Positions 1 to 64,000 of a DNA stretch of 64,000 nucleotides are shown piece by piece. Position numbers and translations under genes: made by a program. Origin of the DNA: Aquisphaera insulae (GTDB lineage: Bacteria > Planctomycetota > Planctomycetia > Isosphaerales > Isosphaeraceae); NCBI RefSeq assembly GCF_011064615.1, contig NZ_JAALJH010000017.1:1-64000 (forward strand). The letters run 5' to 3'. The notes beneath the pieces were generated by a model. The model had not been told where the DNA came from. It saw only the letters and a list, made by a program, of their open reading frames with translations, and searched no databases. Numbering within the stretch: the stretch's first letter is position 1; the number at the start of each line of letters is the position of its first letter.

Positions 1-66
1 GCTCGCCCCGGCGGGGTCGTCGCGGGACGAGTTCGCCGGGATCCCGCCCCGAAGGACCGCACGCGG

Positions 67-1833
67 TCATCGGGCCACGTCCCCGGACGGCTTCCGCCGC
101 AGGGCCCGCCCCGGCCGCTCGCCGGTCGGCCGCCCCCCGTCGAGGACGAGCCGGCCATTGACCGCGACGTGGGCGATGCCCTCCGGATACTGGAACGGCT
201 CCAGGTACGTGGAGCGGTCGATGACCTTCTCGGGGTCGAAGACGGTCACGTCGGCGAACATGCCCGGGCGCAGGAGGCCGCGATCCACCAGGCCGGCCTT
301 GGCGGCGTTGAGGGAGGTCATCTTCCGGATCGCGTCCTCGAGCCGCAGCGTCCCGCGCTCGCGGACGTAGACCCCCAGCACGCGCGGGAAGGTCCCGAAG
401 TTCCGGGGATGCGGATGCCCGCGGCGGAGCGGCCCCTCGATCGCGAAGGCCGAGCCGTCGGAACCGATCGAGCACCAGGGCTGCGCCATCGCGAGGTTCA
501 TGTCCTCCTCGGTGTGATGCGCGTAGATCGTGCCGATCGAGCCGTCCTCCTCAACCAGGAAGTCGAAGAGCTGGTCGAGCGGGTCGGGGGCGGGCTTCAT
601 CCCTTCCGCCCGCAGGGCCAGGATGCGGTCCATCGTCTGGCTCTCGAACCGCCGGTTCTTCTCGCTCAGCCTGGCGCTGAGGAGCATACGGCCCCAGTCG
701 CCGCCGACCGAGAGATAATGGTTATACCAGCCGGGAATCCCGGCCCTGATGTCCTTCTTCATCCGCTCACGCGCGGCCGGATCCCTGAGCCGCTCCAGCA
801 GGGCGGCGCGGCCCCCCTCGTGGGCCCAGGGCGGGATGATGCTGACGAGGTCGTTATTCCCCCTCGTGTACGGGTAGACGTTCGACTGGACGTCCACGCC
901 GCGCCCGCGAGCCTCTTCGATCAGGGCGATGATCTCCCTCATCCGGCCCCAGAGGCGCCGATCGGCGATCTTGAGGTGGATGATGTCCACCCGGATGTCC
1001 GCCCGCTCGCCGACGGCGATGACCTCGCGGATCGCGTCGAAGACCTCGCTCCCCTCGTTCCGGATGTGGGACGAGAAGATCCCGCCGCGGTCGTGCAGGA
1101 CGCGGCCCAGCTCGACGAGGTCCTCGGTCGTGCACACCATCTCCTGGGGGCCGGCGAGCATCGTCGAGAGGCCGAGTGCACCGTCGTCCAGCGCCTCCGC
1201 GAGCAGCCCCTTGATCTCCTCCATCTGGGCCCTGTTGGGGTGATCGAAGGAATCCCCCATCACGCAGCCCCAGATGTTCCCCAGGCCGACGTAGGAGGCG
1301 ACATTGGTGGCGATCCCGCCGCGCTCCGCGGCGTCGAAGTAGTCGCCGAGCGTCGCGATCTTATGCTCGCCGCCCTTCACCGGGACGGACTTCGGCGGAC
1401 GCTTCCCCTTCTGGGGGCCGCCCGAGCTGTCCTCGCCCAGGATCTCGGTCGTCACCCCCTGGCGGACCTTGGCCGGGGCGTTGCCGTCCTCGAGCAGGAG
1501 CCAGTCCGAATGCGAGTGCATGTCGATGAAGCCCGGGGCCACGACCAGGCCGCGGGCGTCGATCGTGCGCCTCGCCGCCGAATCCACCGGGACGGACCCG
1601 ACGACGACGATGCGATCGCCGCGGATCGCCACGTCGGCGAATCGCCACGGGTTCCCCGTCCCATCGACGACCCGGCCGCCGCGGATGACGAGATCGTACG
1701 CCGCGGAGGGATCGGCGGGCGCGTCGGCCACGCCCACCGGCGGGGAGAGCAGGACGGCCGCCATGGCCGCAACAAGAGCCGCAAGAACCAGGCGGCCGGC
1801 CAGACGCAACGACGATCGGAGCGGGTTGCTCAT
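67..1833 (-). CDS. Secreted N-acyl-D-amino-acid deacylase-like amidohydrolase
   Basis: 588-residue amidohydrolase-superfamily protein of the D-aminoacylase/dihydroorotase-like group, expected to hydrolyse an N-acyl or amide bond with a metal centre. Seen: an N-terminal hydrophobic segment (LVLAALVAAMAAVLL) ending in an Ala-rich stretch, so it is probably exported. Next come the amidohydrolase opening VIRGGRVVDGTG, the metal-binding IDMHSHSDW (HxH), later histidines in SSHIRNEG and DIIHLK, and a catalytic-type aspartate in IGSDGSAF. The C-terminus (GMFADVTVFDPEKV) is the usual closing beta-sandwich. The reading frame extends 34 codons further upstream, but ATG at 1833 places the signal peptide at the N-terminus and was chosen. 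The exact substrate cannot be read from sequence. The gene faces away from the accessory region that follows. Confidence 0.88.
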   Translation of the reverse strand: MSNPLRSSLRLAGRLVLAALVAAMAAVLLSPPVGVADAPADPSAAYDLVIRGGRVVDGTGNPWRFADVAIRGDRIVVVGSVPVDSAARRTIDARGLVVAPGFIDMHSHSDWLLLEDGNAPAKVRQGVTTEILGEDSSGGPQKGKRPPKSVPVKGGEHKIATLGDYFDAAERGGIATNVASYVGLGNIWGCVMGDSFDHPNRAQMEEIKGLLAEALDDGALGLSTMLAGPQEMVCTTEDLVELGRVLHDRGGIFSSHIRNEGSEVFDAIREVIAVGERADIRVDIIHLKIADRRLWGRMREIIALIEEARGRGVDVQSNVYPYTRGNNDLVSIIPPWAHEGGRAALLERLRDPAARERMKKDIRAGIPGWYNHYLSVGGDWGRMLLSARLSEKNRRFESQTMDRILALRAEGMKPAPDPLDQLFDFLVEEDGSIGTIYAHHTEEDMNLAMAQPWCSIGSDGSAFAIEGPLRRGHPHPRNFGTFPRVLGVYVRERGTLRLEDAIRKMTSLNAAKAGLVDRGLLRPGMFADVTVFDPEKVIDRSTYLEPFQYPEGIAHVAVNGRLVLDGGRPTGERPGRALRRKPSGDVAR

Positions 1834-1968
1834 GGATGACCCATGCGGTCTGATAAGGGGGAAGCGAATTTGAGCCCTCCTCGCTGTCAGGTTCGAGAGC
1901 CCTCGTGGTGATCTTGTTCCTTGCCAGGGTAACATGCTCGCTTCACGAACGCCGTCGTTCGTCGGCCG

Positions 1969-2236
1969 TCACCAGCGTCCGTCCCAGCTCGCGTCGAATT
2001 GCCGCATGACCTTGAGGTTGCCGCGTCTGAACATCCGACCATGACGAAGCGTCAGCTCCTTCGCCAGATGCGGGATCAGGCCGGAACCGTAGTCGGCCCC
2101 TGGCCTTGCCACCTTGCTCGAACTCGACGATGTCCCGCCCGACGTGCCAGCATGTCTCGAGGTTCTGGGGGTGGACGGCCTGGATCGCCCGGGCGCGGCC
2201 CGTCTCCAGGGCTGCGCCGATCTGCTGGAGGAGTCA
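1969..2236 (-). pseudogene. Frameshifted, truncated DUF1016 (YhcG-type) remnant
   Basis: Two minus-strand frames together spell the N-terminal DUF1016 domain. The upstream frame reads GRARAIQAVHPQNLETCW, then HVGRDIVEFEQGGKAR. The downstream frame reads ADYGSGLIPHLAKELT, then FRRGNLKVMRQF. The switch falls in a run of four C (plus strand, 2097-2100), where dropping one base restores GKARADYG. No start codon fits the upstream part, and the frame stops (TGA at 1969) soon after MRQF, so the family's C-terminal nuclease domain is missing. It is therefore a decayed fragment and not simply a sequencing slip. DUF1016 proteins are PD-(D/E)XK-type nuclease proteins often found in accessory regions; the relationship is judged from recalled family motifs. 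Confidence 0.72.
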
Positions 2237-2318
2237 GGCCGGATCCTTCCTCGACCGGAGCAGCCCCGGCGCGAGGAATAACCCCGCACCGGGGCGAATC
2301 GACATCAAGAGCCGGGCG

Positions 2319-2540
2319 TCACGAAGGACGGACCAGCAGCCAGAAGCACCCCTTGTTCGCCGAGCGGATCGGCGGGGCGATGTTGGGCCTGGACAGCGCG
2401 ACCTCCCGCTCGCCGGGCAGCGGCGACGGGTAAATAGTCCCGTCGAGATACCCGTCGAAGCGATAGATCCCCGACGCGGGGCAGGGCTGCCCCGTGTGGA
2501 TACGGACCTGGGTGGACGTGGACACTTCTGTTTCTCCCAC
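2319..2540 (-). CDS. Small conserved-looking protein of unknown function
   Basis: 73-residue protein with a GTG start. It has no signal peptide or membrane segment. The visible pattern is a short beta-rich domain: VRIHTGQPCPASGIYRF, a Gly/Tyr turn, EREVALSRPNIAPPI, then a closing KGCFWLLV. This layout (T-G-x-x-C-P-x-S-G-x-Y, later acidic-x-x-x-L-x-x-x-x-x-x-P-P, terminal aromatic W) resembles small single-domain proteins of the YjzC kind. I do not assign a function. It lies directly upstream, on the same strand, of the DUF1016 remnant. A longer overlapping frame (2305-2562) has much less protein-like composition. Confidence 0.5.
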   Translation of the reverse strand: MGETEVSTSTQVRIHTGQPCPASGIYRFDGYLDGTIYPSPLPGEREVALSRPNIAPPIRSANKGCFWLLVRPS

Positions 2541-2990
2541 CCCCAGCGATTCCGGTGTTCAACGGGCTGCGGGCAGGCTAACCTGGAAAATGGTTAGGCT
2601 GGGGCGGCCTGCCTCAGTCCTGACGAGGCCGTCCTGCGAGGGGGGTGAAGTTTCTGACGCCTCTCCCCCTTGCGGGCGGTTTTCTGCTGCGCCTTCAGGG
2701 CGCAATGGGGCCGCGGCGCGAAGCACCACGGAAATGCGGCTGGATCGCCGAGCGAGGAAAGCGCAACAGCGTTTCTTCAATAGGGCCTGCGTGCATTGAC
2801 ACAGGAAAAATCCGAGTCCTTTACAGCTTTCCACTGTGAGTATTCCTAAAGACGACCTTCTCGGCAATACCTATTCGAGAATTCTTGAACCAGCAAGGAA
2901 AGTGCAACTGCGTTTAACGCAGTTGAACTTTCCTCACTGGTAATGACCATCGTTTCGCGACAGGGTGAGAATTGAGGAAAGAGGCATCGC
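2541..2990. other. Intergenic region, 450 bp
   Basis: No credible coding sequence on either strand. It is the AT-richer divergent gap between the small minus-strand gene and the DUF433/DUF5615 pair. Its only clear structure is the long palindrome at 2897-2933. Confidence 0.5.
2897..2933. promoter_or_regulatory. 18-bp-arm palindrome upstream of the DUF433/DUF5615 pair
   Basis: Arms at 2897-2914 (GGAAAGTGCAACTGCGTT) and 2916-2933 (AACGCAGTTGAACTTTCC) are reverse complements with one mismatch and one central base. The palindrome ends 57 bp before the ATG of the DUF433 gene. Position and symmetry suit an operator through which the toxin-antitoxin pair represses itself. It could instead form an RNA hairpin or terminator; there is no clear T-run. 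Confidence 0.5.
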
Positions 2991-3245
2991 ATGGCAACCC
3001 GAGCCGACTTGCTGAAGCGAATCTCGATCGACCCGCGGGTCTGCTTCGGCAGGCCGTGCATCCGAGGGACGAGGATATGGGTCTCGCTGATCGTGGAGAA
3101 CCTGGCGGAGGGCGTTTCTCCGGAGGAATTGCAGGAGGCTTATCCCCACCTCGAGCCCGATGACATTCGGGCGGCGATGGCGTACGCGGCGGAGATGACG
3201 CGGGAAAGGATCATCCCCATCCCGGTCGGGGCCAGCGAGGGATGA
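2991..3245 (+). CDS. DUF433 family antitoxin
   Basis: 84-residue DUF433 protein, a small winged/HTH-like domain that acts as the antitoxin partner of PIN-like toxins. Family features seen: DPRVCFGRPCIRGTRIWV near the N-terminus, followed by SPEELQEAYPHLEPDDIRAA, the usual helix-turn-helix layout. Its stop overlaps the next start (ATGA at 3242-3245), so the two products are translationally coupled. The palindrome just upstream is a candidate operator. Predicted role: neutralise the DUF5615 product and repress the operon. Confidence 0.88.
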   Translation: MATRADLLKRISIDPRVCFGRPCIRGTRIWVSLIVENLAEGVSPEELQEAYPHLEPDDIRAAMAYAAEMTRERIIPIPVGASEG

Positions 3246-3607
3246 AGATCAAGCTCGACGAGAACTTCGACATCCGCATCGTTCCGTTGCTCATCGCGGA
3301 AGGGTTCGATGTGGACACGGTCCGCGACGAGGGCCTGGCCGGAAGCGACGACGAGACTGTGTACGAAACATGCCGCGCGGCCGGGCGAGTCCTGATGACA
3401 CTCGACCTGGATTTCGCCAACCCGCTACGGTTTCCGCCCGAGCATACCGAAGGTGTGATCGTCGTTCGTCCTCCTCGTCCTCTCCTCCCCGCGATCCGGG
3501 CGACGCTCCTGAGCGTACTGCCCCAACTCCGGACCCAACTCCTCAAGGGGGCACTCTGGATCGTCGAACCCGGACGGATTCGAATCCATGACCCCCATGC
3601 GGGGTGA
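3242..3607 (+). CDS. DUF5615 PIN-like toxin
   Basis: 121-residue protein beginning MKIKLDEN, the signature of DUF5615 (Mut7-C/PIN-like) proteins. Acidic residues in LDEN, SDDETVYE and TLDLDFAN are placed as in a PIN-type metal-binding pocket, so a ribonuclease toxin activity is expected from the family. It overlaps the DUF433 antitoxin gene by 4 bp. The C-terminus (KGALWIVEPGRIRI) is intact and no damage is visible. Activity is inferred from the family. Confidence 0.87.
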   Translation: MKIKLDENFDIRIVPLLIAEGFDVDTVRDEGLAGSDDETVYETCRAAGRVLMTLDLDFANPLRFPPEHTEGVIVVRPPRPLLPAIRATLLSVLPQLRTQLLKGALWIVEPGRIRIHDPHAG

Positions 3608-3674
3608 GCCCCTCGCTTCCTCCTCCCCCGATCGTGCCGGGCGAATCGGAGCAACCCCGCGGAGGACCACGGCC

Positions 3675-4172
3675 ATGATGCGGATTCTACTCACAGGGAT
3701 GTCCGGGACGGGCAAGTCGTCGCTGATCGTCGCCCTCCGCGGCCGCGGGTTCCGGGCGGTGGACATGGATGAGCCGGGGTGGTCGGAGTACGCGCCGGAC
3801 GGGGAATGGATCTGGCGCGAGGACCGGGTGAGGGCCTTGCTCGCCGAGGACGACGGCGACGCCAATGCCGACGCCGACGGCCGGGCCCTGTTCGTCTCCG
3901 GCTGCGCGATCAACCAGGGGAGCTTCTACCCGAGCTTCGACGAGATCGTCCTGCTGAGTGCCCCGGCGGCGGTGATCGTCGAACGCCTGGCCTCGCGGAC
4001 CAACAACCCATACGGCAAGGACCCTGCGGAGCTCGCCGCCACGCTTCACAACCTGGAGACCGTCGAGCCCCTCCTGCGCCGATCCGCGACCCGCGAGATC
4101 GATGCCTCCGCCCCCTTCGAGCAGGTGCTCCGGGCCGTCCTCGGGCTCGTCGCCGGGGAGCTACGTGGATAA
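3675..4172 (+). CDS. Small P-loop kinase-like NTPase (AAA_18/adenylate-kinase-like)
   Basis: 165-residue P-loop protein. Walker A is ILLTGMSGTGKSSL at residues 4-17. It is followed by RAVDMDEPGW, the substrate-side acidic strand typical of adenylate/shikimate-kinase-like folds, and by a Walker-B-like hydrophobic strand (EIVLLSAP). ERLASRTNNPYGK may form the Arg-rich lid. This architecture matches small nucleotide- or metabolite-kinase-like proteins of unknown substrate. ATG ATG at 3675/3678 gives two nearly equivalent starts; an upstream in-frame ATG at 3588 would overlap the toxin gene and adds low-complexity residues. It may be unrelated to the toxin-antitoxin pair. Confidence 0.75.
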   Translation: MMRILLTGMSGTGKSSLIVALRGRGFRAVDMDEPGWSEYAPDGEWIWREDRVRALLAEDDGDANADADGRALFVSGCAINQGSFYPSFDEIVLLSAPAAVIVERLASRTNNPYGKDPAELAATLHNLETVEPLLRRSATREIDASAPFEQVLRAVLGLVAGELRG

Positions 4173-4178
4173 GAGGGA

Positions 4179-4383
4179 TTTCTACCACGGATGACGCGGA
4201 TGGCACGGATGGAAGACAGGAAGGGTATGGGGAAGGGATAGGGGAAGGGGATAGGAGAAGGGGGGGGCAAGTCACAGGCCACGGCTCAGGGGCAGGCCAG
4301 GGCCACCAGGCCACAGGCCAGCCAACCCAGCCCCCGTGTTTCTTGCCTTCCATCCGTGCCATCCGCGTCATCCGTGGTAGAAA
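4179..4383. repeat. Perfect 37-bp inverted repeat around a purine-rich core
   Basis: Left arm 4179-4215 begins TTTCTACCACGGATGACGCG; right arm 4347-4383 is its exact reverse complement. The arms are built from a 9-nt near-repeat (ATCCGTGCC/ATCCGCGTC/ATCCGTGGT). The 131-bp core contains repeated AAGGGGATAGG-like purine blocks and CAGGCCAC-like direct repeats. A weaker single copy of the CCATCCGTGTCATCC motif lies at about 4875-4891. It starts 7 bp after the kinase stop codon. Confidence 0.85.
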
Positions 4384-5380
4384 CTCCGCCCAGGACATTT
4401 CCCTGGAAATTTCCTATCGTCGTGACAAAAAAAGCAGAACATAGCGCACTCTCTCTTATAGAGGCTTGTTGCTGCGCAACGGGTATGCCACAGGCCGCGA
4501 CGGGCCAAAGCACGGGCCGCGACGAGCCCAAAACTCGACGACGAAGCTGAGACTCTATACAACTTAAGTCGTGTTCTTGATTGCCTTTACGTATTCAATC
4601 AACCATCATCCATAAGACGAACGAAGCCAATTCCCGCCCGGCCGGGTGACGGTGGGCCGGCTCAAAAGGACGGCACGAGATCAGGGCTCCTTGGCAACTC
4701 GGCAGACGGTACTGAGGGACGGTCAGTGCCGGCCCGCGCGGCGGCGCGGGCCGGCGGGAACAACCAGGAATTGGCATGGCAAAGCCAATTCGCGATCGAC
4801 GCAAAGCCATAATTTTTAAGAACAAACGTCATTAGACGACAAGCCACGGCCGACGAACGAACCCAAATCGGCTCCCATCCGTGTCATCCCTTGGTCGTGG
4901 GTGTTTTCCGAGATTATGCCCGACCCCCGCGACCCGGAATTCCCGCTTGACCGGATTCCCCGACGCGGGGATACTCCGGCAACCCGGATGCTCTGCCTCG
5001 GGATGGATTCCCCGGGTTGAGCGGCACCCGCACGAGTCAAGGAAGACGAGACCCACCGTGCTCTGCTGCATCCTGTTCATCCGAGATACATCCGCGAGCC
5101 GCCCCCACGCTCTCCGCGAGCGTCTCTTCTCGGGGCGGGCCCGAAGGCATGGGGCGGGCACCCGCCCCGACGGCGATCCTCCTCCCTCGCCCTCGCCTGT
5201 CATCACCGGCGAAGAGATCGACACCGACTCCGACCCGGCCGCGATCCTCGGGGTCGCCGCGCCCGCGGCGGCCGCGCCGGCGATGACGCGGAACCAGTTC
5301 CAACCGGGGCTCGTTCGCCTGATCGGCGAGATTCTCCGCAACGCGACGACGCACCGAGGACCACGGGAGGGATCCGCACG
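4384..5380. other. Non-coding stretch with hairpins upstream of the polysaccharide locus
   Basis: No convincing gene. Visible structures are an 11-bp GC stem with a four-base loop at 4729-4754 (CCGGCCCGCGC paired with GCGCGGGCCGG), a 7-bp stem at 4769-4790 (AATTGGC/GCCAATT), and a degenerate copy of the CATCCGTGTCATCC motif near 4880. The region probably carries the promoter of the polysaccharide operon. A GGGAGG ribosome-binding site lies about 9 bp before the ATG at 5381. Confidence 0.5.
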
Positions 5381-7156
5381 ATGGTGATCACCAACGGATA
5401 CCTGACGATCTTCGCCCTGGCCATGATGGGCTGCGTGCTCGCCACGCCGCTGGTCACCTACATCGCCGCCTGGGTGGGGGCGATCGACCGGCCGGACCAG
5501 TTCCGGCGGATCCACACCGGGGCCATCCCCCGGCTCGGCGGCCTCGGCCTGGCGATGGGGATCGCCGCCGGGATGTTCCTGCCGCACCTGTCCGGGTCGT
5601 CGCGGTTCGTCAGCCTGCTGCTGCCGGACCTGCATCACGAGTGGGTCATCCTGGCCGCCTCGCTCCTGATCCTGGCCGTCGGCTTCGTGGACGACACCCG
5701 GTCGCTGGGCCCGCGGGTGAAGCTGCTGGGGCAGGCCCTGGCGGTCCTGATCCTCTTCCTGGGCGGCATCCGCATCCAGTCGTTCGAGATCCTCGGCCTC
5801 AACGTCGACCTCGGGTTCCCGACCGTGGACCTATCCTCCTGGGGCCTGCCGCTGGCGATCCCGCTGCCGAGCCTGGCCCTCACCATGCTCTGGTTCCTCG
5901 GCTGCATGAACGTCTGGAACCTGATCGACGGCATGGACGGCCTGGCCTCGGGGGTGGGCCTGCTCGTGAGCGGGACGCTCACCCTGGTCGCCATCCACAA
6001 CGAGAACACCGAGGTGGCCATCCTGGCGGTGGCCCTGGCGGGGAGCCTGGCCGGGTTCCTCCTCTACAACTGGCATCCGGCCTGCATCTTCCTGGGCGAC
6101 AGCGGGGCGCTCCTGATCGGCCTGCTGATCGGGGTGGTCGGGGTGCAGGGCTCGATGAAGGGGCCGTCGGCGATCTCGATCCTGTTCCCGATCCTGGCGA
6201 TGGGGCTGCCGATCTCGGACACGGCGATGGCGATCTTCCGCCGCTGGGTGCGGAACCTGCCGCTCTCCGCGGCCGACCGGCGGCACGTCCACCACCTGCT
6301 GATCGGCCTGGGGCTGAACCCCCGCCAGGCGGCGGTGCTGCTCTACTGCTTCTCCGGCTTCATGTGCGGCGCCGTGCTGCTGGGCTCGGCGCTGCGGAGC
6401 GAGTTCCTCGCGCTGGTGCTGGGCTCGTGCGGCTGCCTGGCGTTCCTGCTGGTGGTGACCAGCCGGCGGGATGAGCTGGCGATGCTCCGCGAGGACCTGC
6501 AGGAGCGGATGGTCCGCGGCCGGCAGGAGCGGCAGGCGGCCAAGCTGACGTGGGAGGCCATCCAGCGGATCGAGCTCTGCAAGACGGCGGACGCCGCTGT
6601 CGAGGTCGTCCGGCGGGTCGCCGCGCGGCTCGGCTGCGGCCGGATCGAGATCGCGTCCCAGGCCCAGGCCCCCGGGGAGGGGGGCCGGCCCCCGGCCCAC
6701 GCCGCCCCCCCGGCCGTGTCGGGACCCTCGGCCAGCTTTCGAATTCCGGGTGGCGAGGGGACGTGGATCACGGTCGATCTGGAGATCGGCCGGGGCCCGA
6801 ATCGTCGGCCCGATCCGGGCCCGACGGCCATGGCGACGGCGACGGCGGGAGCCGAGCCCGAGGCCCCCCTCGACCTGGCGGCGGACATCGTCTTCCGCAG
6901 CCTCCAGCGGCTGGGGCAGGCCCTGGCCGGGCGGATCGAGGAGATCCGGACGGACGCGGCGGAGGCGATCGCGGCGGAGGGCTCGCGGGAGCCGGCCGCG
7001 GGGATCGCCCTGGCGCCGGGACGCCGGGCGGTGGGCCTGGTCGTGCGGCACCTGAAGGCGCGACTGCCCGGCCACCTGGCCGGCAAGCCGGCCGCGCCGC
7101 GGTTCCCCGTGGCGGACGCCGCCGCGGTCGCCCCCACGGGCCTCGCCCGCCGCTGA
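5381..7156 (+). CDS. WecA/MraY-type polyprenyl-phosphate glycosyl-1-phosphate transferase with long C-terminal extension
   Basis: 591 residues. The first ~350 residues form a multi-pass GT4-type membrane enzyme that transfers a sugar-1-phosphate from a UDP-sugar to a polyprenyl phosphate, the initiating step of polysaccharide repeat-unit synthesis. Motifs in order: FVDDTRSLG (Asp104-Asp105), NVWNLIDGMDGLASG (about 178-191), FLGDSGALLIG (about 238-247), and the cytoplasmic His loop DRRHVHHLL. Beyond the family's usual end, about 225 residues form a charged helical/coiled segment (DELAMLREDLQERM) and a soluble Ala/Pro-rich domain starting TADAAVEVVRRVAARLG, whose function I do not recognise. 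First gene of the co-oriented exopolysaccharide locus. Confidence 0.9.
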   Translation: MVITNGYLTIFALAMMGCVLATPLVTYIAAWVGAIDRPDQFRRIHTGAIPRLGGLGLAMGIAAGMFLPHLSGSSRFVSLLLPDLHHEWVILAASLLILAVGFVDDTRSLGPRVKLLGQALAVLILFLGGIRIQSFEILGLNVDLGFPTVDLSSWGLPLAIPLPSLALTMLWFLGCMNVWNLIDGMDGLASGVGLLVSGTLTLVAIHNENTEVAILAVALAGSLAGFLLYNWHPACIFLGDSGALLIGLLIGVVGVQGSMKGPSAISILFPILAMGLPISDTAMAIFRRWVRNLPLSAADRRHVHHLLIGLGLNPRQAAVLLYCFSGFMCGAVLLGSALRSEFLALVLGSCGCLAFLLVVTSRRDELAMLREDLQERMVRGRQERQAAKLTWEAIQRIELCKTADAAVEVVRRVAARLGCGRIEIASQAQAPGEGGRPPAHAAPPAVSGPSASFRIPGGEGTWITVDLEIGRGPNRRPDPGPTAMATATAGAEPEAPLDLAADIVFRSLQRLGQALAGRIEEIRTDAAEAIAAEGSREPAAGIALAPGRRAVGLVVRHLKARLPGHLAGKPAAPRFPVADAAAVAPTGLARR

Positions 7157-7194
7157 GAAATCGCACACGGACGACCTGCACGGGAGGATGGACC

Positions 7195-9501
7195 ATGGAT
7201 GGGATCATGCCGCTGCGAGGAAGCTCCTCCTCGACCTCATTCGCCCCTTCATCTTCGCCCGGCCACGGCCCCGGCGCGGAGCTCGCCGCGGGCCGGCAGG
7301 GGGCGACGGCGGTGACCTTCGGCCACCCGGCGCACGCGGCCCCCGCCTTCAATCCGGCCGCCGCCAAGGGGCCGGCGGACTACCTGCGGGCGGTCAAGCG
7401 GCGGATCTGGCTGGTGCTGGTCGTCGCCGTGCCGATGGCGGCCCTCACCTCGGCCTGGGCGCTCCGCCAGCCCAAGATCTACCGGGCGGTCGCCGAGATC
7501 ACCATCGATCCCCCCCAGATCAATCCGATGCTCTCCACCCTGGTCTCCCGCGACCTCGGCCAGCAGGACGGCGCCAGCCAGGAGCGGTACGCCCCCAACC
7601 GCGTCGCCCATCTCCAGAGCCTGGAGCTGGCGGAACAGGCCGTGACCGCCGCGCTCAGCGCCAAGGAGCTGGCGGGGTTCGACGACGCGGCCCAGGAGCT
7701 CTTCGGCGCCAACCTCGTCGTCAAGCCCGTGGGCAAGACGAATCGGTACATCGTGACGCTGGAGGGCCGGGATCCGGCGCGGACCAGCAAGCTGCTCTTC
7801 GCCCTCGTCGAGGCGTTCAGGAATGCGGCCCGCAAGGAGCGGCAAGACCGCGTCGGCGAGGCGGCCACGTTCGCCGAGGACCAGCTCAGCCAGCTCAAGC
7901 GAGAGCTGACCAAGCTGGACGACACGATCATCGAACGGCTCCGCGAGTCGCGGATCATCGGCCCCAGCGGCCGGAACATCTTCGAGGAGCAATACATCAA
8001 CATCAGCTCGCGGCTGGCGAACGAGGAGGCGCGGGTGGGCGAGCTCCAGCAGCAGTTCATGATCGCCCGCTCCTTCCCCCGGCAGGAGGATAAGTCGCCG
8101 GCCGCCCAGGCCCGCGACCATGAGATCGCCCAGCTCATGGCCGAGAAGAAGAAGCTGGTCCGCACGCTCGAGAACGCCCGGCGGATCGAGACCCACAAGC
8201 AGTTCAACAGCGACCCCTTCGTGAAGAACTGCGCCCGGCTGCTCAAGGAGGTCATGGACGAGATCGAGGACCTCCAGCAGCCGATCCGCAAGACCGAGAT
8301 GGCCGGCGACCCCACGCGGGTGCTCCTGGACCACTTCCGCGGCCAGGTTGAGGACGACCGGGCCAGCCAGCAGGAGGCCCTGGCGAGGATGCAGGACTCG
8401 CTGCCGGAGCACCAGAAGTTCCAGTCGATGCAGAAGCGGCGCGACGAGCTGAACGCCAAGGTGACGGAGATGGAGGGGAACCTGCTCTCGTTCGCGATCC
8501 TGACCCGCTCGCAGAACGCCCCGGTGACGATCCCCGCGAGCGTGGCCGAGCCGACGATCCCCGTGAAGCCCAGCCGCGGGCTCCTGATCGGCATGGGGAT
8601 GGCCTTCAGCCTGGTGCTGGGCATGGGCCTGGTGGTGCTGCTGGAGCACGTGGACCACTGCGTGAAGGTGCCGGAGCACGTCACCCAGGGGCTGACCCTG
8701 CCGCTGCTGGGCGTGGTGCCGCGGATCCGCCGGAGCGCGCTGACGCATCGGGGCGGCCACCTCTGGACGTCGAGCACGCCCAACTCGCTGGAGGCCGACG
8801 CCTTCCGCAACGTCCGGGCCAGCCTGCTGGGGGCGGCGGACCGCCACGGCAACATCGTCACCCTGCTGGTGACCAGCCCCAAGGCGGGCGACGGCAAGTC
8901 CACCGCGGCGCTCAACCTGGCGGCCACCTGCGCCCGGGCGGGGGAGCGGACCCTGCTGCTGGACGTGGACCTGCGCCGGCCCACGCTCGAGGACGTCTTC
9001 CCGCCGGAGCCCGGCAAGGAGGGGACGCACCTCGGCCTGGTGGACGTGCTCCAGGGGACGCTCCCCTGGCAGAAGACGCTCCGCCACACCGAGCTCCCCA
9101 ACCTGGACTTCATCCCCACCGGCGACCCGACGGGGATCCCGATCGAGATCCTCGGCACGCTCGAGCTGCGGCAGCTCCTGGCGGCGCTCTCGCGGCACTA
9201 CGACCGCGTGATCCTGGACGGCCCGGCCGTGCTGGGCATGGCCGACTGCCGGATGCTGGGCCGGATGGTGGACGCCTCCATCCTGGTCGTCCGCGCGGGG
9301 GCCCACCCGCTGGTGACCCTGCAACGCACCAAGACCATGCTCGAGCTCTCCCACGTGGCGATCGCCGGCGTGGTCGTCAACGGCCTCAGCGAGGGCGTCG
9401 AGCACTGGTCCAGCTACGGCTACGACGACGCCGGCTTCGCCCCCGCCCGCGCCGAGCGGGAGCGGGGGCCCGCCCGGGCCCTGGCCGCCTCGGCCTCCTG
9501 A
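7195..9501 (+). CDS. Wzz-type chain-length regulator fused to BY-kinase
   Basis: 768 residues combining a polysaccharide co-polymerase and a bacterial tyrosine-kinase-like ATPase. A low-complexity N-tail is followed by TM1 near residues 70-90 (IWLVLVVAVPMAALTSAW), a long periplasmic coiled-coil region (GNVR type) and TM2 near 462-482. The cytoplasmic P-loop domain has Walker A TSPKAGDGKST (about 560), Walker A' LLLDVDLRRP, and Walker B VILDGPAVL. A short tail, SSYGYDD, offers only two tyrosines, so the usual Tyr-rich autophosphorylation cluster is reduced. It should set chain length and couple phosphorylation to export. Start ATG at 7195 lies 38 bp after the previous stop. Confidence 0.92.
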   Translation: MDGIMPLRGSSSSTSFAPSSSPGHGPGAELAAGRQGATAVTFGHPAHAAPAFNPAAAKGPADYLRAVKRRIWLVLVVAVPMAALTSAWALRQPKIYRAVAEITIDPPQINPMLSTLVSRDLGQQDGASQERYAPNRVAHLQSLELAEQAVTAALSAKELAGFDDAAQELFGANLVVKPVGKTNRYIVTLEGRDPARTSKLLFALVEAFRNAARKERQDRVGEAATFAEDQLSQLKRELTKLDDTIIERLRESRIIGPSGRNIFEEQYINISSRLANEEARVGELQQQFMIARSFPRQEDKSPAAQARDHEIAQLMAEKKKLVRTLENARRIETHKQFNSDPFVKNCARLLKEVMDEIEDLQQPIRKTEMAGDPTRVLLDHFRGQVEDDRASQQEALARMQDSLPEHQKFQSMQKRRDELNAKVTEMEGNLLSFAILTRSQNAPVTIPASVAEPTIPVKPSRGLLIGMGMAFSLVLGMGLVVLLEHVDHCVKVPEHVTQGLTLPLLGVVPRIRRSALTHRGGHLWTSSTPNSLEADAFRNVRASLLGAADRHGNIVTLLVTSPKAGDGKSTAALNLAATCARAGERTLLLDVDLRRPTLEDVFPPEPGKEGTHLGLVDVLQGTLPWQKTLRHTELPNLDFIPTGDPTGIPIEILGTLELRQLLAALSRHYDRVILDGPAVLGMADCRMLGRMVDASILVVRAGAHPLVTLQRTKTMLELSHVAIAGVVVNGLSEGVEHWSSYGYDDAGFAPARAERERGPARALAASAS

Positions 9502-9576
9502 TCGCGAAATAATGAACAGCATTCGATACACAGAACTCATTCACGCAAACATCCCAAACACCCGGAGCGCCCCCCC

Positions 9577-11205
9577 GTGAACCCGCGAGCGAAGATCCTG
9601 GCCCTGGGCGACAGGGCGGCCTGCGGGCTGATCGCCGTGCTGGTGCTGGGGAGCATCGCGGCCTTCGGCGGGGCGGTCTGGTGGTTCCGGCCGTTCCTGG
9701 CGGTCGCGGCGCTGCTGCTGGTGCTGGTGGAGGTGGCGCGGCTGGCGGCGGCGGGGCGGTTCCCGCTGCTCAAGAGCCCGCTCACGGCGCTGGGGCTGCT
9801 GGCCCTGGGGCTGGCGGCGTTCCAGCTCGTGCCGCTGCCCGGGGCGGTGGCGCGGCGGATCTCGCCGGCGGCCCACGAGGCCTACGGCCGGGGCGTGCTG
9901 CCGGACCTGGTCCGGGCCGACGACCCCGAGGCCGCGCTGCCGGAGGCCCCGCGGATCCGGACGCCCGCCAGCCTGGACCGCGCGGCCACGCTCCGCTGGC
10001 TGGTGGGGGCGGCGGCCTGCCTGGGGATCTTCTGGTCGGTGTCGCACTATGCGGACCGGCTGGGCCGGCTCTACCTGGTGTGGGGGCTGGTGGTCGGCGG
10101 GTTCCTGCTCAACGCCACGATCGCGGCCGTCCAGGTCTCCAACCGAGGCGACGGGCTCTACGGCCTCTTCCTGCCGGGGGGCGGGCCCCCGTGGGCGCCG
10201 ACGCTCGACGACCTGTTCGAATCGCCCACGACCACGGAGCTCTGGGAGCTCCCCCGCGCGACGGTCGCGGCGACGGCCCCGGATGCCGGGCCGGGCGAGG
10301 GTACGTCCGCGGGCACGGCCGCGACCGCGACCCGCGCCGGGGCGGGGGCGTTCCTGGCGCCGGCCACCCCGCCGCTCTTCGGGACGATGATGGCGAGCCC
10401 GGGGGCCTTCCTGGCGATGGGGACGCTGGCCATGCCGCTGGCCCTGGCGATCGTCGTGCACCTGCTCACGCCGCTGGGCGGGCGGGACAGCCTGGCGGAT
10501 CGCCTGATGAGCTCGGGGCAGGGGAGCCTGGTGCTGCTCCTGGTCCTGCTGATGCTGCCGGCGGCCTTCGTGGTGGGGCTGATCGCGGGCCCCTGGTACA
10601 GCCTGCCGGCGGCCCTCGGCCTGGTGGTCGCGGGGCTCCCGGCCGCGGCGAGGCCGGGCTGCCGCGGGGCGGCCGGGGCCTTGCTCCTCTCGCTCCTGGT
10701 CTGCCTGGGGATGGGGGGCACCTTGCAGGCGCGGTGGGAGCCGCTGATGGGGGGCCCGCCCCCGGTCCCCGCGCCCGATCCGAGGCTGGCGCGGGCGCTC
10801 TGGTCGGACGGCCTGGAGGTCGCCCGGCTCTTCCCGACCGTGGGGGCGGGGCTCGGCACCTTCGCCACGCTCCAGCCCTACTTCAAGGACGGCGGCCCGT
10901 CGTCCACCACCGCCATGAGCACCCTGGTCCAGTGGTCCGCGGAGGCCGGGATGGCCGGCGTGGCGCTGCTGGCCGCCGCGGCCCTCTGGTCCGCCTGGCG
11001 GATCCCCGGCGGGCTGAAGCGGGTGGGCCGGGGCGACCGATCGCTGGCACATGGCTTGATCGGGGCGGCCCTGAGCTTTACTCTATTAGCCGCCGTCCAC
11101 TGGACGGTCGAGCTCTCCGCCGTCGCCATCTCCGCCAGCGCCCTGGGTGGGACCTGGAATCGCTGGCTGGCCGGCGGCACCGACCTGTTCGTGGACCGAG
11201 GATGA
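9577..11205 (+). CDS. O-antigen ligase/polymerase-like multi-pass membrane protein
   Basis: 542 residues with a GTG start and about ten or more hydrophobic segments, for example LIAVLVLGSIAAFGGAVWW, FLAVAALLLVLVEVARL and GMAGVALLAAAALWSAW. A large soluble loop sits in the middle (about residues 190-260). The layout and the C-terminal segment ending VGAGLGTFATLQPYFKD match O-antigen ligase (Wzy_C/WaaL) family proteins, which join or polymerise lipid-linked glycans at the periplasmic face. The locus also contains a second polymerase-like gene (19039-20433), so one of the two may be ligase-like. Assignment is by topology and context. Confidence 0.72.
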   Translation: MNPRAKILALGDRAACGLIAVLVLGSIAAFGGAVWWFRPFLAVAALLLVLVEVARLAAAGRFPLLKSPLTALGLLALGLAAFQLVPLPGAVARRISPAAHEAYGRGVLPDLVRADDPEAALPEAPRIRTPASLDRAATLRWLVGAAACLGIFWSVSHYADRLGRLYLVWGLVVGGFLLNATIAAVQVSNRGDGLYGLFLPGGGPPWAPTLDDLFESPTTTELWELPRATVAATAPDAGPGEGTSAGTAATATRAGAGAFLAPATPPLFGTMMASPGAFLAMGTLAMPLALAIVVHLLTPLGGRDSLADRLMSSGQGSLVLLLVLLMLPAAFVVGLIAGPWYSLPAALGLVVAGLPAAARPGCRGAAGALLLSLLVCLGMGGTLQARWEPLMGGPPPVPAPDPRLARALWSDGLEVARLFPTVGAGLGTFATLQPYFKDGGPSSTTAMSTLVQWSAEAGMAGVALLAAAALWSAWRIPGGLKRVGRGDRSLAHGLIGAALSFTLLAAVHWTVELSAVAISASALGGTWNRWLAGGTDLFVDRG

Positions 11206-11288
11206 GGCGCCCGGGCCGCACCGATCGATCGACCGCGACTCGAATCGGAATGGACCGCGACCTGGCTCATGGAGGAGTCGATCCCACG

Positions 11289-14200
11289 ATGCCCGAATCC
11301 GCTTGTCTCCACATCCAGGATCGAGAATCGGGCCCGATTCGCGTCATGGATCTCCCCTGGATCGCGGTCCGGATCGGCCGGTCGGCCGCCTGCGAGGTCC
11401 GCCTCCACGACCCGGAGGTCCCCGGCGAGGCCTGCCGCCTGCAGCGTCGGGGGCGCACCTGGCGGCTGATCCCGCTGGGCCGGAAGGGCTCGGTCTTCCT
11501 CCAGGGTGAGCCAGTCCACGAGGCCTGCCTGCTGCCGTTCGACGTCCCCTTCCGCGTCGGCTCGACGTGCTTCACCCTCCGCCCGGACCGCGCCGCCGAG
11601 CCGAACTGGGGGATGTACCACGCCCCGGCGCCCGCGAGGACGACGCCCGCCGCGGCGACCACGCCGGAGCCGCAGCAGCCGCCACCGCCACCGGCGGCCA
11701 CGCCCGAGCCCCCTCGGGTCGCGACCACGAGCCCATCCGCGGACCCGAGCGCCAACGTCGCCCCGGCGGTCAATCCCTGGGAGGCTCGCTGGAGGGCCGC
11801 CGGGGCCCGGCTCCTCGCCCAGGGAGCGGGGCGGCGCACCCCGCCGCCATCGCATACCCATCCGTCCCCGCCGCGAACCGGGCGCGTGCCGACCGCCCCG
11901 ACGCCCACGCCGCGGGCCGCCGAGCCGCCGAGCCGGCCGGACCTCCGCGCCGGATTCACGACGCATCCCCTGGGCACGCCCACGGCACGCGGCTACCCGA
12001 CGGCCCCGGCCGTCCCCCCCCGCGGCGACGAGTTCGACCACCGCCCACGCCGCGCCGAGTTCCGGCAGGTCCCCCCGACCCCGACGCGACGGGCCCCCGC
12101 CGAGCCCGCGGGAGCACCACGGCCGGAGCCGGAACCCGCACCCCCGATCGAGGCCGTGCCCGTCGTCGAGGCCGTGCCCCCGATCGAGGCCATGCCCGTC
12201 GTCGAGGCCGTGCCCCCGATCGAGGCTGACCCCATCATCGAGGCCGTGCCCGTCGTCGAGGCCGGACCGCTGGTGGTCGCGGAGTTCGAGGAAGTCGCGG
12301 ACGTCATCGCCCGGTTCGCGACCGAGACGTCCGACGGTGCCCGCGCCGCCGTCGAGCAAGCCCTGCCGACCGACCCGGACGCGGAGGAGGACGACGGGGA
12401 TCTCTGGCTCCTCGACGAAGCCGCCTCCGCCTACGACGGCACGTTCGCCGTGGGGGATCTCCGGCCGGCCGTCGATCCGAACCGGGAGGGCGAGGCTGCC
12501 GCCGAGCCGGCCCAGGGCGACGACGCGCCCGAATCCTCGTCCCCATGCGAGCCGATCCTCTCGGCCCTTGCCCCCCCCGTCATCCCCCTGACCGACGAGG
12601 CCGGCCCGGCTCGGCAGGAGCCTCGCCCTCCCGATGATGACGAGGAGAAATCGCCGGGCCTCGGCCTGCTGCAGGGCGAGGCATTGCTCACGGCCGAGGC
12701 GATCGCCCCCTTTCCCCAGCCGTCCCCCGCGGAGGGGGGAGATGGTGCCGCTGCGGACGAGGTCGCATCAACCCCTGAGGTCGTCCCCATCGATCCGGAC
12801 GAGCCCCCCGCGCCCGAGATCGCGGACGACGCCCAGGCCGAGTTCGTCGATCTTACAGCCGCGCTTTCCGCCTTCGACCACGCCTGGTCGCCCTACTGGA
12901 TCATGGGGCAGGCCGCCGAGTTCACCACCCAGACATCCTGGCCGGAGCCCATCGCCGAGGCGGGCCACGGCCCGGTCGTGATCTCCCCCTCGGTCGCGCC
13001 CCCGATCGCCGAGGCCGAGGCGGTGACCTCGACCGGAGTCCGCACGGCGACCCTGCTGGAGCCGCCGCGACGGCCCCGCCGGGCGACCCGCCCTCATCCT
13101 CAACATCGCGACCGAGAGCCGCGGAGGTTCGCCCGACCGGATCCGGAGCCGACGCGGAGCCCCGCCCTGGACGGGGGACCCGATCGCGAGCCGGAACGCA
13201 TTCACGAGGCGGCAAGTGATCATCAGCCGGCCGGGTTCGCGGAGCCGAGCCCGGCCCAGGAGCTGGACCTCCCCTCCGCGAAGGACATCCTCGCCTCGGC
13301 CCCGAGGCGGCCGGCGGCGAGGGCGACGGCGGCGGCGAATGCGACGGAGCCGCCGGTCCGGCTGGCGCGGCCGCCCCAGCGAGAGCACGTCGCGCCGACG
13401 GTCTCTCGAGAGCCGGCGGCGTGGTCGCTGCCGGCGTGGCTGGCCGGGCCGCCGATCGTGCTCCTGGCGCTTACCTTGGGCATCCCCGGCGCCTTCCTCG
13501 CCGCGCGGTGGGCCGGCGATTCCAACAACGCCGCGATCATCGGCCAGCGGCTCCTGGCGGCGCGGACCGGCCGGGCCCGGGAGCGGCCGCTGCCGGAGAC
13601 GGTGACGCCGTCCCCGGCCTCGTGGTGGCAGACCACGCCGCTCCACCTGGCGGAGTGGGGCGTCTACCGGAGCCGCCCCGGCGCGACCGAGGACGAGCGC
13701 GAGGAGGCCGGCGAGCTCCTCGATCGGGCCGTCCAGCTCTCGCCCCTCCACCCGGTCGCCCGGCTGGCGCGGGCCGAGGTCCGCCCGGCGTCGAGCTCGA
13801 CCGCCGCGGGCCTCCGCTCGGTCCGCAACCTGGGCCTCAGCCGCGACCCCGCCAGCCTCTCGTGGAGCGCCCGCAACCTCCGCCTGGCGGGCAAGAAGCC
13901 GGCCGCGGTCCGCCTCTATCGCCGGGCCTTCCTCCTGGCCGACGGCCAGGAGCCCTCCGGCCGGGCCGAGCCGGCCTTCAACGCGGAGCCGAGCGGCCAT
14001 CGCTACTACCTCCCCGGCGAGATCGCCGCGACGGCCATCGTCCGGGACCTCCTCGCCGACGCCGACTGGCCCTGCCGCGAGTGGATCGAGGCCATCCCCC
14101 CCGCCGGCGTCGCGGCCCTGGCCGCCGCCCGACTCCTCCACGATCAGGGCAAGCCGGAGGCCCGCGAGATCCTCGACCGGATCCTCGCGGCCCAGCCCGC

Positions 14201-14606
14201 CGAGCCGGTCGCCTCCCGCGATCGCGACCGCGACCGCGACGACGAGCCGACGCCGGATGGCGAGGCCGAGGATCGCGACGGCGACCGCGACCAGGGGGGC
14301 TACCCCGCGGCGATTCGCCTGGCCGTGGCCGCGGAGGCCCACGCCCTGCTGGAGCACTGGGGCGAGGCCGAGGCGCGATACCGCCGGGCGATCGACCTGG
14401 CGGAGGACGTCACGACCCGCCGGGCCTGGTGGTTCAACCTCGCGAGCCTGGCGTCCCGGGGCAACGACGAGCCCCAGCGCAAGGCCGCCCTCGAGGCCGC
14501 CCTCGAGGTCTCGTCGGCCGACGACATCGGCCGGCGGGCCGTGGAGATGCAGCGGGCCTCCGAGCCGATGGCCCGGTCCCGCCTGGGCATCGCCCGGGGC
14601 AACTGA
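11289..14606 (+). CDS. FHA-like / transmembrane / TPR protein of the polysaccharide locus
   Basis: 1105 residues in three parts. An N-terminal FHA-like domain (about 15-100) contains VRIGRSAACEVRLHDPEV and later VGSTCFTL, the usual phosphothreonine-binding fold pattern. A ~600-residue Pro/Ala/Glu-rich linker holds hexapeptide repeats (VVEAVP/PIEAVP) encoded at 12144-12263. A single membrane span (PPIVLLALTLGIPGAFLAA, near residue 720) leads to a C-terminal helical region with TPR-like pairs (ARLARAEV, AEARYRRAIDLAED). The FHA end is therefore predicted cytoplasmic and the TPR end outside. ATG at 11289 follows GGAGGAG; an in-frame ATG at 11202 overlaps the previous gene. A regulatory or scaffolding role in export is inferred. 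Confidence 0.75.
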   Translation: MPESACLHIQDRESGPIRVMDLPWIAVRIGRSAACEVRLHDPEVPGEACRLQRRGRTWRLIPLGRKGSVFLQGEPVHEACLLPFDVPFRVGSTCFTLRPDRAAEPNWGMYHAPAPARTTPAAATTPEPQQPPPPPAATPEPPRVATTSPSADPSANVAPAVNPWEARWRAAGARLLAQGAGRRTPPPSHTHPSPPRTGRVPTAPTPTPRAAEPPSRPDLRAGFTTHPLGTPTARGYPTAPAVPPRGDEFDHRPRRAEFRQVPPTPTRRAPAEPAGAPRPEPEPAPPIEAVPVVEAVPPIEAMPVVEAVPPIEADPIIEAVPVVEAGPLVVAEFEEVADVIARFATETSDGARAAVEQALPTDPDAEEDDGDLWLLDEAASAYDGTFAVGDLRPAVDPNREGEAAAEPAQGDDAPESSSPCEPILSALAPPVIPLTDEAGPARQEPRPPDDDEEKSPGLGLLQGEALLTAEAIAPFPQPSPAEGGDGAAADEVASTPEVVPIDPDEPPAPEIADDAQAEFVDLTAALSAFDHAWSPYWIMGQAAEFTTQTSWPEPIAEAGHGPVVISPSVAPPIAEAEAVTSTGVRTATLLEPPRRPRRATRPHPQHRDREPRRFARPDPEPTRSPALDGGPDREPERIHEAASDHQPAGFAEPSPAQELDLPSAKDILASAPRRPAARATAAANATEPPVRLARPPQREHVAPTVSREPAAWSLPAWLAGPPIVLLALTLGIPGAFLAARWAGDSNNAAIIGQRLLAARTGRARERPLPETVTPSPASWWQTTPLHLAEWGVYRSRPGATEDEREEAGELLDRAVQLSPLHPVARLARAEVRPASSSTAAGLRSVRNLGLSRDPASLSWSARNLRLAGKKPAAVRLYRRAFLLADGQEPSGRAEPAFNAEPSGHRYYLPGEIAATAIVRDLLADADWPCREWIEAIPPAGVAALAAARLLHDQGKPEAREILDRILAAQPAEPVASRDRDRDRDDEPTPDGEAEDRDGDRDQGGYPAAIRLAVAAEAHALLEHWGEAEARYRRAIDLAEDVTTRRAWWFNLASLASRGNDEPQRKAALEAALEVSSADDIGRRAVEMQRASEPMARSRLGIARGN
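12144..12263 (+). repeat. Coding 18/36-bp tandem repeat in the FHA-TPR gene
   Basis: Alternating CCGATCGAGGCCGTGCCC and GTCGTCGAGGCCGTGCCC units encode (P/V)(I/V)EA(V/M/D)P hexapeptides, six to seven copies. Near-identical DNA units suggest recent slippage and likely strain-to-strain length variation of the linker. Confidence 0.85.
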
Positions 14607-14730
14607 GACGAACCGAGATGAGGCGAAACGGAGCCGAGACTTCGACATGGATCGTCACGTGGGGCAGAGACAACACCATGAGCCGCTCGGCGGTGCCTCG
14701 CCGCCGGAAGGAACCGAAGGATCCCCAGCC

Positions 14731-15780
14731 ATGACCTCGAACCAGGTCGTCGACGGTGCAAGATCGTCCGCCGCCTCGCCGGCCCGCCGGCCCGGGCCGC
14801 CGCTGCTGGACCACCTCAGCGAGGCGTGGGACGACCCGGCCCGGCGGCCGACGGTCCTGGCCGGGGCCGCCTGCCTGGGGCTGCTCACGCTCTTCTTCCG
14901 CGACACGCTCTGGGACTTCTATTACTCCTGGTCCAAGGACGAGAACTACAGCCACGGCTTCCTCGTGCCGTTCCTGAGCCTCTACTTCGCCAACCAGGTC
15001 GCCGCCAAGGGGCCGGTCCCGCTCCGCGGCGGCGCGGCCCTGGGCGGCACGATGCTCGGCCTGGGCATCCTCACGCGGCTGGTCGCCATCCCGCTCCCCA
15101 TCCCCTTCCTGGGCGAGCTCGCCTTCCTCGCCTCGCTCGCGGGCCTCTTCGCCGTGCTCGCCGGATCGGCCGCGCTGCGGCGATACTGGTTCCCGTTCTT
15201 CTTCCTGCTCTTCATGGTGCCCCTGCCGATCGCCCTCTACACGCGGATCGCCTCGCCGCTCCAGCTCATGGCCAGCCAGATGGCCTCCGCCGTGATGAAC
15301 TTCACCGGGCTCCCCGTCCTCTGCGAGGGGAACCACATGACCCTCCCCGGCGGCGTCCAGATGTTCGTGGCCGAGGCGTGCAGCGGCATGCGGCAGATGA
15401 CCGGCTTCCTGGCGCTGGCGACCGCCGTCGCCTACCTGACGACCCGCCCCGGCTGGTATCGGGCCGTCGTCGTCCTGGCCGCGCTCCCGATCGCGCTGAC
15501 CGCCAACGTGGCCCGGATCGTCCTCACCGGCTACGTCATGCACCACGTCAACCCGCAGTACGCCTCCGGCGCGTATCACACGCTGGAGGGCATCCTCATG
15601 ATGGGCTTCGGCCTGCTGATGCTGAACTCGCTCTGCACCCTGATGAACCAGCTCACGCCGCCGCCGGCCGAAGCCGAGGGCGGGCCGGCGGGCGGGACGG
15701 CCGCGGCATTCCCGGCCCGCGCAATGTTAAATATGAACATGAACCTGGTTTCGCTCCCCTCGCCGAAGGAGGCATCATGA
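14731..15780 (+). CDS. Exosortase (EpsH/XrtA-like)
   Basis: 349-residue membrane transpeptidase-like enzyme. The exosortase catalytic triad is visible: Cys217 in VAEACSGMRQMTG, Arg262 in LTANVARIVLTG and His283 in AYHTLEG, all within membrane-spanning segments. At least eight hydrophobic helices are present. Exosortases cleave C-terminal sorting signals (PEP-CTERM-like) and attach proteins to surface material, and often sit in exopolysaccharide loci, as here. ATG at 14731 is preceded by GAAGGA; an in-frame ATG at 14647 would add 28 polar residues. The stop overlaps the next start (ATGA). No protein with a recognisable sorting tail is encoded in this window. Confidence 0.93.
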   Translation: MTSNQVVDGARSSAASPARRPGPPLLDHLSEAWDDPARRPTVLAGAACLGLLTLFFRDTLWDFYYSWSKDENYSHGFLVPFLSLYFANQVAAKGPVPLRGGAALGGTMLGLGILTRLVAIPLPIPFLGELAFLASLAGLFAVLAGSAALRRYWFPFFFLLFMVPLPIALYTRIASPLQLMASQMASAVMNFTGLPVLCEGNHMTLPGGVQMFVAEACSGMRQMTGFLALATAVAYLTTRPGWYRAVVVLAALPIALTANVARIVLTGYVMHHVNPQYASGAYHTLEGILMMGFGLLMLNSLCTLMNQLTPPPAEAEGGPAGGTAAAFPARAMLNMNMNLVSLPSPKEAS

Positions 15781-16451
15781 CACGCGTCCACCGCGGCATC
15801 CTCGGTGCGGCCCTGCTGCTGTCGGGGCTGGCGGCCCAGGCCGGCCTCGAGGGGATCAACCGGACGGAGCGGCCCGACCTCCGCGGGCACCTGTCGGGCC
15901 TCCCGCTGGAGCTGGGGGACTGGGTCGGCCGCGACGAGGCGGTCCCCGCCGACATCGTCGAGCGGGCCCAGACGACCGAGTACCTCAACCGCGTCTACGA
16001 GAGCCGCACCCGGCCCGGCATGCGGCTGACGCTCTGGATCAACTTCTCGATCAAGGGCACGAACCTTCGCCACACCCCGGAGATCTGCCTCCCGTCCGGC
16101 GGCTGGACGAAGATCGAGTCCCAGACGAGGGTCTTCGAGGTCCCCACGCCGGGGGGCAAGGAGCTGAGGCTCACCCGCCTGGGCTACAGCCAGGGTGAAC
16201 TGGTGAAGCAGGTGGGATTCTGGTATTACATCTTCGGCGAGGGCAAGCTGGAAAACTACGTCCGCCAACTGCCGATCACCAGCCGGAGCAGCCACGGCCA
16301 GACCACCCAGGGATCCTCGATGACCGTCGAGATCTTCCACGCCGGCGATCAGGACGGCGACGGCGAGGCCCTCAAGGGATTCGCCGGGGCCCTCATCGCG
16401 GCGCTCGAGCCCGTGCTGCCGGAGCCTCGCGCGGAATACTACATCCCCTGA
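15777..16451 (+). CDS. epsI: EpsI-family exosortase-associated protein
   Basis: 224 residues, translationally coupled to exosortase by a 4-bp overlap. It has an N-terminal hydrophobic segment (GILGAALLLSGLAAQAG) acting as a signal or anchor, followed by the EpsI/DUF3485 domain. The hallmark motif RHTPEICLPSGGW spans residues 98-110, and GFWYYIFG appears further on. EpsI proteins accompany or are fused to exosortases in polysaccharide loci; their biochemical role is unsettled. The tail does not carry a sorting signal. The spacing to gmd is 16 bp, so the operon continues. Confidence 0.92.
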   Translation: MTRVHRGILGAALLLSGLAAQAGLEGINRTERPDLRGHLSGLPLELGDWVGRDEAVPADIVERAQTTEYLNRVYESRTRPGMRLTLWINFSIKGTNLRHTPEICLPSGGWTKIESQTRVFEVPTPGGKELRLTRLGYSQGELVKQVGFWYYIFGEGKLENYVRQLPITSRSSHGQTTQGSSMTVEIFHAGDQDGDGEALKGFAGALIAALEPVLPEPRAEYYIP

Positions 16452-16467
16452 GCGGTGACCAAGGATC

Positions 16468-17484
16468 ATGAAACGTGCGCTGATCACCGGGGTCACGGGC
16501 CAGGACGGCTCCTACCTCGCCGAGTTCCTCCTGGGCAGGCCCGAGTACGAGGTCCACGGCCTCGTCCGCCGGTCGAGCTCGCTCAATCGCCAGCGGATCG
16601 ACCACCTCTTCAACTACGACTCGACCGTCCGCGACCGCTTCCACCTGCACTACGCGGACCTCGGCGACGCCTCCAGCCTGTCCATGGTCATGGACCGGAT
16701 CCGGCCCGACGAGGTGTACAACCTCGGCGCCCAGAGCCACGTCCGGGTCTCCTTCGACCAGCCGCTCTACACGGCCGACGTCGTCGGGCTCGGGACGCTC
16801 CGGCTGCTCGAGGCCGTCCGCCAGCTCAACGATTCCAAGCCCGTGAAGTTCTACCAGGCGTCCAGCTCCGAGATGTACGGCGCGGCCCCGCCGCCGCAGG
16901 GGCCGAGCACCCCGTTCCACCCCCGCAGCCCCTATGCCTGCGCCAAGCTGTACGCCCACTGGCAGACCATCAACTACCGAGAGGCCTACGGCCTGTTCGC
17001 CTGCTCCGGCATCCTCTTCAACCACGAGAGCCCGCGCCGCGGCGAGTCGTTCGTGACCCGCAAGGTCACGCTCGGTGCGGCCCGGATCAAGGAGGGCCTG
17101 CAGAAGCGGCTCGTGATGGGCAACCTGGACGCGAGGCGCGACTGGGGCTTCGCCGGCGACTACGTCCGCGCCATGTGGCTGATGCTCCAGCAGGAGAAGC
17201 CCGGCGACTACGTCGTGGCCACCGGGGAATCCCACACGATCCACGAGCTGCTCGAGCTGGCCTTCACCCTGGTGGACCTCGACTACCGCGACTTCGTGGA
17301 CTTCGACCCGCGGTACACCCGGCCCTCCGAGGTGGACGCCCTCCAGGGGGACGCGACCCGCGCCCGCGAGGTCCTCGGCTGGAAGCCCGAGGTTGACTTT
17401 CGCGGCCTGATCTCGATGATGGTGGACCACGACCTGGAGCTCGCCCGCCGGGAGAAGCACGCCCAGACGTTCCCGGGGCGATGA
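16468..17484 (+). CDS. gmd: GDP-mannose 4,6-dehydratase
   Basis: 338-residue short-chain dehydrogenase-type enzyme that converts GDP-mannose to GDP-4-keto-6-deoxymannose, precursor of deoxyhexoses such as GDP-fucose or GDP-rhamnose. The NADP-binding glycine motif [14 protein letters not shown] is at the N-terminus. The catalytic region QASSSEMYG is followed by the Tyr/Lys pair in [12 protein letters not shown]. The substrate-binding segment [15 protein letters not shown] is family-typical. Length is slightly under the usual ~350-370. No partner fucose synthase or reductase gene is visible nearby, so the keto sugar must be finished elsewhere. It supplies the glycosyltransferases encoded downstream. 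Confidence 0.95.
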
Positions 17485-17510
17485 GGAGGAGGACCGACAG
17501 CAGGCCGCGA

Positions 17511-17555
17511 CGATCGAATACCCTCCCCTGTATCCCCTCCTGGCAAGGGGAAAGG
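17511..17555. repeat. Dispersed intergenic repeat, copy 1
   Basis: CGATCGAAT followed by a hairpin-like C-run/G-run (CCCCTCCTGGCAAGGGG). The same arrangement, CGATCGAATCTACCCCCCTG and then GGTAAGGGGGGAAG, occurs at 50680-50722. Here it fills the gap between gmd and the next glycosyltransferase gene. Confidence 0.65.
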
Positions 17556-17637
17556 CGGAATTCGGTTCTCCCTCAATCGCGGGAAAGCCGAAGGGGTCCC
17601 AGGATAGAAACTCATTGATCGACCGCTCGAATCACGG

Positions 17638-19029
17638 ATGATCGAGGCCGCGATGGAACCGCAACGCAGAGGACGCCCCGTGCTGGTCGGCTGCCCGGAC
17701 GCCCGCCCCCCCGCCTACCAGGCGGTGCTCGGGCTGGATCGGGCCGGGATGCTGGACCGCTTCGTCACCGCCTCCTACTACGACCCCGGCCGGCCGCTGC
17801 ACCGGGCCGCCCGCCGCGTGGCCCCGCGGGCCTTCGGCCGCGTCGAGCGGATCCTGATGCGGAGGCACGATCCGGCGATCCCCGCCGGGCGGGTCATCAG
17901 CGTGCCGAGCGTCGACCTCGCGATTCGCCTGGAATCCCGCGCCGAGGAGCCGACGGTGAAGCGGGCACTCGCCAAGGCCCGAACCGCCTGGTTCGACCGG
18001 AGGCTCGCCCGCGTCGTCGCCCGCCGGCTGCCCGCGGCGGTGCTCGCCTTCAGCGACGTGGCCTCGGGCGTCACGCTCCCGCTCTGCCGGCGGCTGGGCA
18101 TCCCGACGGTGCTGAGCATGGTCCACGGCGAGGTCCGCGAGGAGCTCGAGGTCCTCGCCCGCGAGCAGGCCGCGTGGCCCGAGCTCTTCCCCCTCTACCT
18201 GGGGGACGGCACGCTCGACCGCGACGAGCTCGACTGGCTCCACATGCGACGACTCCGCGACCTCGCCCTGGCGAGCCGGATCCTGGTCCCCTCGCAGCAC
18301 ATCGCCGACGAGCTCGCTCGCCACGGGACGCCGCGAGGCAAGCTCCGCGTGATCCCCTACGCCGCGGACACCTCGCGGTTCGTGCCCGTCGCGAAGGGGG
18401 AGGAGGACGGGGACCGAGACGGCTCGTCGTGCGTCTTCCTGTTCGCCGGCGGGGTCTGCCAGCGGAAGGGGATCGGCTACCTGCTGAGGGCGTGGGCGCA
18501 GGTCCGTCGCCCCGGCTGGCGGCTCCAGCTCGTGGGCGAGCCCCCGGCCGACCCCGGCCCGCTCCGGCCGCTGCTGGAGGCCGAGGGGGTCGAGGTGCTC
18601 GGCCGCGTCGGCCACGCGGAGATGCCCGCGCGGATGGCCGCGGCGGACGTCTTCGTCTTCCCGTCCCTGTTCGAGGGCTCCGCCGTCGTGACCTACGAGG
18701 CGCTCGCCTGCGGCCTGCCGTCGATCGTCACCGCCGCGGCCGGCTCGGTCGTCCGCGACGGCGTCGAGGGCCTGGTGGTCCCTCCCTCGGACGTCGACGC
18801 CCTGGTCGCGCGGATGGCCCGACTGGGCGAGGACCGCGGGCTCCGCGCGCGGATGGCCGCCGCGGCGCGGGCGCGGGCCCTGGAATTCGACTGGCCGCGT
18901 TATCACGACTCCGTCGCCGCTGCGATGGATGAGGCCGAGGCCGGGGCCGCGGAGGATGGCCACACCCCCGTCCATCCCCGCTCGCCCATGAGGCCGCACC
19001 GCATCGCCGCGTCGGCCCGGACCTCGTGA
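17638..19029 (+). CDS. Glycosyltransferase, family 4 (GT-B fold)
   Basis: 463 residues. The C-terminal half is a classical GT4 donor-binding domain: FLFAGGVCQRKGIGYLLRAW, then LVGEPPADPGPL, and the nucleotide-sugar site FVFPSLFEGSAVVTYEALACGLPSIVT with the acidic E-x7-E pattern. The N-terminal half is the more variable acceptor domain. The C-terminus has an extra ~30 Ala/Pro/His-rich residues. Presumably cytoplasmic and acting on the lipid-linked repeat unit. Its acceptor and donor cannot be told from sequence. Separated from gmd by 153 bp that carry a dispersed repeat, so it may have its own promoter. Confidence 0.9.
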   Translation: MIEAAMEPQRRGRPVLVGCPDARPPAYQAVLGLDRAGMLDRFVTASYYDPGRPLHRAARRVAPRAFGRVERILMRRHDPAIPAGRVISVPSVDLAIRLESRAEEPTVKRALAKARTAWFDRRLARVVARRLPAAVLAFSDVASGVTLPLCRRLGIPTVLSMVHGEVREELEVLAREQAAWPELFPLYLGDGTLDRDELDWLHMRRLRDLALASRILVPSQHIADELARHGTPRGKLRVIPYAADTSRFVPVAKGEEDGDRDGSSCVFLFAGGVCQRKGIGYLLRAWAQVRRPGWRLQLVGEPPADPGPLRPLLEAEGVEVLGRVGHAEMPARMAAADVFVFPSLFEGSAVVTYEALACGLPSIVTAAAGSVVRDGVEGLVVPPSDVDALVARMARLGEDRGLRARMAAAARARALEFDWPRYHDSVAAAMDEAEAGAAEDGHTPVHPRSPMRPHRIAASARTS

Positions 19030-19038
19030 GGTAAACAC

Positions 19039-20433
19039 ATGGACGAGCTGATTCCCATTTATGCGATTGCCGGCCTCGTGGCGGCATATTTCCTGCTGCG
19101 GGTCGCGAGGCGGACGTTCGACCCGTTCGAGCCGGTTTGGCTGTTCCTCGTCGGCTACATGCAGGTCTACGTCGTGCAGGCGATCTCGTACCACGACTGG
19201 GCGGTGGTCTCGCGAGGCACGGAGCTTGTGACCTCCGCCAACATGCAGGCACTCTGGGCCATGCTCTGGTTCCTGGGCGTGTATCACGTCTGCGGGGCGC
19301 GGAAGGTGGCCGCGGTGCTGCGGACCCCGCCGCAGACGTGGTCGACCGGAACCGTCCTTGCTCTCACTCCACCGATGGCCATTTGGGGGCTCTATTGCAC
19401 AGGAGTCCTCAGCCGCAACGGACTCCAGGGCGCCGACGAGTTGAGCCCCGAGGAGCTCCTCTTCCGCTCGTTCGGGTTCCTGCTCATGGTGGCCGCCCTC
19501 ATGCTCATCGTCACCGGCCGCTCGGGTGAGAAGCCCCGGCCGGCGTACCTAGCCGCCGGATTGTTCACCTCGGCGCTGTACACGGCGGTCTGGATGTTCA
19601 ACGGCAAGCGATCCCCGGGGATCGTCGGCGTCCTCTCCACGGTCTGCGCCTTCTACGTCTCCAGGGGGAAGCGGCCCTCCTGGGGGGTTCTCTTCGGAAC
19701 GGGCGTGGCCGCGGTGCTGGTGGTGACCCTGGCCATCGGCTGGCGGCAGAACCGGAAGTACGAAAGTTCCGTCGGCGGCTTCCTCCAGTTCGCCACCGAA
19801 CTCGACCTGTCGATGATCATGGAGAACCTGAATATCGGGGAGGGCGACGACCCGCTGGAATACGTCACCCAGGAGAGCACCGAATACGGCGGCTTCATCC
19901 TGATGAAGAGCACGGTCCCGGAGAAGTCGGGTTACGATTTCGGCGCCAATTACCTGCGGACCTTCTCCACGTTCATCCCGCGGATAGTCTGGGCCGACAA
20001 GCCGCTCTTCGGTCGCGACGCCTGGCGGGCAGCCTGGGTGGCCGGCTCGGAGATCACGCGTGAGGAGGAATTCACCAGCCCGGCGATCGGCATCCTGGGC
20101 GCGACGCAGCTCAACGGCGGGGTTGTCGGCACCCTCATCGTCCTGGCCGTGCTGGCGATCCTCCAGCGCACTGCGTACGAGTACTTCCGTCGCCACGAGG
20201 CGATCCCCTGGGCGCAGTTCTGGTGGGCGAGTACCTATTACGTTGCCTGGTTCATGGTGGTCAACGACGACCCCATGGTCTGGTTCTACTACAGTTGGGG
20301 CTTCACCACGATGCCCGTCGTCATCCTGCTATGGCTGGTGAACCGGATCGCGGGATCGCAGGCTCGGGCTCCCGCGACGTCGGCGATTCCCGTTCCGGCG
20401 ATGGGGTTCGACCTCGGAGGTTACGCGCGATGA
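19039..20433 (+). CDS. Wzy-like oligosaccharide repeat-unit polymerase
   Basis: 464 residues with about ten membrane segments, beginning IPIYAIAGLVAAYFLLRVAR. The large periplasmic loop contains GANYLRTFSTFIPRIVWADKPLFGRDAW, which resembles the FIPR-x-x-W-x-x-KP region of O-antigen polymerases of the oligosaccharide repeat-unit type. C-terminal helices follow (VVGTLIVLAVLAILQ, VVILLWLVNRIAG). It lies 9 bp after one glycosyltransferase gene and overlaps the next by 4 bp. Expected role: polymerise flipped repeat units at the outer face of the inner membrane. Wzy proteins are poorly conserved, so confidence rests on topology, the loop motif and context. Confidence 0.75.
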   Translation: MDELIPIYAIAGLVAAYFLLRVARRTFDPFEPVWLFLVGYMQVYVVQAISYHDWAVVSRGTELVTSANMQALWAMLWFLGVYHVCGARKVAAVLRTPPQTWSTGTVLALTPPMAIWGLYCTGVLSRNGLQGADELSPEELLFRSFGFLLMVAALMLIVTGRSGEKPRPAYLAAGLFTSALYTAVWMFNGKRSPGIVGVLSTVCAFYVSRGKRPSWGVLFGTGVAAVLVVTLAIGWRQNRKYESSVGGFLQFATELDLSMIMENLNIGEGDDPLEYVTQESTEYGGFILMKSTVPEKSGYDFGANYLRTFSTFIPRIVWADKPLFGRDAWRAAWVAGSEITREEEFTSPAIGILGATQLNGGVVGTLIVLAVLAILQRTAYEYFRRHEAIPWAQFWWASTYYVAWFMVVNDDPMVWFYYSWGFTTMPVVILLWLVNRIAGSQARAPATSAIPVPAMGFDLGGYAR

Positions 20434-21623
20434 TCCTCGCCGTCTGCTTCACCAACTTCGGCCCCTATCACCTGGCGCGACTGCGGGCGCTCGGGCTCCG
20501 CCTGAAGGGGCAGGGGGGCTGCCTGATCGCCTACGAGGTCGCCGGCTCGGAGCGGCTCTACCCGTGGCAGGCCCGCCGCGGCGACGAGCCGTTCGAGCGG
20601 GTCACGCTCTTCCCCGATCGCGAGCTCGAGTCGATCCCGCCCGGCGACTGCGCCCGGGCCCTGCTCCGGGCGCTCGACCGCGACGAGCCGGATGCGCTGG
20701 GGATCGTCGGCTACTCCCGGCCGGAGTCCATGGCCGCGGCCCGCTGGGCCCGCCGCAACCGCGCGACCGCCATCCTGATGTCGGAGAGCCAGGCGGTGGA
20801 CCACCCCCGCGTCTGGTGGAAAGAGATGATCAAACGCCGACGCGTCCGCCTCTTCGACGCCGCGCTCGTCGGCGGCGAGCCGCACCGCGACTACCTCGCC
20901 TCGCTGGGGATGCCCGCGGGCCGGATCGCCATGGGGTACAACGCGGTGGACAACGACTTCTACGCGCGACGGGCCGACGACTGGCGCGACCGGCCCGACG
21001 CCCGCGACGGGCTGCCCGAGGCGCCCTATTTCCTCTCGGTCTGCCGGTTCGCCCCGGAGAAGAACCTGGTCCGGCTGGTGGACGCCTTCGCCCGCTATCG
21101 CGAGGCGGCCCCGCGCGACGCGGCCTGGGACCTGGTCCTCTGCGGCGACGGCCCGCACGCCGCCGCCGTGGGCCATGCCATCGAGGCATCCGGCTACGGC
21201 CATGCCATCCATCGGCCGGGATTCCTCCAGGCCGACGGCCTGACCCGCTGGTACGCCGGCGCCTCCGGCTTCGTCCTGGCCAGCCTCTGCGAGCCGTGGG
21301 GCCTGGTCGTCAACGAGGCCGCCGCCTCCGGGTTGCCGCTGCTCGTCTCCGACCGGGCCGGCGCGGGCGCGACGCTCGTCCCCGAGCCCGACGGCACCAC
21401 GGGCGCCCGCTTCGATCCCCTCGACGTGGAAGCCATCGCCCACAAGCTCGCCTGGCTCGCCTCGCTCCCGGACGACGAGCGGCTCGCGATGGGCCGCCGC
21501 GCCGCCGAGATCGTCGGCGACTGGGGGCCTGACCGATTCGCCCGCGGCACGCTCGAGGCCGTCGGGCTCGCCGGGCCCCGCGGCCGACGACACGCCCACT
21601 CCGCCCTTCAGGAAGTGAGATGA
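20430..21623 (+). CDS. Glycosyltransferase, family 4
   Basis: 397 residues. ATG at 20430 overlaps the polymerase stop (ATGA). The donor domain shows FLSVCRFAPEKNLVRLVDAF, LVLCGDGPHAAAV, and the C-terminal acidic motif FVLASLCEPWGLVVNEAAASGLPLLVSD, all standard GT4 signatures. The N-terminal part begins LAVCFTNFGPYHLARLRAL, as in transferases that recognise a lipid-linked acceptor. Sugar specificity is unknown. Tight coupling to the Wzy-like gene indicates the same polysaccharide pathway. Confidence 0.9.
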   Translation: MILAVCFTNFGPYHLARLRALGLRLKGQGGCLIAYEVAGSERLYPWQARRGDEPFERVTLFPDRELESIPPGDCARALLRALDRDEPDALGIVGYSRPESMAAARWARRNRATAILMSESQAVDHPRVWWKEMIKRRRVRLFDAALVGGEPHRDYLASLGMPAGRIAMGYNAVDNDFYARRADDWRDRPDARDGLPEAPYFLSVCRFAPEKNLVRLVDAFARYREAAPRDAAWDLVLCGDGPHAAAVGHAIEASGYGHAIHRPGFLQADGLTRWYAGASGFVLASLCEPWGLVVNEAAASGLPLLVSDRAGAGATLVPEPDGTTGARFDPLDVEAIAHKLAWLASLPDDERLAMGRRAAEIVGDWGPDRFARGTLEAVGLAGPRGRRHAHSALQEVR

Positions 21624-21627
21624 TTTT

Positions 21628-22848
21628 ATGAGCACGACACCGACGCTCGCCGAGGTCCTGACCCGGCCCCGCCACCAGCCGCGGACTCAGGGGCCGCCGC
21701 CCCGGCCCGCCGGCTCTCCCGGCTGGCTGCACCTCTGCAACGGCCTGGACCCGGCCCGCGACGGCGGCATGGTGCCGAGCATCCTGGGCATGGCCTCCGC
21801 CCTCTGTCGCGCCGGCGACGACGTGACGATCGTCACGCCCACCCCCTCACGGCTGGGTGGCCGGTCGCTCGAGCGGGGGCTCACCCTGCTGGGGCCCGAT
21901 GCCGACCTCGAGGCCGCGGTGCGGTCCGCCGGGGTCGTCCACATGCACGGCCTCTGGCAGGGCCACACCCGCCGGGGCGCCCGCGAGGCACGGGCCTGCA
22001 AGGTCCCCTACGTCATCACCGCGCACGGCATGGCGGAGCCCTGGGCACTGCGGCACAAACGCTGGAAGAAGAGCCTCTATCTGGCCCTGGTCGAGGCCCG
22101 GAACCTCCGCCGCGCGTCCTGCCTGCACGCCCTCTCCCGCCCGGAGATCGGCCACCTCCGGCGGCTCGCGCCGTGGGCGCCGATCGGCTTCGTCCCCAAC
22201 GGCGTCGATCTCTCGTTCTTCGACGGGCTCCCCGCCCGGGCCGAGCTCGAGGCCGAGCATCCCGAACTCGCCGGCAAGTTCGTGCTCCTCTTCTACGCGC
22301 GGCTCCACGTCAAGAAGGGGCTGGACCTGCTGGCCCAGGCGCTGCGGACCCTCGCGCCGGAGTTCCCCGATCTCCATATCCTGATCGCCGGCCGCGACCA
22401 GGGGGGCTGGGCGCCGTTCGACGAGGCCGTACGCTCGGCCGGCCTCGGCCGCCGGGTCACCCGGGTCGGCCACGTCGAGGGCGAGGCCGCCCGGCGAGTC
22501 TGGGCCGCGGCCGACGCCTTCACGCTGCCCAGCTACAGCGAGGGCTTCAGCATGGCGATCCTGGAGGCCCTGGCCTGCCGGCTGCCGTGCCTGATCACCA
22601 CCGCCTGCCACTTCCCGGAGCTGGACGCGGCCGGTGGCGCCGTCGTCGCGGAGCCGATTGCGGAGGAGATCACGACCGGATTGCGGACCATCCTGGAGAT
22701 GTCTCCCGAGGATCGCCGGCGGATGGGCGACGCCGGCCGCCGCCTGGTCGAGCGCGACTACACCTGGGACCGCCAGGGCCTCAAGCTCGCGAGCGTCTAC
22801 CGCTGGCTGGCAGGCGACGGCGACCGGCCGGATTGCGTCATCCTGTGA
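21628..22848 (+). CDS. Glycosyltransferase, family 4
   Basis: 406 residues. The N-terminal region has NGLDPARDGGMVPSILGMA, a glycine-rich acceptor-side loop, and HMHGLWQGHTRRGA. The donor domain has LLFYARLHVKKGLDLLAQAL, LIAGRDQGGW and FTLPSYSEGFSMAILEALACRLP, the usual E-x7-E region. Four base pairs separate it from the preceding gene, so it belongs to the same operon. Substrate not predictable. Confidence 0.9.
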   Translation: MSTTPTLAEVLTRPRHQPRTQGPPPRPAGSPGWLHLCNGLDPARDGGMVPSILGMASALCRAGDDVTIVTPTPSRLGGRSLERGLTLLGPDADLEAAVRSAGVVHMHGLWQGHTRRGAREARACKVPYVITAHGMAEPWALRHKRWKKSLYLALVEARNLRRASCLHALSRPEIGHLRRLAPWAPIGFVPNGVDLSFFDGLPARAELEAEHPELAGKFVLLFYARLHVKKGLDLLAQALRTLAPEFPDLHILIAGRDQGGWAPFDEAVRSAGLGRRVTRVGHVEGEAARRVWAAADAFTLPSYSEGFSMAILEALACRLPCLITTACHFPELDAAGGAVVAEPIAEEITTGLRTILEMSPEDRRRMGDAGRRLVERDYTWDRQGLKLASVYRWLAGDGDRPDCVIL

Positions 22849-22891
22849 TTGATTCATCCTCATACGATCCTTCCCGAATCGGAGCCGAGCC

Positions 22892-23809
22892 ATGCCCGCC
22901 GCCCTTGACGCCGAGCCCGAGATCCGTGGCCGCGCGACGCCCTTCGCCCCGCCTCGCCCCCGCGTCGGCCGGGCCCCGGTCAGCGTGATCGTGCCGGTGA
23001 AGAACGAGGCGGCCAACCTGCGCCTCTGCCTCCCCGCGCTCGACTGGGCGGACGAGGTCTTCGTGGTCGACAGCCAGAGCCGCGACGAGACGGCGGCCGT
23101 GGCGGCGGAGCACGGCGCGACCGTCGTGCAGTTCCACTTCAACGGCTCCTACCCCAAGAAGAAGAACTGGGCGCTCGACAACCTGCCGTTCCGCAACGCG
23201 TGGGTCCTGATCGTGGACGCCGACGAGGTGGTCACGCCCGACCTCGCCGCGGAGATCACGCGGCGGATCGAGACGGGGGAGGCCGAGGGCTATTACCTGA
23301 ACTCGCAGTACTTCTTCCTGGGCCGGCGGATCCGCCACTGCGGCTACTCGGAATGCTGGAACCTCCGCCTCTTCCGCCACGAGCTGGGCCGGTACGAGCG
23401 GATGGTCGACGACACCGGCGGCCGCGCCGGCGACAACGAGGCCCACGAGCACGTCGAGCTCGCCGGCCGGGTCCTCCGGCTGGAGCACCAGCTCGATCAC
23501 CACGCCTATCCGACGATCGCCGCCTGGGTCGAGAAGCACAACCGCTACGCCGTCTGGGAGGCCGCCATGTACGAGCGGTTCCGCGACGAGCCCATCCCCG
23601 AGGGCATCGGCGCCGGCAAGCGGTTCAAGCGGATCCTCAAGAAGATCTACCTCCGCCTCCCCGCGCGACCCGCCGTGCGGTTCGTCTACTCGTACTTCCT
23701 CCGCCTCGGCTTCCTCGACGGCCGCCCCGGCCTGGTGTTCTGCACGCTGCTGGCCTTCTACGACTTCCTCTGCTGGGCGAACGTGTACGAGCGGAAGCTC
23801 GGGGGATAG
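22892..23809 (+). CDS. Glycosyltransferase, family 2 (WaaE/KdtX-like)
   Basis: 305 residues with a GT-A fold. VSVIVPVKNEAANLRLCL opens the nucleotide-binding domain, DSQSRDET follows, and VLIVDADEVVTP contains the metal-binding DxD. The middle and end (CGYSECWNLRLFRHE, HVELAGRVLRLEHQLDHHAY, and YFLRLGFLDGRPGLVFC) match the LPS-core beta-1,4-glucosyltransferase-like subgroup (WaaE/KdtX). Last gene of the plus-strand polysaccharide run; the convergent neighbour starts from the other strand. The exact sugar transferred is unknown. Confidence 0.9.
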   Translation: MPAALDAEPEIRGRATPFAPPRPRVGRAPVSVIVPVKNEAANLRLCLPALDWADEVFVVDSQSRDETAAVAAEHGATVVQFHFNGSYPKKKNWALDNLPFRNAWVLIVDADEVVTPDLAAEITRRIETGEAEGYYLNSQYFFLGRRIRHCGYSECWNLRLFRHELGRYERMVDDTGGRAGDNEAHEHVELAGRVLRLEHQLDHHAYPTIAAWVEKHNRYAVWEAAMYERFRDEPIPEGIGAGKRFKRILKKIYLRLPARPAVRFVYSYFLRLGFLDGRPGLVFCTLLAFYDFLCWANVYERKLGG

Positions 23810-23905
23810 GGCCGACGCCCCTCATCGCACGCGTCTCGACCGGGCGGTCGAACCGGCGAGGGGCCCTTCCCGATTGACCGGTGCGATCCCCTCGGAATCG
23901 CGCGA

Positions 23906-25069
23906 TCAGGACGAGAGCGCGTGGTAGAGCAGGTCGGGCATGTGGGCGTGGACGTCGCCGGGAGTCTTCAGCGGCGGCGTGTAGGTGCCCCAGCAGTTGA
24001 CCGGCAGGATGAACGAGCGTCCCATCATCATGCCGGCAATCCAATTCTGTGCATATTTCTTGAAATTAGCATTGCCTGCTCCCGCCATGAGTCGATAAGG
24101 GCTGTTCGAGAAGAGGCTGTCGAAGTCGAAGACCTCGCGGAGCAGCCCGGAACCGCCCACCTTGCCCAGGAACATGGCCAGTGGACTGATGCCGAAGCTG
24201 AAGCTCGAGGCGCCGAGATTCGCCAGTTGCGGCGTGTTGGGATCGTAGGGATTGACCCACTTCTGGACCTCGAGCAGCAGTTCATTGAGGCGTGCGATCG
24301 GATCGTCGCCGAGGAAACCGAGGTTCATGTACTGTGCATTGCTCATGATCGGCACGAAGAGCACCTGCTTGCGTCCCGCCGCGACCGACTGGCTACCCAT
24401 CCAGGGTCCATAGCGGAAGACGGTATTCCATCGGCCCTGGTTCTCGTCGTAGTCGCGATCGTCCAGGCCGGCGAATCCGGGGTTGGGATGGAAGAAGACG
24501 TGCGCGGAGTCAAACTGGCGGAGATCTGGCGGGGCGACCGCCTGGATCCAGTACCGCTTCCCCCCGCGGGTGATCTTGAAGACGAGCAGGATGAAGGGCC
24601 TGTTGATGGTGGTCGACCGGAGGCCCCCCTGCCGACGGGGATCGGATGAGACCGTGGTCGGATCCACGACGTCGTAGGGGTAGATCGCAGGCACCCCATC
24701 CATGGTCTGCTCGATCGAGTCGCCGGTAGGACCGGGCTGCGGCCCGGGGTCCGACAACCGGGCGTCGAGTTTGGCCAGGGTCCCCTTACCAACCTTGCCG
24801 TCCCATTCGGATGGGACGCCGGGGAAGGCGGCCATCTGAAAGGCCTTCACGGCGGCGGTGGTCACCGGGCCGAAGATCCCGATCTTGTCGCCGAAATCGT
24901 CCGTGGTGCCCAGGGTCTTCGGCAGATAGCCGAGTTGCTTCAGCGCGTACTGAATCCTCGTGATCGCGTCGGGGTCCTCGATCGCCGGCTGAGGCTTGAT
25001 CGACGGCGGCCCCTGGGATGCCTGTTCGAGCCGCGCGTTACCACGAAGGAGATCCGATTTGAGTGCCAT
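23906..25069 (-). CDS. Peptidoglycan-binding-domain protein with unknown C-terminal domain
   Basis: 387 residues. Residues about 33-107 form a PG_binding_1-type repeat: ITRIQYALKQLGYLP, a short insertion, then GIFGPVTTAAVKAFQ and GKVGKGTLAKL. The remaining ~270 residues, with NRPFILLVFKITRGGKRYW, AHVFFHPNPGF and FSFGISPLAMFLG, are not a family I recognise; they have the look of a soluble alpha/beta domain. There is no signal peptide, which is odd for a cell-wall-binding module, so the domain may act in a secreted or phage-like context or bind another ligand. It stands alone, convergent with the polysaccharide operon. Confidence 0.7.
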   Translation of the reverse strand: MALKSDLLRGNARLEQASQGPPSIKPQPAIEDPDAITRIQYALKQLGYLPKTLGTTDDFGDKIGIFGPVTTAAVKAFQMAAFPGVPSEWDGKVGKGTLAKLDARLSDPGPQPGPTGDSIEQTMDGVPAIYPYDVVDPTTVSSDPRRQGGLRSTTINRPFILLVFKITRGGKRYWIQAVAPPDLRQFDSAHVFFHPNPGFAGLDDRDYDENQGRWNTVFRYGPWMGSQSVAAGRKQVLFVPIMSNAQYMNLGFLGDDPIARLNELLLEVQKWVNPYDPNTPQLANLGASSFSFGISPLAMFLGKVGGSGLLREVFDFDSLFSNSPYRLMAGAGNANFKKYAQNWIAGMMMGRSFILPVNCWGTYTPPLKTPGDVHAHMPDLLYHALSS

Positions 25070-25416
25070 GCCCTCTCCTTTCAGGAAGCCGCTGTCATCG
25101 GTCCTGGCCGATGGTTCTTCCCGCAGGCAGTCCCACCTTGGGCGCCTCCGGCAGCAACCGTGTCGGGACGGCGCCCTATGCGAGTTGCGGGGGCCCAGAG
25201 TTCAGCCTTCATCGTCTACCGGTCTCTTCACTTGTAAAATCCTGCTCCGTCAGCAAAACCCGAAAAGGATCGATCGAGAAATGGCCCGTTCGCTCGATGA
25301 CCCTGTAGAGATCATCCGACGATAGGCTTCAGGCATGGCGCCGATCTCGCCATGTTACGGAGCCATCACGTCTCCTCCAGAACATGGGCCGGTCTCCTCG
25401 CCGGATCCTGAGGCCC
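25070..25416. other. Intergenic region, 347 bp
   Basis: No coding sequence supported. It should hold the promoter of the minus-strand gene starting at 25069 and the end of the DUF1559 gene. I see no clear hairpin or repeat. Confidence 0.4.
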
Positions 25417-26187
25417 TCAGTAGGCGTCGCTCGACGGGTCGTCCTTGCCGGCGATCGAGATCAGCCCCCGCAGCGCCTGCCGCGAGACGGTGGCCTTGAG
25501 GAACTTGACCGAGCCGTCCCCGAACGCCGCGTTCACGCCCACGGGATGGACGAGCGTCGAATCGGGCGTGATGCTCAGGATCGTCGTTTCATCGGCGTCG
25601 ATGGGTGCCATCCAGGGGACGGCGTGCCCCTCATCGGCCTCGATCACTGCGAGCGTGGCATCGGTTCCGTCGGTGATCTCCGCCAGCCGACGGGGCTTCT
25701 CCGGGTCCAGGAATGCGGACGGCCCCGCGCTGGCCAGGTAGGCCGTCGTGTTCCTCGGCGCCTTCGAGGAGGGGCAGCGGTACGTGCTGGGCATGTTCTC
25801 CGCGGCCTTGCGGTTGACGGGGTCGTCCCAGGGTTTGGACAGGTCGACGGTCGCATAGAAAGCATCGTGATCATTGAGATACGGCCAGATCAGGGTCCGC
25901 CAGCTATGGAGCCGCCGGCCGTCGGCGTCGAACGTGCAGGCGGGGGGGAAGGCTCCCTCGGCGTCCGCGTAATTCCGGAGCGCCAGCGCGATCTGCTTGA
26001 GGTTGGTGACGCACTGGGCGCGGCGCGCGGCGCCCCGGGCGCTGCGGGTTGCCGGCAGCAGCAGGGCGGCGAGGAGCAGGATGAGGCCCAGGCAGACCAA
26101 CCCCTCAATGCAGCCGAAGCGTGCCCCGCCGGCCGGCTTCGGGACGGCGCCGGCGAACTCGGGATCGTGGTCGACGGTGCGGGACAT
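25417..26187 (-). CDS. DUF1559 domain protein (paralogue A)
   Basis: 256 residues. A membrane segment near residues 27-47 ([18 protein letters not shown]) runs into the [23 protein letters not shown] motif that opens DUF1559 domains. CRCP-type cysteine (YRCPSSKAP) and the terminal AFGDGSVKF element follow. DUF1559 proteins are pilin-like secreted or anchored proteins greatly expanded in planctomycetes; their function is unknown. The N-terminus here lacks the FTLIELLVV prepilin cleavage site. Nearly the same sequence is encoded at 27350-28117, indicating a recent gene duplication. Confidence 0.85.
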
Positions 26188-26238
26188 GGGCGGGGCTCCC
26201 CAATGCTCCCTCTGATCGGATCCGCCAATCCCCTTGTT

Positions 26239-26529
26239 TTACAAATGTCGCAGATAGACTTCAAGGGGGAGGAAACGGACCTCGACCCGACGATCCAGGG
26301 CCCTGGCGATGCGGCGGAGCATCGACAGGGAATGTCCGTCGTAATCGGCGTCTTCGAGGCGGCTGATGACGGAGGCCGTCGTGCCCACGAGTTTGGCCAG
26401 GCCAGCCTGAGTCAGGCCGGCCTTCGTCCGCAGGTCATGAATCTGCCGCCCTACCTCGGCGTTCGCGATCTCCTCCGCGACAGCGGCCGCATCCTCTGCG
26501 TCTACGCTCCGCTTGACACACCCTACACA
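26239..26529 (-). pseudogene. XRE/HigA-like antitoxin remnant without a start codon
   Basis: Between the stop codons at 26530-26532 and 26239-26241 an open frame encodes a clear HTH_3 domain: QIHDLRTKAGLTQAGLAKLV, then TTASVISRLEDADYDGHSLS and RIARALDRRVEVRF. This is the helix-turn-helix of HigA-type antitoxins. The frame contains no ATG, GTG or TTG upstream of the HTH. Its 5' part (VGCVKRSVDAED) is encoded by a copy of a short repeat, also seen as a hairpin at 28158-28185. No toxin gene adjoins it. The simplest reading is a decayed antitoxin whose 5' end was replaced; use of a rare start such as CTG or ATT cannot be excluded. Confidence 0.7.
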
Positions 26530-26538
26530 TCAAGACAT

Positions 26539-27318
26539 CTACCACAAATCGTCTCGGTCCTTCGAGACGGTTTCGCCGCCGGAGATCGTGTAGAGGGCGC
26601 GACGAACATCCGCGGGGAGTGTCGGCCTGAAGTAGTGAAGGCTACCGTCCATGAAGCACATGCCGATGGATATCTCGTGATGCAGCTTCGACGCCGGGGA
26701 AAGTCCCAGGACCAGGGGGAGGTCGGCGTCAACAGGGGCCATCCAGGGGACGGCGTTCTCCTTGCCCGCCTCGAGGACCATCACCGTCTCGCCGGGCCGA
26801 TCGGTGATCTCGGCGGGGCGGCGGGGCTTGCCTGGAATCAGGCAGCCGTCGGGGGCGGTGGTGGCGAGGTAGGTCGTCATGCCGGGCCGATCGGGCGCCA
26901 TCGGGCAGCGATAGGCGAAGGGCGTGGGCTCGGACCACCGGAGGTTCACCGGGTCATCCCAGGGCTTCGACAGGTCGATCTGGTCGTATCGCCCTTTCTC
27001 ATCGAGGTAGGGCAGGATCAGGGTCCGCCAGCCATGCAGCCGCCGGCCGTTCGCGTCGAGCGTGCAGGCTGGAGGGAGGGCGCCGTGGATGGCCCGATAC
27101 TGGGTGAGGGCCAGCGCGATCATCCGGAGGTTGTGGTCGCAGATGAGTCGGCCATGAGGTCCCGGACGAGCGGCGTTGAAGATCGGCAGGATGACCGCGA
27201 GCAGGAGGCCGAGGATTGCCGTGATCCAGAGATTCCCCACCCAGAGGAGACACCCGCGGCCCGGCCCTGGCTTCCGGATCAGGCGGAAGTAAGGGTCGAT
27301 TTCGAAGGACGCAGGCAT
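26539..27318 (-). CDS. DUF1559 domain protein (paralogue B)
   Basis: 259 residues. One membrane span (LWITAILGLLLAVILPIF, about residues 30-48) is followed by the DUF1559 core: HNLRMIALALTQYRAIHGALPPA, WRTLILPYLDE, FAYRCPMAPDRPGMTTYL, and a final MDGSLHYF. It is clearly related to the flanking paralogues but more diverged, so it is the older member of the cluster. No type IV prepilin cleavage site is visible. Unknown function. Confidence 0.85.
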   Translation of the reverse strand: MPASFEIDPYFRLIRKPGPGRGCLLWVGNLWITAILGLLLAVILPIFNAARPGPHGRLICDHNLRMIALALTQYRAIHGALPPACTLDANGRRLHGWRTLILPYLDEKGRYDQIDLSKPWDDPVNLRWSEPTPFAYRCPMAPDRPGMTTYLATTAPDGCLIPGKPRRPAEITDRPGETVMVLEAGKENAVPWMAPVDADLPLVLGLSPASKLHHEISIGMCFMDGSLHYFRPTLPADVRRALYTISGGETVSKDRDDLW

Positions 27319-27349
27319 CGGTCGGGCTCCTCGACAGTTCTGGAAGCCG

Positions 27350-28117
27350 TCAGTACGCGTCGCTTGACGGGTCGTCCTTGCCGGCGATCGAGATCAGCCC
27401 CCGCAGTGCCTGCCGCGAGACGGTGGCCTTGATGAACCGGACAAAGCCGTCCCCGAACGCCGCGTTCATGCCCACGGGATGGACGAGCGTCGAATCGGGC
27501 GTCAGGCCCAGGATCGTGGTTTCATCCGCATCGATGGGTGCCATCCAGGGGACGGCGTGCCCCTCATCGACCTCGATCACGGCGAGCGTGGTCATCAGCC
27601 CGTCGGTGATCTCCTCCAAACGCCGCGGCTTCCTCCGGTCCAGGAAAGCCGACGGCCCCGCGCTGGCCAGGTAGGTCGTCGTGCTCCTCGGCGCCTTCGA
27701 GGAGGGGCAGCGGTATGTGCTTGGGATGTTCTCCGCGGCCTTGCGGTTGACGGGGTCGTTCCAGGGTTTCGAGAGGTCGATGGTCCGGTAGAGCGGTTCC
27801 AGCTCGAGGAACGGCAGGATCAAGGTCCGCCAGCTATGCAGCCGCCGGCCATCGGCGTCGAACGTGCAGGCGGGGGGGAAGGCCCCGTGGGCTTCCGAAT
27901 AGTTGTGGAGCGCCAGCGCGATCTGCTTGAGGTTGCAGACACACTGGGCGCGTTCGGCGGCGCCCCGGGCGCTGCGGGTTGCCGGCAGCAGCAGGGCGGC
28001 GAGGAGCAGGATGAGGCCCAGGCAGCCCAGGCCCTTCAGACAGCCGAAGCGTGCCCCGCCGGCCGGCTTCGGGACGGTGCCGGCGAACTCGGGGTCGTGG
28101 TCGACGGTGCGGGACAT
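27350..28117 (-). CDS. DUF1559 domain protein (paralogue C)
   Basis: 255 residues, close to identical over long stretches with the product of 25417-26187. Both begin [13 protein letters not shown], share SARGAA-(R/E)-RAQCV, and end [20 protein letters not shown]. Differences cluster in the middle (LELEPLYRTIDL versus [13 protein letters not shown]). The shared sequence runs into the upstream GGGCGGGGCTCCC segment, so the duplication included part of the leader. Starts at ATG 28117. Membrane anchor near residues 27-47. Function unknown. Confidence 0.87.
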   Translation of the reverse strand: MSRTVDHDPEFAGTVPKPAGGARFGCLKGLGCLGLILLLAALLLPATRSARGAAERAQCVCNLKQIALALHNYSEAHGAFPPACTFDADGRRLHSWRTLILPFLELEPLYRTIDLSKPWNDPVNRKAAENIPSTYRCPSSKAPRSTTTYLASAGPSAFLDRRKPRRLEEITDGLMTTLAVIEVDEGHAVPWMAPIDADETTILGLTPDSTLVHPVGMNAAFGDGFVRFIKATVSRQALRGLISIAGKDDPSSDAY

Positions 28118-28157
28118 GGGCGGGGCTCCCGACGCATTCCACATGACTCGGCGGTCC

Positions 28158-28185
28158 GGTGCGTCCGCGCTTCGCTCGACGCACC
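28158..28185. repeat. REP-like hairpin after cheB
   Basis: GGTGCGTC and GACGCACC flank CGCGCTTCGCTC. It lies immediately downstream of the cheB stop codon (28186-28188, minus strand) and so may end the chemosensory transcript. A degenerate copy lies at about 26497-26526 in the 5' end of the XRE remnant. Confidence 0.6.
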
Positions 28186-29286
28186 CTACAGATCCTTGAG
28201 GATTCCGGCGAGGTCTTCCAGGGCGAACTGGGCCTTCACCGCGCCTTCCAGGTAGGCCGCCTTGTTCATGCCGTAGACGACCGAGGTGGCCTCGTCCTGG
28301 CCGAGGGTGGAACCCCCGGCGGCGAGGATGGCCTTGCAGCCTTCCACGCCGTCGCGGCCCATGCCGGTCATGATGACGCCGAGCGCCCGGGCCTGGAAGT
28401 GCCTCGCGACCGAGCGAAACAAGACGTCCACCGAAGGCCGGTGGCCGCTGACGGGATCGTCGTCGGTGATCGCCACGCGGGGCCGCGCGGCGGGGCCGGC
28501 GACGCTCAGGTGCCGGCCGCCGGGGGCGACGTAGGCATGGTTGGGCTGGAGGACGTCCCCCTCCGCCGCCTCCTTCACGCTCAGGGCGCACGACCGGCCC
28601 AGGCGGTCGGCGAAGACCTTCGTGAACTGGCCGGGCATGTGCTGGACGATCAGGATCGGCGGCATCGGCGGCGCCAGCAGCGGGAGGACCTGGCTGAGCG
28701 CCTGCGGGCCCCCCGTGGAGATGCCGATCGCGATGCAGGCGACCGTCCCCGGGGCGGCCGGCGCGGGGCGCGGCGTGGCGGGCCGGGCCGATGTGGACGT
28801 CGTCGCGGGGGCCGACGCGGTCCCGGGCGCGGCCGGGACGACGCCGGTCCTCCGCTGGCGGCGGACGCGGCTCTGGGCGGCCGTCAGGACCTTGGAGATC
28901 AGCAGGTCGGCATGGGCCCGCATCTCCGCGAGCTGGTTCTTCTCCGGCTTGGGCATGAAGTCCACGGCACCGAGCTCCAGCGCCTGGAGCGTGACGTCGG
29001 CCCCGGCCTGCGTCAGCGCGCTGACCATCACCACCGGGGCCTCGTGGGCCGCCAGCAGGATCGGCAGCGCCTCGAGGCCGGAGACCTCCGGCATCTCCAC
29101 GTCGAGCGTGATCACGTCGGGCTTGAGCCGAGACGCCTGGATGACGGCGTCGCGGCCGTCCCGCGCCATGCCCACGACCTCCACCTCCGGCGAGGCCCCG
29201 AGCAGGTCGGAGAGGAGCCGGCGCATCAGCGCCGAGTCGTCCACGATGAGCACCCGCACCTTGCCTCCCGGGCCCGCCTGCGTCAC
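28186..29286 (-). CDS. cheB: Chemotaxis methylesterase/deamidase CheB
   Basis: 366 residues. An N-terminal receiver domain (VLIVDDSALMRRLL, phospho-acceptor Asp62 in ITLDVEMPEVSG, lysine in FMPKPE) is joined by an Ala/Pro/Thr linker (about 150-185) to the methylesterase domain. The catalytic residues appear in GISTGGPQAL (Ser), VQHMPGQFT (His) and GMGRDGVEG (Asp). It removes methyl groups from receptor glutamates, giving adaptation feedback. Start overlaps the cheY stop by 4 bp. Last gene of the che operon. Confidence 0.96.
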   Translation of the reverse strand: MTQAGPGGKVRVLIVDDSALMRRLLSDLLGASPEVEVVGMARDGRDAVIQASRLKPDVITLDVEMPEVSGLEALPILLAAHEAPVVMVSALTQAGADVTLQALELGAVDFMPKPEKNQLAEMRAHADLLISKVLTAAQSRVRRQRRTGVVPAAPGTASAPATTSTSARPATPRPAPAAPGTVACIAIGISTGGPQALSQVLPLLAPPMPPILIVQHMPGQFTKVFADRLGRSCALSVKEAAEGDVLQPNHAYVAPGGRHLSVAGPAARPRVAITDDDPVSGHRPSVDVLFRSVARHFQARALGVIMTGMGRDGVEGCKAILAAGGSTLGQDEATSVVYGMNKAAYLEGAVKAQFALEDLAGILKDL

Positions 29287-29723
29287 GCCCCACCCGCCCC
29301 GGGCAATGTCCCGGTGTTGGACTCGTCGCCGAGCTTCCTCAGCAGCCGGACGACCCGATCCCGGTCGAACGGCTTGACGATGAAGTCGATCGCGCCGTCG
29401 CGGATCGAATCCATGAGCGATTGTTTCTGATCGAGCGCCGTCACCACGATCACTCTTGCCTCCGGGTCCCCCGCGCGGATCCGGCGGAGGGCCTCGAGGC
29501 CCCCCATGACGGGCATGACCAGGTCCATGGTGACCAGGTCCGGCCTCAGTTGCGCGTAGAGCGCCACGGCCTCCTCGCCGTTGGCGGCCTCGCCGGCGAC
29601 GGCCCAGCCCGCCTCGGCGGCGACGTCGCGGATCAGGCGGCGCATGAACAGGGCGTCGTCCACCACGAGGAGCCGCTTCGGGGCCGCGGCCGCGCCTGCA
29701 TTCGCGCCCTCGCTCATGCTCAT
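29283..29723 (-). CDS. cheY: CheY-like response regulator
   Basis: 146 residues, a single receiver domain. The acidic pair is in LLVVDDALFMRRL (Asp22-Asp23), the phospho-acceptor is Asp67 in LVTMDLVMPVMGG, Thr/Ser in VIVVTALDQK, and the lysine in FIVKPFDRDR. There is no output domain, so it is likely the diffusible signal protein of this system or a phosphate sink. It sits between cheD and cheB on the minus strand, overlapping cheB by 4 bp. Confidence 0.93.
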   Translation of the reverse strand: MSMSEGANAGAAAAPKRLLVVDDALFMRRLIRDVAAEAGWAVAGEAANGEEAVALYAQLRPDLVTMDLVMPVMGGLEALRRIRAGDPEARVIVVTALDQKQSLMDSIRDGAIDFIVKPFDRDRVVRLLRKLGDESNTGTLPGAGGA

Positions 29724-29744
29724 GACGGACGTCCCTCGAGTCGT

Positions 29745-30275
29745 TCAGATCTCATGATCGGATCCTCCCGGGATCCTGATAGCGACGATGCCCGATGCCG
29801 TGTCGAGCGTCAAGTGCCGGCCGGAGCCGCCCCCCGTGTCGCGGGCCACGATCGGGATCCGGAGCTCGCCGAGGATCCGCTCGACGGCCTCCGCGTTCAT
29901 CCTGCCGATGTTCAGCGCCTGGCTCGCCTGGGGGCTGGTCGCGAACATGCTGGCGCCGCCGAGGACCTTGGCGACGAGCCGCCCGACGGTCCTCACGCGG
30001 AGGAGCTTCTCCATGTCCGCGACCATGCCGGGGATCGCCGTGTCGGCGAACTTGCCGGGCTGGTCGGTGGCCCCGCGCGAGTCCGGCAGGACGATGTGCG
30101 CCAGGCCCCCCACCCGCGCCACGCGGTCGTACAGGACGACCCCCACGCACGACCCGAGCAGGGTCTTGATCCGCGTCGGCGCGGCCGCGACCGCCCAGCG
30201 GCCGATGGCCACCGAGAGGACCTCCGGCGGGGGCGGAGTCGCGGATGGGCCGGGCGTGGACGAGGTCGGGGCCAT
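29745..30275 (-). CDS. cheD: Chemoreceptor glutamine deamidase CheD
   Basis: 176 residues with the CheD fold. The catalytic cysteine is in LLGSCVGVVLYD, the histidine in GGLAHIVLPDS, and the threonine-containing region is at VKVLGGASMF-like positions (AKVLGGASMF here). CheD deamidates receptor glutamines and is typically regulated by CheC, encoded immediately upstream; the two genes overlap by ATGA at 30275. The reading frame extends further 5', but ATG at 30275 gives the family-typical length. Confidence 0.93.
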   Translation of the reverse strand: MAPTSSTPGPSATPPPPEVLSVAIGRWAVAAAPTRIKTLLGSCVGVVLYDRVARVGGLAHIVLPDSRGATDQPGKFADTAIPGMVADMEKLLRVRTVGRLVAKVLGGASMFATSPQASQALNIGRMNAEAVERILGELRIPIVARDTGGGSGRHLTLDTASGIVAIRIPGGSDHEI

Positions 30276-30931
30276 CAGTGGGATTCCAGCTCGCCGATCG
30301 CGCCGGCGAGGGCCCGGAGCGAGGCGTGATCGGGGATGAACAGCAAGGTCCAGTCGAGCGACAGGTCGCGTCGGCCGGCCGAGAACGCCGAGTGGACCAG
30401 GAGCACGCGATCGAGCTCCAGCGCCTGGTCCATGAGGGCGAACTCCAGCAGGCTGCCGGCGAACTCGTGGAGGAACGTCGGCGGCGAGGGGACGAGCTCG
30501 TCCGCGTCGCCCCCCTCGCCCTTCGCCAGGCCGCCGGGCAGGTGGGCGGCCAGGGCGTTGAGATACGCGCACCCGACGATGTTGGTCGTCTCCATCGCGG
30601 CCGACCGCTCGATCTCCCCCCAGGTCGTGGTCGTGCCCGGGGGCTGGCGGAGCAGCAGGTCCGCCAGCGCGAGCCCGGCGCGGTCCTCGAAGACCAGGAG
30701 CATCTGCCCGCCGAGCGGCCCGGAGAGCACCATCGCGCACGCCGCCACCAGCGCCTCGGCCGGCCCGAGCACCCCCGCGGCCTCCGCCAGGTCGACCTGC
30801 TCCACCTCGCTGATCGACAGGCTGACCTCCTCCCCGAGCCACTTCGAGAGCGCCTGCGACGCCGCCGCGGCCCCGCGCTCGAAGATCATCCGCAGGTGCC
30901 GGCACTGGGATTCGGTCAGGACGGGAGGCAT
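30275..30931 (-). CDS. cheC: CheC-like CheY-P phosphatase
   Basis: 218 residues. The CheC/FliY/CheX-fold repeats are visible: FERGAAAASQALSKWLGEEVSL and, in the second half, ERSAAMETTNIVGCAYLNALA with the E-x2-N-x2 type catalytic pattern (Glu then Asn). The first active-site copy appears degenerate. CheC hydrolyses phospho-CheY and binds CheD. An in-frame ATG at 30982 would add 17 residues; ATG at 30931 starts just before the first conserved helix. Overlaps cheD by 4 bp. Confidence 0.85.
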   Translation of the reverse strand: MPPVLTESQCRHLRMIFERGAAAASQALSKWLGEEVSLSISEVEQVDLAEAAGVLGPAEALVAACAMVLSGPLGGQMLLVFEDRAGLALADLLLRQPPGTTTTWGEIERSAAMETTNIVGCAYLNALAAHLPGGLAKGEGGDADELVPSPPTFLHEFAGSLLEFALMDQALELDRVLLVHSAFSAGRRDLSLDWTLLFIPDHASLRALAGAIGELESH

Positions 30932-31031
30932 GAGGTGACTCGTCAGGGTGGATCGATCGATCGCGGTCGGACGACTGGCCATCCGGGATACCCGAAACGG
31001 GCCGAAAAGGGAACCGGCGTGCGGAACTTCG

Positions 31032-33455
31032 CTAGGCGAGGGCTCGCGCCGCCTCACGCCCGACGGCCCGGCTCGCCGCCATGGTGATGACGGCGTCGAC
31101 GTCGAGGATCAGCGAGACGCGGCCGTCCCCCAGGATGCTGGCACCGGAGAGGCCCGGCACGGATCGGAAGTTCTTCTCCAGGGATTTCAGGACGACCTCC
31201 TGCATGCCGATGAGCCGGTCGACGACCAGGCCGATGGTCGTCTCCCCGTTCTGGACGACGACGACCCGGAGGGACTCCGCCGGCGCGCCATTCCCGCCGC
31301 CCCCGTCCGGCGCCTCGCGCCGCTCCGACGGATGCGAACGGCCGGCCCAGCGGAAGAGGTCCTTGAGGGAGACGATCGCGATGATCCGCTTGCGGACCTC
31401 GATCGTCGGCCGGCCCTGGACGCGGAAGACTCGCGACGGCTTGACCTCGACGATCTCGTCGATGTGGTCCAGCGGCAGGGCGTACACCTCGTCGAAGACC
31501 TGCACGAGCAGGCTGGACATGATGGCCAGCGTGAGCGGCAGGCGGATCGTGAAGACCGTCCCGTGGCCGGGCGTCGAGCGGACGTCCACGGTGCCGCTGA
31601 GGTTCTCGATCCGGTTCTTGACGATGTCCATGCCGACGCCGCGGCCGGAGACATCCGTCACGGTCTCCGCCGTGCTCAGCCCCGGGTGCCAGATGTAGGC
31701 GATCAGCTCGCGGTCGGTGAGCCCCGCGGCCTCGGCCTGCGTGACGAGCCCTCGGGCCACGATCTTCTTGCGGATCCGCTCGCAGTCGATGCCGCGGCCG
31801 TCGTCGCTGACCGTGATCACGACGCTGTTGCCGCGGTGCGTCGCCTGGAGCGTCACCGTGCCGGCCCGCGGCTTGCCGGCGGCCTCGCGGGCCTCCGGCG
31901 GCTCCAGGCCGTGGTCCACCGAGTTCCGGACCATGTGGATGAGCGGGTCGCTCAGCTCGTCGATCATCCGCTTGTCCAGCTCGGTCTTCTCGCCGCCGAT
32001 GACCAGCAGCACCTCCTTGCCCGACGAGTGGCTGAGGTCGCGGATCACCCGGCGGAACCGCTCGAAGAGCGGGCCGATCGGCACCATCCGCGTGTCGAGC
32101 ACCCCCTTCTGCAGGCCGTCGGTCACCCGGCCCAGGCTGTGGATGGCCTCCGTGAGCGCCTTGAGCGTCTCGCGGCCCTGGCGGAGCCTGTCGAGCTCGC
32201 CGTGGATCTCCTTGACGTTGTCCCGGAGCCGGCGGACGTGCCCCGCCCAGCGGTCGAGCGCGCCGTCGCCGGCCCCCGCCGAGCCCAGGCCGTCGAGCCC
32301 GCGCGTGAGGCTCTCCAGCCGGTCCTCCGTGTCGGCCGCCAGCGCCTGGGCGTTCGACCCGCGGAAGAGCTCGTCGAGCCCGCGCGCAATATCCACGAAC
32401 CGCGCCTTGTTGATGACCAGCTCGCCGGCCAGGTTCATCAGGTAGTCCAGCCGGTCGCTCTCCACCCGGATCGTCTCCGCGACCTTCTTCTTGGGCGCCG
32501 GGGCGGCGGGGGACATGCCAGGAGCCGACGCCGCGCCTTCACTCCCTCCCCCCACCGTGGGGGAGGGTTGGGGAGAGGGGGCGACCGCCTCGGCCGCGGG
32601 CACGACTGAACCTGTTGCCGAGGCCGCCTCTTCACCCCCTCCCCCCACCGTGGGGGAGGGTTGGGGAGAGGGGGCGACCGCCTCGGCCGCGGGCAAGCTC
32701 ATCACAGAGGGCAGGGCGGCCCCTGCGTCGATTCGTATCCGCGCCACGCCGTCCACGTCCGCCAGGGACCGCAGCTCATCCGGGCCGCAGTTCGTGGCCA
32801 GCCAGACGGTGAACTCGGTCAGCGACTCGGCCACCTCGAGCTGCTCCGCCGGGGGCCTCGTTCCGGTGATGGTCCCGCGGGTCGCCAGGCGATTCAGGAC
32901 CAGCCGGGCCTTCATGTCGGCCAGCGGCAGGTTCGGCTCGAAGGCGACCGTCACGGCCACGCGTTCCGAGTCGTCGACCAGGCTGACCGTCGGCGCGGGA
33001 GCAGGCTCCGGCGCCTTCGCGGGCTCCTCGGCCTTCGGTGGTGCCGGCACCGGGGCCGGGGCGTGCGTCGGGTCGAGCGCGGCGATGACGAGCGGGACGA
33101 GCATCGCGAGGTCGGCCTTGCCGGCGCCCTCGGCGCGGAGCTCGCGGTGATAGTCGCGGAGCTCGTCCAGGCAGCGGAAGGTCAGGTCGAGGACCGGCCG
33201 GTCCAGGTCCCGCTTCTTGCTCCGGAACTGGTCGAAGAGGCTCTCCAGGTGGTGGGTCAGCTCCTTGACCGAGTCGAACCCCATGACGACCGAGGAGCCC
33301 TTGATGCTGTGGAACATCCGGAAGGCCTCGGCCAGGGCCTTCGCGTCGGCGGGTTCCTGCTCCAGGCGGAGCAGCGCGTCGTTGAGCGCGGCGATGTGCT
33401 CGTCGGTCTCGTCCAGGTAGAAGGGGAGCAGCTCGGCAGGGTTGAACCCCGACAT
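31032..33455 (-). CDS. cheA: Chemotaxis histidine kinase CheA
   Basis: 807 residues. Hpt domain with His49 in FRMFHSIKGSS. A P2-like region (about 165-250) is followed by a Pro-rich linker containing two SPQPSPTVGGG repeats. The dimerisation region and the GHKL ATPase follow: N-box HMVRNSVDHGLEPPE, G1 SDDGRGID, G2 GRGVGMDIVKNRIE, and GHGTVFTIRLPL. The C-terminal CheW-like domain has YALPLDHIDEIVEV. It autophosphorylates and passes phosphate to CheY and CheB. Situated between cheR and cheC on one strand. The linker duplication is unusual (see repeat entry). Confidence 0.96.
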   Translation of the reverse strand: MSGFNPAELLPFYLDETDEHIAALNDALLRLEQEPADAKALAEAFRMFHSIKGSSVVMGFDSVKELTHHLESLFDQFRSKKRDLDRPVLDLTFRCLDELRDYHRELRAEGAGKADLAMLVPLVIAALDPTHAPAPVPAPPKAEEPAKAPEPAPAPTVSLVDDSERVAVTVAFEPNLPLADMKARLVLNRLATRGTITGTRPPAEQLEVAESLTEFTVWLATNCGPDELRSLADVDGVARIRIDAGAALPSVMSLPAAEAVAPSPQPSPTVGGGGEEAASATGSVVPAAEAVAPSPQPSPTVGGGSEGAASAPGMSPAAPAPKKKVAETIRVESDRLDYLMNLAGELVINKARFVDIARGLDELFRGSNAQALAADTEDRLESLTRGLDGLGSAGAGDGALDRWAGHVRRLRDNVKEIHGELDRLRQGRETLKALTEAIHSLGRVTDGLQKGVLDTRMVPIGPLFERFRRVIRDLSHSSGKEVLLVIGGEKTELDKRMIDELSDPLIHMVRNSVDHGLEPPEAREAAGKPRAGTVTLQATHRGNSVVITVSDDGRGIDCERIRKKIVARGLVTQAEAAGLTDRELIAYIWHPGLSTAETVTDVSGRGVGMDIVKNRIENLSGTVDVRSTPGHGTVFTIRLPLTLAIMSSLLVQVFDEVYALPLDHIDEIVEVKPSRVFRVQGRPTIEVRKRIIAIVSLKDLFRWAGRSHPSERREAPDGGGGNGAPAESLRVVVVQNGETTIGLVVDRLIGMQEVVLKSLEKNFRSVPGLSGASILGDGRVSLILDVDAVITMAASRAVGREAARALA
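32538..32695. repeat. Duplicated intergenic-type repeat inserted in the cheA linker
   Basis: Two copies of about 65 bp, 93 bp apart (32538-32602 and 32631-32695), each containing CCCCCCACCGTGGGGG and then GGGTTGGGGAGAGGGGGCG. They encode SPQPSPTVGGG in frame. The same C-run/G-run pattern occurs between genes at about 34365-34415 and, in a related form, inside the FHA-TPR gene near 12710-12745 (FPQPSPAEGG). Confidence 0.85.
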
Positions 33456-33476
33456 CGCAGGTTCCTTTCCTCGCAG

Positions 33477-34313
33477 TCAGGACTGCTTCTGGTAGAGCCA
33501 GGGTTTGACCTTGGTCAAGGAGTCGAGCATGGTGTAGATCCCCTCGGTGGGGCCGACGACGAGATACCCGTTCTTCGCCATCAGGGCCAGCACGTTCCGC
33601 ACCACGGCCTTCTTCGATTCCGCATCGAAGTAGATGAGCACGTTCTTGATGAAGATGCAGTCGAAGGGATCCTCGCGGAGCGGGAGCATCAGGTTGTGGG
33701 GCTTCCAGGTGACGAGCTCGCGGAGCTCGTCCCGGGCGGTCCACCGGCGGGGGCGGGCGGCGGCGTCCTCGTCGAAGTATCGCTTCTTCTCGGCCTCCGG
33801 GACGAGGTGGACGGCCCGATCGTCGTAGACGCCGGCCCTCGCGGCGGCGAGCGCGGCGCCGCTCAGGTCGGTGCCGAGGATGTGGGTCTTCCAGCCCGGC
33901 AGGAGGGCCCGGGCGGCCAGGACCTTCAGGCCGATCGAGTAGGGCTCCTCGCCGGTGCTGCACGCGGCCGACCAGACCCGGACGTTCCGCGGGTGCTTGT
34001 GGTGCCGCGAGCGCTCGGCGAGGCCCGGCAGGAACTCGTCGACGAGCCAGGCGTAATGCTGCGGGTCGCGGTAGAAGTACGTCTCGTTGGTGGTGATGGC
34101 GTCCAGGAAGAGCGGCATCTCGGCCGCGCCGGCCGGCGTCGTGATGAACGTGTAGTACGCGGCGAAGGTGTCGATCCCCGTGGCGCGGAGCCGCCGCCGG
34201 ACGCGGTTGGCGATCAGCACCCGCTTGTTGTCCGCGATCCGGATGCCGGCGGACCGGTAGATCAACGAGCAGAAGCGCTTGTATTCGTCGTCGGACAGCT
34301 CGTGGGCGCTCAT
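33477..34313 (-). CDS. cheR: Chemoreceptor methyltransferase CheR
   Basis: 278 residues. An N-terminal helical domain (SDDEYKRFCSLIYRSAGI) precedes the S-adenosylmethionine-binding domain: VWSAACSTGEEPYSIGL (motif I), ILGTDLSGAALAAARAG, and FDCIFIKNVLIYFDAESK, the family's RNVMIYF-like element. It methylates receptor glutamates opposite CheB. Gene lies between mcp and cheA in the same operon, 21 bp upstream of cheA. Confidence 0.95.
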   Translation of the reverse strand: MSAHELSDDEYKRFCSLIYRSAGIRIADNKRVLIANRVRRRLRATGIDTFAAYYTFITTPAGAAEMPLFLDAITTNETYFYRDPQHYAWLVDEFLPGLAERSRHHKHPRNVRVWSAACSTGEEPYSIGLKVLAARALLPGWKTHILGTDLSGAALAAARAGVYDDRAVHLVPEAEKKRYFDEDAAARPRRWTARDELRELVTWKPHNLMLPLREDPFDCIFIKNVLIYFDAESKKAVVRNVLALMAKNGYLVVGPTEGIYTMLDSLTKVKPWLYQKQS

Positions 34314-34364
34314 CGTTGACGTCCCCGGGCCGGCGTGCTCCGAGGCTGTCCGGCTCGACCAGGA

Positions 34365-34415
34365 CGGTCGCCCCCCCTCCCTGACCCTCCCCCACGGCGT
34401 GGTGGGGGGACCGGA
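34365..34415. repeat. Intergenic copy of the SPQPSPT-type repeat
   Basis: CCCCCCCTCCCTGACCCTCC, then CCACGGCGTGGTGGGGGGACC, in the gap between cheR and the receptor gene. It is the same GC-skewed palindrome family found in the cheA linker. It could fold as a hairpin in the operon mRNA. Confidence 0.55.
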
Positions 34416-34525
34416 GGGGCCGCCTCACGTACGGTGCAGAGATCTCCTCCGAAGCCTCGACTCATCGGCCCACCCCCACCCACTCCGCCCTTCCCACCCC
34501 GCACTCCGCACTCCCCCGCCGCGGA

Positions 34526-36505
34526 TCAGACCTTGAACCCGGAGATCACCTGCTTGAGCGAGGCGGCCTGGGCGCCGAGCTCCTCCGCGCTGGCGGAGAG
34601 CTGCTCGGAGCTGGAGGCGTTCGTCTCGGTGATGCTGGAGACGTTCTGGATCGCCTTGTTGACCTCGGTGGAGGCCTCGGTCTGCTCGCGGGTGGCCTGG
34701 GCGATCTTGGCGATGCTGGCCGCGGTCTCGCGGACGCCCTCGACGATCCGCGCCAGCGACTCGCCGGCCTTCTCTGAGAGCTGGGCGCCGTCGGCGACCC
34801 GGCGGGTCGATTCCTTGATCAGGGCGGTGATCTCCTTGGCCGCGGCGCTCGAGCGCTCGGCCAGCTTGCGGACCTCGTCGGCGACCACGGCGAAGCCGAG
34901 CCCGTGCTCGCCGGCGCGGGCGGCCTCGATGGCCGCGTTCAGGGCCAGCAGGTTGGTCTGGCTGGCGATCTCGCTGATGACCTGGATGATGTCGCTGACC
35001 TGCTCGCTCGACTTCTTGATCAGGACCATGGCCTCGACGGCCTGCTCCACCGAGTCGCCCCCCTGCTTGGCCAGGTGGGTCGTCTTCTCGGCCAGCGAGG
35101 TCGCCGAGTCGGCGTTCTTGTTGATCTCGACGATGGCGTGCGAGAGCTGCTGGATCGAGGCCGACATCTCCTCCACGGTCGCCGCCTGGTTCTGGGCCGA
35201 CTCGCTGAGGTAGCTGGCGCTCTCGGCCACCACGCGGGAGCCCTCGGCGAACTGGCTGGCCGACTCCATGATCTGCTCGATGATCTTCTTCAGGTCGCGG
35301 ATCATCTCCGCGAGGGCCCCCCCCAGGTGCCCCATGTCGTCCTCGCCGCGGACGTCCACCGCGACGGTCAGGTCCCCCTCGGCGGCGGCGCGGGCCACCC
35401 GCATCAACTGGGCGACCTTCGTCTCCAGCTCCTTCTTCGACCGGTCGATCCGCGCCTGCTGGTCCAGCCGCTCCATCGCCGAGCCGACCAGCCGGCCGAC
35501 GTTCCGCAGCGCGTCCAGGCGGGCCGGCGAGGGCTCGAGCTTGTCCTCGGTGAAGAAGTCCATGGTGCCGACCACCCGGCCGGTCAGCAGGATCGGCAGG
35601 CAGACGCCGGACTTGAGCCCGTTGCGGCGGGCCGCCGGGGCGCGGGAGCAGCCCTTCATCTCGCCGAGGTCGGGGACGAAGACCAGGTCGCGGGACTGCC
35701 AGGCCTGGCCGTTGAGCCCCTCGCCCTCGCGGAACCGCGCCTCGGAGGTCACCCGCCGGAACTCCTCGCCGACGGATCCGGAATCCTGCGAGAAATGGAG
35801 CGAGTGGTCGTCCGCGTTGACCTCCCAGAACGAGCCATACGACCAGCCGAATGACTCCCGGACCGTGCCCAGCGCCGCGGCGATCGCGTCCCGGGCCGAG
35901 CCCGACCGGCCGAGCGCCATCAGGAGCTGGTTGACCGCCGAGGTATTGGCCGCCAGCTCCTCCTCGCGGGCCTTGGCGGCAAGCCGCTCCGTGACGACCT
36001 CCCAGGTGATCATCGGCCCGCTGTAGCGGCCGTCGTGGTCCACCATCGCGGTGACCAGCAGCTCGAACTTCTCCGGCCCCACGCCGATGAGCGCCTTGCG
36101 GGGCAGGTTCCGGGGGTCGGCCAGGAGCCGCCGCTGGTGCTCCGGCGCCCGGTGGAAGACGTCGATCGTGTGGCCGATCATCTGCTCGGCCTTGATCGGC
36201 AGGTGGGCCTCCAGCTTCTTGAGCGTCTGGAAGGCGGCCGGGTTCATGTACCGGATCACCAGGTCGAGATCCGCGAACATCATGTTGATGGGCGCGTTCT
36301 CGACCATCTGCTTGATCCGGTGCAGCTCCTGCTGCTCCGCCCGGCCGGCGGCCGAGGCCGGGGACTCCGCCACGGACTCGGCCGACGCCATGGCCCGGCG
36401 CGACCGTTGCGCCGGCGGAGCCTTCGGGGTCCGGGCTCGCCGGGGTGTTGCCGGCCGCGGCCTGTCCGCGGGATCGGGGGGGAGCGAGGAGGGGTCGATG
36501 CTCAT
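34526..36505 (-). CDS. Soluble methyl-accepting chemotaxis protein (PAS-GAF-HAMP-MCP)
   Basis: 659 residues without a signal peptide or membrane span. A Pro/Arg-rich N-tail is followed by a PAS-like domain (about 62-185, [19 protein letters not shown]), a GAF-like domain (about 190-345, [13 protein letters not shown] and [19 protein letters not shown]), a HAMP-like segment ([20 protein letters not shown]) and the signalling hairpin with the CheA/CheW contact tip [21 protein letters not shown]. It should be a cytoplasmic receptor, or one recruited to an internal complex, sensing a small molecule or redox state through PAS/GAF. It is the only receptor gene in the operon. Confidence 0.93.
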
Positions 36506-36598
36506 GGCCGCGCTCGTCGTTGAGGTGGTGTGGGATTCGTGGATGCGATGCCGTGGGAATGTGCGGAGTGGATCGATCGTACTGGCTGCGCCGATTGA

Positions 36599-37102
36599 TC
36601 AGGCAATCGCCGCCGCGGCGAGTTCGTCCGCTTCGAAGAGCTTCTCGATGTCGAGGATGATCAGGAGCCGGTCGTCCAGCTTGGCGAGGCCGGCGAGATA
36701 CCGATGGCTGACGGCGAGCACTCCCAGCGGCGGCGGCTGGACCTGGTCGCGGTTGATCCGCATGACCTGCGTGACCGCGTCGACCACCACGCCCACGGTC
36801 TTGTCCTGGACATTCACGACGATCGTCCGCGTCTCGTCGTCGATCTCCCGGGCGGGGAGCCCGAACCGCTTGCGGAGGTTGACGATCGGGATCACCGAGC
36901 CGCGGAGGTTGATCAGACCCTCGATGAAGTCCGGGACCTGGGGAAGCCGGGTGATCGGCTTCATCAGGATGATCTCCTGGATCTTCGTGATCGCGATCGC
37001 GTAATCCTCCTCGTCGAGCCGGAACCCGACGAGCTGGATCACCGGCTGATCGCCGCGGCCGAGGCCCGCGATCGTCGCGCCCTGAGATGGACCGGGAGCC
37101 AT
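36599..37102 (-). CDS. cheW: CheW adaptor protein
   Basis: 167 residues. A CheW SH3-like domain: IQLVGFRLDEEDYAIAITKIQEII, PDFIEGLINLRGSVIPIVNLRKRFG, and VGVVVDAVTQVMRI. It bridges CheA and the receptor. ATG at 37102 was chosen because upstream in-frame residues are not family-like and AGGGCG precedes it at suitable distance. First gene of the minus-strand operon, with a strong hairpin in its leader at 37155-37187. Confidence 0.94.
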   Translation of the reverse strand: MAPGPSQGATIAGLGRGDQPVIQLVGFRLDEEDYAIAITKIQEIILMKPITRLPQVPDFIEGLINLRGSVIPIVNLRKRFGLPAREIDDETRTIVVNVQDKTVGVVVDAVTQVMRINRDQVQPPPLGVLAVSHRYLAGLAKLDDRLLIILDIEKLFEADELAAAAIA

Positions 37103-37154
37103 GGGTGCTTCGCCCTGGATGAGCCGTTCGTCAATGCTGCCATCGCCGCCGCTG

Positions 37155-37187
37155 GCGTGCGCCCGGGCAAAATATGCCCGGCACGCA
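37155..37187. promoter_or_regulatory. Hairpin in the cheW leader
   Basis: GCGTGCGCCCGGGCA and TGCCCGGCACGC flank AAAATA, giving a long GC stem 53 bp before the cheW start. No long T-run follows on either strand. It could be an operator, an attenuator-like element or a remnant terminator between the divergent che operon and the VWA gene. Confidence 0.45.
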
Positions 37188-37462
37188 ATCTGAGGAGATT
37201 GTATCACACGGACCAGGATCTTCGGGCAATTCCGGAGAGTCTTCCCAGACGCCGCCTCCTCCGCCGATTGCTGAGGTTATAGACCGATCGGCAGGCGAGG
37301 TCCAAGTTCGAGGCGCGAATCCGGAGAGTCCCCGACCCGACGCGAAGGCCGAAGCCAAGCTTCGCTCTTGCATCAAGAGCCCCCTCGTACGACAATTGTC
37401 ATTGACCGTTCAAGCGGGCTCATCGATGCGGCATGCGGCGTCCACGCGGAGGGAGGCGGCCC

Positions 37463-39802
37463 ATGGCGGGATTCGTGTCGTGTGCGTGCGGGAGGACGTA
37501 CGAGGCAAAGGGTCCGGACGCGACGTGCCCCGGGTGTGGGCGGGCCCGACCGGTGAGCGGCGACAGGTGGCCGGGGCGCGCGGGGCGGGCCCGATGGGAA
37601 TTGCTAGCCCTGGGGGGGCTCGGACTGGGCCTGCTCGCCCTCATCCTGGTTGCAATGCAGCCGGTCCGCCATTCGTTGCGGCGGAATCGGTGCACGGAGA
37701 ACCTGAGGCAGATCGGTCTGGCTCTACAAGAGTATCACAACGCCTTCGGCTGCTACCCGCCCGCGGCCATCGTCGACCGGCAGGGGAAGCCGCTGCTGAG
37801 CTGGCGGGTGGCCATCCTGCCGTACCTCGGGGCGAAGGAACAGTACGCGAAATTCAAGCTCGACGAGCCGTGGGACAGCCCCCACAACCTGGCACTCATG
37901 AACGATCGGCCCCGTGTTTTCGCCTGCCCCGGCGACCCCGAGACGAGGCCGGGGATGACGGGCTATCAGGTTGTGGTGGGCGCGGACACGGCGTTCCCGC
38001 CCGACTTCCATCCGGTGACTATGGCAGGCATCACCGACGGCACGAGCAACACCCTGGCCGTCGGCGAGACGCGCCGCGACGTCCCTTGGACGAAGCCGGA
38101 GGACGTGCCCGCGGCGAGCGCGGCGGTGCCAGGGCAGGGTGCTCTTCAGGGGCCGCACGAGGGCGGGACCCAGATGCTCTTCCTGGACGGGAGCGTGCGG
38201 TTCGTCGAGTCGACGTACGAGCCCAGTATCGTCGCGGCCTTGCTGACGCGTGCCGGCGGGGAAGTGATCTCGGCCGACTCCTACGACGGAGGGTACGACT
38301 CGACGACCGCGGCCGTTCCGCCCGCATCGGCCTCATCATACCGGCGCCGCGAGCTTCGCGCGGCCGCCGCGAAGGGCGGAGTCCCGTGCACCGAGAACTA
38401 TGAGCCCATCGCCGACAACCCGTTCCTCCGTGTCCGGGACAAGCCGCGGTCGACGTTCTCCGTCGACGTGGACACGGCCAGCTACGCCAACATCCGCCGG
38501 TTCCTCGACCAGAACGCGGCGCCTCCAAAAGATGCGGTGCGGATCGAGGAGATGCTCAATTACTTCGCCTACGACGACCCGCCCCCGACGGATGATGCGC
38601 CGATCGCCGTACACGTGGAGGCGTCGCCCTGCCCGTGGGCCGAGGGGCACCGGCTGGCCCGGATCGGCCTGACCGCCCGGCCGATCGGCCGCGAGGGCCG
38701 GCCCGCGAGCAACCTGGTCTTCCTGATTGATGTCTCCGGGTCGATGACCGATACGAACAAGCTGCCGCTGCTGAAGTCCGGGCTGCGAGCGATGGTGAAC
38801 CACCTCGGCGAGAACGACCGCGTGGCCATCGTCGTCTACGCCGGAGCGTCCGGGCTGGTCCTGCCTTCGACCTCGTGCCACGACAAGGCGAAGATCCTCG
38901 CCGCGCTCGACTCGCTGGAGTCCGGCGGCTCGACCAACGGCGGAGCCGGGATCCAGCTCGCCTACGAGCAGGCGGTGGCGAACTTCCTCAAGGGGGGAAC
39001 GAACCGCGTGATCCTGGCCACCGACGGTGACTTCAACGTCGGTGTTGCCTCGCAGGGCGAGCTCGTCCGGCTGATCGAGACGAAGGCGAAGAGCGGCGTC
39101 TTCCTGACGGTCCTCGGCTTCGGGATGGGCAACCTCAAGGACGCGACGCTCGAGCAGCTCGCCGACAGGGGGAACGGCCACTACGCCTACATCGACTCGC
39201 TCCGCGAGGCGAAGAAGGTCCTCATCGAGGAGATGGGCTCGACGCTCGTGACCGTCGCCAAGGACGTCAAGATCCAGGTCGAGTTCAACCCGGCGAAGGT
39301 CGGCGCGTACCGCCTGATCGGCTACGAGAACCGGCTCCTCCGCGCCGAGGACTTCAACGACGACACCAAGGATGCCGGCGAGGTCGGCGCGGGCCATCAC
39401 GTGACGGCCCTCTACGAGCTGATCCCCGCGGGTCGCGAGGACAAGGTCCCCGCCATCGATCCGCTCGAGTTTCAGAAGGAGCGGAGCCCTTCGGGCGAGG
39501 CCCGCGACGAATCCATGGTCGTCAAGCTCCGGTACAAGCCCCCCGCGGGCGAAGAGAGCCGGCTCATCCGGACCGGCCTGATCGACGGCGGACTTGATTC
39601 GATCTCGCAGGCGAGTGCCGACCTCCGCTTCGCCGCGGCCGTCGCCGGCTTCGGCATGCTCCTCCGCGACTCGCCCCACAAGGGGAGCCTGACGTATGAG
39701 GCCGTCCTGGAGCTGGCCGCCGCCGCGACCGGCACGGATGCCCAGGGTTACCGGCGGGAGTTCGTCGGACTGGTGGGGAAGGCCAGGTCGCTGGGCCGGT
39801 GA
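37463..39802 (+). CDS. Zinc-ribbon / DUF1559 / YfbK-type VWA fusion protein
   Basis: 779 residues in one uninterrupted frame. Residues 7-25 hold four cysteines (SCACG ... TCPGCG) like a zinc ribbon. A membrane span lies near 46-66. Residues about 68-275 are a complete DUF1559 domain ([20 protein letters not shown] to [12 protein letters not shown]) ending in the family's usual C-terminus [10 protein letters not shown], but the frame continues. From about 315 the protein is YfbK-like: [30 protein letters not shown], the VWA metal site [12 protein letters not shown] (about 421) and a DUF3520-like tail (VVKLRYKPP). Start ATG at 37463 follows GGGAGG. Both halves are usually separate proteins. Function unknown; probably a surface or envelope protein. 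Confidence 0.88.
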
Positions 39803-39851
39803 CCTGGGACGGGCGGGGGGAGGGCTGTTACAGGAGCCTACTTTGGGCCTT

Positions 39852-40448
39852 CTACTCGGTCTTCCGGCCCGCCAGGAAGTCGGCGACGCGGAGGCGGGCA
39901 ATCGGTTGGTCGTCGACGAAAAGCGTTACGTCTGCATCCTCTGCGAGGATCTCACGGCCGGCGGCGGTGTAGACCTCAAGCGTCCGCTCCGGGAGATTGA
40001 CGATCCAGTAGCTCGGGATGCCGCCGTTCAAGTAGGTCGCAGCCAGTGCACGGTCGGCGGCCAGGGTCGTGTCCGAGACTTCGACGACCAGGGCGACATC
40101 GGGGGGGCCGGGATCGAGATCCTCGTAATCGTCCACCTCGCCCCGAGCGACGAACAGGTCCGGCTCTGGCATGCTGCTCCGCAAAGGGAGCCGCACCGGC
40201 TTCTCGACCTCCAGATGCCAGCCTTCGGGCAGGGCCCGCTCGATCGCCCGTCGACAGTTTTCCGACGCCCGAGAATGCCGCCGCCCTTTCGTCATCTTCC
40301 GCACCAGCATCCCTTCGATTAGCTCCAGCCGGTCCTGCTTCGTGAAGATGCCGCGTGCCACCATCGCGGCGTACTGATCCACGCTCACACGGTAGGGCAC
40401 CAGGCCCTTCGGCAGCATCGGCGGGACATCGAGTTGATCGATGGACAT
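39852..40448 (-). CDS. Uma2-family (DUF820) putative PD-(D/E)XK nuclease
   Basis: 198 residues. Typical Uma2 layout: LELIEGMLVRKM near residue 45, SSMPEPDLFVARG (the PD motif), VALVVEVSDTTLAADR (the E-x-S variant of ExK), and YWIVNLPERTLEVY. Uma2 proteins are widespread in planctomycetes and cyanobacteria and have a nuclease-like fold, but the cellular role is unsettled. The C-terminus ends with VADFLAGRK, as usual in the family, and the gene is complete. Confidence 0.9.
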   Translation of the reverse strand: MSIDQLDVPPMLPKGLVPYRVSVDQYAAMVARGIFTKQDRLELIEGMLVRKMTKGRRHSRASENCRRAIERALPEGWHLEVEKPVRLPLRSSMPEPDLFVARGEVDDYEDLDPGPPDVALVVEVSDTTLAADRALAATYLNGGIPSYWIVNLPERTLEVYTAAGREILAEDADVTLFVDDQPIARLRVADFLAGRKTE

Positions 40449-40596
40449 GATCCGAATCCCTCCACGACAGCGACCGGGCGAAACCAGGCACGACGGGCTG
40501 GGGCTCCATCGTTCGCTCCAGTCTATCGCATCGAATCGAGTCCTGCCTTGCTCCAGGAGCCATCGGCGTTCATCGGTCAGAGCGGGCGGCCGATGC

Positions 40597-42066
40597 TCAG
40601 CGCGCCGCGGCGGCTGCCGCCGGCTTGGCGGGACGTCGGCGTTCCGGGGTCGTCGGGGCTCGCTCGATCAGCTCGTTCGGGGCGCCGGACTTCTTCCGCA
40701 GCTCGAAGCCGTCGTAGAGGTCGCCGACGGCGGTGCGGGCCTCGTAGATCAAGGCATCGCCGCGAACCGTGATGATCTGGTAGAGCTGGGTGTCCTCGGC
40801 CATCCGGATCATCCACGGCTCGCGCTTGCTGTCGTACATCTTGGGGCCGCTGACGGAGACGACGTAGACCGTGCCTCCGCCGTCGTCGCGGCGGCTCAAG
40901 CCGGTGGGGACGTTGTTGTACGCCCGGAGGCCGCTGCGGGCATACGTGTGGTCGTGACCCTGGAGGACCAGGTCCACCTTGTGGCGGTCGAAGACCGGCT
41001 GCCAGAGGTCGCGGAGCTTGGGGTTGTCGCGGTCGCCGGCCGCCGAGTAGATGGGGTGGTGGAACGTCAGGATGGTCCAGCGATTCGGGTTGTCGGCCAG
41101 CACCTTCTCGAGCCAGGGGACCTGCTCGGCCTGGCGCTCGTTCGAGTTCAAGGAGACGATCCGCGCCCCCTGGTAGTCGACGTAGTAGACCGTCTCCTCG
41201 AGCCCTGGCGGCCCGTGCTCCGGCAGGGCGAACTGGGCCCGCCAGTGGCGAGTGATGGCGGAATGCTCGTCGGGCTTCACGGCTGGAGCGTTCACATCCG
41301 CGGCGGCTGCGGCCGGCGCGGGGGCCTTGACGCGCTCGTACTCGTGGTTGCCCGGGGTGGGGAGGCTCGGGACCATCGCGTTGACCCAGCCGCCCCCCTG
41401 GAACCACTCGCCCCACTCGGCGTCGCGGCTACCGCGGTTCACGAGGTCGCCGGCATGGACGATGAACGCGGCCTTCGGGGCATCGGAATACGCCCCGCGG
41501 ATCACCCGCGACCAGAGCGACTTGATGTCGTTCTGGGCGTCCCCGAAGTAGATGAACGAGAACGGCTCGGGCCCGTCCAAGGCGGTCCGCGCGTGGACCC
41601 ACTCGCTCCAGTTCGCGCCGTCGCCCACGCGATAGGCATAAAGCTGAGCCGGGCCGAGTCCCGAAAAGACGACCGAATGGAACCGAGCCGGCCCGAGGTC
41701 GGTGGTCAGGGGCTGGCTCACCGCGGTAATCGTCTTCGCGCTGGCCCCGAAGTTCGGGGCGGCATCGGCCGGCGCGATCTGGGCGATGGCCTTTGCCACG
41801 CTCGAATCGGTCCGCCAGGTCACCGCGATCGTCCGGGCCGTATCGCCCGCGAACGTCCGGATGATCCGGTCCGGGATCGCGCTGGGCCTGTGCGCCTCCG
41901 GCTCGGGGACGGGAATCGGCGGGTGGTCATGGTCGTGTTCGTGATCGTGATCGTGATCGTGGCGATGGTCGTCGTCGTGCCCGTCGTGGGCACAGGCAAC
42001 TGCAACGGTGAGGAAGAGGGCGAGCGAGCCGGCGGCCCACCGGGTCAATGCGGATCGAGTCGTCAT
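40597..42066 (-). CDS. Exported purple-acid-phosphatase-like metallophosphoesterase with His-rich N-terminus
   Basis: 489 residues. A signal peptide (LTRWAAGSLALFLTVAVACA) is followed by a His/Asp-rich tract (DHDHDHEHDHDH) likely to bind divalent metal. A fibronectin-like N-terminal domain comes next, then the calcineurin-type core: FIYFGDAQND, VHAGDLVNRG, TPGNHEYE, LTFHHPIYS and LQGHDHTYARS supply the metal ligands. A C-terminal Ala/Pro tail closes it. ATG at 42066 starts at the signal peptide; a frame extension upstream is polar. Expected to hydrolyse phosphoesters outside the cytoplasm. Confidence 0.9.
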   Translation of the reverse strand: MTTRSALTRWAAGSLALFLTVAVACAHDGHDDDHRHDHDHDHEHDHDHPPIPVPEPEAHRPSAIPDRIIRTFAGDTARTIAVTWRTDSSVAKAIAQIAPADAAPNFGASAKTITAVSQPLTTDLGPARFHSVVFSGLGPAQLYAYRVGDGANWSEWVHARTALDGPEPFSFIYFGDAQNDIKSLWSRVIRGAYSDAPKAAFIVHAGDLVNRGSRDAEWGEWFQGGGWVNAMVPSLPTPGNHEYERVKAPAPAAAAADVNAPAVKPDEHSAITRHWRAQFALPEHGPPGLEETVYYVDYQGARIVSLNSNERQAEQVPWLEKVLADNPNRWTILTFHHPIYSAAGDRDNPKLRDLWQPVFDRHKVDLVLQGHDHTYARSGLRAYNNVPTGLSRRDDGGGTVYVVSVSGPKMYDSKREPWMIRMAEDTQLYQIITVRGDALIYEARTAVGDLYDGFELRKKSGAPNELIERAPTTPERRRPAKPAAAAAAR

Positions 42067-42219
42067 CGGGCTGTCCTCGGCGGCGGCGATTTCACCCCGA
42101 TGGCGCGGCGGTGCCATGGGCTGGGAAGACACCACGATAGCGAACCCGGCCGCGGCTGACAGCAGAAGGCGGGGGGGATCATGGAATCTTCACGGGGGCG
42201 GAGAGTCGGAGCCGAGCGA

Positions 42220-45200
42220 TTAATCGTCCATTGCGGCCCGAGCGTCCTCGCGGCGGGCGTCCTCCTCATAAGCATCGGCGACACGATGCAGGGCCCTGGC
42301 TGTCCTGGGCCAATCAAGGTCGCATTGCTTCGCCCAGGCTCGGTATTTCGCGGCGAGGTCGCGTTCCTGCTGGCCGCCTTCGTTCAAGGACTTCCGGACG
42401 ATTCCGCGATTGTTGAGAATCCCGATATGGAAACCGTTCACGACTTCGTCCGTATCAATCTCCTCGATCACATCTCTCACGGATAGGCATGGCCAAGCCC
42501 CGTCGGTTTCTGATGGAGCATGCGAGAAGACCTCACCGATCCGCTCATCGCAGACCTTAAGTAGATCCCGCTCGCAGGCCAGTTCGCGGGCACGATGAAT
42601 CCAGTCGATCAACTTCCTCTCGTCGACCGTTCCGTTTTCTGTCTGGCCCGGGATCGCTCGCCAGGCCCGGAGCAGTCGAAAGCCGTTGAGAGCGGCGCCC
42701 AGGACTTGAACGAAGAATTTGGGGTTGTCGCAAAGCTGGCCGAGCAGGGTAACGGGTAAGGCCAGCCGATCGTCTAGAAGGTCCAGGAAGATCCATTCCA
42801 GTTGGGCCAGGCGAAGTTCATCGACGATGAGATCCTCCTGGCCGACCTGCTTCTGAATCGTCTCGAAGATCATGGAGAGGTCATATCGAAGGCCCGCCGG
42901 GTGAAGTGCCTGCGTGGTCTCCGCCGCAACCTGGCGCCAGCATTCCAGGACATCCATCAGCAGGGACGATTCGATCGTCTGCTTCTCATGGATGGCCATC
43001 CTGACAACCTGGATGGCCGCATCGGGCCGCTTGTGGGCCAGGAGCATCCTGACGGCTCTTTCCACGTCCTCAACAGTCTCGCCACCTCGATAGATCTCCA
43101 ACGCGTGGGTCCAGTACCACGCGGACACCTCATCTCCTCTTGCGGCAGCCAGATCCCAGGTTTTTCTTACGAAGGGTAGGACGATTAGCAGGCTTCCGAC
43201 CTGCTCAACGGACCAGGTATCCATTGGAAGGCGTTCGATCCAATCCCATCCCGATTCGCGAGTCCTCGCCCAGATGTACCCACGCGCAAAGAAAACGAGC
43301 TTCTGATCCGTCGAAGAGAGCATGTCGGGCAGAATCTTCGCCTCCGCATCGCCCAGGTTTGCGAGTCGAGCGCCTGATTGGACAAGTGCAGCGCCGACTT
43401 CACCTGGGGCTTCGGCGTACTGGACAAGCCTCAGGATGCCTTCCCAACCTTCACGGGCCGTGATCTCCTGCAGAGCGGCTCGTCGGCCGGAATCGACGGT
43501 ATCCTCCTGACCCTGGGAGTCGAAGGTGACATCCCATCGCGGCCTGAACAGTCTTATGTGCTTCTGAACCGGATCTCCTCCATCAAGATTGGCACGGATC
43601 CGTTCGAGGCTCGAAATGGTCTCTGCTTGCAGGGCCCAACCCGAGGTGGAGAATCTCCGATTCCAGTCGATTCTCTCTCCGAGTGCCCTGGAGAGGGCCT
43701 GTCGGTCCTCCTCAATGAAATCGCTGGCGGTCAGGCCGTCCAGCTTGCTGATGAAGGCGGAGAGTGCCGGCTCCGGCAGATTCTCCATTTGCTCGATCAG
43801 GCTCACCCAGTGAGCCACGTCGTTTCCGGTCTGCTCGACCAGGAGACCGGCGCAGGCGCGAACCTGTTGCCAGTATTCCGCGGCGGTAACCCCCTTGGAC
43901 CAGCCGAGTGACCAGTCACGCCAGAGGGGCTGGGATGTCGGCTTCGCTACGTGCTGCTGATTGGGAAGAAGGCTTATGAGAAGTCGCCACCCTGCCTTGG
44001 GCCGGCGTTCGATGAGCTTCTTCAAGACCCTGACCCGTTCCTCGGCGTTGGTCATGGTCTGAGGGAACCACGGCATGAAGATCTGGATCAGGCTGTCGGC
44101 CGGGGTGTTGCCGAACGTTCCTGCGGAGACTTTCTCGTCGAGAGCCGCAAGGATCAGGCTGACCCTGGCTAGGGACGAGCGATCCCATGCAAGTCTCTCA
44201 AGGGCCCAGAGCAGACCAGTATGAGGATTGGAGCTGAAGTAGCTCTTGTCCTGCTGTCGGAACATCTCGACGAGGACGGGCGATTCCCGCTTCAGGTCCT
44301 TCTCGGCCGCATCCAGGAAGGCACCCGGCGATGCTTCCGCCAGAAACGGAAGCAAGGCGGAGAGAGAGGCCCAGCGGCGCCATCCCTCGCTGTGGAGTAA
44401 ATCCCTAACGATCGAATCCGCCAGGCCATGAGCATTCACGGATTCAGATATGTCGTCGGATGCTCTCGCCCCGAGGATGGCGAGCGTTTCGGCGAGGCCC
44501 TCGCGAAGCGTTGAGGAGTGCCTCAGGCGCTTGTTCCGGACGGCCGCCAGCCATCGCTCGTCCGGGGGAAGCTCAAACGCGGGATCGTCCTCGGCGAGCA
44601 CTTCGAGGCTGATCTTTCGGATCCAATCCAGATGGTCTTGCTGGACGAAACGGCCCAGCAGGAACCAGGAATCATCCCGAGAGATGAGACGCCGAGAATC
44701 GCCGCGATGTGAGAGCAAAGGGTCGGGGCCCTGTGACCACTTCAGGGCGGCGTCGGCGATCTCGCGGTACGGGAGTTCCGAGAGCCGTTCGAGGATCCTT
44801 CGGTCCGCCTCCGAGCCGGCGTCCCAGCTTCCTGCCAGCAGGAAGGGGATCAGCTTCGGGGCGTCCGGCGGGTCGCTCCATGGCGGGCGAGCGCGGCTCG
44901 GCACGCGGGCCAGGAGGCGTTTGAGCACGGTCAGGCTTCCGCCCGACTCTCGGCCATACTTCTGAGCCCTTACTTCGTCGAGCCCAGACGAGATGAGCGA
45001 CTTCTCGAGCTCATACCGAGAGACGCGGGGCAAGGATAGGAACTCGCTCGCTCGCTGCTTTGAATCGGCGGCGAGAATAACGCGATGCCCGCGCCGCTCG
45101 GCCTCGGCGACCAACTCCGGCTCGATCGTTAGGGACGGGGCGGGGACGAGAAGGAGTTCCCGCTGGGTGAGTGTGGCCAACGACCGCCAGGCATTCCGGT

Positions 45201-46323
45201 CTTCCACGATCAGAGTCCGCGCCCCGAGCAAGTCGGCCCGCGACGGCTTCTGAGCATAGGCCGCCACGAAGTCAATCACCTCGGACGGTGCCCGGGTCTC
45301 GATCACCAGCGATTTCGTCGAGGATGATGACCAGTTTTTCGCGCTCGGAGGTTCCGGCTCAGAGGATCGACCCGAGCCATAAAACCACGCGTCGAGCCCT
45401 TCGACTTGCTCCTTCCTGGACGTAAGGAAGACCTCGGGCTTCAAGCTCGGAGAAGTCATTGTTTGAAGGTTGGCCCAGTAGTCGTCAAGCGTGGTCACGC
45501 CATCAGGCTTCATCCCAAACAGCGAGGCGAGCCAAGCGTCCACGGCCGGAGCCCGTTCAAGCCACTCTTCAAGATTGGAGGAGTCATAAACACGAACGTC
45601 CTTCCACAAGCCTAGCGCGATCTTGGCCCTGCACCATGAGTCCTTGGCTTGCCACTTGCGCGGCGTGACGAAGACGAAGGTAGTTTGTTTGAGATCAAGG
45701 CCCAGTGGATTCTCTGATCGCTTGGCGAAATCGTCCTCAGCCTTACTCCGCGTGCTTTCCTCGGCGCTCAACTCCCAGACGCTCACCTCCTCCGGCACAT
45801 GAACGTCCGTTTCGCCAGCCTTGACGACTCCATCCCAGTCCGGTCGGTGGACCTGTTCGCCGGAGGGAAATCCGATCCACCGAAGATCGCCCGCTGTCGC
45901 CCAGATCAGGCGACGGATGAGTTCCGGCAGCTTGAACTTTCCTTGCGTGGTCTCTGCCCAGGACTCCAGATTGAGCGCCCGCACCCATCCCATCCTCCTC
46001 CCTCCAAGTTGGATCTCCTGGAAGATCTGAGGCAACTTCCCGGCCACCCGGCGGTTCCCGCGAACCTCATTCGGAATCCGCCCCGTCTCCGCCGCCGCCA
46101 TGGCGAAGAACGCATCACGACCGGCAGGATCGGCATCGAGCTTGAGAGCCTTCACATACGATTCCAGGATCTCGCGCGACTGGGGCGGCGGCATGAGTCC
46201 ACGCTCTAACCGGCTCAGATTCCCCGGGTTAAAGCCGTTGCGGTGGCAGAACTCGCGCAGGGAAAGGCCCATCGCCTTCCGCCGCGATCGAAAGAACTCA
46301 CCGAAGCTGCCGCCTGATGCCAT
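42220..46323 (-). CDS. Giant HTH / PD-(D/E)XK-like / helical-repeat protein, candidate defence effector
   Basis: 1367 residues in one intact frame. Residues about 6-62 form an XRE HTH (SLREFCHRNGFNPGNLSRLE). Residues about 95-265 look like a restriction-endonuclease-fold domain: LPELIRRLIWATAGDLRWIG, RPDWDG (Asp164), VHVPEEVSVWELS (Glu184), a basic KAEDDFAKR, TTFVFVTPRKWQAKDSW and VRVYDSSNLEEWL. Residues about 300-480 resemble the ATPase part of STAND-like proteins but have no Walker A. The rest (to 1367) is helical and unrecognised. Nucleic-acid targeting is an inference. It is divergent from the AbiE pair across a 198-bp AT-rich gap with palindromes. The GC content looks lower than that of its neighbours. 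Confidence 0.7.
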   Translation of the reverse strand: MASGGSFGEFFRSRRKAMGLSLREFCHRNGFNPGNLSRLERGLMPPPQSREILESYVKALKLDADPAGRDAFFAMAAAETGRIPNEVRGNRRVAGKLPQIFQEIQLGGRRMGWVRALNLESWAETTQGKFKLPELIRRLIWATAGDLRWIGFPSGEQVHRPDWDGVVKAGETDVHVPEEVSVWELSAEESTRSKAEDDFAKRSENPLGLDLKQTTFVFVTPRKWQAKDSWCRAKIALGLWKDVRVYDSSNLEEWLERAPAVDAWLASLFGMKPDGVTTLDDYWANLQTMTSPSLKPEVFLTSRKEQVEGLDAWFYGSGRSSEPEPPSAKNWSSSSTKSLVIETRAPSEVIDFVAAYAQKPSRADLLGARTLIVEDRNAWRSLATLTQRELLLVPAPSLTIEPELVAEAERRGHRVILAADSKQRASEFLSLPRVSRYELEKSLISSGLDEVRAQKYGRESGGSLTVLKRLLARVPSRARPPWSDPPDAPKLIPFLLAGSWDAGSEADRRILERLSELPYREIADAALKWSQGPDPLLSHRGDSRRLISRDDSWFLLGRFVQQDHLDWIRKISLEVLAEDDPAFELPPDERWLAAVRNKRLRHSSTLREGLAETLAILGARASDDISESVNAHGLADSIVRDLLHSEGWRRWASLSALLPFLAEASPGAFLDAAEKDLKRESPVLVEMFRQQDKSYFSSNPHTGLLWALERLAWDRSSLARVSLILAALDEKVSAGTFGNTPADSLIQIFMPWFPQTMTNAEERVRVLKKLIERRPKAGWRLLISLLPNQQHVAKPTSQPLWRDWSLGWSKGVTAAEYWQQVRACAGLLVEQTGNDVAHWVSLIEQMENLPEPALSAFISKLDGLTASDFIEEDRQALSRALGERIDWNRRFSTSGWALQAETISSLERIRANLDGGDPVQKHIRLFRPRWDVTFDSQGQEDTVDSGRRAALQEITAREGWEGILRLVQYAEAPGEVGAALVQSGARLANLGDAEAKILPDMLSSTDQKLVFFARGYIWARTRESGWDWIERLPMDTWSVEQVGSLLIVLPFVRKTWDLAAARGDEVSAWYWTHALEIYRGGETVEDVERAVRMLLAHKRPDAAIQVVRMAIHEKQTIESSLLMDVLECWRQVAAETTQALHPAGLRYDLSMIFETIQKQVGQEDLIVDELRLAQLEWIFLDLLDDRLALPVTLLGQLCDNPKFFVQVLGAALNGFRLLRAWRAIPGQTENGTVDERKLIDWIHRARELACERDLLKVCDERIGEVFSHAPSETDGAWPCLSVRDVIEEIDTDEVVNGFHIGILNNRGIVRKSLNEGGQQERDLAAKYRAWAKQCDLDWPRTARALHRVADAYEEDARREDARAAMDD

Positions 46324-46339
46324 CTCGTGACCCTTCTTC

Positions 46340-46358
46340 GTTGTATTGATTGTACAAC
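46340..46358. promoter_or_regulatory. Candidate operator upstream of the HTH-nuclease gene
   Basis: GTTGTA-TTGATTG-TACAAC, a 6-bp-arm palindrome 17 bp before the start codon of the minus-strand HTH gene (46323). Position suits autorepression by its XRE domain. Confidence 0.45.
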
Positions 46359-46441
46359 ATGATCCAAACCAGTCAATCGTTTCATCGAAGCCAAAACATG
46401 GACCAATTTACGGTTGTAAGTCGATTCTAGAAAGGATATTG

Positions 46442-46515
46442 TGACACTCTGTCAACAAGCTAATTGAGTAGTTGAAACAGACGCGATTCTGCACCAGGCG
46501 ATTTTCACGAAATCG
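46442..46515. promoter_or_regulatory. Candidate operators upstream of the AbiEi-like gene
   Basis: Two short inverted repeats in the AT-rich divergent gap: TGACA-CTC-TGTCA at 46442-46454 and CGATTT-TCACG-AAATCG at 46499-46515, the second ending 7 bp before the ATG. AbiEi antitoxins are known to repress their own operon through inverted repeats; binding here is untested. Confidence 0.4.
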
Positions 46516-46521
46516 AATACA

Positions 46522-47319
46522 ATGCCCGTCGTCATGGGTCCCCTGGAACTTCAGCTCCTGGCCTATGCCCAGAGCCAGGGAAGTCCGACCGTCAAGGCCG
46601 GCGAGTTCGTCAGCGCCCTAAACTGGACACCCATACAGGAACGGCAGGTCCTGAGCCGGCTGGCGGGGAAGGGGATCCTGGTGCGGGTCCGGCCGGGGTT
46701 GTACCTCGTGCCCCCTCGACTGCCGCCGGGGGGGCGATGGAGTCCGGGAGAACCCCTGGCGCTGGAGACGCTGATGAAGGATTGCGGCGGTCGCTATCAA
46801 ATCTCCGGGCCGAATGCCTTCCATCGGTACGGCTGGAACGAGCAGGTGCCGAACCGGCTCTACGTGTACAATGACAGGATCTCAGGAGACCGGCGGATCG
46901 GGCCAGTCTCGCTGACGCTGATCAAGGTCACCGCCGACCGATTGGGGAGCATCGAGACCGTCCGCACCCCCGTTGGTATCGTCATGATCTATGCTTCGAA
47001 GGCCCGGGCTTTGGTCGATGCCGTCCAGGATTGGTCGCGGTTCGACACCCTGCCCAGGTCGTTCGACTGGATCACCAGCGAGATCCGGGCCGATGAGACA
47101 TTGCCGGGAAACCTCGTGCGGGCGGCGGCTCAGTTCGGCAACATGGGGACCGTTCGGCGGATCGGGATGCACCTGGAGAGGCTCGAAGTCCAGCGAGCCT
47201 TGCTGCGGCGGTTGGAGTCGAAGCTGCGCCCTTCCTCGAGCCTGATCCCCTGGGATCCGACCCGCCCGAAACGGGGCAAGGTCGACCGCCGATGGGGAGT
47301 GATCTTCAACGATGGCTGA
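46522..47319 (+). CDS. AbiEi-type antitoxin
   Basis: 265 residues. An N-terminal winged-helix region (ERQVLSRLAGKGILVRVRPGLYLVPP) is followed by the AbiEi antitoxin domain: GRYQISGPNAFHRYGWNEQVPNRLYVYND, VRTPVGIVMIYASKARALVDAV, and WDPTRPKRGKVDRRWGVIFND. In type IV AbiE systems this protein represses its operon and counteracts the nucleotidyltransferase toxin without direct contact. The following toxin frame starts inside its last codons (8-bp overlap). The gene appears intact, while the toxin is interrupted. ATG at 46534 is an alternative start. Confidence 0.85.
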   Translation: MPVVMGPLELQLLAYAQSQGSPTVKAGEFVSALNWTPIQERQVLSRLAGKGILVRVRPGLYLVPPRLPPGGRWSPGEPLALETLMKDCGGRYQISGPNAFHRYGWNEQVPNRLYVYNDRISGDRRIGPVSLTLIKVTADRLGSIETVRTPVGIVMIYASKARALVDAVQDWSRFDTLPRSFDWITSEIRADETLPGNLVRAAAQFGNMGTVRRIGMHLERLEVQRALLRRLESKLRPSSSLIPWDPTRPKRGKVDRRWGVIFNDG

Positions 47320-48279
47320 CGAACCGGGCGAACCGGGATTTCACGCCGATCCACAGCGGTTTCGAGAGGCCCTCTCGCGGACCGAGGCGGAGACCGGCTT
47401 CAGCGCCCGGCTCATCGAGAAGGACTACTTCTGCACGCTCATCCTCGGCGACCTGACCCCGATGTTTGACCTGGGGCTCGTGTTCAAGGGCGGCTACCTG
47501 ACGCTCCCAGTAGGCGACGTCTGCTGACCCCGATGTTTGACCTGGGGCTCGTGTTCAAGGGGGGGACATGCCTGAGCAAGGTCCATGCGGTCTTCTTCCG
47601 CCTGAGCGAGGACCTCGACTTCGCCGTTTCCATCTCCCCCGCAGCCAGTCGATCGGAACGGCGGAGGATGGCCGCCCCGTTCAAGGCCCATTTCGCCGCG
47701 ATTTCATCTCGCCTCCCTTGCTTCAGGATGTCCGAGAGGATTGATCCTTGGTTCAGGGATCGCCATTACAAGGGATCGCTCTCCTACGAGTCCGCCGTGA
47801 CGGGCGAAGCCGAATCCATCAAGCTCGAGATCTCGCTCCGCGAGGAGATCATCCGTCCGACTCAGATCCTCGCGGCGAGTACCCTGCTTCTTTCTCCACA
47901 CACCGGCCTGCCAGCGATGAGGCCCGCCAGCGTCCACACCCTCTCCATCGAAGAAGCCTACGCCGAGAAGATTCGGGCGGCGCTCACCCGGCGGGGACCC
48001 GCCATCCGCGATTTCTTCGACGTCGATCATGCCATCCGGTCGTCTCTCCTCAATCCTTCTCATCCGTCGCTGCTGGGCCTCGTGAGGATGAAGCTCGCCG
48101 TGGAAGGGAATGATCCCGTCGACCTCTCGCCATCTCGTCTGGAGAGGCTCCGCGTCCAGGTGGAAGCCCAGCTACGTCCGGTGCTACGCGACCGGGATTA
48201 CCTCGCCTTCGATCTGGATCGAGTAGTCCGGAGCCTGGAGGAACTCGTGGGGGCCCTCGCGGCCGATCATGGCTACTAG
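47312..48279 (+). pseudogene. AbiEii-type nucleotidyltransferase toxin, frameshifted by a 71-bp duplication
   Basis: Two frames make one AbiEii-like protein. The 5' part (71 residues, 47312-47527) runs to LTPMFDLGLVFKGG and then into LTLPVGDVC and a stop. The 3' part (248 residues, from an internal ATG at 47533) repeats MFDLGLVFKGG and continues TCLSKVHAVFFRLSEDLDFAV, the nucleotidyltransferase motifs GG-(T)-x-LS and D-x-D, then IEEAYAEKIRAALTRRGPAIRDFFDV. Removing 47453-47523 restores one ~300-residue protein. The 3' frame keeps the catalytic motifs, so a shorter product from ATG 47533 could retain some activity. Family: type IV toxin, GTP-dependent nucleotidyltransferase. Confidence 0.8.
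47453..47561 (+). repeat. 38-bp direct repeat flanking 33 bp inside the AbiEii gene
   Basis: Copy 1 at 47453-47490 and copy 2 at 47524-47561 are identical (CTGACCCCGATGTTTGACCT at their start). The 33 bp between them (beginning CGGCTACCTGACGCTCCCAG) is not repeated nearby. The extra length is 71 bp, not a multiple of three. Recombination between the copies would restore the reading frame exactly. Confidence 0.9.
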
Positions 48280-48357
48280 GGCGTGGCGAGGGCGAGTTGC
48301 TCTCGTGCACGCCATGACCATCGCCGCAGGCCGGATACTCCGGCCAGGAGTCCAAGA

Positions 48358-48783
48358 TTGATCTGGCACGGAGTCTTCGTCCCCGAGTGGCTCTCGCTGC
48401 TCATCCTGCTCGGCCTCATCGCGGCGGTTGTGGGGTTCGCACTCTGCCTGAAGGGCCGGGCGGATGCCTCGCTGCGGAGGGCCTTCGACGGCCTCAAGGT
48501 CTCTGCGACGCCCCAGCCCTGGATGGTATTCGTCGTCTTCCACACCTACCACGGCCTGCTCGTCTACACGATCCAGACCGCGCATCACTTCTGGGCCAGC
48601 CCGGAAGATGCGCGTGTCGCCCTTTGGCGTCTGCACCGATCCAATCTGACATGGGGAATGTTCGCTCAGGGAATCGCGATCATCCCGCTGCTTTCCTACT
48701 TCAACTATCTCGCGCAGAAGCGGTCGATCGTTCGCCAGTCTGCGAAGCCCAAGTCCGGTGGGCTTGATGACGAGCTGGCCTGA
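48358..48783 (+). CDS. Small two-helix membrane protein of unknown function
   Basis: 141 residues from a TTG start preceded by CAGGAG seven bases upstream; a GTG at 48283 would add 25 Arg-rich residues. Membrane segments VPEWLSLLILLGLIAAVVGFAL and NLTWGMFAQGIAIIPLLSYF flank a soluble part with QPWMVFVVFHTYHGLLVYTI. I recognise no family. It follows the AbiE-like genes but has no visible link to them, and the next gene is convergent. Confidence 0.55.
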   Translation: MIWHGVFVPEWLSLLILLGLIAAVVGFALCLKGRADASLRRAFDGLKVSATPQPWMVFVVFHTYHGLLVYTIQTAHHFWASPEDARVALWRLHRSNLTWGMFAQGIAIIPLLSYFNYLAQKRSIVRQSAKPKSGGLDDELA

Positions 48784-48793
48784 CGGTCCGGAG

Positions 48794-50593
48794 TCAGCGC
48801 ACCTTCGCCTTCCCCGTCGTCTCCCCCACCCAGTCCGTGATCGCGGCCAGGGCCGACGGGGCGATCGTCTCCTCGATCTCGGTGTACTCGGAGAGGTTTC
48901 CGGTCTTGCAGGTCTGGAAGAGGTGGTTCAGGCCGGGGAGCTCGCGGACGACGAACTTCGTGTTGCCGCCGGACTTGAGGGCCTTCTCGATCTCGACGAG
49001 GTTCTCCTTCGGCGGGACCTGGAGGTCCTTCTCGCCGATCAGGGCCAGGACCGGGCAGGTCACCTTCTTCAGGGCGACCCTCGGGTCGAGGTCCAGGAAG
49101 TCGCGGAACCAGGGGGTCCGCACCAGCTTCAACCGGCTCTCGATCACCCCCTCGGAGGCCTTCGCTTCCTTCCGCTGGTCCTCCGGCAGGCTGGCCAGGT
49201 GGGCCTTGAACGCCTCGCGGACCTTCCCGTCGGCGACCTTCTCGTCCTTCTCCGCGCGGACGATCCGGAAGAGCTCGCGCTGGAGGTCGGTCGTCCGGTT
49301 GAGCGTCGCCTCGTCGGCCCCCAGCCCCTTGAGGATGGCCCGGCCCTGGAGGTAGATGATCTCGTCGCCGGGGAGGCCGGTGCCGGCCATCAGGACGAGG
49401 AAGGCCACGTCCTTCGACCGCGAGGCGACCAGGGGGGCGATGATGCCCCCCTCGCTGTGGCCGATCAGGCCGATCCGCGCGGGGTCGATCTCCTTGCGGG
49501 ACTTCAGGAACTCGATCCCGGCGAGGACGTCACCGGCGGTGTCCTCGCTCTTGGAGGTCAGCGTGTCGCCCGTCGAGCCCCCCACGCCCCGGTCGTCCAC
49601 CCGCAGGGCGGCGACCCCGCGGCGGGCCAGGGCGTCGGCCAGGACGAAGAACGGGCGATGCTGGAAGAGGTTCTCGTCCCGGTCCTGCGCCCCGGATCCG
49701 GTGATGAACAGGACCGCCGGGAACGGCCCGGCCCCCTCGGGCTCGGTGAGGGTGCCGGCGAGGGTGACCCCGCCGGCCTTGTTCATGTAGGTCGCATCGA
49801 TCGACCTGTACGGGAACGGGCCCTTCGGCGTCTGGGGCCGGCGGACCTCGGTGGCCTTCTCGGTCTTCTTCAGGGTCAGCGGGAACTTGTTGCCGAGCTG
49901 CGTCCAGGTCCCCTCGGCCTCGGTCCCGTCGGCGTTCAGCTTGCCCTCGTACTCGCCCTTGATGGCCTTGAGCTCGAACTTGAGCTCGGTCTTGGTCACG
50001 GACACCGAGTCCACCTTCAGGCCCTTGGCCCCCTGGTCCGGGCTGTCCATCTTCGCCATCAGGGTGCCGTCGGCCGTCTTGCCCACGTGGAAGACCAGGC
50101 GGAGCTTCAGGCCGGCTCCCAGCTCCAGTTTCCCTTCCCAGAGCTGCTCCGGGCCGACGATCTTGGGCACGGCCATGGGCGCCTTCGTCTTCTTGAACGT
50201 GAGCGGGAGCTTCGCCCCGCGCTGGGACCACGTACCGACGGCCTCGTCGCCGTCCTTGCTGAGCTTGCCCTCGTACTTCGCGGACGAGACCTTGAGGGTG
50301 AACGAGAGCTTGCCGTCGGCGATCGCGAAGGGGTCCAGGGCAAGCCCTTCGGCCCCCTCGTCCGGGCTGTCCATCGTGGCCGAGCGGATGGCCCCCTTGT
50401 CGCCCCGCGTCACGTTCAGGACCAGGGGGATCTCTCGGGCGCCGGCCTTCAGCGTCCCCTGCCAGTGCTCCACGCCCGCGGCGGGGGTGGCCTTCGGCTT
50501 CGGGGCCTTGTCTTGACCGAGCGCGGGGGGTGAGAGCAAGGCGACGGCGCACAGGGCCGGCGCGGAGATCCACATCATCGATGGCCTGCTCAT
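48794..50593 (-). CDS. Exported alpha/beta hydrolase with duplicated N-terminal module
   Basis: 599 residues. A signal peptide (ISAPALCAVALLSPPALGQ) is followed by two homologous ~95-residue modules (about 42-138 and 146-243); each has WxGxL at its start, MDSPD(E/Q)GAxGL in the middle, YEGKL and GTWxQxGxKxPLTxKKT at its end. The C-terminal hydrolase (about 255-599) has TGSGAQDRDE, RVDDRGVGGSTGD, nucleophile Ser in GLIGHSEGGIIAP and a final His in LPGLNHLFQ. Related dienelactone-hydrolase-like esterases usually have one such module. Natural substrate unknown. Confidence 0.88.
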   Translation of the reverse strand: MSRPSMMWISAPALCAVALLSPPALGQDKAPKPKATPAAGVEHWQGTLKAGAREIPLVLNVTRGDKGAIRSATMDSPDEGAEGLALDPFAIADGKLSFTLKVSSAKYEGKLSKDGDEAVGTWSQRGAKLPLTFKKTKAPMAVPKIVGPEQLWEGKLELGAGLKLRLVFHVGKTADGTLMAKMDSPDQGAKGLKVDSVSVTKTELKFELKAIKGEYEGKLNADGTEAEGTWTQLGNKFPLTLKKTEKATEVRRPQTPKGPFPYRSIDATYMNKAGGVTLAGTLTEPEGAGPFPAVLFITGSGAQDRDENLFQHRPFFVLADALARRGVAALRVDDRGVGGSTGDTLTSKSEDTAGDVLAGIEFLKSRKEIDPARIGLIGHSEGGIIAPLVASRSKDVAFLVLMAGTGLPGDEIIYLQGRAILKGLGADEATLNRTTDLQRELFRIVRAEKDEKVADGKVREAFKAHLASLPEDQRKEAKASEGVIESRLKLVRTPWFRDFLDLDPRVALKKVTCPVLALIGEKDLQVPPKENLVEIEKALKSGGNTKFVVRELPGLNHLFQTCKTGNLSEYTEIEETIAPSALAAITDWVGETTGKAKVR

Positions 50594-50629
50594 GGTAGTG
50601 CTGGTGTGCTCGAGAAAAGAGGATGGGAC

Positions 50630-50722
50630 TCTCCCCTTTCCAGGGGGGAGTTGGAGGGTGTGTACGGTGCGTGCCGAGGCGATCGAATCTACCCCCCTGA
50701 ATCCCCCTGGTAAGGGGGGAAG
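50630..50722. repeat. Dispersed intergenic repeats, copy 2 region
   Basis: CTCCCCTTTCCAGGGGGGAG at 50631-50650, and CGATCGAATCTACCCCCCTG with the downstream GGTAAGGGGGGAAG at 50680-50722. The second matches the element at 17511-17555. Both sit in the 250-bp gap between hemA and the hydrolase gene. Confidence 0.65.
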
Positions 50723-50843
50723 CGGCTTCGTGCTCGCTTCCTCACACGGATCGCGGGGGTTTCCAGAGTCGATGATGCGCCGACACGGCCTCGTTCCTGG
50801 GGAGCATTCGCCGGCCGGGCTCAATTATCGAGGCGAAGTCCAT

Positions 50844-52163
50844 TCAGGTCGTCTTCTTGAGCGAGCCCGGGGCCGGATGATCCCCCAGGCCGAACAGGTG
50901 GCGGACGGCGGAGAGGAAATGGTGCGGGGGCTGCTCCTGGGCCCCGGCGCCGGCCACGGCCGAGCGGACCGCGGCCCTGGGGTGGTGGAGGAGCTGGTTC
51001 TGGAGCCGGGCGGCCATCCGCGCGATCGCCTCCCGGTCCTCGTCGGTCAGGTTCGGACGGCTGGCGAAGAGGGCGGAGAGCTCCCGGTCGCGGACCGCCT
51101 CGGCGTTGCTGCCGATCTGCTGGAGGATCGCCCCGGCGGCCTGCTGATGGCGGAGCAGGGAGTAGCAGTCGGCCGTCTCCCGCTCGATGATCACCAGCGC
51201 CGGCTCGATCCCCCTCTGCCGCCGCTGGAGGTTCTGCTCGGCCTGGGCCCTCAGGTCGTCCACGTGGTAGAGCGCCACCTGGTCCAGGTCGCCGATCCTG
51301 GGGTCGAAGTCGCGGGGGATGGCGATGTCCAGGATCAGGGCCAGCCGGTTCCGCCGCGCACGCTGGACGCGGACGTACTGGTCGAGCGTGACGATCGGCT
51401 CGGCGGCGGCCGTCGTGCTGACGACCAGGTCGGCGTCGATGAGCGCCTGGCCCAGGCGGTCGAAGGGGACGGCGCGGCCCCCCCAGCGGCCGGCGGCGGC
51501 CTCGGCCTTCGCGGGGTCTCGGTTGGTGATGAGGATCTGGCCGGGATTGAGCCCTTTCAGGTGCTGGAGCGTCAGCTCCGCCATCTTGCCGGCGCCGATG
51601 ACCAGCACCGCCTTGTCCGCGAAGGTGTCGAAGACCTCCCGCGCCACATCCACGGCGACGCTCGCGACGGAGAGCTTGCCCTGGTCCATGCCCGTCCGCT
51701 CGCGGACGGCCTTGCCCACGCGGAGGGCCGACTGGAAGACGGTGTGGAAGACCGGGCCGACCGTCTTCCGATCGACGGCCGCGCGATACGCCTCGCGGAC
51801 CTGGCCGAGGATCTGGCCCTCGCCCAGGACCAGGCTCTCGAGGCTGGCGGAGACCCGGAAGAGGTGGCCGACCACGCCCTCGTCGTGGTAGCTGACGAGG
51901 TGCCCGGCGCAGAGGTCCGGGCGGACGCCGTGGAAGTCGGTCAGGAACGAGCAGAGCGAGTCCGCGTCGGGCACGCAGTCGGCGGCGCCGGCGAGGTAGA
52001 CCTCCACCCGGTTGCACGTCGAGAGGATGACGACCTCGCTGCCGGGGAACTCCCGCGGCAGCCGCTCCAGGGCGCGGTCGCACTTGGTGCCGTCGAAGGC
52101 CAGGGCCTCCCGCACGCCGGCCGGCGCGGACCGATGATCGACGCCCAGGGCCAGCAGCTTCAC
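50844..52163 (-). CDS. hemA: Glutamyl-tRNA reductase
   Basis: 439 residues, first committed enzyme of C5 tetrapyrrole synthesis: reduces glutamyl-tRNA to glutamate-1-semialdehyde. Catalytic Cys50 lies in STCNRVEVYL. Other family blocks are ESLVLGEGQILGQVREAY, the NADPH-binding VLVIGAGKMAELT and the dimerisation region near TDEDREAIARMAARLQNQLLHHP. A GTG start at 52163 overlaps the hemX stop (GTGA), so the two are translationally coupled. The C-terminus has a short Pro/His-rich tail. Confidence 0.95.
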   Translation of the reverse strand: MKLLALGVDHRSAPAGVREALAFDGTKCDRALERLPREFPGSEVVILSTCNRVEVYLAGAADCVPDADSLCSFLTDFHGVRPDLCAGHLVSYHDEGVVGHLFRVSASLESLVLGEGQILGQVREAYRAAVDRKTVGPVFHTVFQSALRVGKAVRERTGMDQGKLSVASVAVDVAREVFDTFADKAVLVIGAGKMAELTLQHLKGLNPGQILITNRDPAKAEAAAGRWGGRAVPFDRLGQALIDADLVVSTTAAAEPIVTLDQYVRVQRARRNRLALILDIAIPRDFDPRIGDLDQVALYHVDDLRAQAEQNLQRRQRGIEPALVIIERETADCYSLLRHQQAAGAILQQIGSNAEAVRDRELSALFASRPNLTDEDREAIARMAARLQNQLLHHPRAAVRSAVAGAGAQEQPPHHFLSAVRHLFGLGDHPAPGSLKKTT

Positions 52164-53026
52164 GGCGTGCCCCCCGCCACGCGGGCCGCGCCGTGGGCCG
52201 TGGGGAGCCGCAGCGCCTCCACCCCCACCCAGGTGAACACCAGGAACGCGAACGCCACGATCGTCAGGACCATCAGGCTCCGCCCCCTCATCGCCGGCCG
52301 GAACCTCGCGTGCAGCAGGATCGCGAAGACCGCCCACATCCCGAGCGCGCTGATGACCTTCGGGTCGCTCCAGCGGATCACCGTCATGCTCCCCGCCGCC
52401 GCCCGGGCCTTCACGCTCAGGACCATGCCGATCAGCAGCCCGAAGGTCAAGAGCGGGAAGGCCACGGTGATGGCCGCGCGATTCACCCGCTCCGACTGCT
52501 CGAGGCTGGGGAGCGAGAAGCCCGACCGGGCCGGCCGCTTGGACTTCAGCCGCCGCATCTGCGCCAGGTACATCAGCCCCGCCGCGAACGCCAGGCAGGT
52601 GCAGACCGCCCCCGCCAGCAGGAAGATGCCGTGCACCGTCCCCCAGAAGGCGACGACGCCGGATTCCATCCACTCCGACCCCCGCGGCGCGAACCAGCCC
52701 CCGGCGACGATCAGGCCCAGCACCACCGGCAGCACGAACACCCCCACGGCCACGTTCCTCGGCCAGTGGAGCATCAGGAAGAGGCCGATCAAGCCGACGA
52801 TCCACGACAGCACGATCAACGATTCGAACGGGGTCGTCACCGGCAGCAGCACCCCCTCCTTGACCGCGAGGTTGGCCAGGAAGAGCGTCTGGACGATCCA
52901 GCCCAGGGCCGTCAGGGTCACCGTCAGGTGCCAGCGGATCGGGCTGCGCACCACCAGCCTGGCCAGCTCGCCGACGAGCGCCAGGCCATAGGTCCCCGCG
53001 AAGCAGAGGATTTTCAGCCGATCCAT
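52160..53026 (-). CDS. hemX: HemX/CcsA-type cytochrome c assembly membrane protein
   Basis: 288 residues, about eight membrane helices, with the CcsA/ResC-type conserved segment around VVAFWGTVHGIFLLAGAV and MTVIRWSDPKVISALGMWAVFA. The usual WWD-like tryptophan region is reduced, as in HemX proteins encoded beside hemA. It is immediately upstream of hemA with a 4-bp overlap. Likely role: haem handling or control of HemA; the exact function of HemX is not settled. Confidence 0.85.
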   Translation of the reverse strand: MDRLKILCFAGTYGLALVGELARLVVRSPIRWHLTVTLTALGWIVQTLFLANLAVKEGVLLPVTTPFESLIVLSWIVGLIGLFLMLHWPRNVAVGVFVLPVVLGLIVAGGWFAPRGSEWMESGVVAFWGTVHGIFLLAGAVCTCLAFAAGLMYLAQMRRLKSKRPARSGFSLPSLEQSERVNRAAITVAFPLLTFGLLIGMVLSVKARAAAGSMTVIRWSDPKVISALGMWAVFAILLHARFRPAMRGRSLMVLTIVAFAFLVFTWVGVEALRLPTAHGAARVAGGTP

Positions 53027-53228
53027 TCCCGGACGTCCCCGGCGCCGCCGTTATCCCTTGCCTCGTTCGGAGCACGGCCTCGGCTCATTGTAAGGCCCCG
53101 CCCGCCCGAATCCCAGCCCGGGGCGCGGCCGGACATGCATTCACGCCGGTCCCGGGTTCCCCTCGGGGGTCGAGTCGGTCAGGATAGGGGGACGGCCCCG
53201 GCCCGCAATCCACGGAACTCGTCCTCAC

Positions 53229-54464
53229 ATGTCACGCCGCCAGCCCCGATCGGCCTCGCGCCCTCGCCCCTCGCCCTCGTCGCCGAAGTCCTCGGCCACG
53301 AAGGCCGCCACCACCGCGGCCCGATCGGGCGCCCGATGGTGGAAATCCCGGCGGGCGATCCTGGGGGCCGTCGCGGCCGGCGGGCTGCTGCTGGCCCTGG
53401 CCCTGTTCCTGGTATTCGTCCTGCCGGCGGACACGAAACGGCGGCGGGCGGGTGCCGAGGCCCTGGCGAAGGCCGGGGACTGGAAGGCCGCCCGCGAGGC
53501 CTGGCGCGAGATCAACCGGTCGCCGCGGCCCGACGCCGCGAGCTACCTGGGGGAGGCCCGCGCCTGCCTGGCGCAAGGCCTGGCCGGCCAGGCCGAGGGC
53601 CTGCTCCGCCGCGCCGCCATGGCCGATCCCGCCGCCGCCGAGCCCTGGCTCCTGCTCCTGGAGATCCTCCGCGTCGAGGATCGCCCGGCCGAGGCCCTGG
53701 AGATCGGCCGGCAGATCCTGGACGCCCTGGATCCCGCCAGCCGCCGCGAGCTGCTCCGGGAGCTGACCCTCGCCGCCCTCACCGAGGTCCCCGACGACAT
53801 CGCGCGCTCCACCCTGAGGCGCTGGATCGACGCCGACCCGTTCGACGCCGACGCCCGCGTCGCCCTGATTCGCCGGATCGCCGCGGACCCCCGGGGCGAC
53901 GACCCCGACCGCGACGTCCGCCTCGCCGAGCTCGAACGGCTCGCCGCCGCCCATCCCGACCACCTCGCCTCGCGCGAGGCCCTCATCACCGCCCTGGCCG
54001 ATGCCGGCGAGGTCGACCGCGGCCGCGCCCTGCTCGATTCCTGGCCCGCCGCCGACCGCTCGCGGGCCCGCTACCAGGGCCTCCTCGGCCGCTGGGAGCT
54101 CGACATCGAGCGCCGGCCCGAGCGGGCCGCCGAGGCGCTCTCGCGCGCCCTGGCCGAGGCCCCCCACGACTGGCGGGGCCACTATCGCCTCGCCCGCGCC
54201 TACCAGGCCCTGAACCGGCCCGAGGACGCCCGGCTCGAGGCCGAGGCCGTCCGCCGGATCCGCGAGCTCCTCGACCCCCTGACCCTCGCCCCCCAGCTCG
54301 AATCCGCCCTCGCCAAGCCGGGCGACCCGGCCTCCGCCCGCACCCTGGCCACGCTCTGCGGGCGAGCCGGCCTGGCCCGCCTCGCCGACGCCTGGCGGGC
54401 GCTGCCCCCGGATCCCACCGCCGTGGATCGCCTGGCTCCTCAACGCGGACTAGAATCCAGGTAG
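53229..54464 (+). CDS. Membrane-anchored TPR protein
   Basis: 411 residues. A basic, Ser/Pro/Arg-rich N-tail (about 1-40) is followed by a single membrane span (ILGAVAAGGLLLALALFLVFVLP) and then TPR-like helical repeats: AKAGDWKAAREAWREI, YLGEARACLAQGLAGQAEGLLRRA, PEDARLEAEAVRRI. N-in topology would place the repeats outside the cytoplasm. Repeat proteins of this shape act as scaffolds, but no partner is evident. It is divergent from the hem pair and about 150 bp upstream of the GGDEF gene. Confidence 0.75.
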   Translation: MSRRQPRSASRPRPSPSSPKSSATKAATTAARSGARWWKSRRAILGAVAAGGLLLALALFLVFVLPADTKRRRAGAEALAKAGDWKAAREAWREINRSPRPDAASYLGEARACLAQGLAGQAEGLLRRAAMADPAAAEPWLLLLEILRVEDRPAEALEIGRQILDALDPASRRELLRELTLAALTEVPDDIARSTLRRWIDADPFDADARVALIRRIAADPRGDDPDRDVRLAELERLAAAHPDHLASREALITALADAGEVDRGRALLDSWPAADRSRARYQGLLGRWELDIERRPERAAEALSRALAEAPHDWRGHYRLARAYQALNRPEDARLEAEAVRRIRELLDPLTLAPQLESALAKPGDPASARTLATLCGRAGLARLADAWRALPPDPTAVDRLAPQRGLESR

Positions 54465-54614
54465 CCTTCGGCGCCCTCCCTCGGGTTGCTCCCCGGCAAC
54501 GCGAGCGGCGGCGACGAAACGCGACGTCGATTCCCGCGCGGGACGGGTCACCTCCGGGCTCGAATCCGGGTAAAAAGACAGGGAAGGCATGTCGTCCTAG
54601 CGGAGATTCCGACG

Positions 54615-55688
54615 ATGAGATTCAACGCCATCGCCGCCGTGCGCCCCGACGCGGCGCCCGGCCCGAAGCCCCGGCTCGGCAAGATCCCGGACCTGGATCT
54701 GGACCTGGACCTGGACCTCGGCACGGAGCTGCCCATGGACGAGCTGGATCCCGTCGACCTCCCCGGCAAGGTACTCCTCATCGAACCGTCCGTCGACGAG
54801 CAGGCCTGGCTCCGCAACGAGCTCCTGGCCGGCCAGATGGAGGTGTACACGGCGTCCGACCTGATCACGGCCCGTCGGGCCATCGCGCTCTTCCAGCCCA
54901 ACCTGATCCTCGCCCAGCTCCGCCTCCCGGTCCACGGCGGGCTCGAGCTCGTCCGCTTCCTCAAGGGGGACGCCGAGACCCGGCGGATCCCCGTGATCCT
55001 CTACGCCGACATCGCCTCCGCCGACGAGCGGATCCGCGCCCTCGACCTCGGCGCCGCCGACGTGGTCACCCGGCCGTTCGTCGCCGCCGAGCTCGTCGCC
55101 CGGGTGCGGGCCTCGCTGCGGGCCCGGCACCTGCTGGCGATCCTCGAGCAGCGGGCCCACCTCGACGGCCTCACCGGCCTGGCCAACCGCGGGCTCCTGG
55201 AGGACCGACTCCCCCGCGAGTGGGAGGGGTGCCGGCGGCGCGGCCAGCCCCTGTCCATACTCATGGCGGATCTGGACCATTTCAAGTCCATCAACGACAA
55301 CTATGGCCACGCCGCCGGCGACGAGGTCCTCCGCCGCGCGGCGGCCTCCATGGCCCATTCCGTCCGCGTCAACGACCTGGTCGCCCGCTACGGCGGCGAG
55401 GAATTCGTCGTCGTCGCCCCGGACTGCCCCCCGGAGACCGCCGTCGACCTCGCCGAGCGTTTCCGGCAGTCCGTCGCCTCCCTCCGGATCGTCGAGCACG
55501 GCACCCCGATCCCCGTCACCGCCTCCGTCGGCGTCGCCAGCATCCCCGCCGCCGCCCTCGATTCCTCCACCCCCGCCGAACTCCTCAAGCGGGCCGACGA
55601 GGCCCTCTACCACGCCAAGCAGTCCGGCCGCAACGCCACCTATTTCAACCACCCCACCCGCGGCATGCTCCTGGCGCCGGCGTCATGA
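54615..55688 (+). CDS. GGDEF diguanylate cyclase with degenerate receiver domain
   Basis: 357 residues. A short DLDLDLDLDL tract (GACCTG hexamer repeats) precedes a receiver-like domain (about 50-170) in which the metal-binding acidic pair reads IEPSVDE and the phospho-acceptor position reads LILAQLRLP, so the aspartate is Gln. The GGDEF domain (about 185-345) is intact: HLDGLTGLANRGLLEDRL, DLDHFKSINDNYGHAAGDEVL and the active-site RYGGEEFVVV. It should make cyclic di-GMP, with control not by phosphorylation of this receiver. Cyclic di-GMP commonly controls exopolysaccharide production. Confidence 0.88.
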   Translation: MRFNAIAAVRPDAAPGPKPRLGKIPDLDLDLDLDLGTELPMDELDPVDLPGKVLLIEPSVDEQAWLRNELLAGQMEVYTASDLITARRAIALFQPNLILAQLRLPVHGGLELVRFLKGDAETRRIPVILYADIASADERIRALDLGAADVVTRPFVAAELVARVRASLRARHLLAILEQRAHLDGLTGLANRGLLEDRLPREWEGCRRRGQPLSILMADLDHFKSINDNYGHAAGDEVLRRAAASMAHSVRVNDLVARYGGEEFVVVAPDCPPETAVDLAERFRQSVASLRIVEHGTPIPVTASVGVASIPAAALDSSTPAELLKRADEALYHAKQSGRNATYFNHPTRGMLLAPAS

Positions 55689-55800
55689 ATAGGGGCGAGG
55701 GACGAGGGGCGAGGGGCGAGCAGGAACGGACCTCTGGACGGGGATAGGGACGAGGGGCGAGCAGGCACGGACCTCTGGACGGGGATAGGGACGAGGGGCG
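55687..55800. repeat. Left inverted repeat and 41-bp tandem units
   Basis: GAATAGGGGCGAGGGACGAG begins an end that pairs with the right end at 56200-56230 (GAATAGGGGCGAGGGGCGAG when read in reverse complement). Inside it, two 41-bp tandem copies (55711-55751 and 55752-55792) differ by one base and contain GGACCTCTGGACGGGGATAG. The repeat starts within the stop codon of the GGDEF gene. Confidence 0.8.
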
Positions 55801-55819
55801 AGAAAGAAATGGGGGAAAG

Positions 55820-56179
55820 GTGCAACATTACAGAGAGCTGTTGGTCTGGCAGAAGGGGATGATGCTGGCCCGGTTGTGCTATGAGTCGACGGGGGAGTTT
55901 CCGAGATCGGAAATATTCGGCCTCACAAGCCAGATACGCAGGGCGGGGGCTTCGATCCCGGCCAACATCGCCGAGGGGCATAGCCGATCGCACACGAAGG
56001 AGTTCCTCAATCACCTGAGCATCGCGAAAGGCTCGCTGGCGGAGTTAGAGACTCATCTGATCCTGAGCCAACAGATCGGCTTTCTGACCGAGGAACGTCT
56101 GGCTCTCCTGCTCGTCCAGTGCGATGAAATCAGCCGGATGCTCGCTTCTCTCCGCAAGTCCCTCGAAGCCCGTCTCTGA
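55820..56179 (+). CDS. Four-helix-bundle protein (23S rRNA-intervening-sequence family)
   Basis: 119 residues. Family features: YRELLVWQKGMMLARLCYE, SEIFGLTSQIRRAGASIPANIAEGHSR and EFLNHLSIAKGSLAELETHL, then QIGFLTEERL. This is the small S23/IVP-type four-helix bundle seen in many bacteria, originally found in rRNA intervening sequences but here not inside an rRNA gene. Its function is not established. It is bracketed by GC-rich inverted repeats that touch the stop codons of both neighbours, which suggests it arrived as a small cassette. Confidence 0.9.
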   Translation: MQHYRELLVWQKGMMLARLCYESTGEFPRSEIFGLTSQIRRAGASIPANIAEGHSRSHTKEFLNHLSIAKGSLAELETHLILSQQIGFLTEERLALLLVQCDEISRMLASLRKSLEARL

Positions 56180-56199
56180 ACCGTCCCCTTCCTCCCCTC

Positions 56200-56230
56200 A
56201 CCCCTCGCCCCTCGCCCCTCGCCCCTATTC
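56200..56230. repeat. Right inverted repeat of the four-helix-bundle cassette
   Basis: ACCCCTCGCCCCTCGCCCCT continuing to CGCCCCTATTC. It is the near-perfect reverse complement of the left end at 55687-55716 and overlaps the stop codon of the UDP-glucose dehydrogenase gene (56225-56227). Confidence 0.75.
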
Positions 56231-57538
56231 CCGTCCCGCCGGCAGGCCGATGCCCTGATAGGTGAAGCCCAGGGCGGCCATCCGGGCCGGGTCGTAGACG
56301 TTACGGCCGTCGAAGATGTAGGGCTGGCGGAGCAGCCGGCGCATGACCTCGAAGTCCGGGTTTCGGAACTCGTTCCACTCGGTGGCGATGACCAGGGCAT
56401 CGGCCTGCTCGATCGCGCCGTAGGGGCGGTCGCAGTAGGTGAGCTTGTCGCCGTAGATCGCCTTCACGTTCCCGATGGCCTCGGGGTCGTGGACGCGGAC
56501 GGTGGCCCCTTCCTTCAGGAGTGCGTCGATCAGGACCAGGGCGGGGGCCTCGCGGATGTCGTCGGTCCTCGGCTTGAAGGCGAGCCCCCACACGGCGATG
56601 GTCGCCCCGCCGAGGGCATCCTTGAAGTGCCCCTTGAGCTTGGCGAAGAGGACGTCCTTCTGGGCCTCGTTGACCTCGTCAACGGCCTCCATCAGCCGGG
56701 CGGGCATCCCCTTGGACGCGGCCATGTGGATGGCCGCGCGGACGTCCTTGGGGAAGCAGCTCCCGCCGTAGCCGACCCCCGGGTGCAGGAAGTGGAAGCC
56801 GATCCGCTGGTCGTGGCCGATCCCCCGCCGCACCTCGTTGATATCGGCGCCGAAGGCCTCGCAGAGGTTGGCCATCTCGTTGATGAAGCTGATCTTGGTG
56901 GCGAGCAGGCAGTTGGCCACGTACTTGGTCATCTCGGCGCTCTCGGGCGACATGACCAGGAACGGCCGGTCGGTGCGGAGGAACGGCGCGTACAGCTCGT
57001 GGAGCCTGTCCGCGACCTCTTCCCGCCGGGCGCCGACGACGACGCGGTCGGGCTTGTTGAAGTCGTCGATCGCCGCCCCCTCCTTGAGGAACTCGGGGTT
57101 GCTGGCGACGTCGAACGGGACCCTCGCGACCTCCTTCATCCGGCGGGCGAGCTCGGCGTTGGTGCCGACCGGGACGGTGCTCTTGATCACCAGGATCTTC
57201 GGCTCCTTCAGGCATCCCGCCACCTGCTCGCCGACCGCCCAGACGCCGGAGAGGTCCGCGCCGCCGTGATCCCCCTGGGGCGTCCCCACGGCGATGAAGA
57301 CGATCTCCGCCTCCGCGATCCCCTCGGCCAGATCGGTCGTGAACTTGAGCCGCCCGTCGCGCGTGTTCCGGTGGACCAGCTCCGACAGGCCCGGCTCGTA
57401 GATCGGGATCTTCCCGTTCTTCAGGGCCTCGACCTTGGCCGCGACCTTGTCGATGCAGACGACGTCATTGCCGCTCTCCGCCAGGCACGTCCCCTGAACC
57501 AGCCCGACATACCCGGTTCCGATGACAGCGATCTTCAC
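56225..57538 (-). CDS. ugd: UDP-glucose 6-dehydrogenase
   Basis: 437 residues, GTG start preceded by GAGGAG. It oxidises UDP-glucose to UDP-glucuronate with NAD+. The Rossmann motif [20 protein letters not shown] opens the protein; IFIAVGTPQ-like ([10 protein letters not shown]) and [10 protein letters not shown] follow. The catalytic cysteine is in [12 protein letters not shown], and the C-terminal domain has [19 protein letters not shown]. The enzyme supplies uronic acid precursors for surface polysaccharides and probably serves the locus at 5-24 kb, although it is encoded 32 kb away. Confidence 0.95.
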
Positions 57539-58388
57539 GGTCTTGCAGTCTCCTCGGTTGGCCCGGCTCCACGGCGTTTGAACGCACCTCCGGTGTCCCC
57601 CGCCCGGGGCATCCCGTCCCGGCTGAGGTATCCTTCGCCTAGATCTCATTATGAGGCAAGACCTTTCGGCCCAACAAGCCGATCCATCCCGTGAGCCGGC
57701 CTCGAACGGCCGGACTCCGGAGCTCGGAGTCCTTGACGGTTGGCGCCGGGTGGCCGTGGAGGAACGCCACGGAGGGCGAGCCGTCGGGGGAGCCATGCCT
57801 CACTCCCGGGCCGATGCGATCCCGCGGCATTCCATCACGACCACTCGGCATCTCTGCGTGGGTGCAAGGAGCGCCAGGCTCCCTCGTCGCGACTCGCGAC
57901 CGTTCCATCTCGAGTCCCTCCGCCTCGATGATTGATGCAGTCATGCGTAACACCTCGCCTCGATGACATACCCTGGTCAGCGAGCCTTGGGGATACCGGA
58001 CGATGCCGATTGGCCATTTCTCCCGATCTATCATCAAGAACCGCGCGCACTTTCCCCGATGGGATCCGATGCTTTCGATGTCGCGGTTCGGTGGAACCAT
58101 CGTCCCGCGCGGCCATTGTCGGGCCTCGGGCCCTGGCCGAGTCGGTTGTCTCTGTCCATGGAGGCGAGGATCAGGACGGCCATGGGCTGGCCAGTCCTGA
58201 GGATCGGACGTCTCGGGCGCGGGATGGCGTGCCCGGACGCAGATGCGATGCTCTCCGTCGCATGCTCGGCCCCCTGGCCGGAGTATCCACCCCGCCGGCT
58301 CACCAGGATCTCCGCCCGACGTCTCGTTTCCGACCGGCCCCCTCCCGGCCGTATGCTGTCGCCCTGTTCAGGATGGGGAGAAGATATC
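57539..58388. other. Intergenic region, 850 bp
   Basis: Several long open frames overlap here on both strands (for example 57639-58100 minus and 57963-58388 plus), but none shows a recognisable domain or a sensible start, and their composition looks like chance frames. It holds the divergent promoters of ugd and the sulfotransferase-like gene. I see no strong repeat. Confidence 0.4.
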
Positions 58389-59528
58389 ATGCACCATCCC
58401 ATCAACTTGATCCTGCACCCGGGACATTCCAAGTGCGGATCCACCGCCATCCAATCAAGCCTCTACCACGACCTCGAGGTGCTCGAGCGGAAATCGGTGT
58501 TCATCCCCGACAGCAGGCTCCGGTTCCGATTCGAGCCGATCCTGGGGCCGGCCCATTCGATTCCCCCGGTCTCGTATTTTCAGGATCTGATGACGGGCAT
58601 GCTCGACCTGTCACACCTCGAACGCCGGATCGACGAGGCGCTGGCCCACGCCGCGGACGCCGGTTGCAGGACGATCCTGATCTCGTCCGAGAACCTGTGC
58701 AACCTCCATCTCACGCACGCCCAGGCGATGCACCGGCTGCTGGCCTCGCTGTTTTCGAGGGTCAAGGTCATCTATTACATCCGGCAGCCGGATGACTGGA
58801 TCTTCTCGGCGTGGCAGCAGTGGGGCCACAAGCTTGGCCAATCGCTCGGGGAATGGACGGACTATTGCCTGCTCACGGGGCTGCCCGCGTTCCTGTCCAA
58901 CGCAACTCGGTTCCAGGAGATCTACGGGGAAGGCAGCGTCTCGGTGATCCCCGTGCATCGCTCGGCGTTCCCGGCCGGCGGCCTCCTGGCCGACTTCTAC
59001 GAGCGGCTCGGCGTGGAGCCGCCCGACCCCCGCACGTCCGCCGGGCATCAGAACCTGTCCCTGAACCCCTACCTGTGCGAGGTCCTCGGGTCCATCGACG
59101 GCATCTACTCCTCGATCGACGACAATTCGGTCCGCGGCCTGTTCGAGACCCTGTGCCCCCCCGAGCTCCTGTTCGGCCGGGACAGGAACTACATGGGCAA
59201 GGGACTCCGCGATCGGATCCTCGATTTCTACGAGGCCGACGATCGGGAGCTTCACCGACGGTTCTTCGGCTCCCTGGAGTTCGACGAGATCTTCGCCCGG
59301 CCCGTCGAGGCCGGGGGGGAGCCGCCCCACGCGCGCATGGAAGGGCTCAAGAATGTCCTCGCGATCAACACGAGATTGCTCCTTCATCTGATCAGGACGG
59401 TGGAGGAGGGATCGCCTCCCGCGGTGAAGCGGGGTCCGCTCGATGTCTCGGCCTGGCCGGCCGTGCCCCGGGCGGAGGTCCATCGGATGCAGGCGGGCGC
59501 GGAGGTCCGTCGGATGCAGGCGGGCTAG
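58389..59528 (+). CDS. Sulfotransferase-like protein
   Basis: 379 residues. ATG at 58389 follows GGGGAG. The N-terminus LILHPGHSKCGSTAIQSSL matches the 5'-phosphosulfate-binding loop of PAPS-dependent sulfotransferases (usually x-x-x-K-T-G-T-T/S), here with Lys-Cys-Gly-Ser. IYYIRQPDDWIFSAWQQW corresponds to the 3'-phosphate-binding R-x-P-x-x-x-x-S element. The C-terminus carries two 9-residue repeats, AEVHRMQAG and AEVRRMQAG. It may sulfate a surface glycan; alternatively it is a PAPS-loop-like protein of unknown substrate. It stands alone. Confidence 0.72.
   Translation: MHHPINLILHPGHSKCGSTAIQSSLYHDLEVLERKSVFIPDSRLRFRFEPILGPAHSIPPVSYFQDLMTGMLDLSHLERRIDEALAHAADAGCRTILISSENLCNLHLTHAQAMHRLLASLFSRVKVIYYIRQPDDWIFSAWQQWGHKLGQSLGEWTDYCLLTGLPAFLSNATRFQEIYGEGSVSVIPVHRSAFPAGGLLADFYERLGVEPPDPRTSAGHQNLSLNPYLCEVLGSIDGIYSSIDDNSVRGLFETLCPPELLFGRDRNYMGKGLRDRILDFYEADDRELHRRFFGSLEFDEIFARPVEAGGEPPHARMEGLKNVLAINTRLLLHLIRTVEEGSPPAVKRGPLDVSAWPAVPRAEVHRMQAGAEVRRMQAG
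59472..59525 (+). repeat. 27-bp tandem repeat at the 3' end of the sulfotransferase-like gene
   Basis: Two copies (59472-59498, 59499-59525) differ by one base and encode AEV(H/R)RMQAG directly before the stop codon. This looks like recent slippage. Confidence 0.85.
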
Positions 59529-59743
59529 GCTCCGCGGCCGATGTCCGCGGGGCCCGGGGCCGGGCGCGGCTCGCCGCCGCGGCGCACGGGCATTCGGGAT
59601 CGATCGGCGGGGCCCACTTGACAATTCGACGACGCTTCATTCAAGTGAATTGATGGGGTTCGACTCGAGTCGGCTCGGCTTGAACCTCGGCGATCGGCGG
59701 CGTTCCGAATTGTCGGTGCTGGTCATTCGGGGCCGGAAGCTCG

Positions 59744-60088
59744 ATGCGACGGCGTGCTCACCGAATCTTGCTGGCCTCGTTCCTGGCCCTCTACGCGGGC
59801 ATCTCGCTCGGCGGGGCCGGCCTGCATGCGCTGCCCGGATTCGGTCATGACCCCGCGTCGCTCTCGTCGGAACTGCCGAAGGCTCCGGGGCATCCCGCCG
59901 GCTCGCACGACCGGGCCGCGGACGACTGCCCGTTCTGCCATTTCCACGCCCAGGGCCAGCTCGTCGCCGATCCCTGGGGCGCCTGGCTCGTGGACGTCCT
60001 GCGGATCCGCCCCGCGGACGACCCGCCGCTCGTCTTCCCCCCGGCCCTCGATCGCCCGTCCGCCCCGCGCGCCCCGCCCCTCGCCTGA
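59744..60088 (+). CDS. Small exported His/Cys-rich protein
   Basis: 114 residues. Signal peptide RILLASFLALYAGISLGGAGLHAL, then a short mature part with DDCPFCHFHAQGQL (Cys-x2-Cys-x-x-His) and an earlier His pair (GHPAGSHD), suggesting a metal or haem ligand set. It resembles the small DUF2946-like exported proteins only loosely. No function can be assigned. An overlapping frame at 59754-60098 is compositionally inferior. Located 228 bp upstream of a prepilin-like gene on the same strand. Confidence 0.65.
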   Translation: MRRRAHRILLASFLALYAGISLGGAGLHALPGFGHDPASLSSELPKAPGHPAGSHDRAADDCPFCHFHAQGQLVADPWGAWLVDVLRIRPADDPPLVFPPALDRPSAPRAPPLA

Positions 60089-60316
60089 ACCTTCCTGACG
60101 CGGGCCCCCGCGCCCGCCCCCGGGCCGAACTCCCGTCGGCCCGCATTCGCCGCCCCGACCGGGACGCGCCCTCGCGCGGATCGGATCGGCGGTCGACGCG
60201 ACCCCTCGCCATGACAAATCCTCGTCTCGACGCGACGCCAGGGGCCGCGCCCCCGCGCCGGCCGCCGTTGCGTCCGTGAAGCCATCATCCACCCCCGATC
60301 CCATCCGAGGCCCACC

Positions 60317-61279
60317 TTGCGTCACCGCGCCTTCACCCTGATCGAATTGCTCGTCGTGATCGCCATCATCGCGGTCCTGATCGCGTTACTCTTGCCGGCG
60401 GTCCAGTCCGCGCGTGAAGCGGCCCGGCGCGCCCAGTGCACGAACAACCTGAAGCAGATCGGCCTGGCCATGCACAACTATCACGAGACCCACGGCCAGT
60501 TCCCGTGCGGCTACCTGATCCTGCCGGGGGGCAACGCGAACATGGGCACGCCCGATCCGCTGACCCGCGACACCGGCCCCGGCTGGGCCTGGGGCTCCTT
60601 GCTCCTGCCGTACATGGAGCAGTCGCCCCTTTACGCCTCGCTCAACGTCAACCTGCCGTGCTGGTCGATGGCGAACACGACCGGCGCGCGGACCTCGCTG
60701 AACGCCTTCCTGTGCCCGTCGGTCAGCGAGTCTTCGCTGCAATACGACGTGAAGGACGAGGGGGGGAACGTCCTGGCCCGGTTCAGCCGGTCGCACTACG
60801 CGGCGAGCGCCGGCCGCCGCGAGGCCTGGGGCTACGCGGCCGACGACTGGACGACGCTGGCCGACGGGCCGATCTACCGGAACAGCCGGACCCGGGCCGC
60901 CTCGGTCACCGACGGGCTCTCCAACACGATCTTCGTCGGCGAGCACAGCGCCGTGCTCAGCGACAAGACCTGGGTCGGCATCGTCCCCGGCGCGATCGGC
61001 TGCCCGACGCCGCGGTTCGCGACCTCCTGGTGCGACGTGGCGGCCACCCAGGCCCTGGTCCACAGCGGCCCGAACGTCGGCGAGGACCCGCCCCTGATCC
61101 ACCCGCCGAACGCCCGCTCCGCCAAGCTCTGCGGGATGTTCGCGGAGCATCCCGACGGCTGCAACGTGCTGATGGGCGACGGCAGCGTCCGCTTCGCCCG
61201 GTCGAGCATCAGCCAGGCCGTCTGGCCCGCCCTGGCGACCTGCTCCGGCGGCGAGGTCATCAGCGCCGATTCGTATTGA
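60317..61279 (+). CDS. DUF1559 domain prepilin-like protein
   Basis: 320 residues with a TTG start. It begins [28 protein letters not shown], the canonical prepilin N-terminus (cleavage before Phe and methylation, Glu at +5), then [25 protein letters not shown] of DUF1559 and the closing MGDGSVRFA and [10 protein letters not shown]. It is likely processed by the type II/IV prepilin peptidase and located in a pseudopilus or the envelope. Of the DUF1559 proteins here it is the only one with an intact prepilin site. A lipoprotein gene follows 29 bp downstream. Confidence 0.93.
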
Positions 61280-61308
61280 GGCCCGCACCGAGGAGGAGGA
61301 ACCCGCCC

Positions 61309-61722
61309 ATGATGACATCGCCTCGTCGGCCGCTGATCCTCGCGCTCGCGCTCTCGCTCGTGCTTGGCGGCTGCGGCGGCCCGCCCCAGGTCGCCGCGGA
61401 TAACCGGGAGATTATCACCTCCCTGGCCACGGCCGTCTCGGCCCGGAATTCCGAATGGCTCGAGTCCAACGCCCGCCTCATCGAGAAGCGCCGGGCCGAG
61501 GGACACGTCTCGGACGCCGAGCATCAGGTCTTCTCGGCCATCGTCGCGAAGGCCCGGTCGGGCGACTGGCCGGCCGCGGAGCGCGACGCGTACGCCCTCC
61601 GCGAGGCCCAGGCCCCCACCGCCGAGGACCTGAAGAACCTCGAGCGGCGCAAGCTCGACCCCGGGCACCGGGGCCAGAAGGCTGTGGCCAAGATACCCTT
61701 ACGCGGTCGTTCCCCGCAGTAA
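61309..61722 (+). CDS. Small lipoprotein of unknown function
   Basis: 137 residues. ATG at 61309 follows a strong GAGGAGGAGG site. Lipobox LALSLVLGGCGG near residues 12-23 indicates lipid attachment at Cys. The mature part is short and helical (IITSLATAVSARNSEWLES, HQVFSAIVAKARSGDW). It lies downstream of the DUF1559 prepilin-like gene in a probable two-gene unit, a pairing seen often with DUF1559 genes in planctomycetes. Role unknown. Confidence 0.85.
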   Translation: MMTSPRRPLILALALSLVLGGCGGPPQVAADNREIITSLATAVSARNSEWLESNARLIEKRRAEGHVSDAEHQVFSAIVAKARSGDWPAAERDAYALREAQAPTAEDLKNLERRKLDPGHRGQKAVAKIPLRGRSPQ

Positions 61723-61807
61723 CCCACTACTCCTTCTCCCTGTCCATCCGGATGCCCGCCGAGCCCGGATGAACAGGGAAAGCGGCGCCGTATCCGGCCG
61801 CGGGTGT

Positions 61808-63355
61808 TCAGCCCGTCACGGGGGTCAGGGTGGCGTCGATGCCCTGGACGTAGATGGTGGTCAGGCCCTCGAAGCCGGAGTCCGTGCCGACCAGGAGCCA
61901 GAGGTTCCCCTGGGCGTCGGCCGTGACGACGGCCGTGTGGGTGTGCTCGCGGGTGATCGAGACGTACGGGACGCTCGCGCCGCTCCCCTGCGCCAGGCCG
62001 TTGGCGATGTTCCCGGCGACGGAGGCCGCGGGACCGCCCACGGCGTTGTTCCCCTTGTCCACGTTCATCCGCAGCATGCCCCCCTGGTCCACGGCCGAGG
62101 GCTCCTCCGCCGAGGCGCCGGCCTTGAGATAGACCGACTCGCCCGGCGCGCCGCCGATGCCGGCGGATCCGCTGGGGGCATTGGACGCGAACTTCAGGGT
62201 GAATGAGATCCGGTAGCTCTGCCGCGCGACGACGCCGTCGGCCGCCGTCAACTTGCGGGTCAGGAACATGAAGGCATCGTCGGAGCGGTTGTGGCTCTGG
62301 AGGAGGTAGCCAGTCCCGCCCGTGCCGAGGTCCGCGGGCAGGTCGCGGATCCCGGAATCCAGCTCGTAGGATGGATTCGGACTGGCCGGGATGTCGGCGA
62401 ACCCGGACGTCCAGCCCTGCGCGCCCCGCGTGAAGTCGAATGACTCGCGGACGACGGCGGCGACCCGGCCGCGGACGACCGAGACCGACTGCCGCGCGAC
62501 CTGACCATCCGGCGCCTCCGCCCGGATGACGAACGGGTTCACGCCCGTCGCCAGGCCGACCGCGAACCGATAGGTGCCGTCGGCCGCGGCGGTCGTCATC
62601 GCGTCGATGGTCCCGTCGCCGCCGGCGTCCAGCCGGACGATCGACCCCGGCGCGGTCTTGCCCGTCAGCGCGGTCCGCTCGACGTCCTCGCCGACGACGT
62701 TGTCCCCCTCCGGGTCGTCGGCGGGATCCACGCGCGACGTCAGCTCCAGGGGCCGCAGCGAGGTCCTGGCCCCGAGGTTGCGGAGGGCGATCGCCCAGTC
62801 CCGGAGGTTGGTGACGCCGTCGCCGTTGACGTCGGTCCCGGCCGGCACGGTCGACGCCGGCCCGGCACGCAAGGCCGAGCGGATCGCCGCCAGGTCGGCC
62901 CGATCCACGCGGAAGTTGCCGTCGACATCGCCGGCGAGCGAGACGCCGATCTGATACCCCCCCGTCGTCCCGGCCTGGGCCCTGGGCCGGATCGTCAGCG
63001 TGCCCGGCGCGACCGAGGCGATCGTCACCGCGCCCTTGCCCGATCCCGAGTCGTTCCGCGCGGTGATCGCCCAGACGCCCCACCGCGACGAAGAGGCCAG
63101 GCCCACGGCCGCCGGGTCGAAGGTCCCGTCGGTCGCCTCCGCGTCGATCCTCAGAAGCACCCGGTTCCCCAGCGCGTTGCGGACGTTGTTCCGGTTCAAG
63201 GCGAGCGTGTAGTCATCGGTCGATGTCAGGGCCGTGCGCCCCTGGTAGACTGCGAACTTCCCCGCCGCGCCGGACAGCAGCCTCCGGCCCTCCATGGGCT
63301 CGAGCGAGGGATCATAGCCGGTCCGACGCCGCGAGTTCCTGCGTGTTGTGCCCAT
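61808..63355 (-). CDS. Exported dockerin-like protein with LEPMEGRRLLSG N-terminus
   Basis: 515 residues. The N-terminus contains LEPMEGRRLLSG, the LEPxExRxLLS-type motif that heads many large extracellular planctomycete proteins. A dockerin-type region (about residues 140-200) has DVDGNFRVDRADLAAIRSAL and DVNGDGVTNLRDWAIALRNLG, two calcium-loop/helix repeats. Ig/cadherin-like and lectin-like beta domains follow, the latter starting ESFDFTRGAQGWTSGF. No PEP-CTERM or other sorting tail: the protein ends IDATLTPVTG. Probably a surface adhesion or scaffold protein. Confidence 0.85.
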   Translation of the reverse strand: MGTTRRNSRRRTGYDPSLEPMEGRRLLSGAAGKFAVYQGRTALTSTDDYTLALNRNNVRNALGNRVLLRIDAEATDGTFDPAAVGLASSSRWGVWAITARNDSGSGKGAVTIASVAPGTLTIRPRAQAGTTGGYQIGVSLAGDVDGNFRVDRADLAAIRSALRAGPASTVPAGTDVNGDGVTNLRDWAIALRNLGARTSLRPLELTSRVDPADDPEGDNVVGEDVERTALTGKTAPGSIVRLDAGGDGTIDAMTTAAADGTYRFAVGLATGVNPFVIRAEAPDGQVARQSVSVVRGRVAAVVRESFDFTRGAQGWTSGFADIPASPNPSYELDSGIRDLPADLGTGGTGYLLQSHNRSDDAFMFLTRKLTAADGVVARQSYRISFTLKFASNAPSGSAGIGGAPGESVYLKAGASAEEPSAVDQGGMLRMNVDKGNNAVGGPAASVAGNIANGLAQGSGASVPYVSITREHTHTAVVTADAQGNLWLLVGTDSGFEGLTTIYVQGIDATLTPVTG

Positions 63356-63771
63356 CGTCGCGTCGCTCCAGATTCGCGTCGCCGGCGTCCGACCCGGACG
63401 GGTCGCCCCGGAGGCCGGCGGTGTCCCATGCAGTCGAGATCACCCCGCGACGTGCGTCATGAAATTGCGTTCAAGTGCGAGTCATCGTGGCCTCGGATGC
63501 TCGCGAATCTCGAACCCCGCAAGCGGTCCGGGCCAAGGAGCAGGTCACACCGACACATTCAGCGGCGATGATCGGCGAACCGCCGCGCCCTCGCGGATCG
63601 CACGCCGGCCCGGGCGCAGACGGCCGTGACGATCGCCAGCGGCGGCGTACCGGGCCACCCACAGCCCGCTCGGCGTCACGAGGGGCAGCACGCAGGCCAC
63701 CTGGACCCGGCCGAGTCGCCGATGCCCTCGCGGCCGGCCGCGAGCGACGGCTCGCGAGAGCATGGTATCCT
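63356..63771. other. Intergenic region, 416 bp
   Basis: No supported gene. It separates the dockerin-like gene from the partial hydrolase gene on the same strand and should hold the promoter of the former. Confidence 0.4.
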
Positions 63772-64000
63772 TCATTGCCACGACGGCAGCGATTCCATCC
63801 AATCGATTGCGTTCTTGTAGATCCGGATGGGGGCGAAGTTGTGACCGCCGGGGAAGCTGTAGAATCGGACCTGCCAGCCGATCGACTTGTAATAGGGCAG
63901 GCTGCCCTTCACGGCGTCGTTGTAGAACTCCGCGTCGCTCGGGCTCGCCAGCAGGATGGCGACCCGGCGCGACGCTCCGAACGATTCGGCGGTCGGCAAG
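63772..64000 (-). CDS. C-terminal part of an alpha/beta-hydrolase-like protein (cut by window edge)
   Basis: The last 75 residues run to a TGA at 63772. They contain VAILLASPSDAEFYNDAVKG, YYKSIGWQVRFYSFPGGHNF and a final IDWMES. The FPGGHNF histidine is placed as the catalytic His of esterase/prolyl-oligopeptidase-like hydrolases. The frame is open through the window edge, so the start lies outside. Confidence 0.6.
   Translation of the reverse strand, partial: LPTAESFGASRRVAILLASPSDAEFYNDAVKGSLPYYKSIGWQVRFYSFPGGHNFAPIRIYKNAIDWMESLPSWQ

Follow-up and report, generated by a model that had tools for sequence, protein, structure and literature searches.

The gene at positions 11289–14606 of the window (the whole 64,000-nucleotide stretch of Aquisphaera insulae DNA analyzed here) is a real gene encoding a membrane protein with an FHA-fold domain, a linker, one hydrophobic span and a TPR-like C-terminus, and for this FHA-TPR protein a role as structural coupler within the surface-polysaccharide machinery is more likely than one as a switch under kinase control. 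In the explanation that we favor, whose chances we regard as about evenly balanced, it would be a lineage-specific bitopic scaffold, SctD-like and independent of phosphothreonine (pThr), that links polysaccharide/Wzc components of the cytoplasm to ligase and exosortase steps on the envelope side.

The gene is an uninterrupted open reading frame of 1105 aa on the forward strand, as are its parts and its operon neighbors between 7288 and 16451, with coding-type GC3 over almost its whole length and an ATG shortly 3' of the sequence GGAGGAG; both the start codon and the Shine-Dalgarno sequence are kept in most relatives. Its N-terminal part carries an FHA-fold domain (residues 20–100; 11346–11588), with residues 20–99 giving their best Pfam match to PF16697 (Yop-YscD_cpl; 1.2e-8, above the Pfam cut-off) and a further match to PF00498 (FHA; 1.2e-5, 26.0 bits against a cut-off of 20.7). 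Among 27 FHA parts from the family, PF16697 was matched by all 27 and PF00498 by 23 (E ≤ 0.01), and a PDB profile search with the family FHA part returned the FHA domains of Ki-67, FhaA, EmbR and GarA. The sole NCBIfam match of the window protein was to FhaB, at 25.5 bits against a cut-off of 125. Because the AlphaFold model of the FHA part, built from a two-sequence alignment, was poor (pLDDT 46), the assignment of the fold is based on sequence.

The FHA domain is followed by a Pro/Ala-rich, probably disordered linker of about 610 residues (residues 111–716; 11619–13436; 37% Pro+Ala) that varies strongly in sequence and length between orthologs. The initial annotation spoke of a long variable repeat linker because of a 36-bp tandem repeat (12141–12264, detected with TRF) coding for PPIEAVPVVEAV-type units; length and variability hold, but the repeat is confined to the copy in this genome, being absent from the congener L003 in the alignment, and is not a family-wide feature. 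A linker motif, NPWEARWRAAGARL (residues 162–175; 11772–11813), found by pair alignment and a regular-expression scan, is kept in closer relatives only. A second motif, LPSAKDIL (residues 661–668; 13269–13292), belongs to a family consensus [WL]PS[AV]xx[IV][LFM] located 44–74 residues N-terminal of the span. Its strict form was present in 24 of 30 linkers against 0.012 expected from shuffled linkers, the pattern having been derived from part of the same sequences on which it was tested, and a relaxed form was found in 30/30 family proteins.

A hydropathy scan of the 1105 residues gave one strong hydrophobic stretch, a predicted transmembrane span at residues 717–741 (13437–13511), with a KD value of 1.89 against 1.38 for the runner-up window, which lies within the linker; the single membrane span proposed earlier is therefore upheld. 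The C-terminal domain (residues 779–1105; 13623–14603) is TPR-like and helical. TPR matches of the window protein alone were sub-threshold in Pfam (0.019–0.023), and TPR_2 was matched by 22 of 28 family members (best 5.5e-8); a PDB profile search with the family C-terminal region returned TPR proteins. The AlphaFold model of this part, made from two sequences, was all-helical with local pLDDT near 90 and an overall value of 62, and its top Foldseek matches were TPR structures with low TM-scores. Many family members (e.g. L003, L034, L036 and L054) end in [KR]AN. As to the description of this region as external, the TPR assignment is clear in the family, and we infer from the one span and a modest family-level positive-inside bias (N-inside in 20 vs 6 of 28 members, over 40 residues; absent around the span of the window protein itself) that the domain probably lies on the envelope side with the N-terminus inside.

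The gene lies in a polysaccharide operon whose order (wecA-like, Wzc, ligase-like, FHA-TPR gene, exosortase, EpsI, then GMD in nearly all) was conserved wherever contigs extend among the loci examined in the host family, and it adjoins the orthologous exosortase in every family locus whose contig reaches that far. In the window, the neighbors comprise a Wzz/Wzc-type chain-length protein with a tyrosine autokinase domain (7288–9501, start approximate; TIGR01007, 6.2e-35), a polytopic membrane protein (9577–11205) that is orthologous in all family loci reaching there, an exosortase (14731–15780; PF09721, 1.3e-63, and NCBIfam exosortase models) and an EpsI-like exosortase-associated protein (15705–16451, coordinates of the reading frame, with the true start further in; PF11984 DUF3485, 2.1e-28; TIGR02914, 5e-9). 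Of the two flanking genes between which the initial annotation placed the FHA-TPR gene, the exosortase is confirmed by its domain match; the O-antigen ligase-like protein at 9577–11205 had no Pfam or NCBIfam match and is called ligase/Wzy-like by position and look only. Further along, at 19039–20433, lies another polytopic protein; it weakly matches an XrtY-associated Wzy-like family (9.4e-5, far below cut-off) and is kept in most family operons. Upstream of the polysaccharide operon are a DUF5615 protein (3242–3607) and a small AAA-type ATPase (3588–4172).

The pThr pocket of FHA domains is formed by five residues, a Gly and Arg, a Ser and His, and an Asn, of which Arg, Ser and Asn contact the phosphopeptide (PMC4037201). 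When the 27 FHA parts of the family were aligned with positive controls, namely 24 further FHA domains from the same genome, the family kept Gly in 27/27 and Arg in 24/27, and Ser, His and Asn in 1/27 each; the corresponding values in the controls were 24/24 for Gly, 20/24 for Arg, 21/24 for Ser, 23/24 for His and 14/24 for Asn. Ser and Asn are phosphate-contacting residues and His is structural. In the family, SRxH is mostly replaced by [AP][ED]xx and NGT mostly by GxV-like letters, so that the canonical Gly-Arg/Ser/His/Asn pThr-binding set is not retained by the FHA parts of these 27 members. The Arg that follows Gly may still allow some anion or phosphate contact in the 24 members that keep it, and is itself gone in the congener L003 and in L044 and L051. 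By the counts given above, the [WL]PS[AV]xx[IV][LFM] motif is more constant in the family than the pocket. The core of the domain (RIGR...CEVRL), the RRRG hairpin and a Trp are conserved. With the fold retained and the pocket lost, retention of the domain therefore probably serves a purpose other than pThr reading; the initial description of an FHA-like phosphothreonine reader stands for the fold, matched by PF16697 and PF00498, and is not supported for the reader, since 26 of 27 members lack Ser, 26 lack His and 26 lack Asn.

Relatives were first searched for with a 199-aa C-terminal piece as query, which gave a match in 40 of 45 host-family genomes covering 20 of 21 genera (one genome having a second, marginal match); G033, negative in this search, carries the full protein including the FHA part. 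In a class-wide sample, a profile of the C-terminal half (A2) was found in 36/36 host-family genomes, and its only matches beyond the family were three weak TPR-type ones among 162 genomes, so that the absence from all related exosortase loci that the initial annotation named as refuting its reading is clearly not what the survey found. In two near relatives (L037 and L038), the FHA part and the span-TPR part lie in different frames; programmed frameshifting was considered and rejected, since the shifts differ in direction and fall in a GC-rich linker; sequencing error or decay is likelier, and split genes are a further possibility.

The FHA module is detachable in evolution, as genus g14 has the span-TPR part alone and the loci of family f4 hold, at the corresponding place, a span-TPR protein that lacks FHA. 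Specifically, no credible FHA profile match was found in any frame of the locus in the two g14 representatives (L052 and L103), whose homologs retain the motif, the span and the TPR region. In the two f4 loci (L082 and L083), the slot between the ligase-like gene and the exosortase is occupied by a protein of 548–629 residues with a different N-terminus without FHA, a PS[AV]AxLL stretch, one span and TPRs, and both proteins also terminate in RAN, which fits the [KR]AN pattern. The exosortase orthologs of the host family form a supported group to which the f4 exosortases are close. Profile comparison of the f4 slot protein with A2 gave an E-value of 5.9e-11; its homology to the FHA-TPR family is probable, not proven, because the A2 search of the class-wide sample missed the f4 proteins and TPR similarity could partly explain this value. 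As a counterpoint to the scaffold reading, the f4 profile similarity may reflect TPR repeats generally and not common descent. In 17 further loci, at exosortases of other clades, a hydropathy survey for a bitopic TPR protein gave only Wzc-like and unrelated proteins.

These FHA-less versions, together with conservation of the TPR region in all members, are what one would expect if the TPR domain were the working part, that is, if the protein were an inner-membrane-anchored equivalent of PrsT or AlgK-like polysaccharide-export TPR proteins, assisting the passage of polymer or exosortase substrates to the outer membrane, and the FHA domain were a dispensable addition. We consider this main rival rather unlikely: nearly every genus of the family keeps the FHA part, and the surface of this part outside the pocket (CEVRL, RRRG and Trp) is conserved, for which reasons it is not neutral, and no lipobox or outer-membrane link was seen in the protein.

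Control by a Ser/Thr kinase, as suggested in the initial annotation, would require the FHA domain to read a phosphothreonine set by one of the many kinases of the genome and to pass this signal to the envelope. The FHA fold recognized by sequence, the Arg kept in most members and the 148 kinase-domain matches in the host genome fit such a signal, but it is improbable given the loss of Ser, His and Asn in a family whose same-genome controls largely keep them, the loss of the Arg itself in three members and the lack of the FHA part in genus g14 and at the f4 loci, and the claim is not sustained. It is correct that no Ser/Thr kinase is encoded in the window, the sole match on the contig being at 89.6 kb; with 148 matches genome-wide and none in the window, the lack of a nearby kinase carries no weight either way. 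Least likely of all is a GarA/OdhI-like intramolecular switch in which the FHA domain would bind its own phosphorylated linker and regulate access to the linker motifs: the domain does carry a long linker and resembles GarA and FhaA in profile searches, but the pThr contacts are lost, the linker varies greatly, and the pair alignment showed no Thr motif conserved within it.

The scaffold reading draws on the SctD proteins of type III secretion (YscD, PrgH and MxiG), with which the FHA-TPR protein shares an N-terminal FHA fold with a non-conserved pThr pocket, a flexible linker, one span and an envelope-side protein–protein domain. In PrgH, FHA pocket mutants are functional and deletion of the domain blocks assembly (PMC3635987), and the state of the family FHA domain, with the pocket lost and the fold kept, resembles that of PrgH/YscD as described there. 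The protein differs from SctD in having TPRs in place of the ring-building periplasmic domains, its C-terminal region matching TPR only, in a linker of about 600 residues compared with a few tens, and in its neighbors, which are polysaccharide and exosortase genes with no type III secretion genes nearby. The FhaB/FipA, GarA and EmbR-type proteins, which share the FHA fold as indicated by the PDB profile matches, have an intact Arg/Ser/Asn pocket and recognize pThr peptides, whereas the present family lacks this set. PrsT is a TPR protein of the PEP-CTERM system associated with exosortase/EPS loci (PMC1569441), a setting shared by the window protein; PrsT is, however, a lipoprotein with PrsK/PrsR partners, whereas the window protein is span-anchored and has an FHA domain, and it gave no match to the PrsT model TIGR02917 in the NCBIfam scan. 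On the features tested, the protein is therefore an FHA-fold protein, yet not SctD, PrsT or a canonical pThr reader. No paper linking FHA proteins with exosortase loci was found among the open-access papers searched.

According to the scaffold model, the FHA-fold domain, lying in the cytoplasm, would together with the [WL]PSxxxIL motif dock cytoplasmic or inner-membrane partners independently of phosphorylation, natural candidates being Wzc, the WecA-like transferase or the glycosyltransferases. The long flexible linker would let the docked partners reach the membrane site, and the span and TPR domain would organize the ligase/exosortase side of the envelope, in a mode of action like that of the cytoplasmic FHA domains of SctD (PrgH/MxiG/YscD). 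More tentatively, and with the balance of probability somewhat against it, the protein could be an undescribed assembly factor obligate for one planctomycete exosortase/Wzc clade, in which a detachable, phosphothreonine-blind FHA domain and a near-universal [WL]PSxxxIL docking motif sit on a span-TPR core, so that the injectisome principle of the FHA domain as a scaffold would be reused in polysaccharide and protein-sorting export.

To our knowledge, few accessory proteins are known for exosortase systems besides EpsI and the Prs regulators, and the FHA-TPR protein, kept throughout the family and adjoining the exosortase wherever contigs reach it, is a candidate for the component, so far missing, that would connect polymer synthesis with protein sorting. 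In this family an FHA domain persists in most genera although its pThr pocket is gone. Such a clear-cut example allows the idea of FHA folds as scaffolds to be tested beyond type III secretion, and cautions that an FHA domain alone is no proof of Ser/Thr-kinase control. The host genome contains about 50 PEP-CTERM-type matches over cut-off, listed at 53 places and none of them in the window, and these proteins are likely substrates of its exosortases. Elsewhere in the host genome, contig C265 (locus L098) carries a tandem-FHA reading frame (4232–5794, reverse strand) divergent from a second exosortase paralog (6848–7756, forward strand), which is followed by a Wzc-like gene; this reading frame was rejected as a member of the family, as it lies on the opposite strand from the paralog and its FHA domains retain SRxH.

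What the first reader, a model, noticed from the sequence alone, without database searches (positions are those of the whole stretch)
47453..47561. Toxin gene of the AbiE pair switched off by a 71-bp direct duplication
Two identical 38-bp copies flank 33 bp inside the nucleotidyltransferase gene and shift the frame just at the GG motif. Deleting one copy plus spacer restores the protein exactly. The antitoxin remains intact. The arrangement could be reversible by slippage, giving on/off switching, or a fixed inactivation. A 248-residue product from ATG 47533 would still carry the catalytic motifs.
Basis: seen in the sequence. Interest (0 to 1): 0.75.

Follow-up and report, generated by a model that had tools for sequence, protein, structure and literature searches.

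The report
AbiE toxin gene broken by insertion
A planctomycete's phage-defence toxin gene (AbiEii) has been cut in two by 71 extra bases: a 33-base piece of unknown origin flanked by two copies of a 38-base stretch, a layout that looks like a CRISPR spacer inserted in the wrong place by the cell's own CRISPR machinery, although this origin is not proven.

Summary
The 38 bp at 47453-47490 recur exactly at 47524-47561, with 33 bp between, inside an AbiEii gene behind an intact AbiEi gene. The net +71 bp shifts the frame at motif I (the GG), ending ORF1 at a TGA. ORF2 (248 aa, ATG 47533, five bases after that stop) keeps all four catalytic motifs but lacks the N-terminal helices. Of 80 related loci, 78 carry one uninterrupted frame; the other two are broken otherwise.

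"71-bp duplication" is not quite right: only 38 bp are duplicated. The 33-bp insert is single-copy in the genome, absent from about 430 relatives, and unrelated to this region of 79 homologous genes.

A 38-bp target duplication around a 33-bp insert (period 71) is close to spacer integration. The same genome has a complete type I-G CRISPR-Cas system with 37-bp repeats and mostly 35-37-bp spacers, and in 2.3 Mb surveyed no other element outside the array has this geometry. Off-target Cas4/1-Cas2 integration is my preferred origin (about 0.5). Against it: the period is at the short edge, there is no leader-repeat resemblance, and no protospacer was found. On/off switching is mechanistically possible but has no evidence.

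The parts
46522..47319 (+). AbiEi antitoxin / autorepressor gene, 265 aa, intact
   Evidence: Pfam AbiEi_4 1.9e-6, PADLOC AbiEi 1.1e-21; same gene upstream of AbiEii in relatives
47312..47527 (+). ORF1: N-terminal AbiEii fragment, 71 aa, through the first FKGG and then 10 foreign residues to TGA 47525-47527
   Evidence: PADLOC AbiEii 4.7e-10; all 12-16 N-terminal residues invariant in relatives kept, but for one in one comparison
47453..47490 (+). first copy of the 38-bp direct repeat (target copy 1)
47491..47523 (+). 33-bp insert, single-copy, unrelated to the gene
47524..47561 (+). second copy of the 38-bp direct repeat (target copy 2)
47533..48279 (+). ORF2: AbiEii from just before motif I to the C-terminus, 248 aa; ATG five bases after the stop of ORF1
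   Evidence: Pfam AbiEii 1e-30; 59 of 69 invariant residues kept against 57 of 69 in intact L005
47560..47619 (+). catalytic motifs I (GG) and II (R...DLD), in ORF2
   Evidence: alignment; motif definitions from PMC3985639
47968..48021 (+). catalytic motifs III (K...R) and IV (RDFFD), in ORF2
   Evidence: alignment; PMC3985639

Best explanation
This is an AbiE type IV toxin-antitoxin operon whose toxin gene was disrupted by a target-duplicating insertion: 33-34 bp of foreign DNA inserted at a staggered cut of 37-38 bp, so that the target now stands on both sides. The geometry is that of CRISPR spacer integration, so the most likely agent is off-target integration by the host's own type I-G Cas4/Cas1-Cas2. 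Shown: the structure, the frame break, absence of the insert in relatives, novelty of the 33 bp, presence of the CRISPR-Cas system. Inferred: the agent and the loss of toxicity. Expected result: a toxin lacking its first two helices (or no toxin) beside an intact autoregulatory antitoxin, revertible in principle by deletion between the repeats.
For: Frame break at motif I with both halves tiling homologues; 78 of 80 related loci uninterrupted and none with the insert. Insert single-copy in the genome, absent from 392 phylum and 45 family genomes, unrelated to the homologous region of 79 genes (mean z -0.04 against 3.4 for the true flank). Host has one Cas1, a Cas4-Cas1 fusion of subtype I-G, with the I-G effector genes and 105 identical 37-bp repeats with mostly 35-37-bp spacers. 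Only element of this geometry outside the array in 2.3 Mb. Off-array integration is documented in vitro and with overexpressed Cas1-Cas2.
Against: Period 71 is at the short edge of the array (2 of 104 units that short). Neither border resembles the leader-repeat junction (best p 0.13) and the border bases differ from the repeat's G...C. No protospacer found. The insert weakly resembles its left flank (p 0.03 to 0.003 depending on scoring). Off-target integration in wild genomes is not well documented. Loss of toxicity is not tested; ORF2 may be translated by reinitiation.
Confidence: 0.5

Rival explanations
1. A replication or repair accident without Cas proteins: a staggered break with long overhangs was filled in and joined over a short captured or untemplated fragment, giving a target duplication with filler. 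The CRISPR-like sizes are coincidence.
For: No resemblance to the leader-repeat junction; period at the short edge of the array; two-copy direct repeats of other sizes exist in the genome.
Against: The other two-copy repeats surveyed are mostly diverged tandem copies, protein repeats or dispersed repeats with an insert homologous to a flank, not a target duplication around unrelated DNA.
Confidence: 0.33
2. A 71-bp tandem duplication, within the gene or by recombination with a diverged AbiEii allele, whose left part has since diverged.
For: The insert aligns weakly to the left flank of copy 1 (p 0.003), and diverged tandem copies occur elsewhere in this genome.
Against: One mismatch in 41 bp on one side against little recognisable identity in 33 bp on the other is not even divergence; and the insert has no similarity to this region in 79 homologues.
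Confidence: 0.08
3. A functional phase-variation switch: the repeats are kept so that the toxin can be turned off and on.
For: Deletion between 35-bp repeats is efficient and RecA-independent on E. coli plasmids (PMC7063769); ORF2 shows no decay.
Against: No relative carries repeats there; the reverse step would need the same 33 bp again; no reads or strains show both states.
Confidence: 0.03
4. Assembly or sequencing error.
For: Draft genome in 309 contigs, contamination estimate 5%; reads not available.
Against: The whole element is 109 bp, shorter than a usual short read (general knowledge), and the 33 bp are found nowhere else in the assembly.
Confidence: 0.06

Closest known systems
AbiE type IV toxin-antitoxin system (AbiEi/AbiEii, DUF1814; S. 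agalactiae AbiE, PMC3985639)
   Same: Gene pair, order, overlap, family matches and the four toxin motifs
   Different: Toxin frame interrupted by 71 bp at motif I
Solved AbiEii-family toxins TglT/Rv1045 (MenT4; 6j7s) and JHP933 (4o8s)
   Same: Best fold matches of the intact relative's model (6j7s E 5e-8, 4o8s E 3e-7)
   Different: Only 16-18% identity; their genes are not interrupted
Off-target (non-canonical) CRISPR spacer integration (Nivala et al. 2018, cited in PMC11788318; in vitro PMC6895254)
   Same: Spacer-sized foreign insert flanked by a repeat-sized target duplication, outside an array, in a cell with Cas1-Cas2
   Different: Seen in an assembled natural genome, not under overexpression or in vitro; subtype I-G; no leader-repeat resemblance; source DNA unknown
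Phase variation by reversible tandem duplication inside a gene (pneumococcal capsule genes; from memory, not looked up)
   Same: Out-of-frame direct repeat in a coding sequence that deletion could remove
   Different: Those are perfect tandem duplications; here the repeats flank foreign DNA, and switching is not shown

Membership tests
AbiE toxin-antitoxin system | AbiEi antitoxin gene directly upstream of an AbiEii gene | tested here: met
   same order in relatives
AbiE toxin-antitoxin system | AbiEii motifs I-IV | tested here: met
   all in ORF2
AbiE toxin-antitoxin system | Uninterrupted toxin reading frame | tested here: not met
   stop at 47525-47527; so it is a disrupted member, not an intact one
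AbiE toxin-antitoxin system | Toxicity neutralised by AbiEi | not testable with these tools
   needs expression in a laboratory strain
Off-target CRISPR spacer integration | Target duplication on both sides of an insert unrelated to the target | tested here: met
Off-target CRISPR spacer integration | Host encodes Cas1-Cas2 with arrays of matching repeat and spacer length | tested here: inconclusive
   type I-G system present; sizes 38+33 (or 37+34, 36+35) against 37 + mostly 35-37: inside the range but at its short edge
Off-target CRISPR spacer integration | Borders resemble the leader-repeat junction, as reported for type II-A in vitro (PMC6895254) | tested here: not met
   best p 0.13; the preference is not known for I-G, so membership is not claimed, only likeness
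Off-target CRISPR spacer integration | Insert matches a phage, plasmid or other protospacer | tested here: inconclusive
   only chance-level matches
Phase-variable gene | Both states present in a population or among strains | not testable with these tools
   no reads; neither genus mate searched carries a clear homologue

The most novel reading that the evidence does not exclude
A natural off-target spacer acquisition by a type I-G CRISPR-Cas system that landed in and broke another defence system's toxin gene: adaptive immunity mutating innate immunity, leaving a one-spacer proto-array inside an operon.
Probability: 0.45. Interest if true: 0.72.

Novelty: new variant of a known kind. Interest (0 to 1): 0.47.

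Why it matters
If the insertion came from Cas1-Cas2, spacer acquisition is also a source of gene-breaking mutations in nature, and such scars can be found in sequenced genomes by their geometry. That would make two open questions directly testable: how often adaptation misfires in the wild, and whether new CRISPR loci arise this way. If not, it is a neat but ordinary case of a toxin-antitoxin pair whose toxin gene was broken.

Tried and rejected
1) Plain 71-bp tandem duplication: rejected because 33 of the 71 bp are unrelated to the gene. 2) Insert copied from elsewhere in the genome: no other match within 3 mismatches for the 33-mer or its central 22 bp. 3) Insert as a functional part of the family: none of 80 related loci has it. 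4) RNA structure across the region: folding is no better than shuffles (z +1.47). 5) Phage origin via the peptide DVAYWERQV read on the other strand, prompted by short matches to phage terminase genes at E around 1: no hit in IMG/VR, so treated as chance. 6) The first genome contigs and viral-contig scans with ORF2 alone found nothing; an alignment was needed.

Full report
WHAT IS THERE. The window lies on contig C79 of a 10.04-Mb draft genome in 309 contigs; several of its named relatives in the searches are planctomycetes. At 46522-47319 is an AbiEi antitoxin gene (Pfam AbiEi_4 1.9e-6, PADLOC AbiEi 1.1e-21). The next gene starts at 47312, overlapping it as in relatives, and is AbiEii, but in two frames. 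ORF1 (47312-47527) matches the N-terminus of AbiEii and ORF2 (47533-48279) the rest (Pfam AbiEii 1e-30). Between them lies the described structure: 38 identical bp at 47453-47490 and 47524-47561 (41 bp with one mismatch), 33 bp apart. The net gain is 71 bp, +2 in frame. The 38-mer occurs nowhere else in the genome within 3 mismatches, so chance is excluded.

THE GENE WITHOUT IT. The closest relatives found in whole-genome searches (one in the same family at 51%, others in the phylum at 43-50% identity) have the pair in the same order and one uninterrupted toxin frame. A profile scan of 84,980 species genomes returned 80 loci. In 78 the N-terminal part, FKGG and the rest are in one frame. The other two are broken differently, and none has this insert. 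ORF1 and ORF2 tile these homologues on either side of the GG; the halves were aligned separately, never joined. The two genus mates searched carry no close homologue, so the age of the event cannot be read from sister strains. ORF2 keeps 59 of 69 residues that are invariant in six relatives, against 57 of 69 for the intact relative L005: no sign of decay.

CONSEQUENCE. The break falls at motif I. Dy et al. (PMC3985639) define motifs I (GG), II (R...DxD), III (K...R) and IV (+DxxD) and showed that mutations in each can abolish toxicity; ORF2 keeps all four. It lacks the first ~50 residues. In a confident model of the intact relative L063 (mean pLDDT 91) these form helices 13-27 and 31-53, directly ahead of the first strand; an E and a D of the EKDY stretch are invariant in 28 relatives. 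The start of ORF2 lies five bases after the stop of ORF1, so termination-reinitiation could yield a truncated protein (inference). I expect loss of toxicity; this is not shown here. The intact relative's fold matches TglT/Rv1045 (6j7s) and JHP933 (4o8s) best.

WHERE THE 71 BP CAME FROM. A tandem duplication would repeat all 71 bp; here only 38 are repeated. The 33-bp insert is single-copy in the genome within 3 mismatches and absent from the other genomes among 392 of the phylum and 45 of the family. It resembles its own left flank weakly (p 0.03 to 0.003, depending on scoring). But it does not resemble the same region in 79 homologous genes (mean z -0.04), whereas the true flank does (mean z 3.4). 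I take the insert as unrelated to the gene. That is the structure left by an integrase with a long staggered cut. The one I know with a cut of about this length is Cas1-Cas2, which duplicates one repeat around each new spacer (established knowledge).

THE HOST'S CRISPR. The genome encodes one Cas1: a Cas4-Cas1 fusion of subtype I-G, followed by a Cas2-like frame, Cas7g, Cas5/6g, Cas3g and Cas8g and an array of 105 identical 37-bp repeats reaching almost to the contig end. Spacers are mostly 35 (30), 36 (46) or 37 (20) bp, four of 38, and single cases of 32, 34, 39 and 45. The inserted structure is 38+33, or 37+34 if one base matches by chance, or 36+35 if two do. A survey of 2.3 Mb of this genome for repeat-spacer-repeat structures found diverged tandem copies, protein repeats and dispersed repeats, but no other high-complexity element of repeat 35-40 and period 69-76 outside the array. 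Spacer integration outside arrays is documented with overexpressed Cas1-Cas2 (Nivala et al. 2018, as cited in PMC11788318; the paper itself is not held) and in vitro (PMC6895254).

DOUBTS. Period 71 is at the short edge (2 of 104 array units are that short). Neither border resembles the leader-repeat junction (best p 0.13). Only the 3' end is suggestive: TTCAAGG against TTGAAGC, the latter also ending the Methanosarcina I-G repeat (PMC10504553), p about 0.01 before correcting for several tests. No protospacer was found in phage, plasmid or IMG/VR collections, which says little for planctomycete phages. I therefore give off-target integration about 0.5 and a repair accident about 0.33.

SWITCHING. 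Deletion between two 38-bp repeats 33 bp apart is plausible: 35-bp and 82-bp repeats recombine efficiently without RecA on E. coli plasmids (PMC7063769). The reverse step would need the same foreign 33 bp again, so this is at most a lesion that can revert, not a two-way switch. No reads or strains were available, and switching stays unsupported.

VERDICT. Observation confirmed; interpretation partly supported: a real, not visibly decayed disruption of the toxin gene, re-described as a 38-bp target duplication around a 33-bp insert, with the host's CRISPR adaptation machinery as leading but unproven suspect.

Noticed in passing
L077 (REEF01000271.1) around 1700-1800 and L135 (JAFGFM010000035.1) around 2500: The only two other broken AbiEii genes among 80 relatives are also broken within a few codons of motif I: a frameshift just after the GG in L077 and a stop codon directly before it in L135. 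The search favours loci intact downstream of the GG, and both are metagenome assemblies, so the clustering may be bias or error.
   Followed up: partly
47559-47565: Motif I of this allele is written with a run of seven G; only 1 of 79 homologous genes has a run of six and most have three or fewer. A second slip-prone spot at the same place.
   Followed up: partly
L144 17365-19203, L145 61-6824, and G000:C255 240025-247691: Complete type I-G CRISPR-Cas system in the same genome with at least 105 identical 37-bp repeats, the array running almost to the contig end; one spacer is 45 bp, well beyond the rest.
   Followed up: yes
32524-32695: A diverged 93-bp tandem duplication carrying a GC-rich palindromic element (CCCTCCCCCCACCGTGGGGGAGGG).
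   Followed up: partly
55705-55802: A 41-bp unit repeated 2.4 times.
   Followed up: no
42220-46323: Divergent 1367-aa gene next to the AbiE pair with an N-terminal HTH_31 domain and no other Pfam or NCBIfam match; possibly another defence gene.
   Followed up: no
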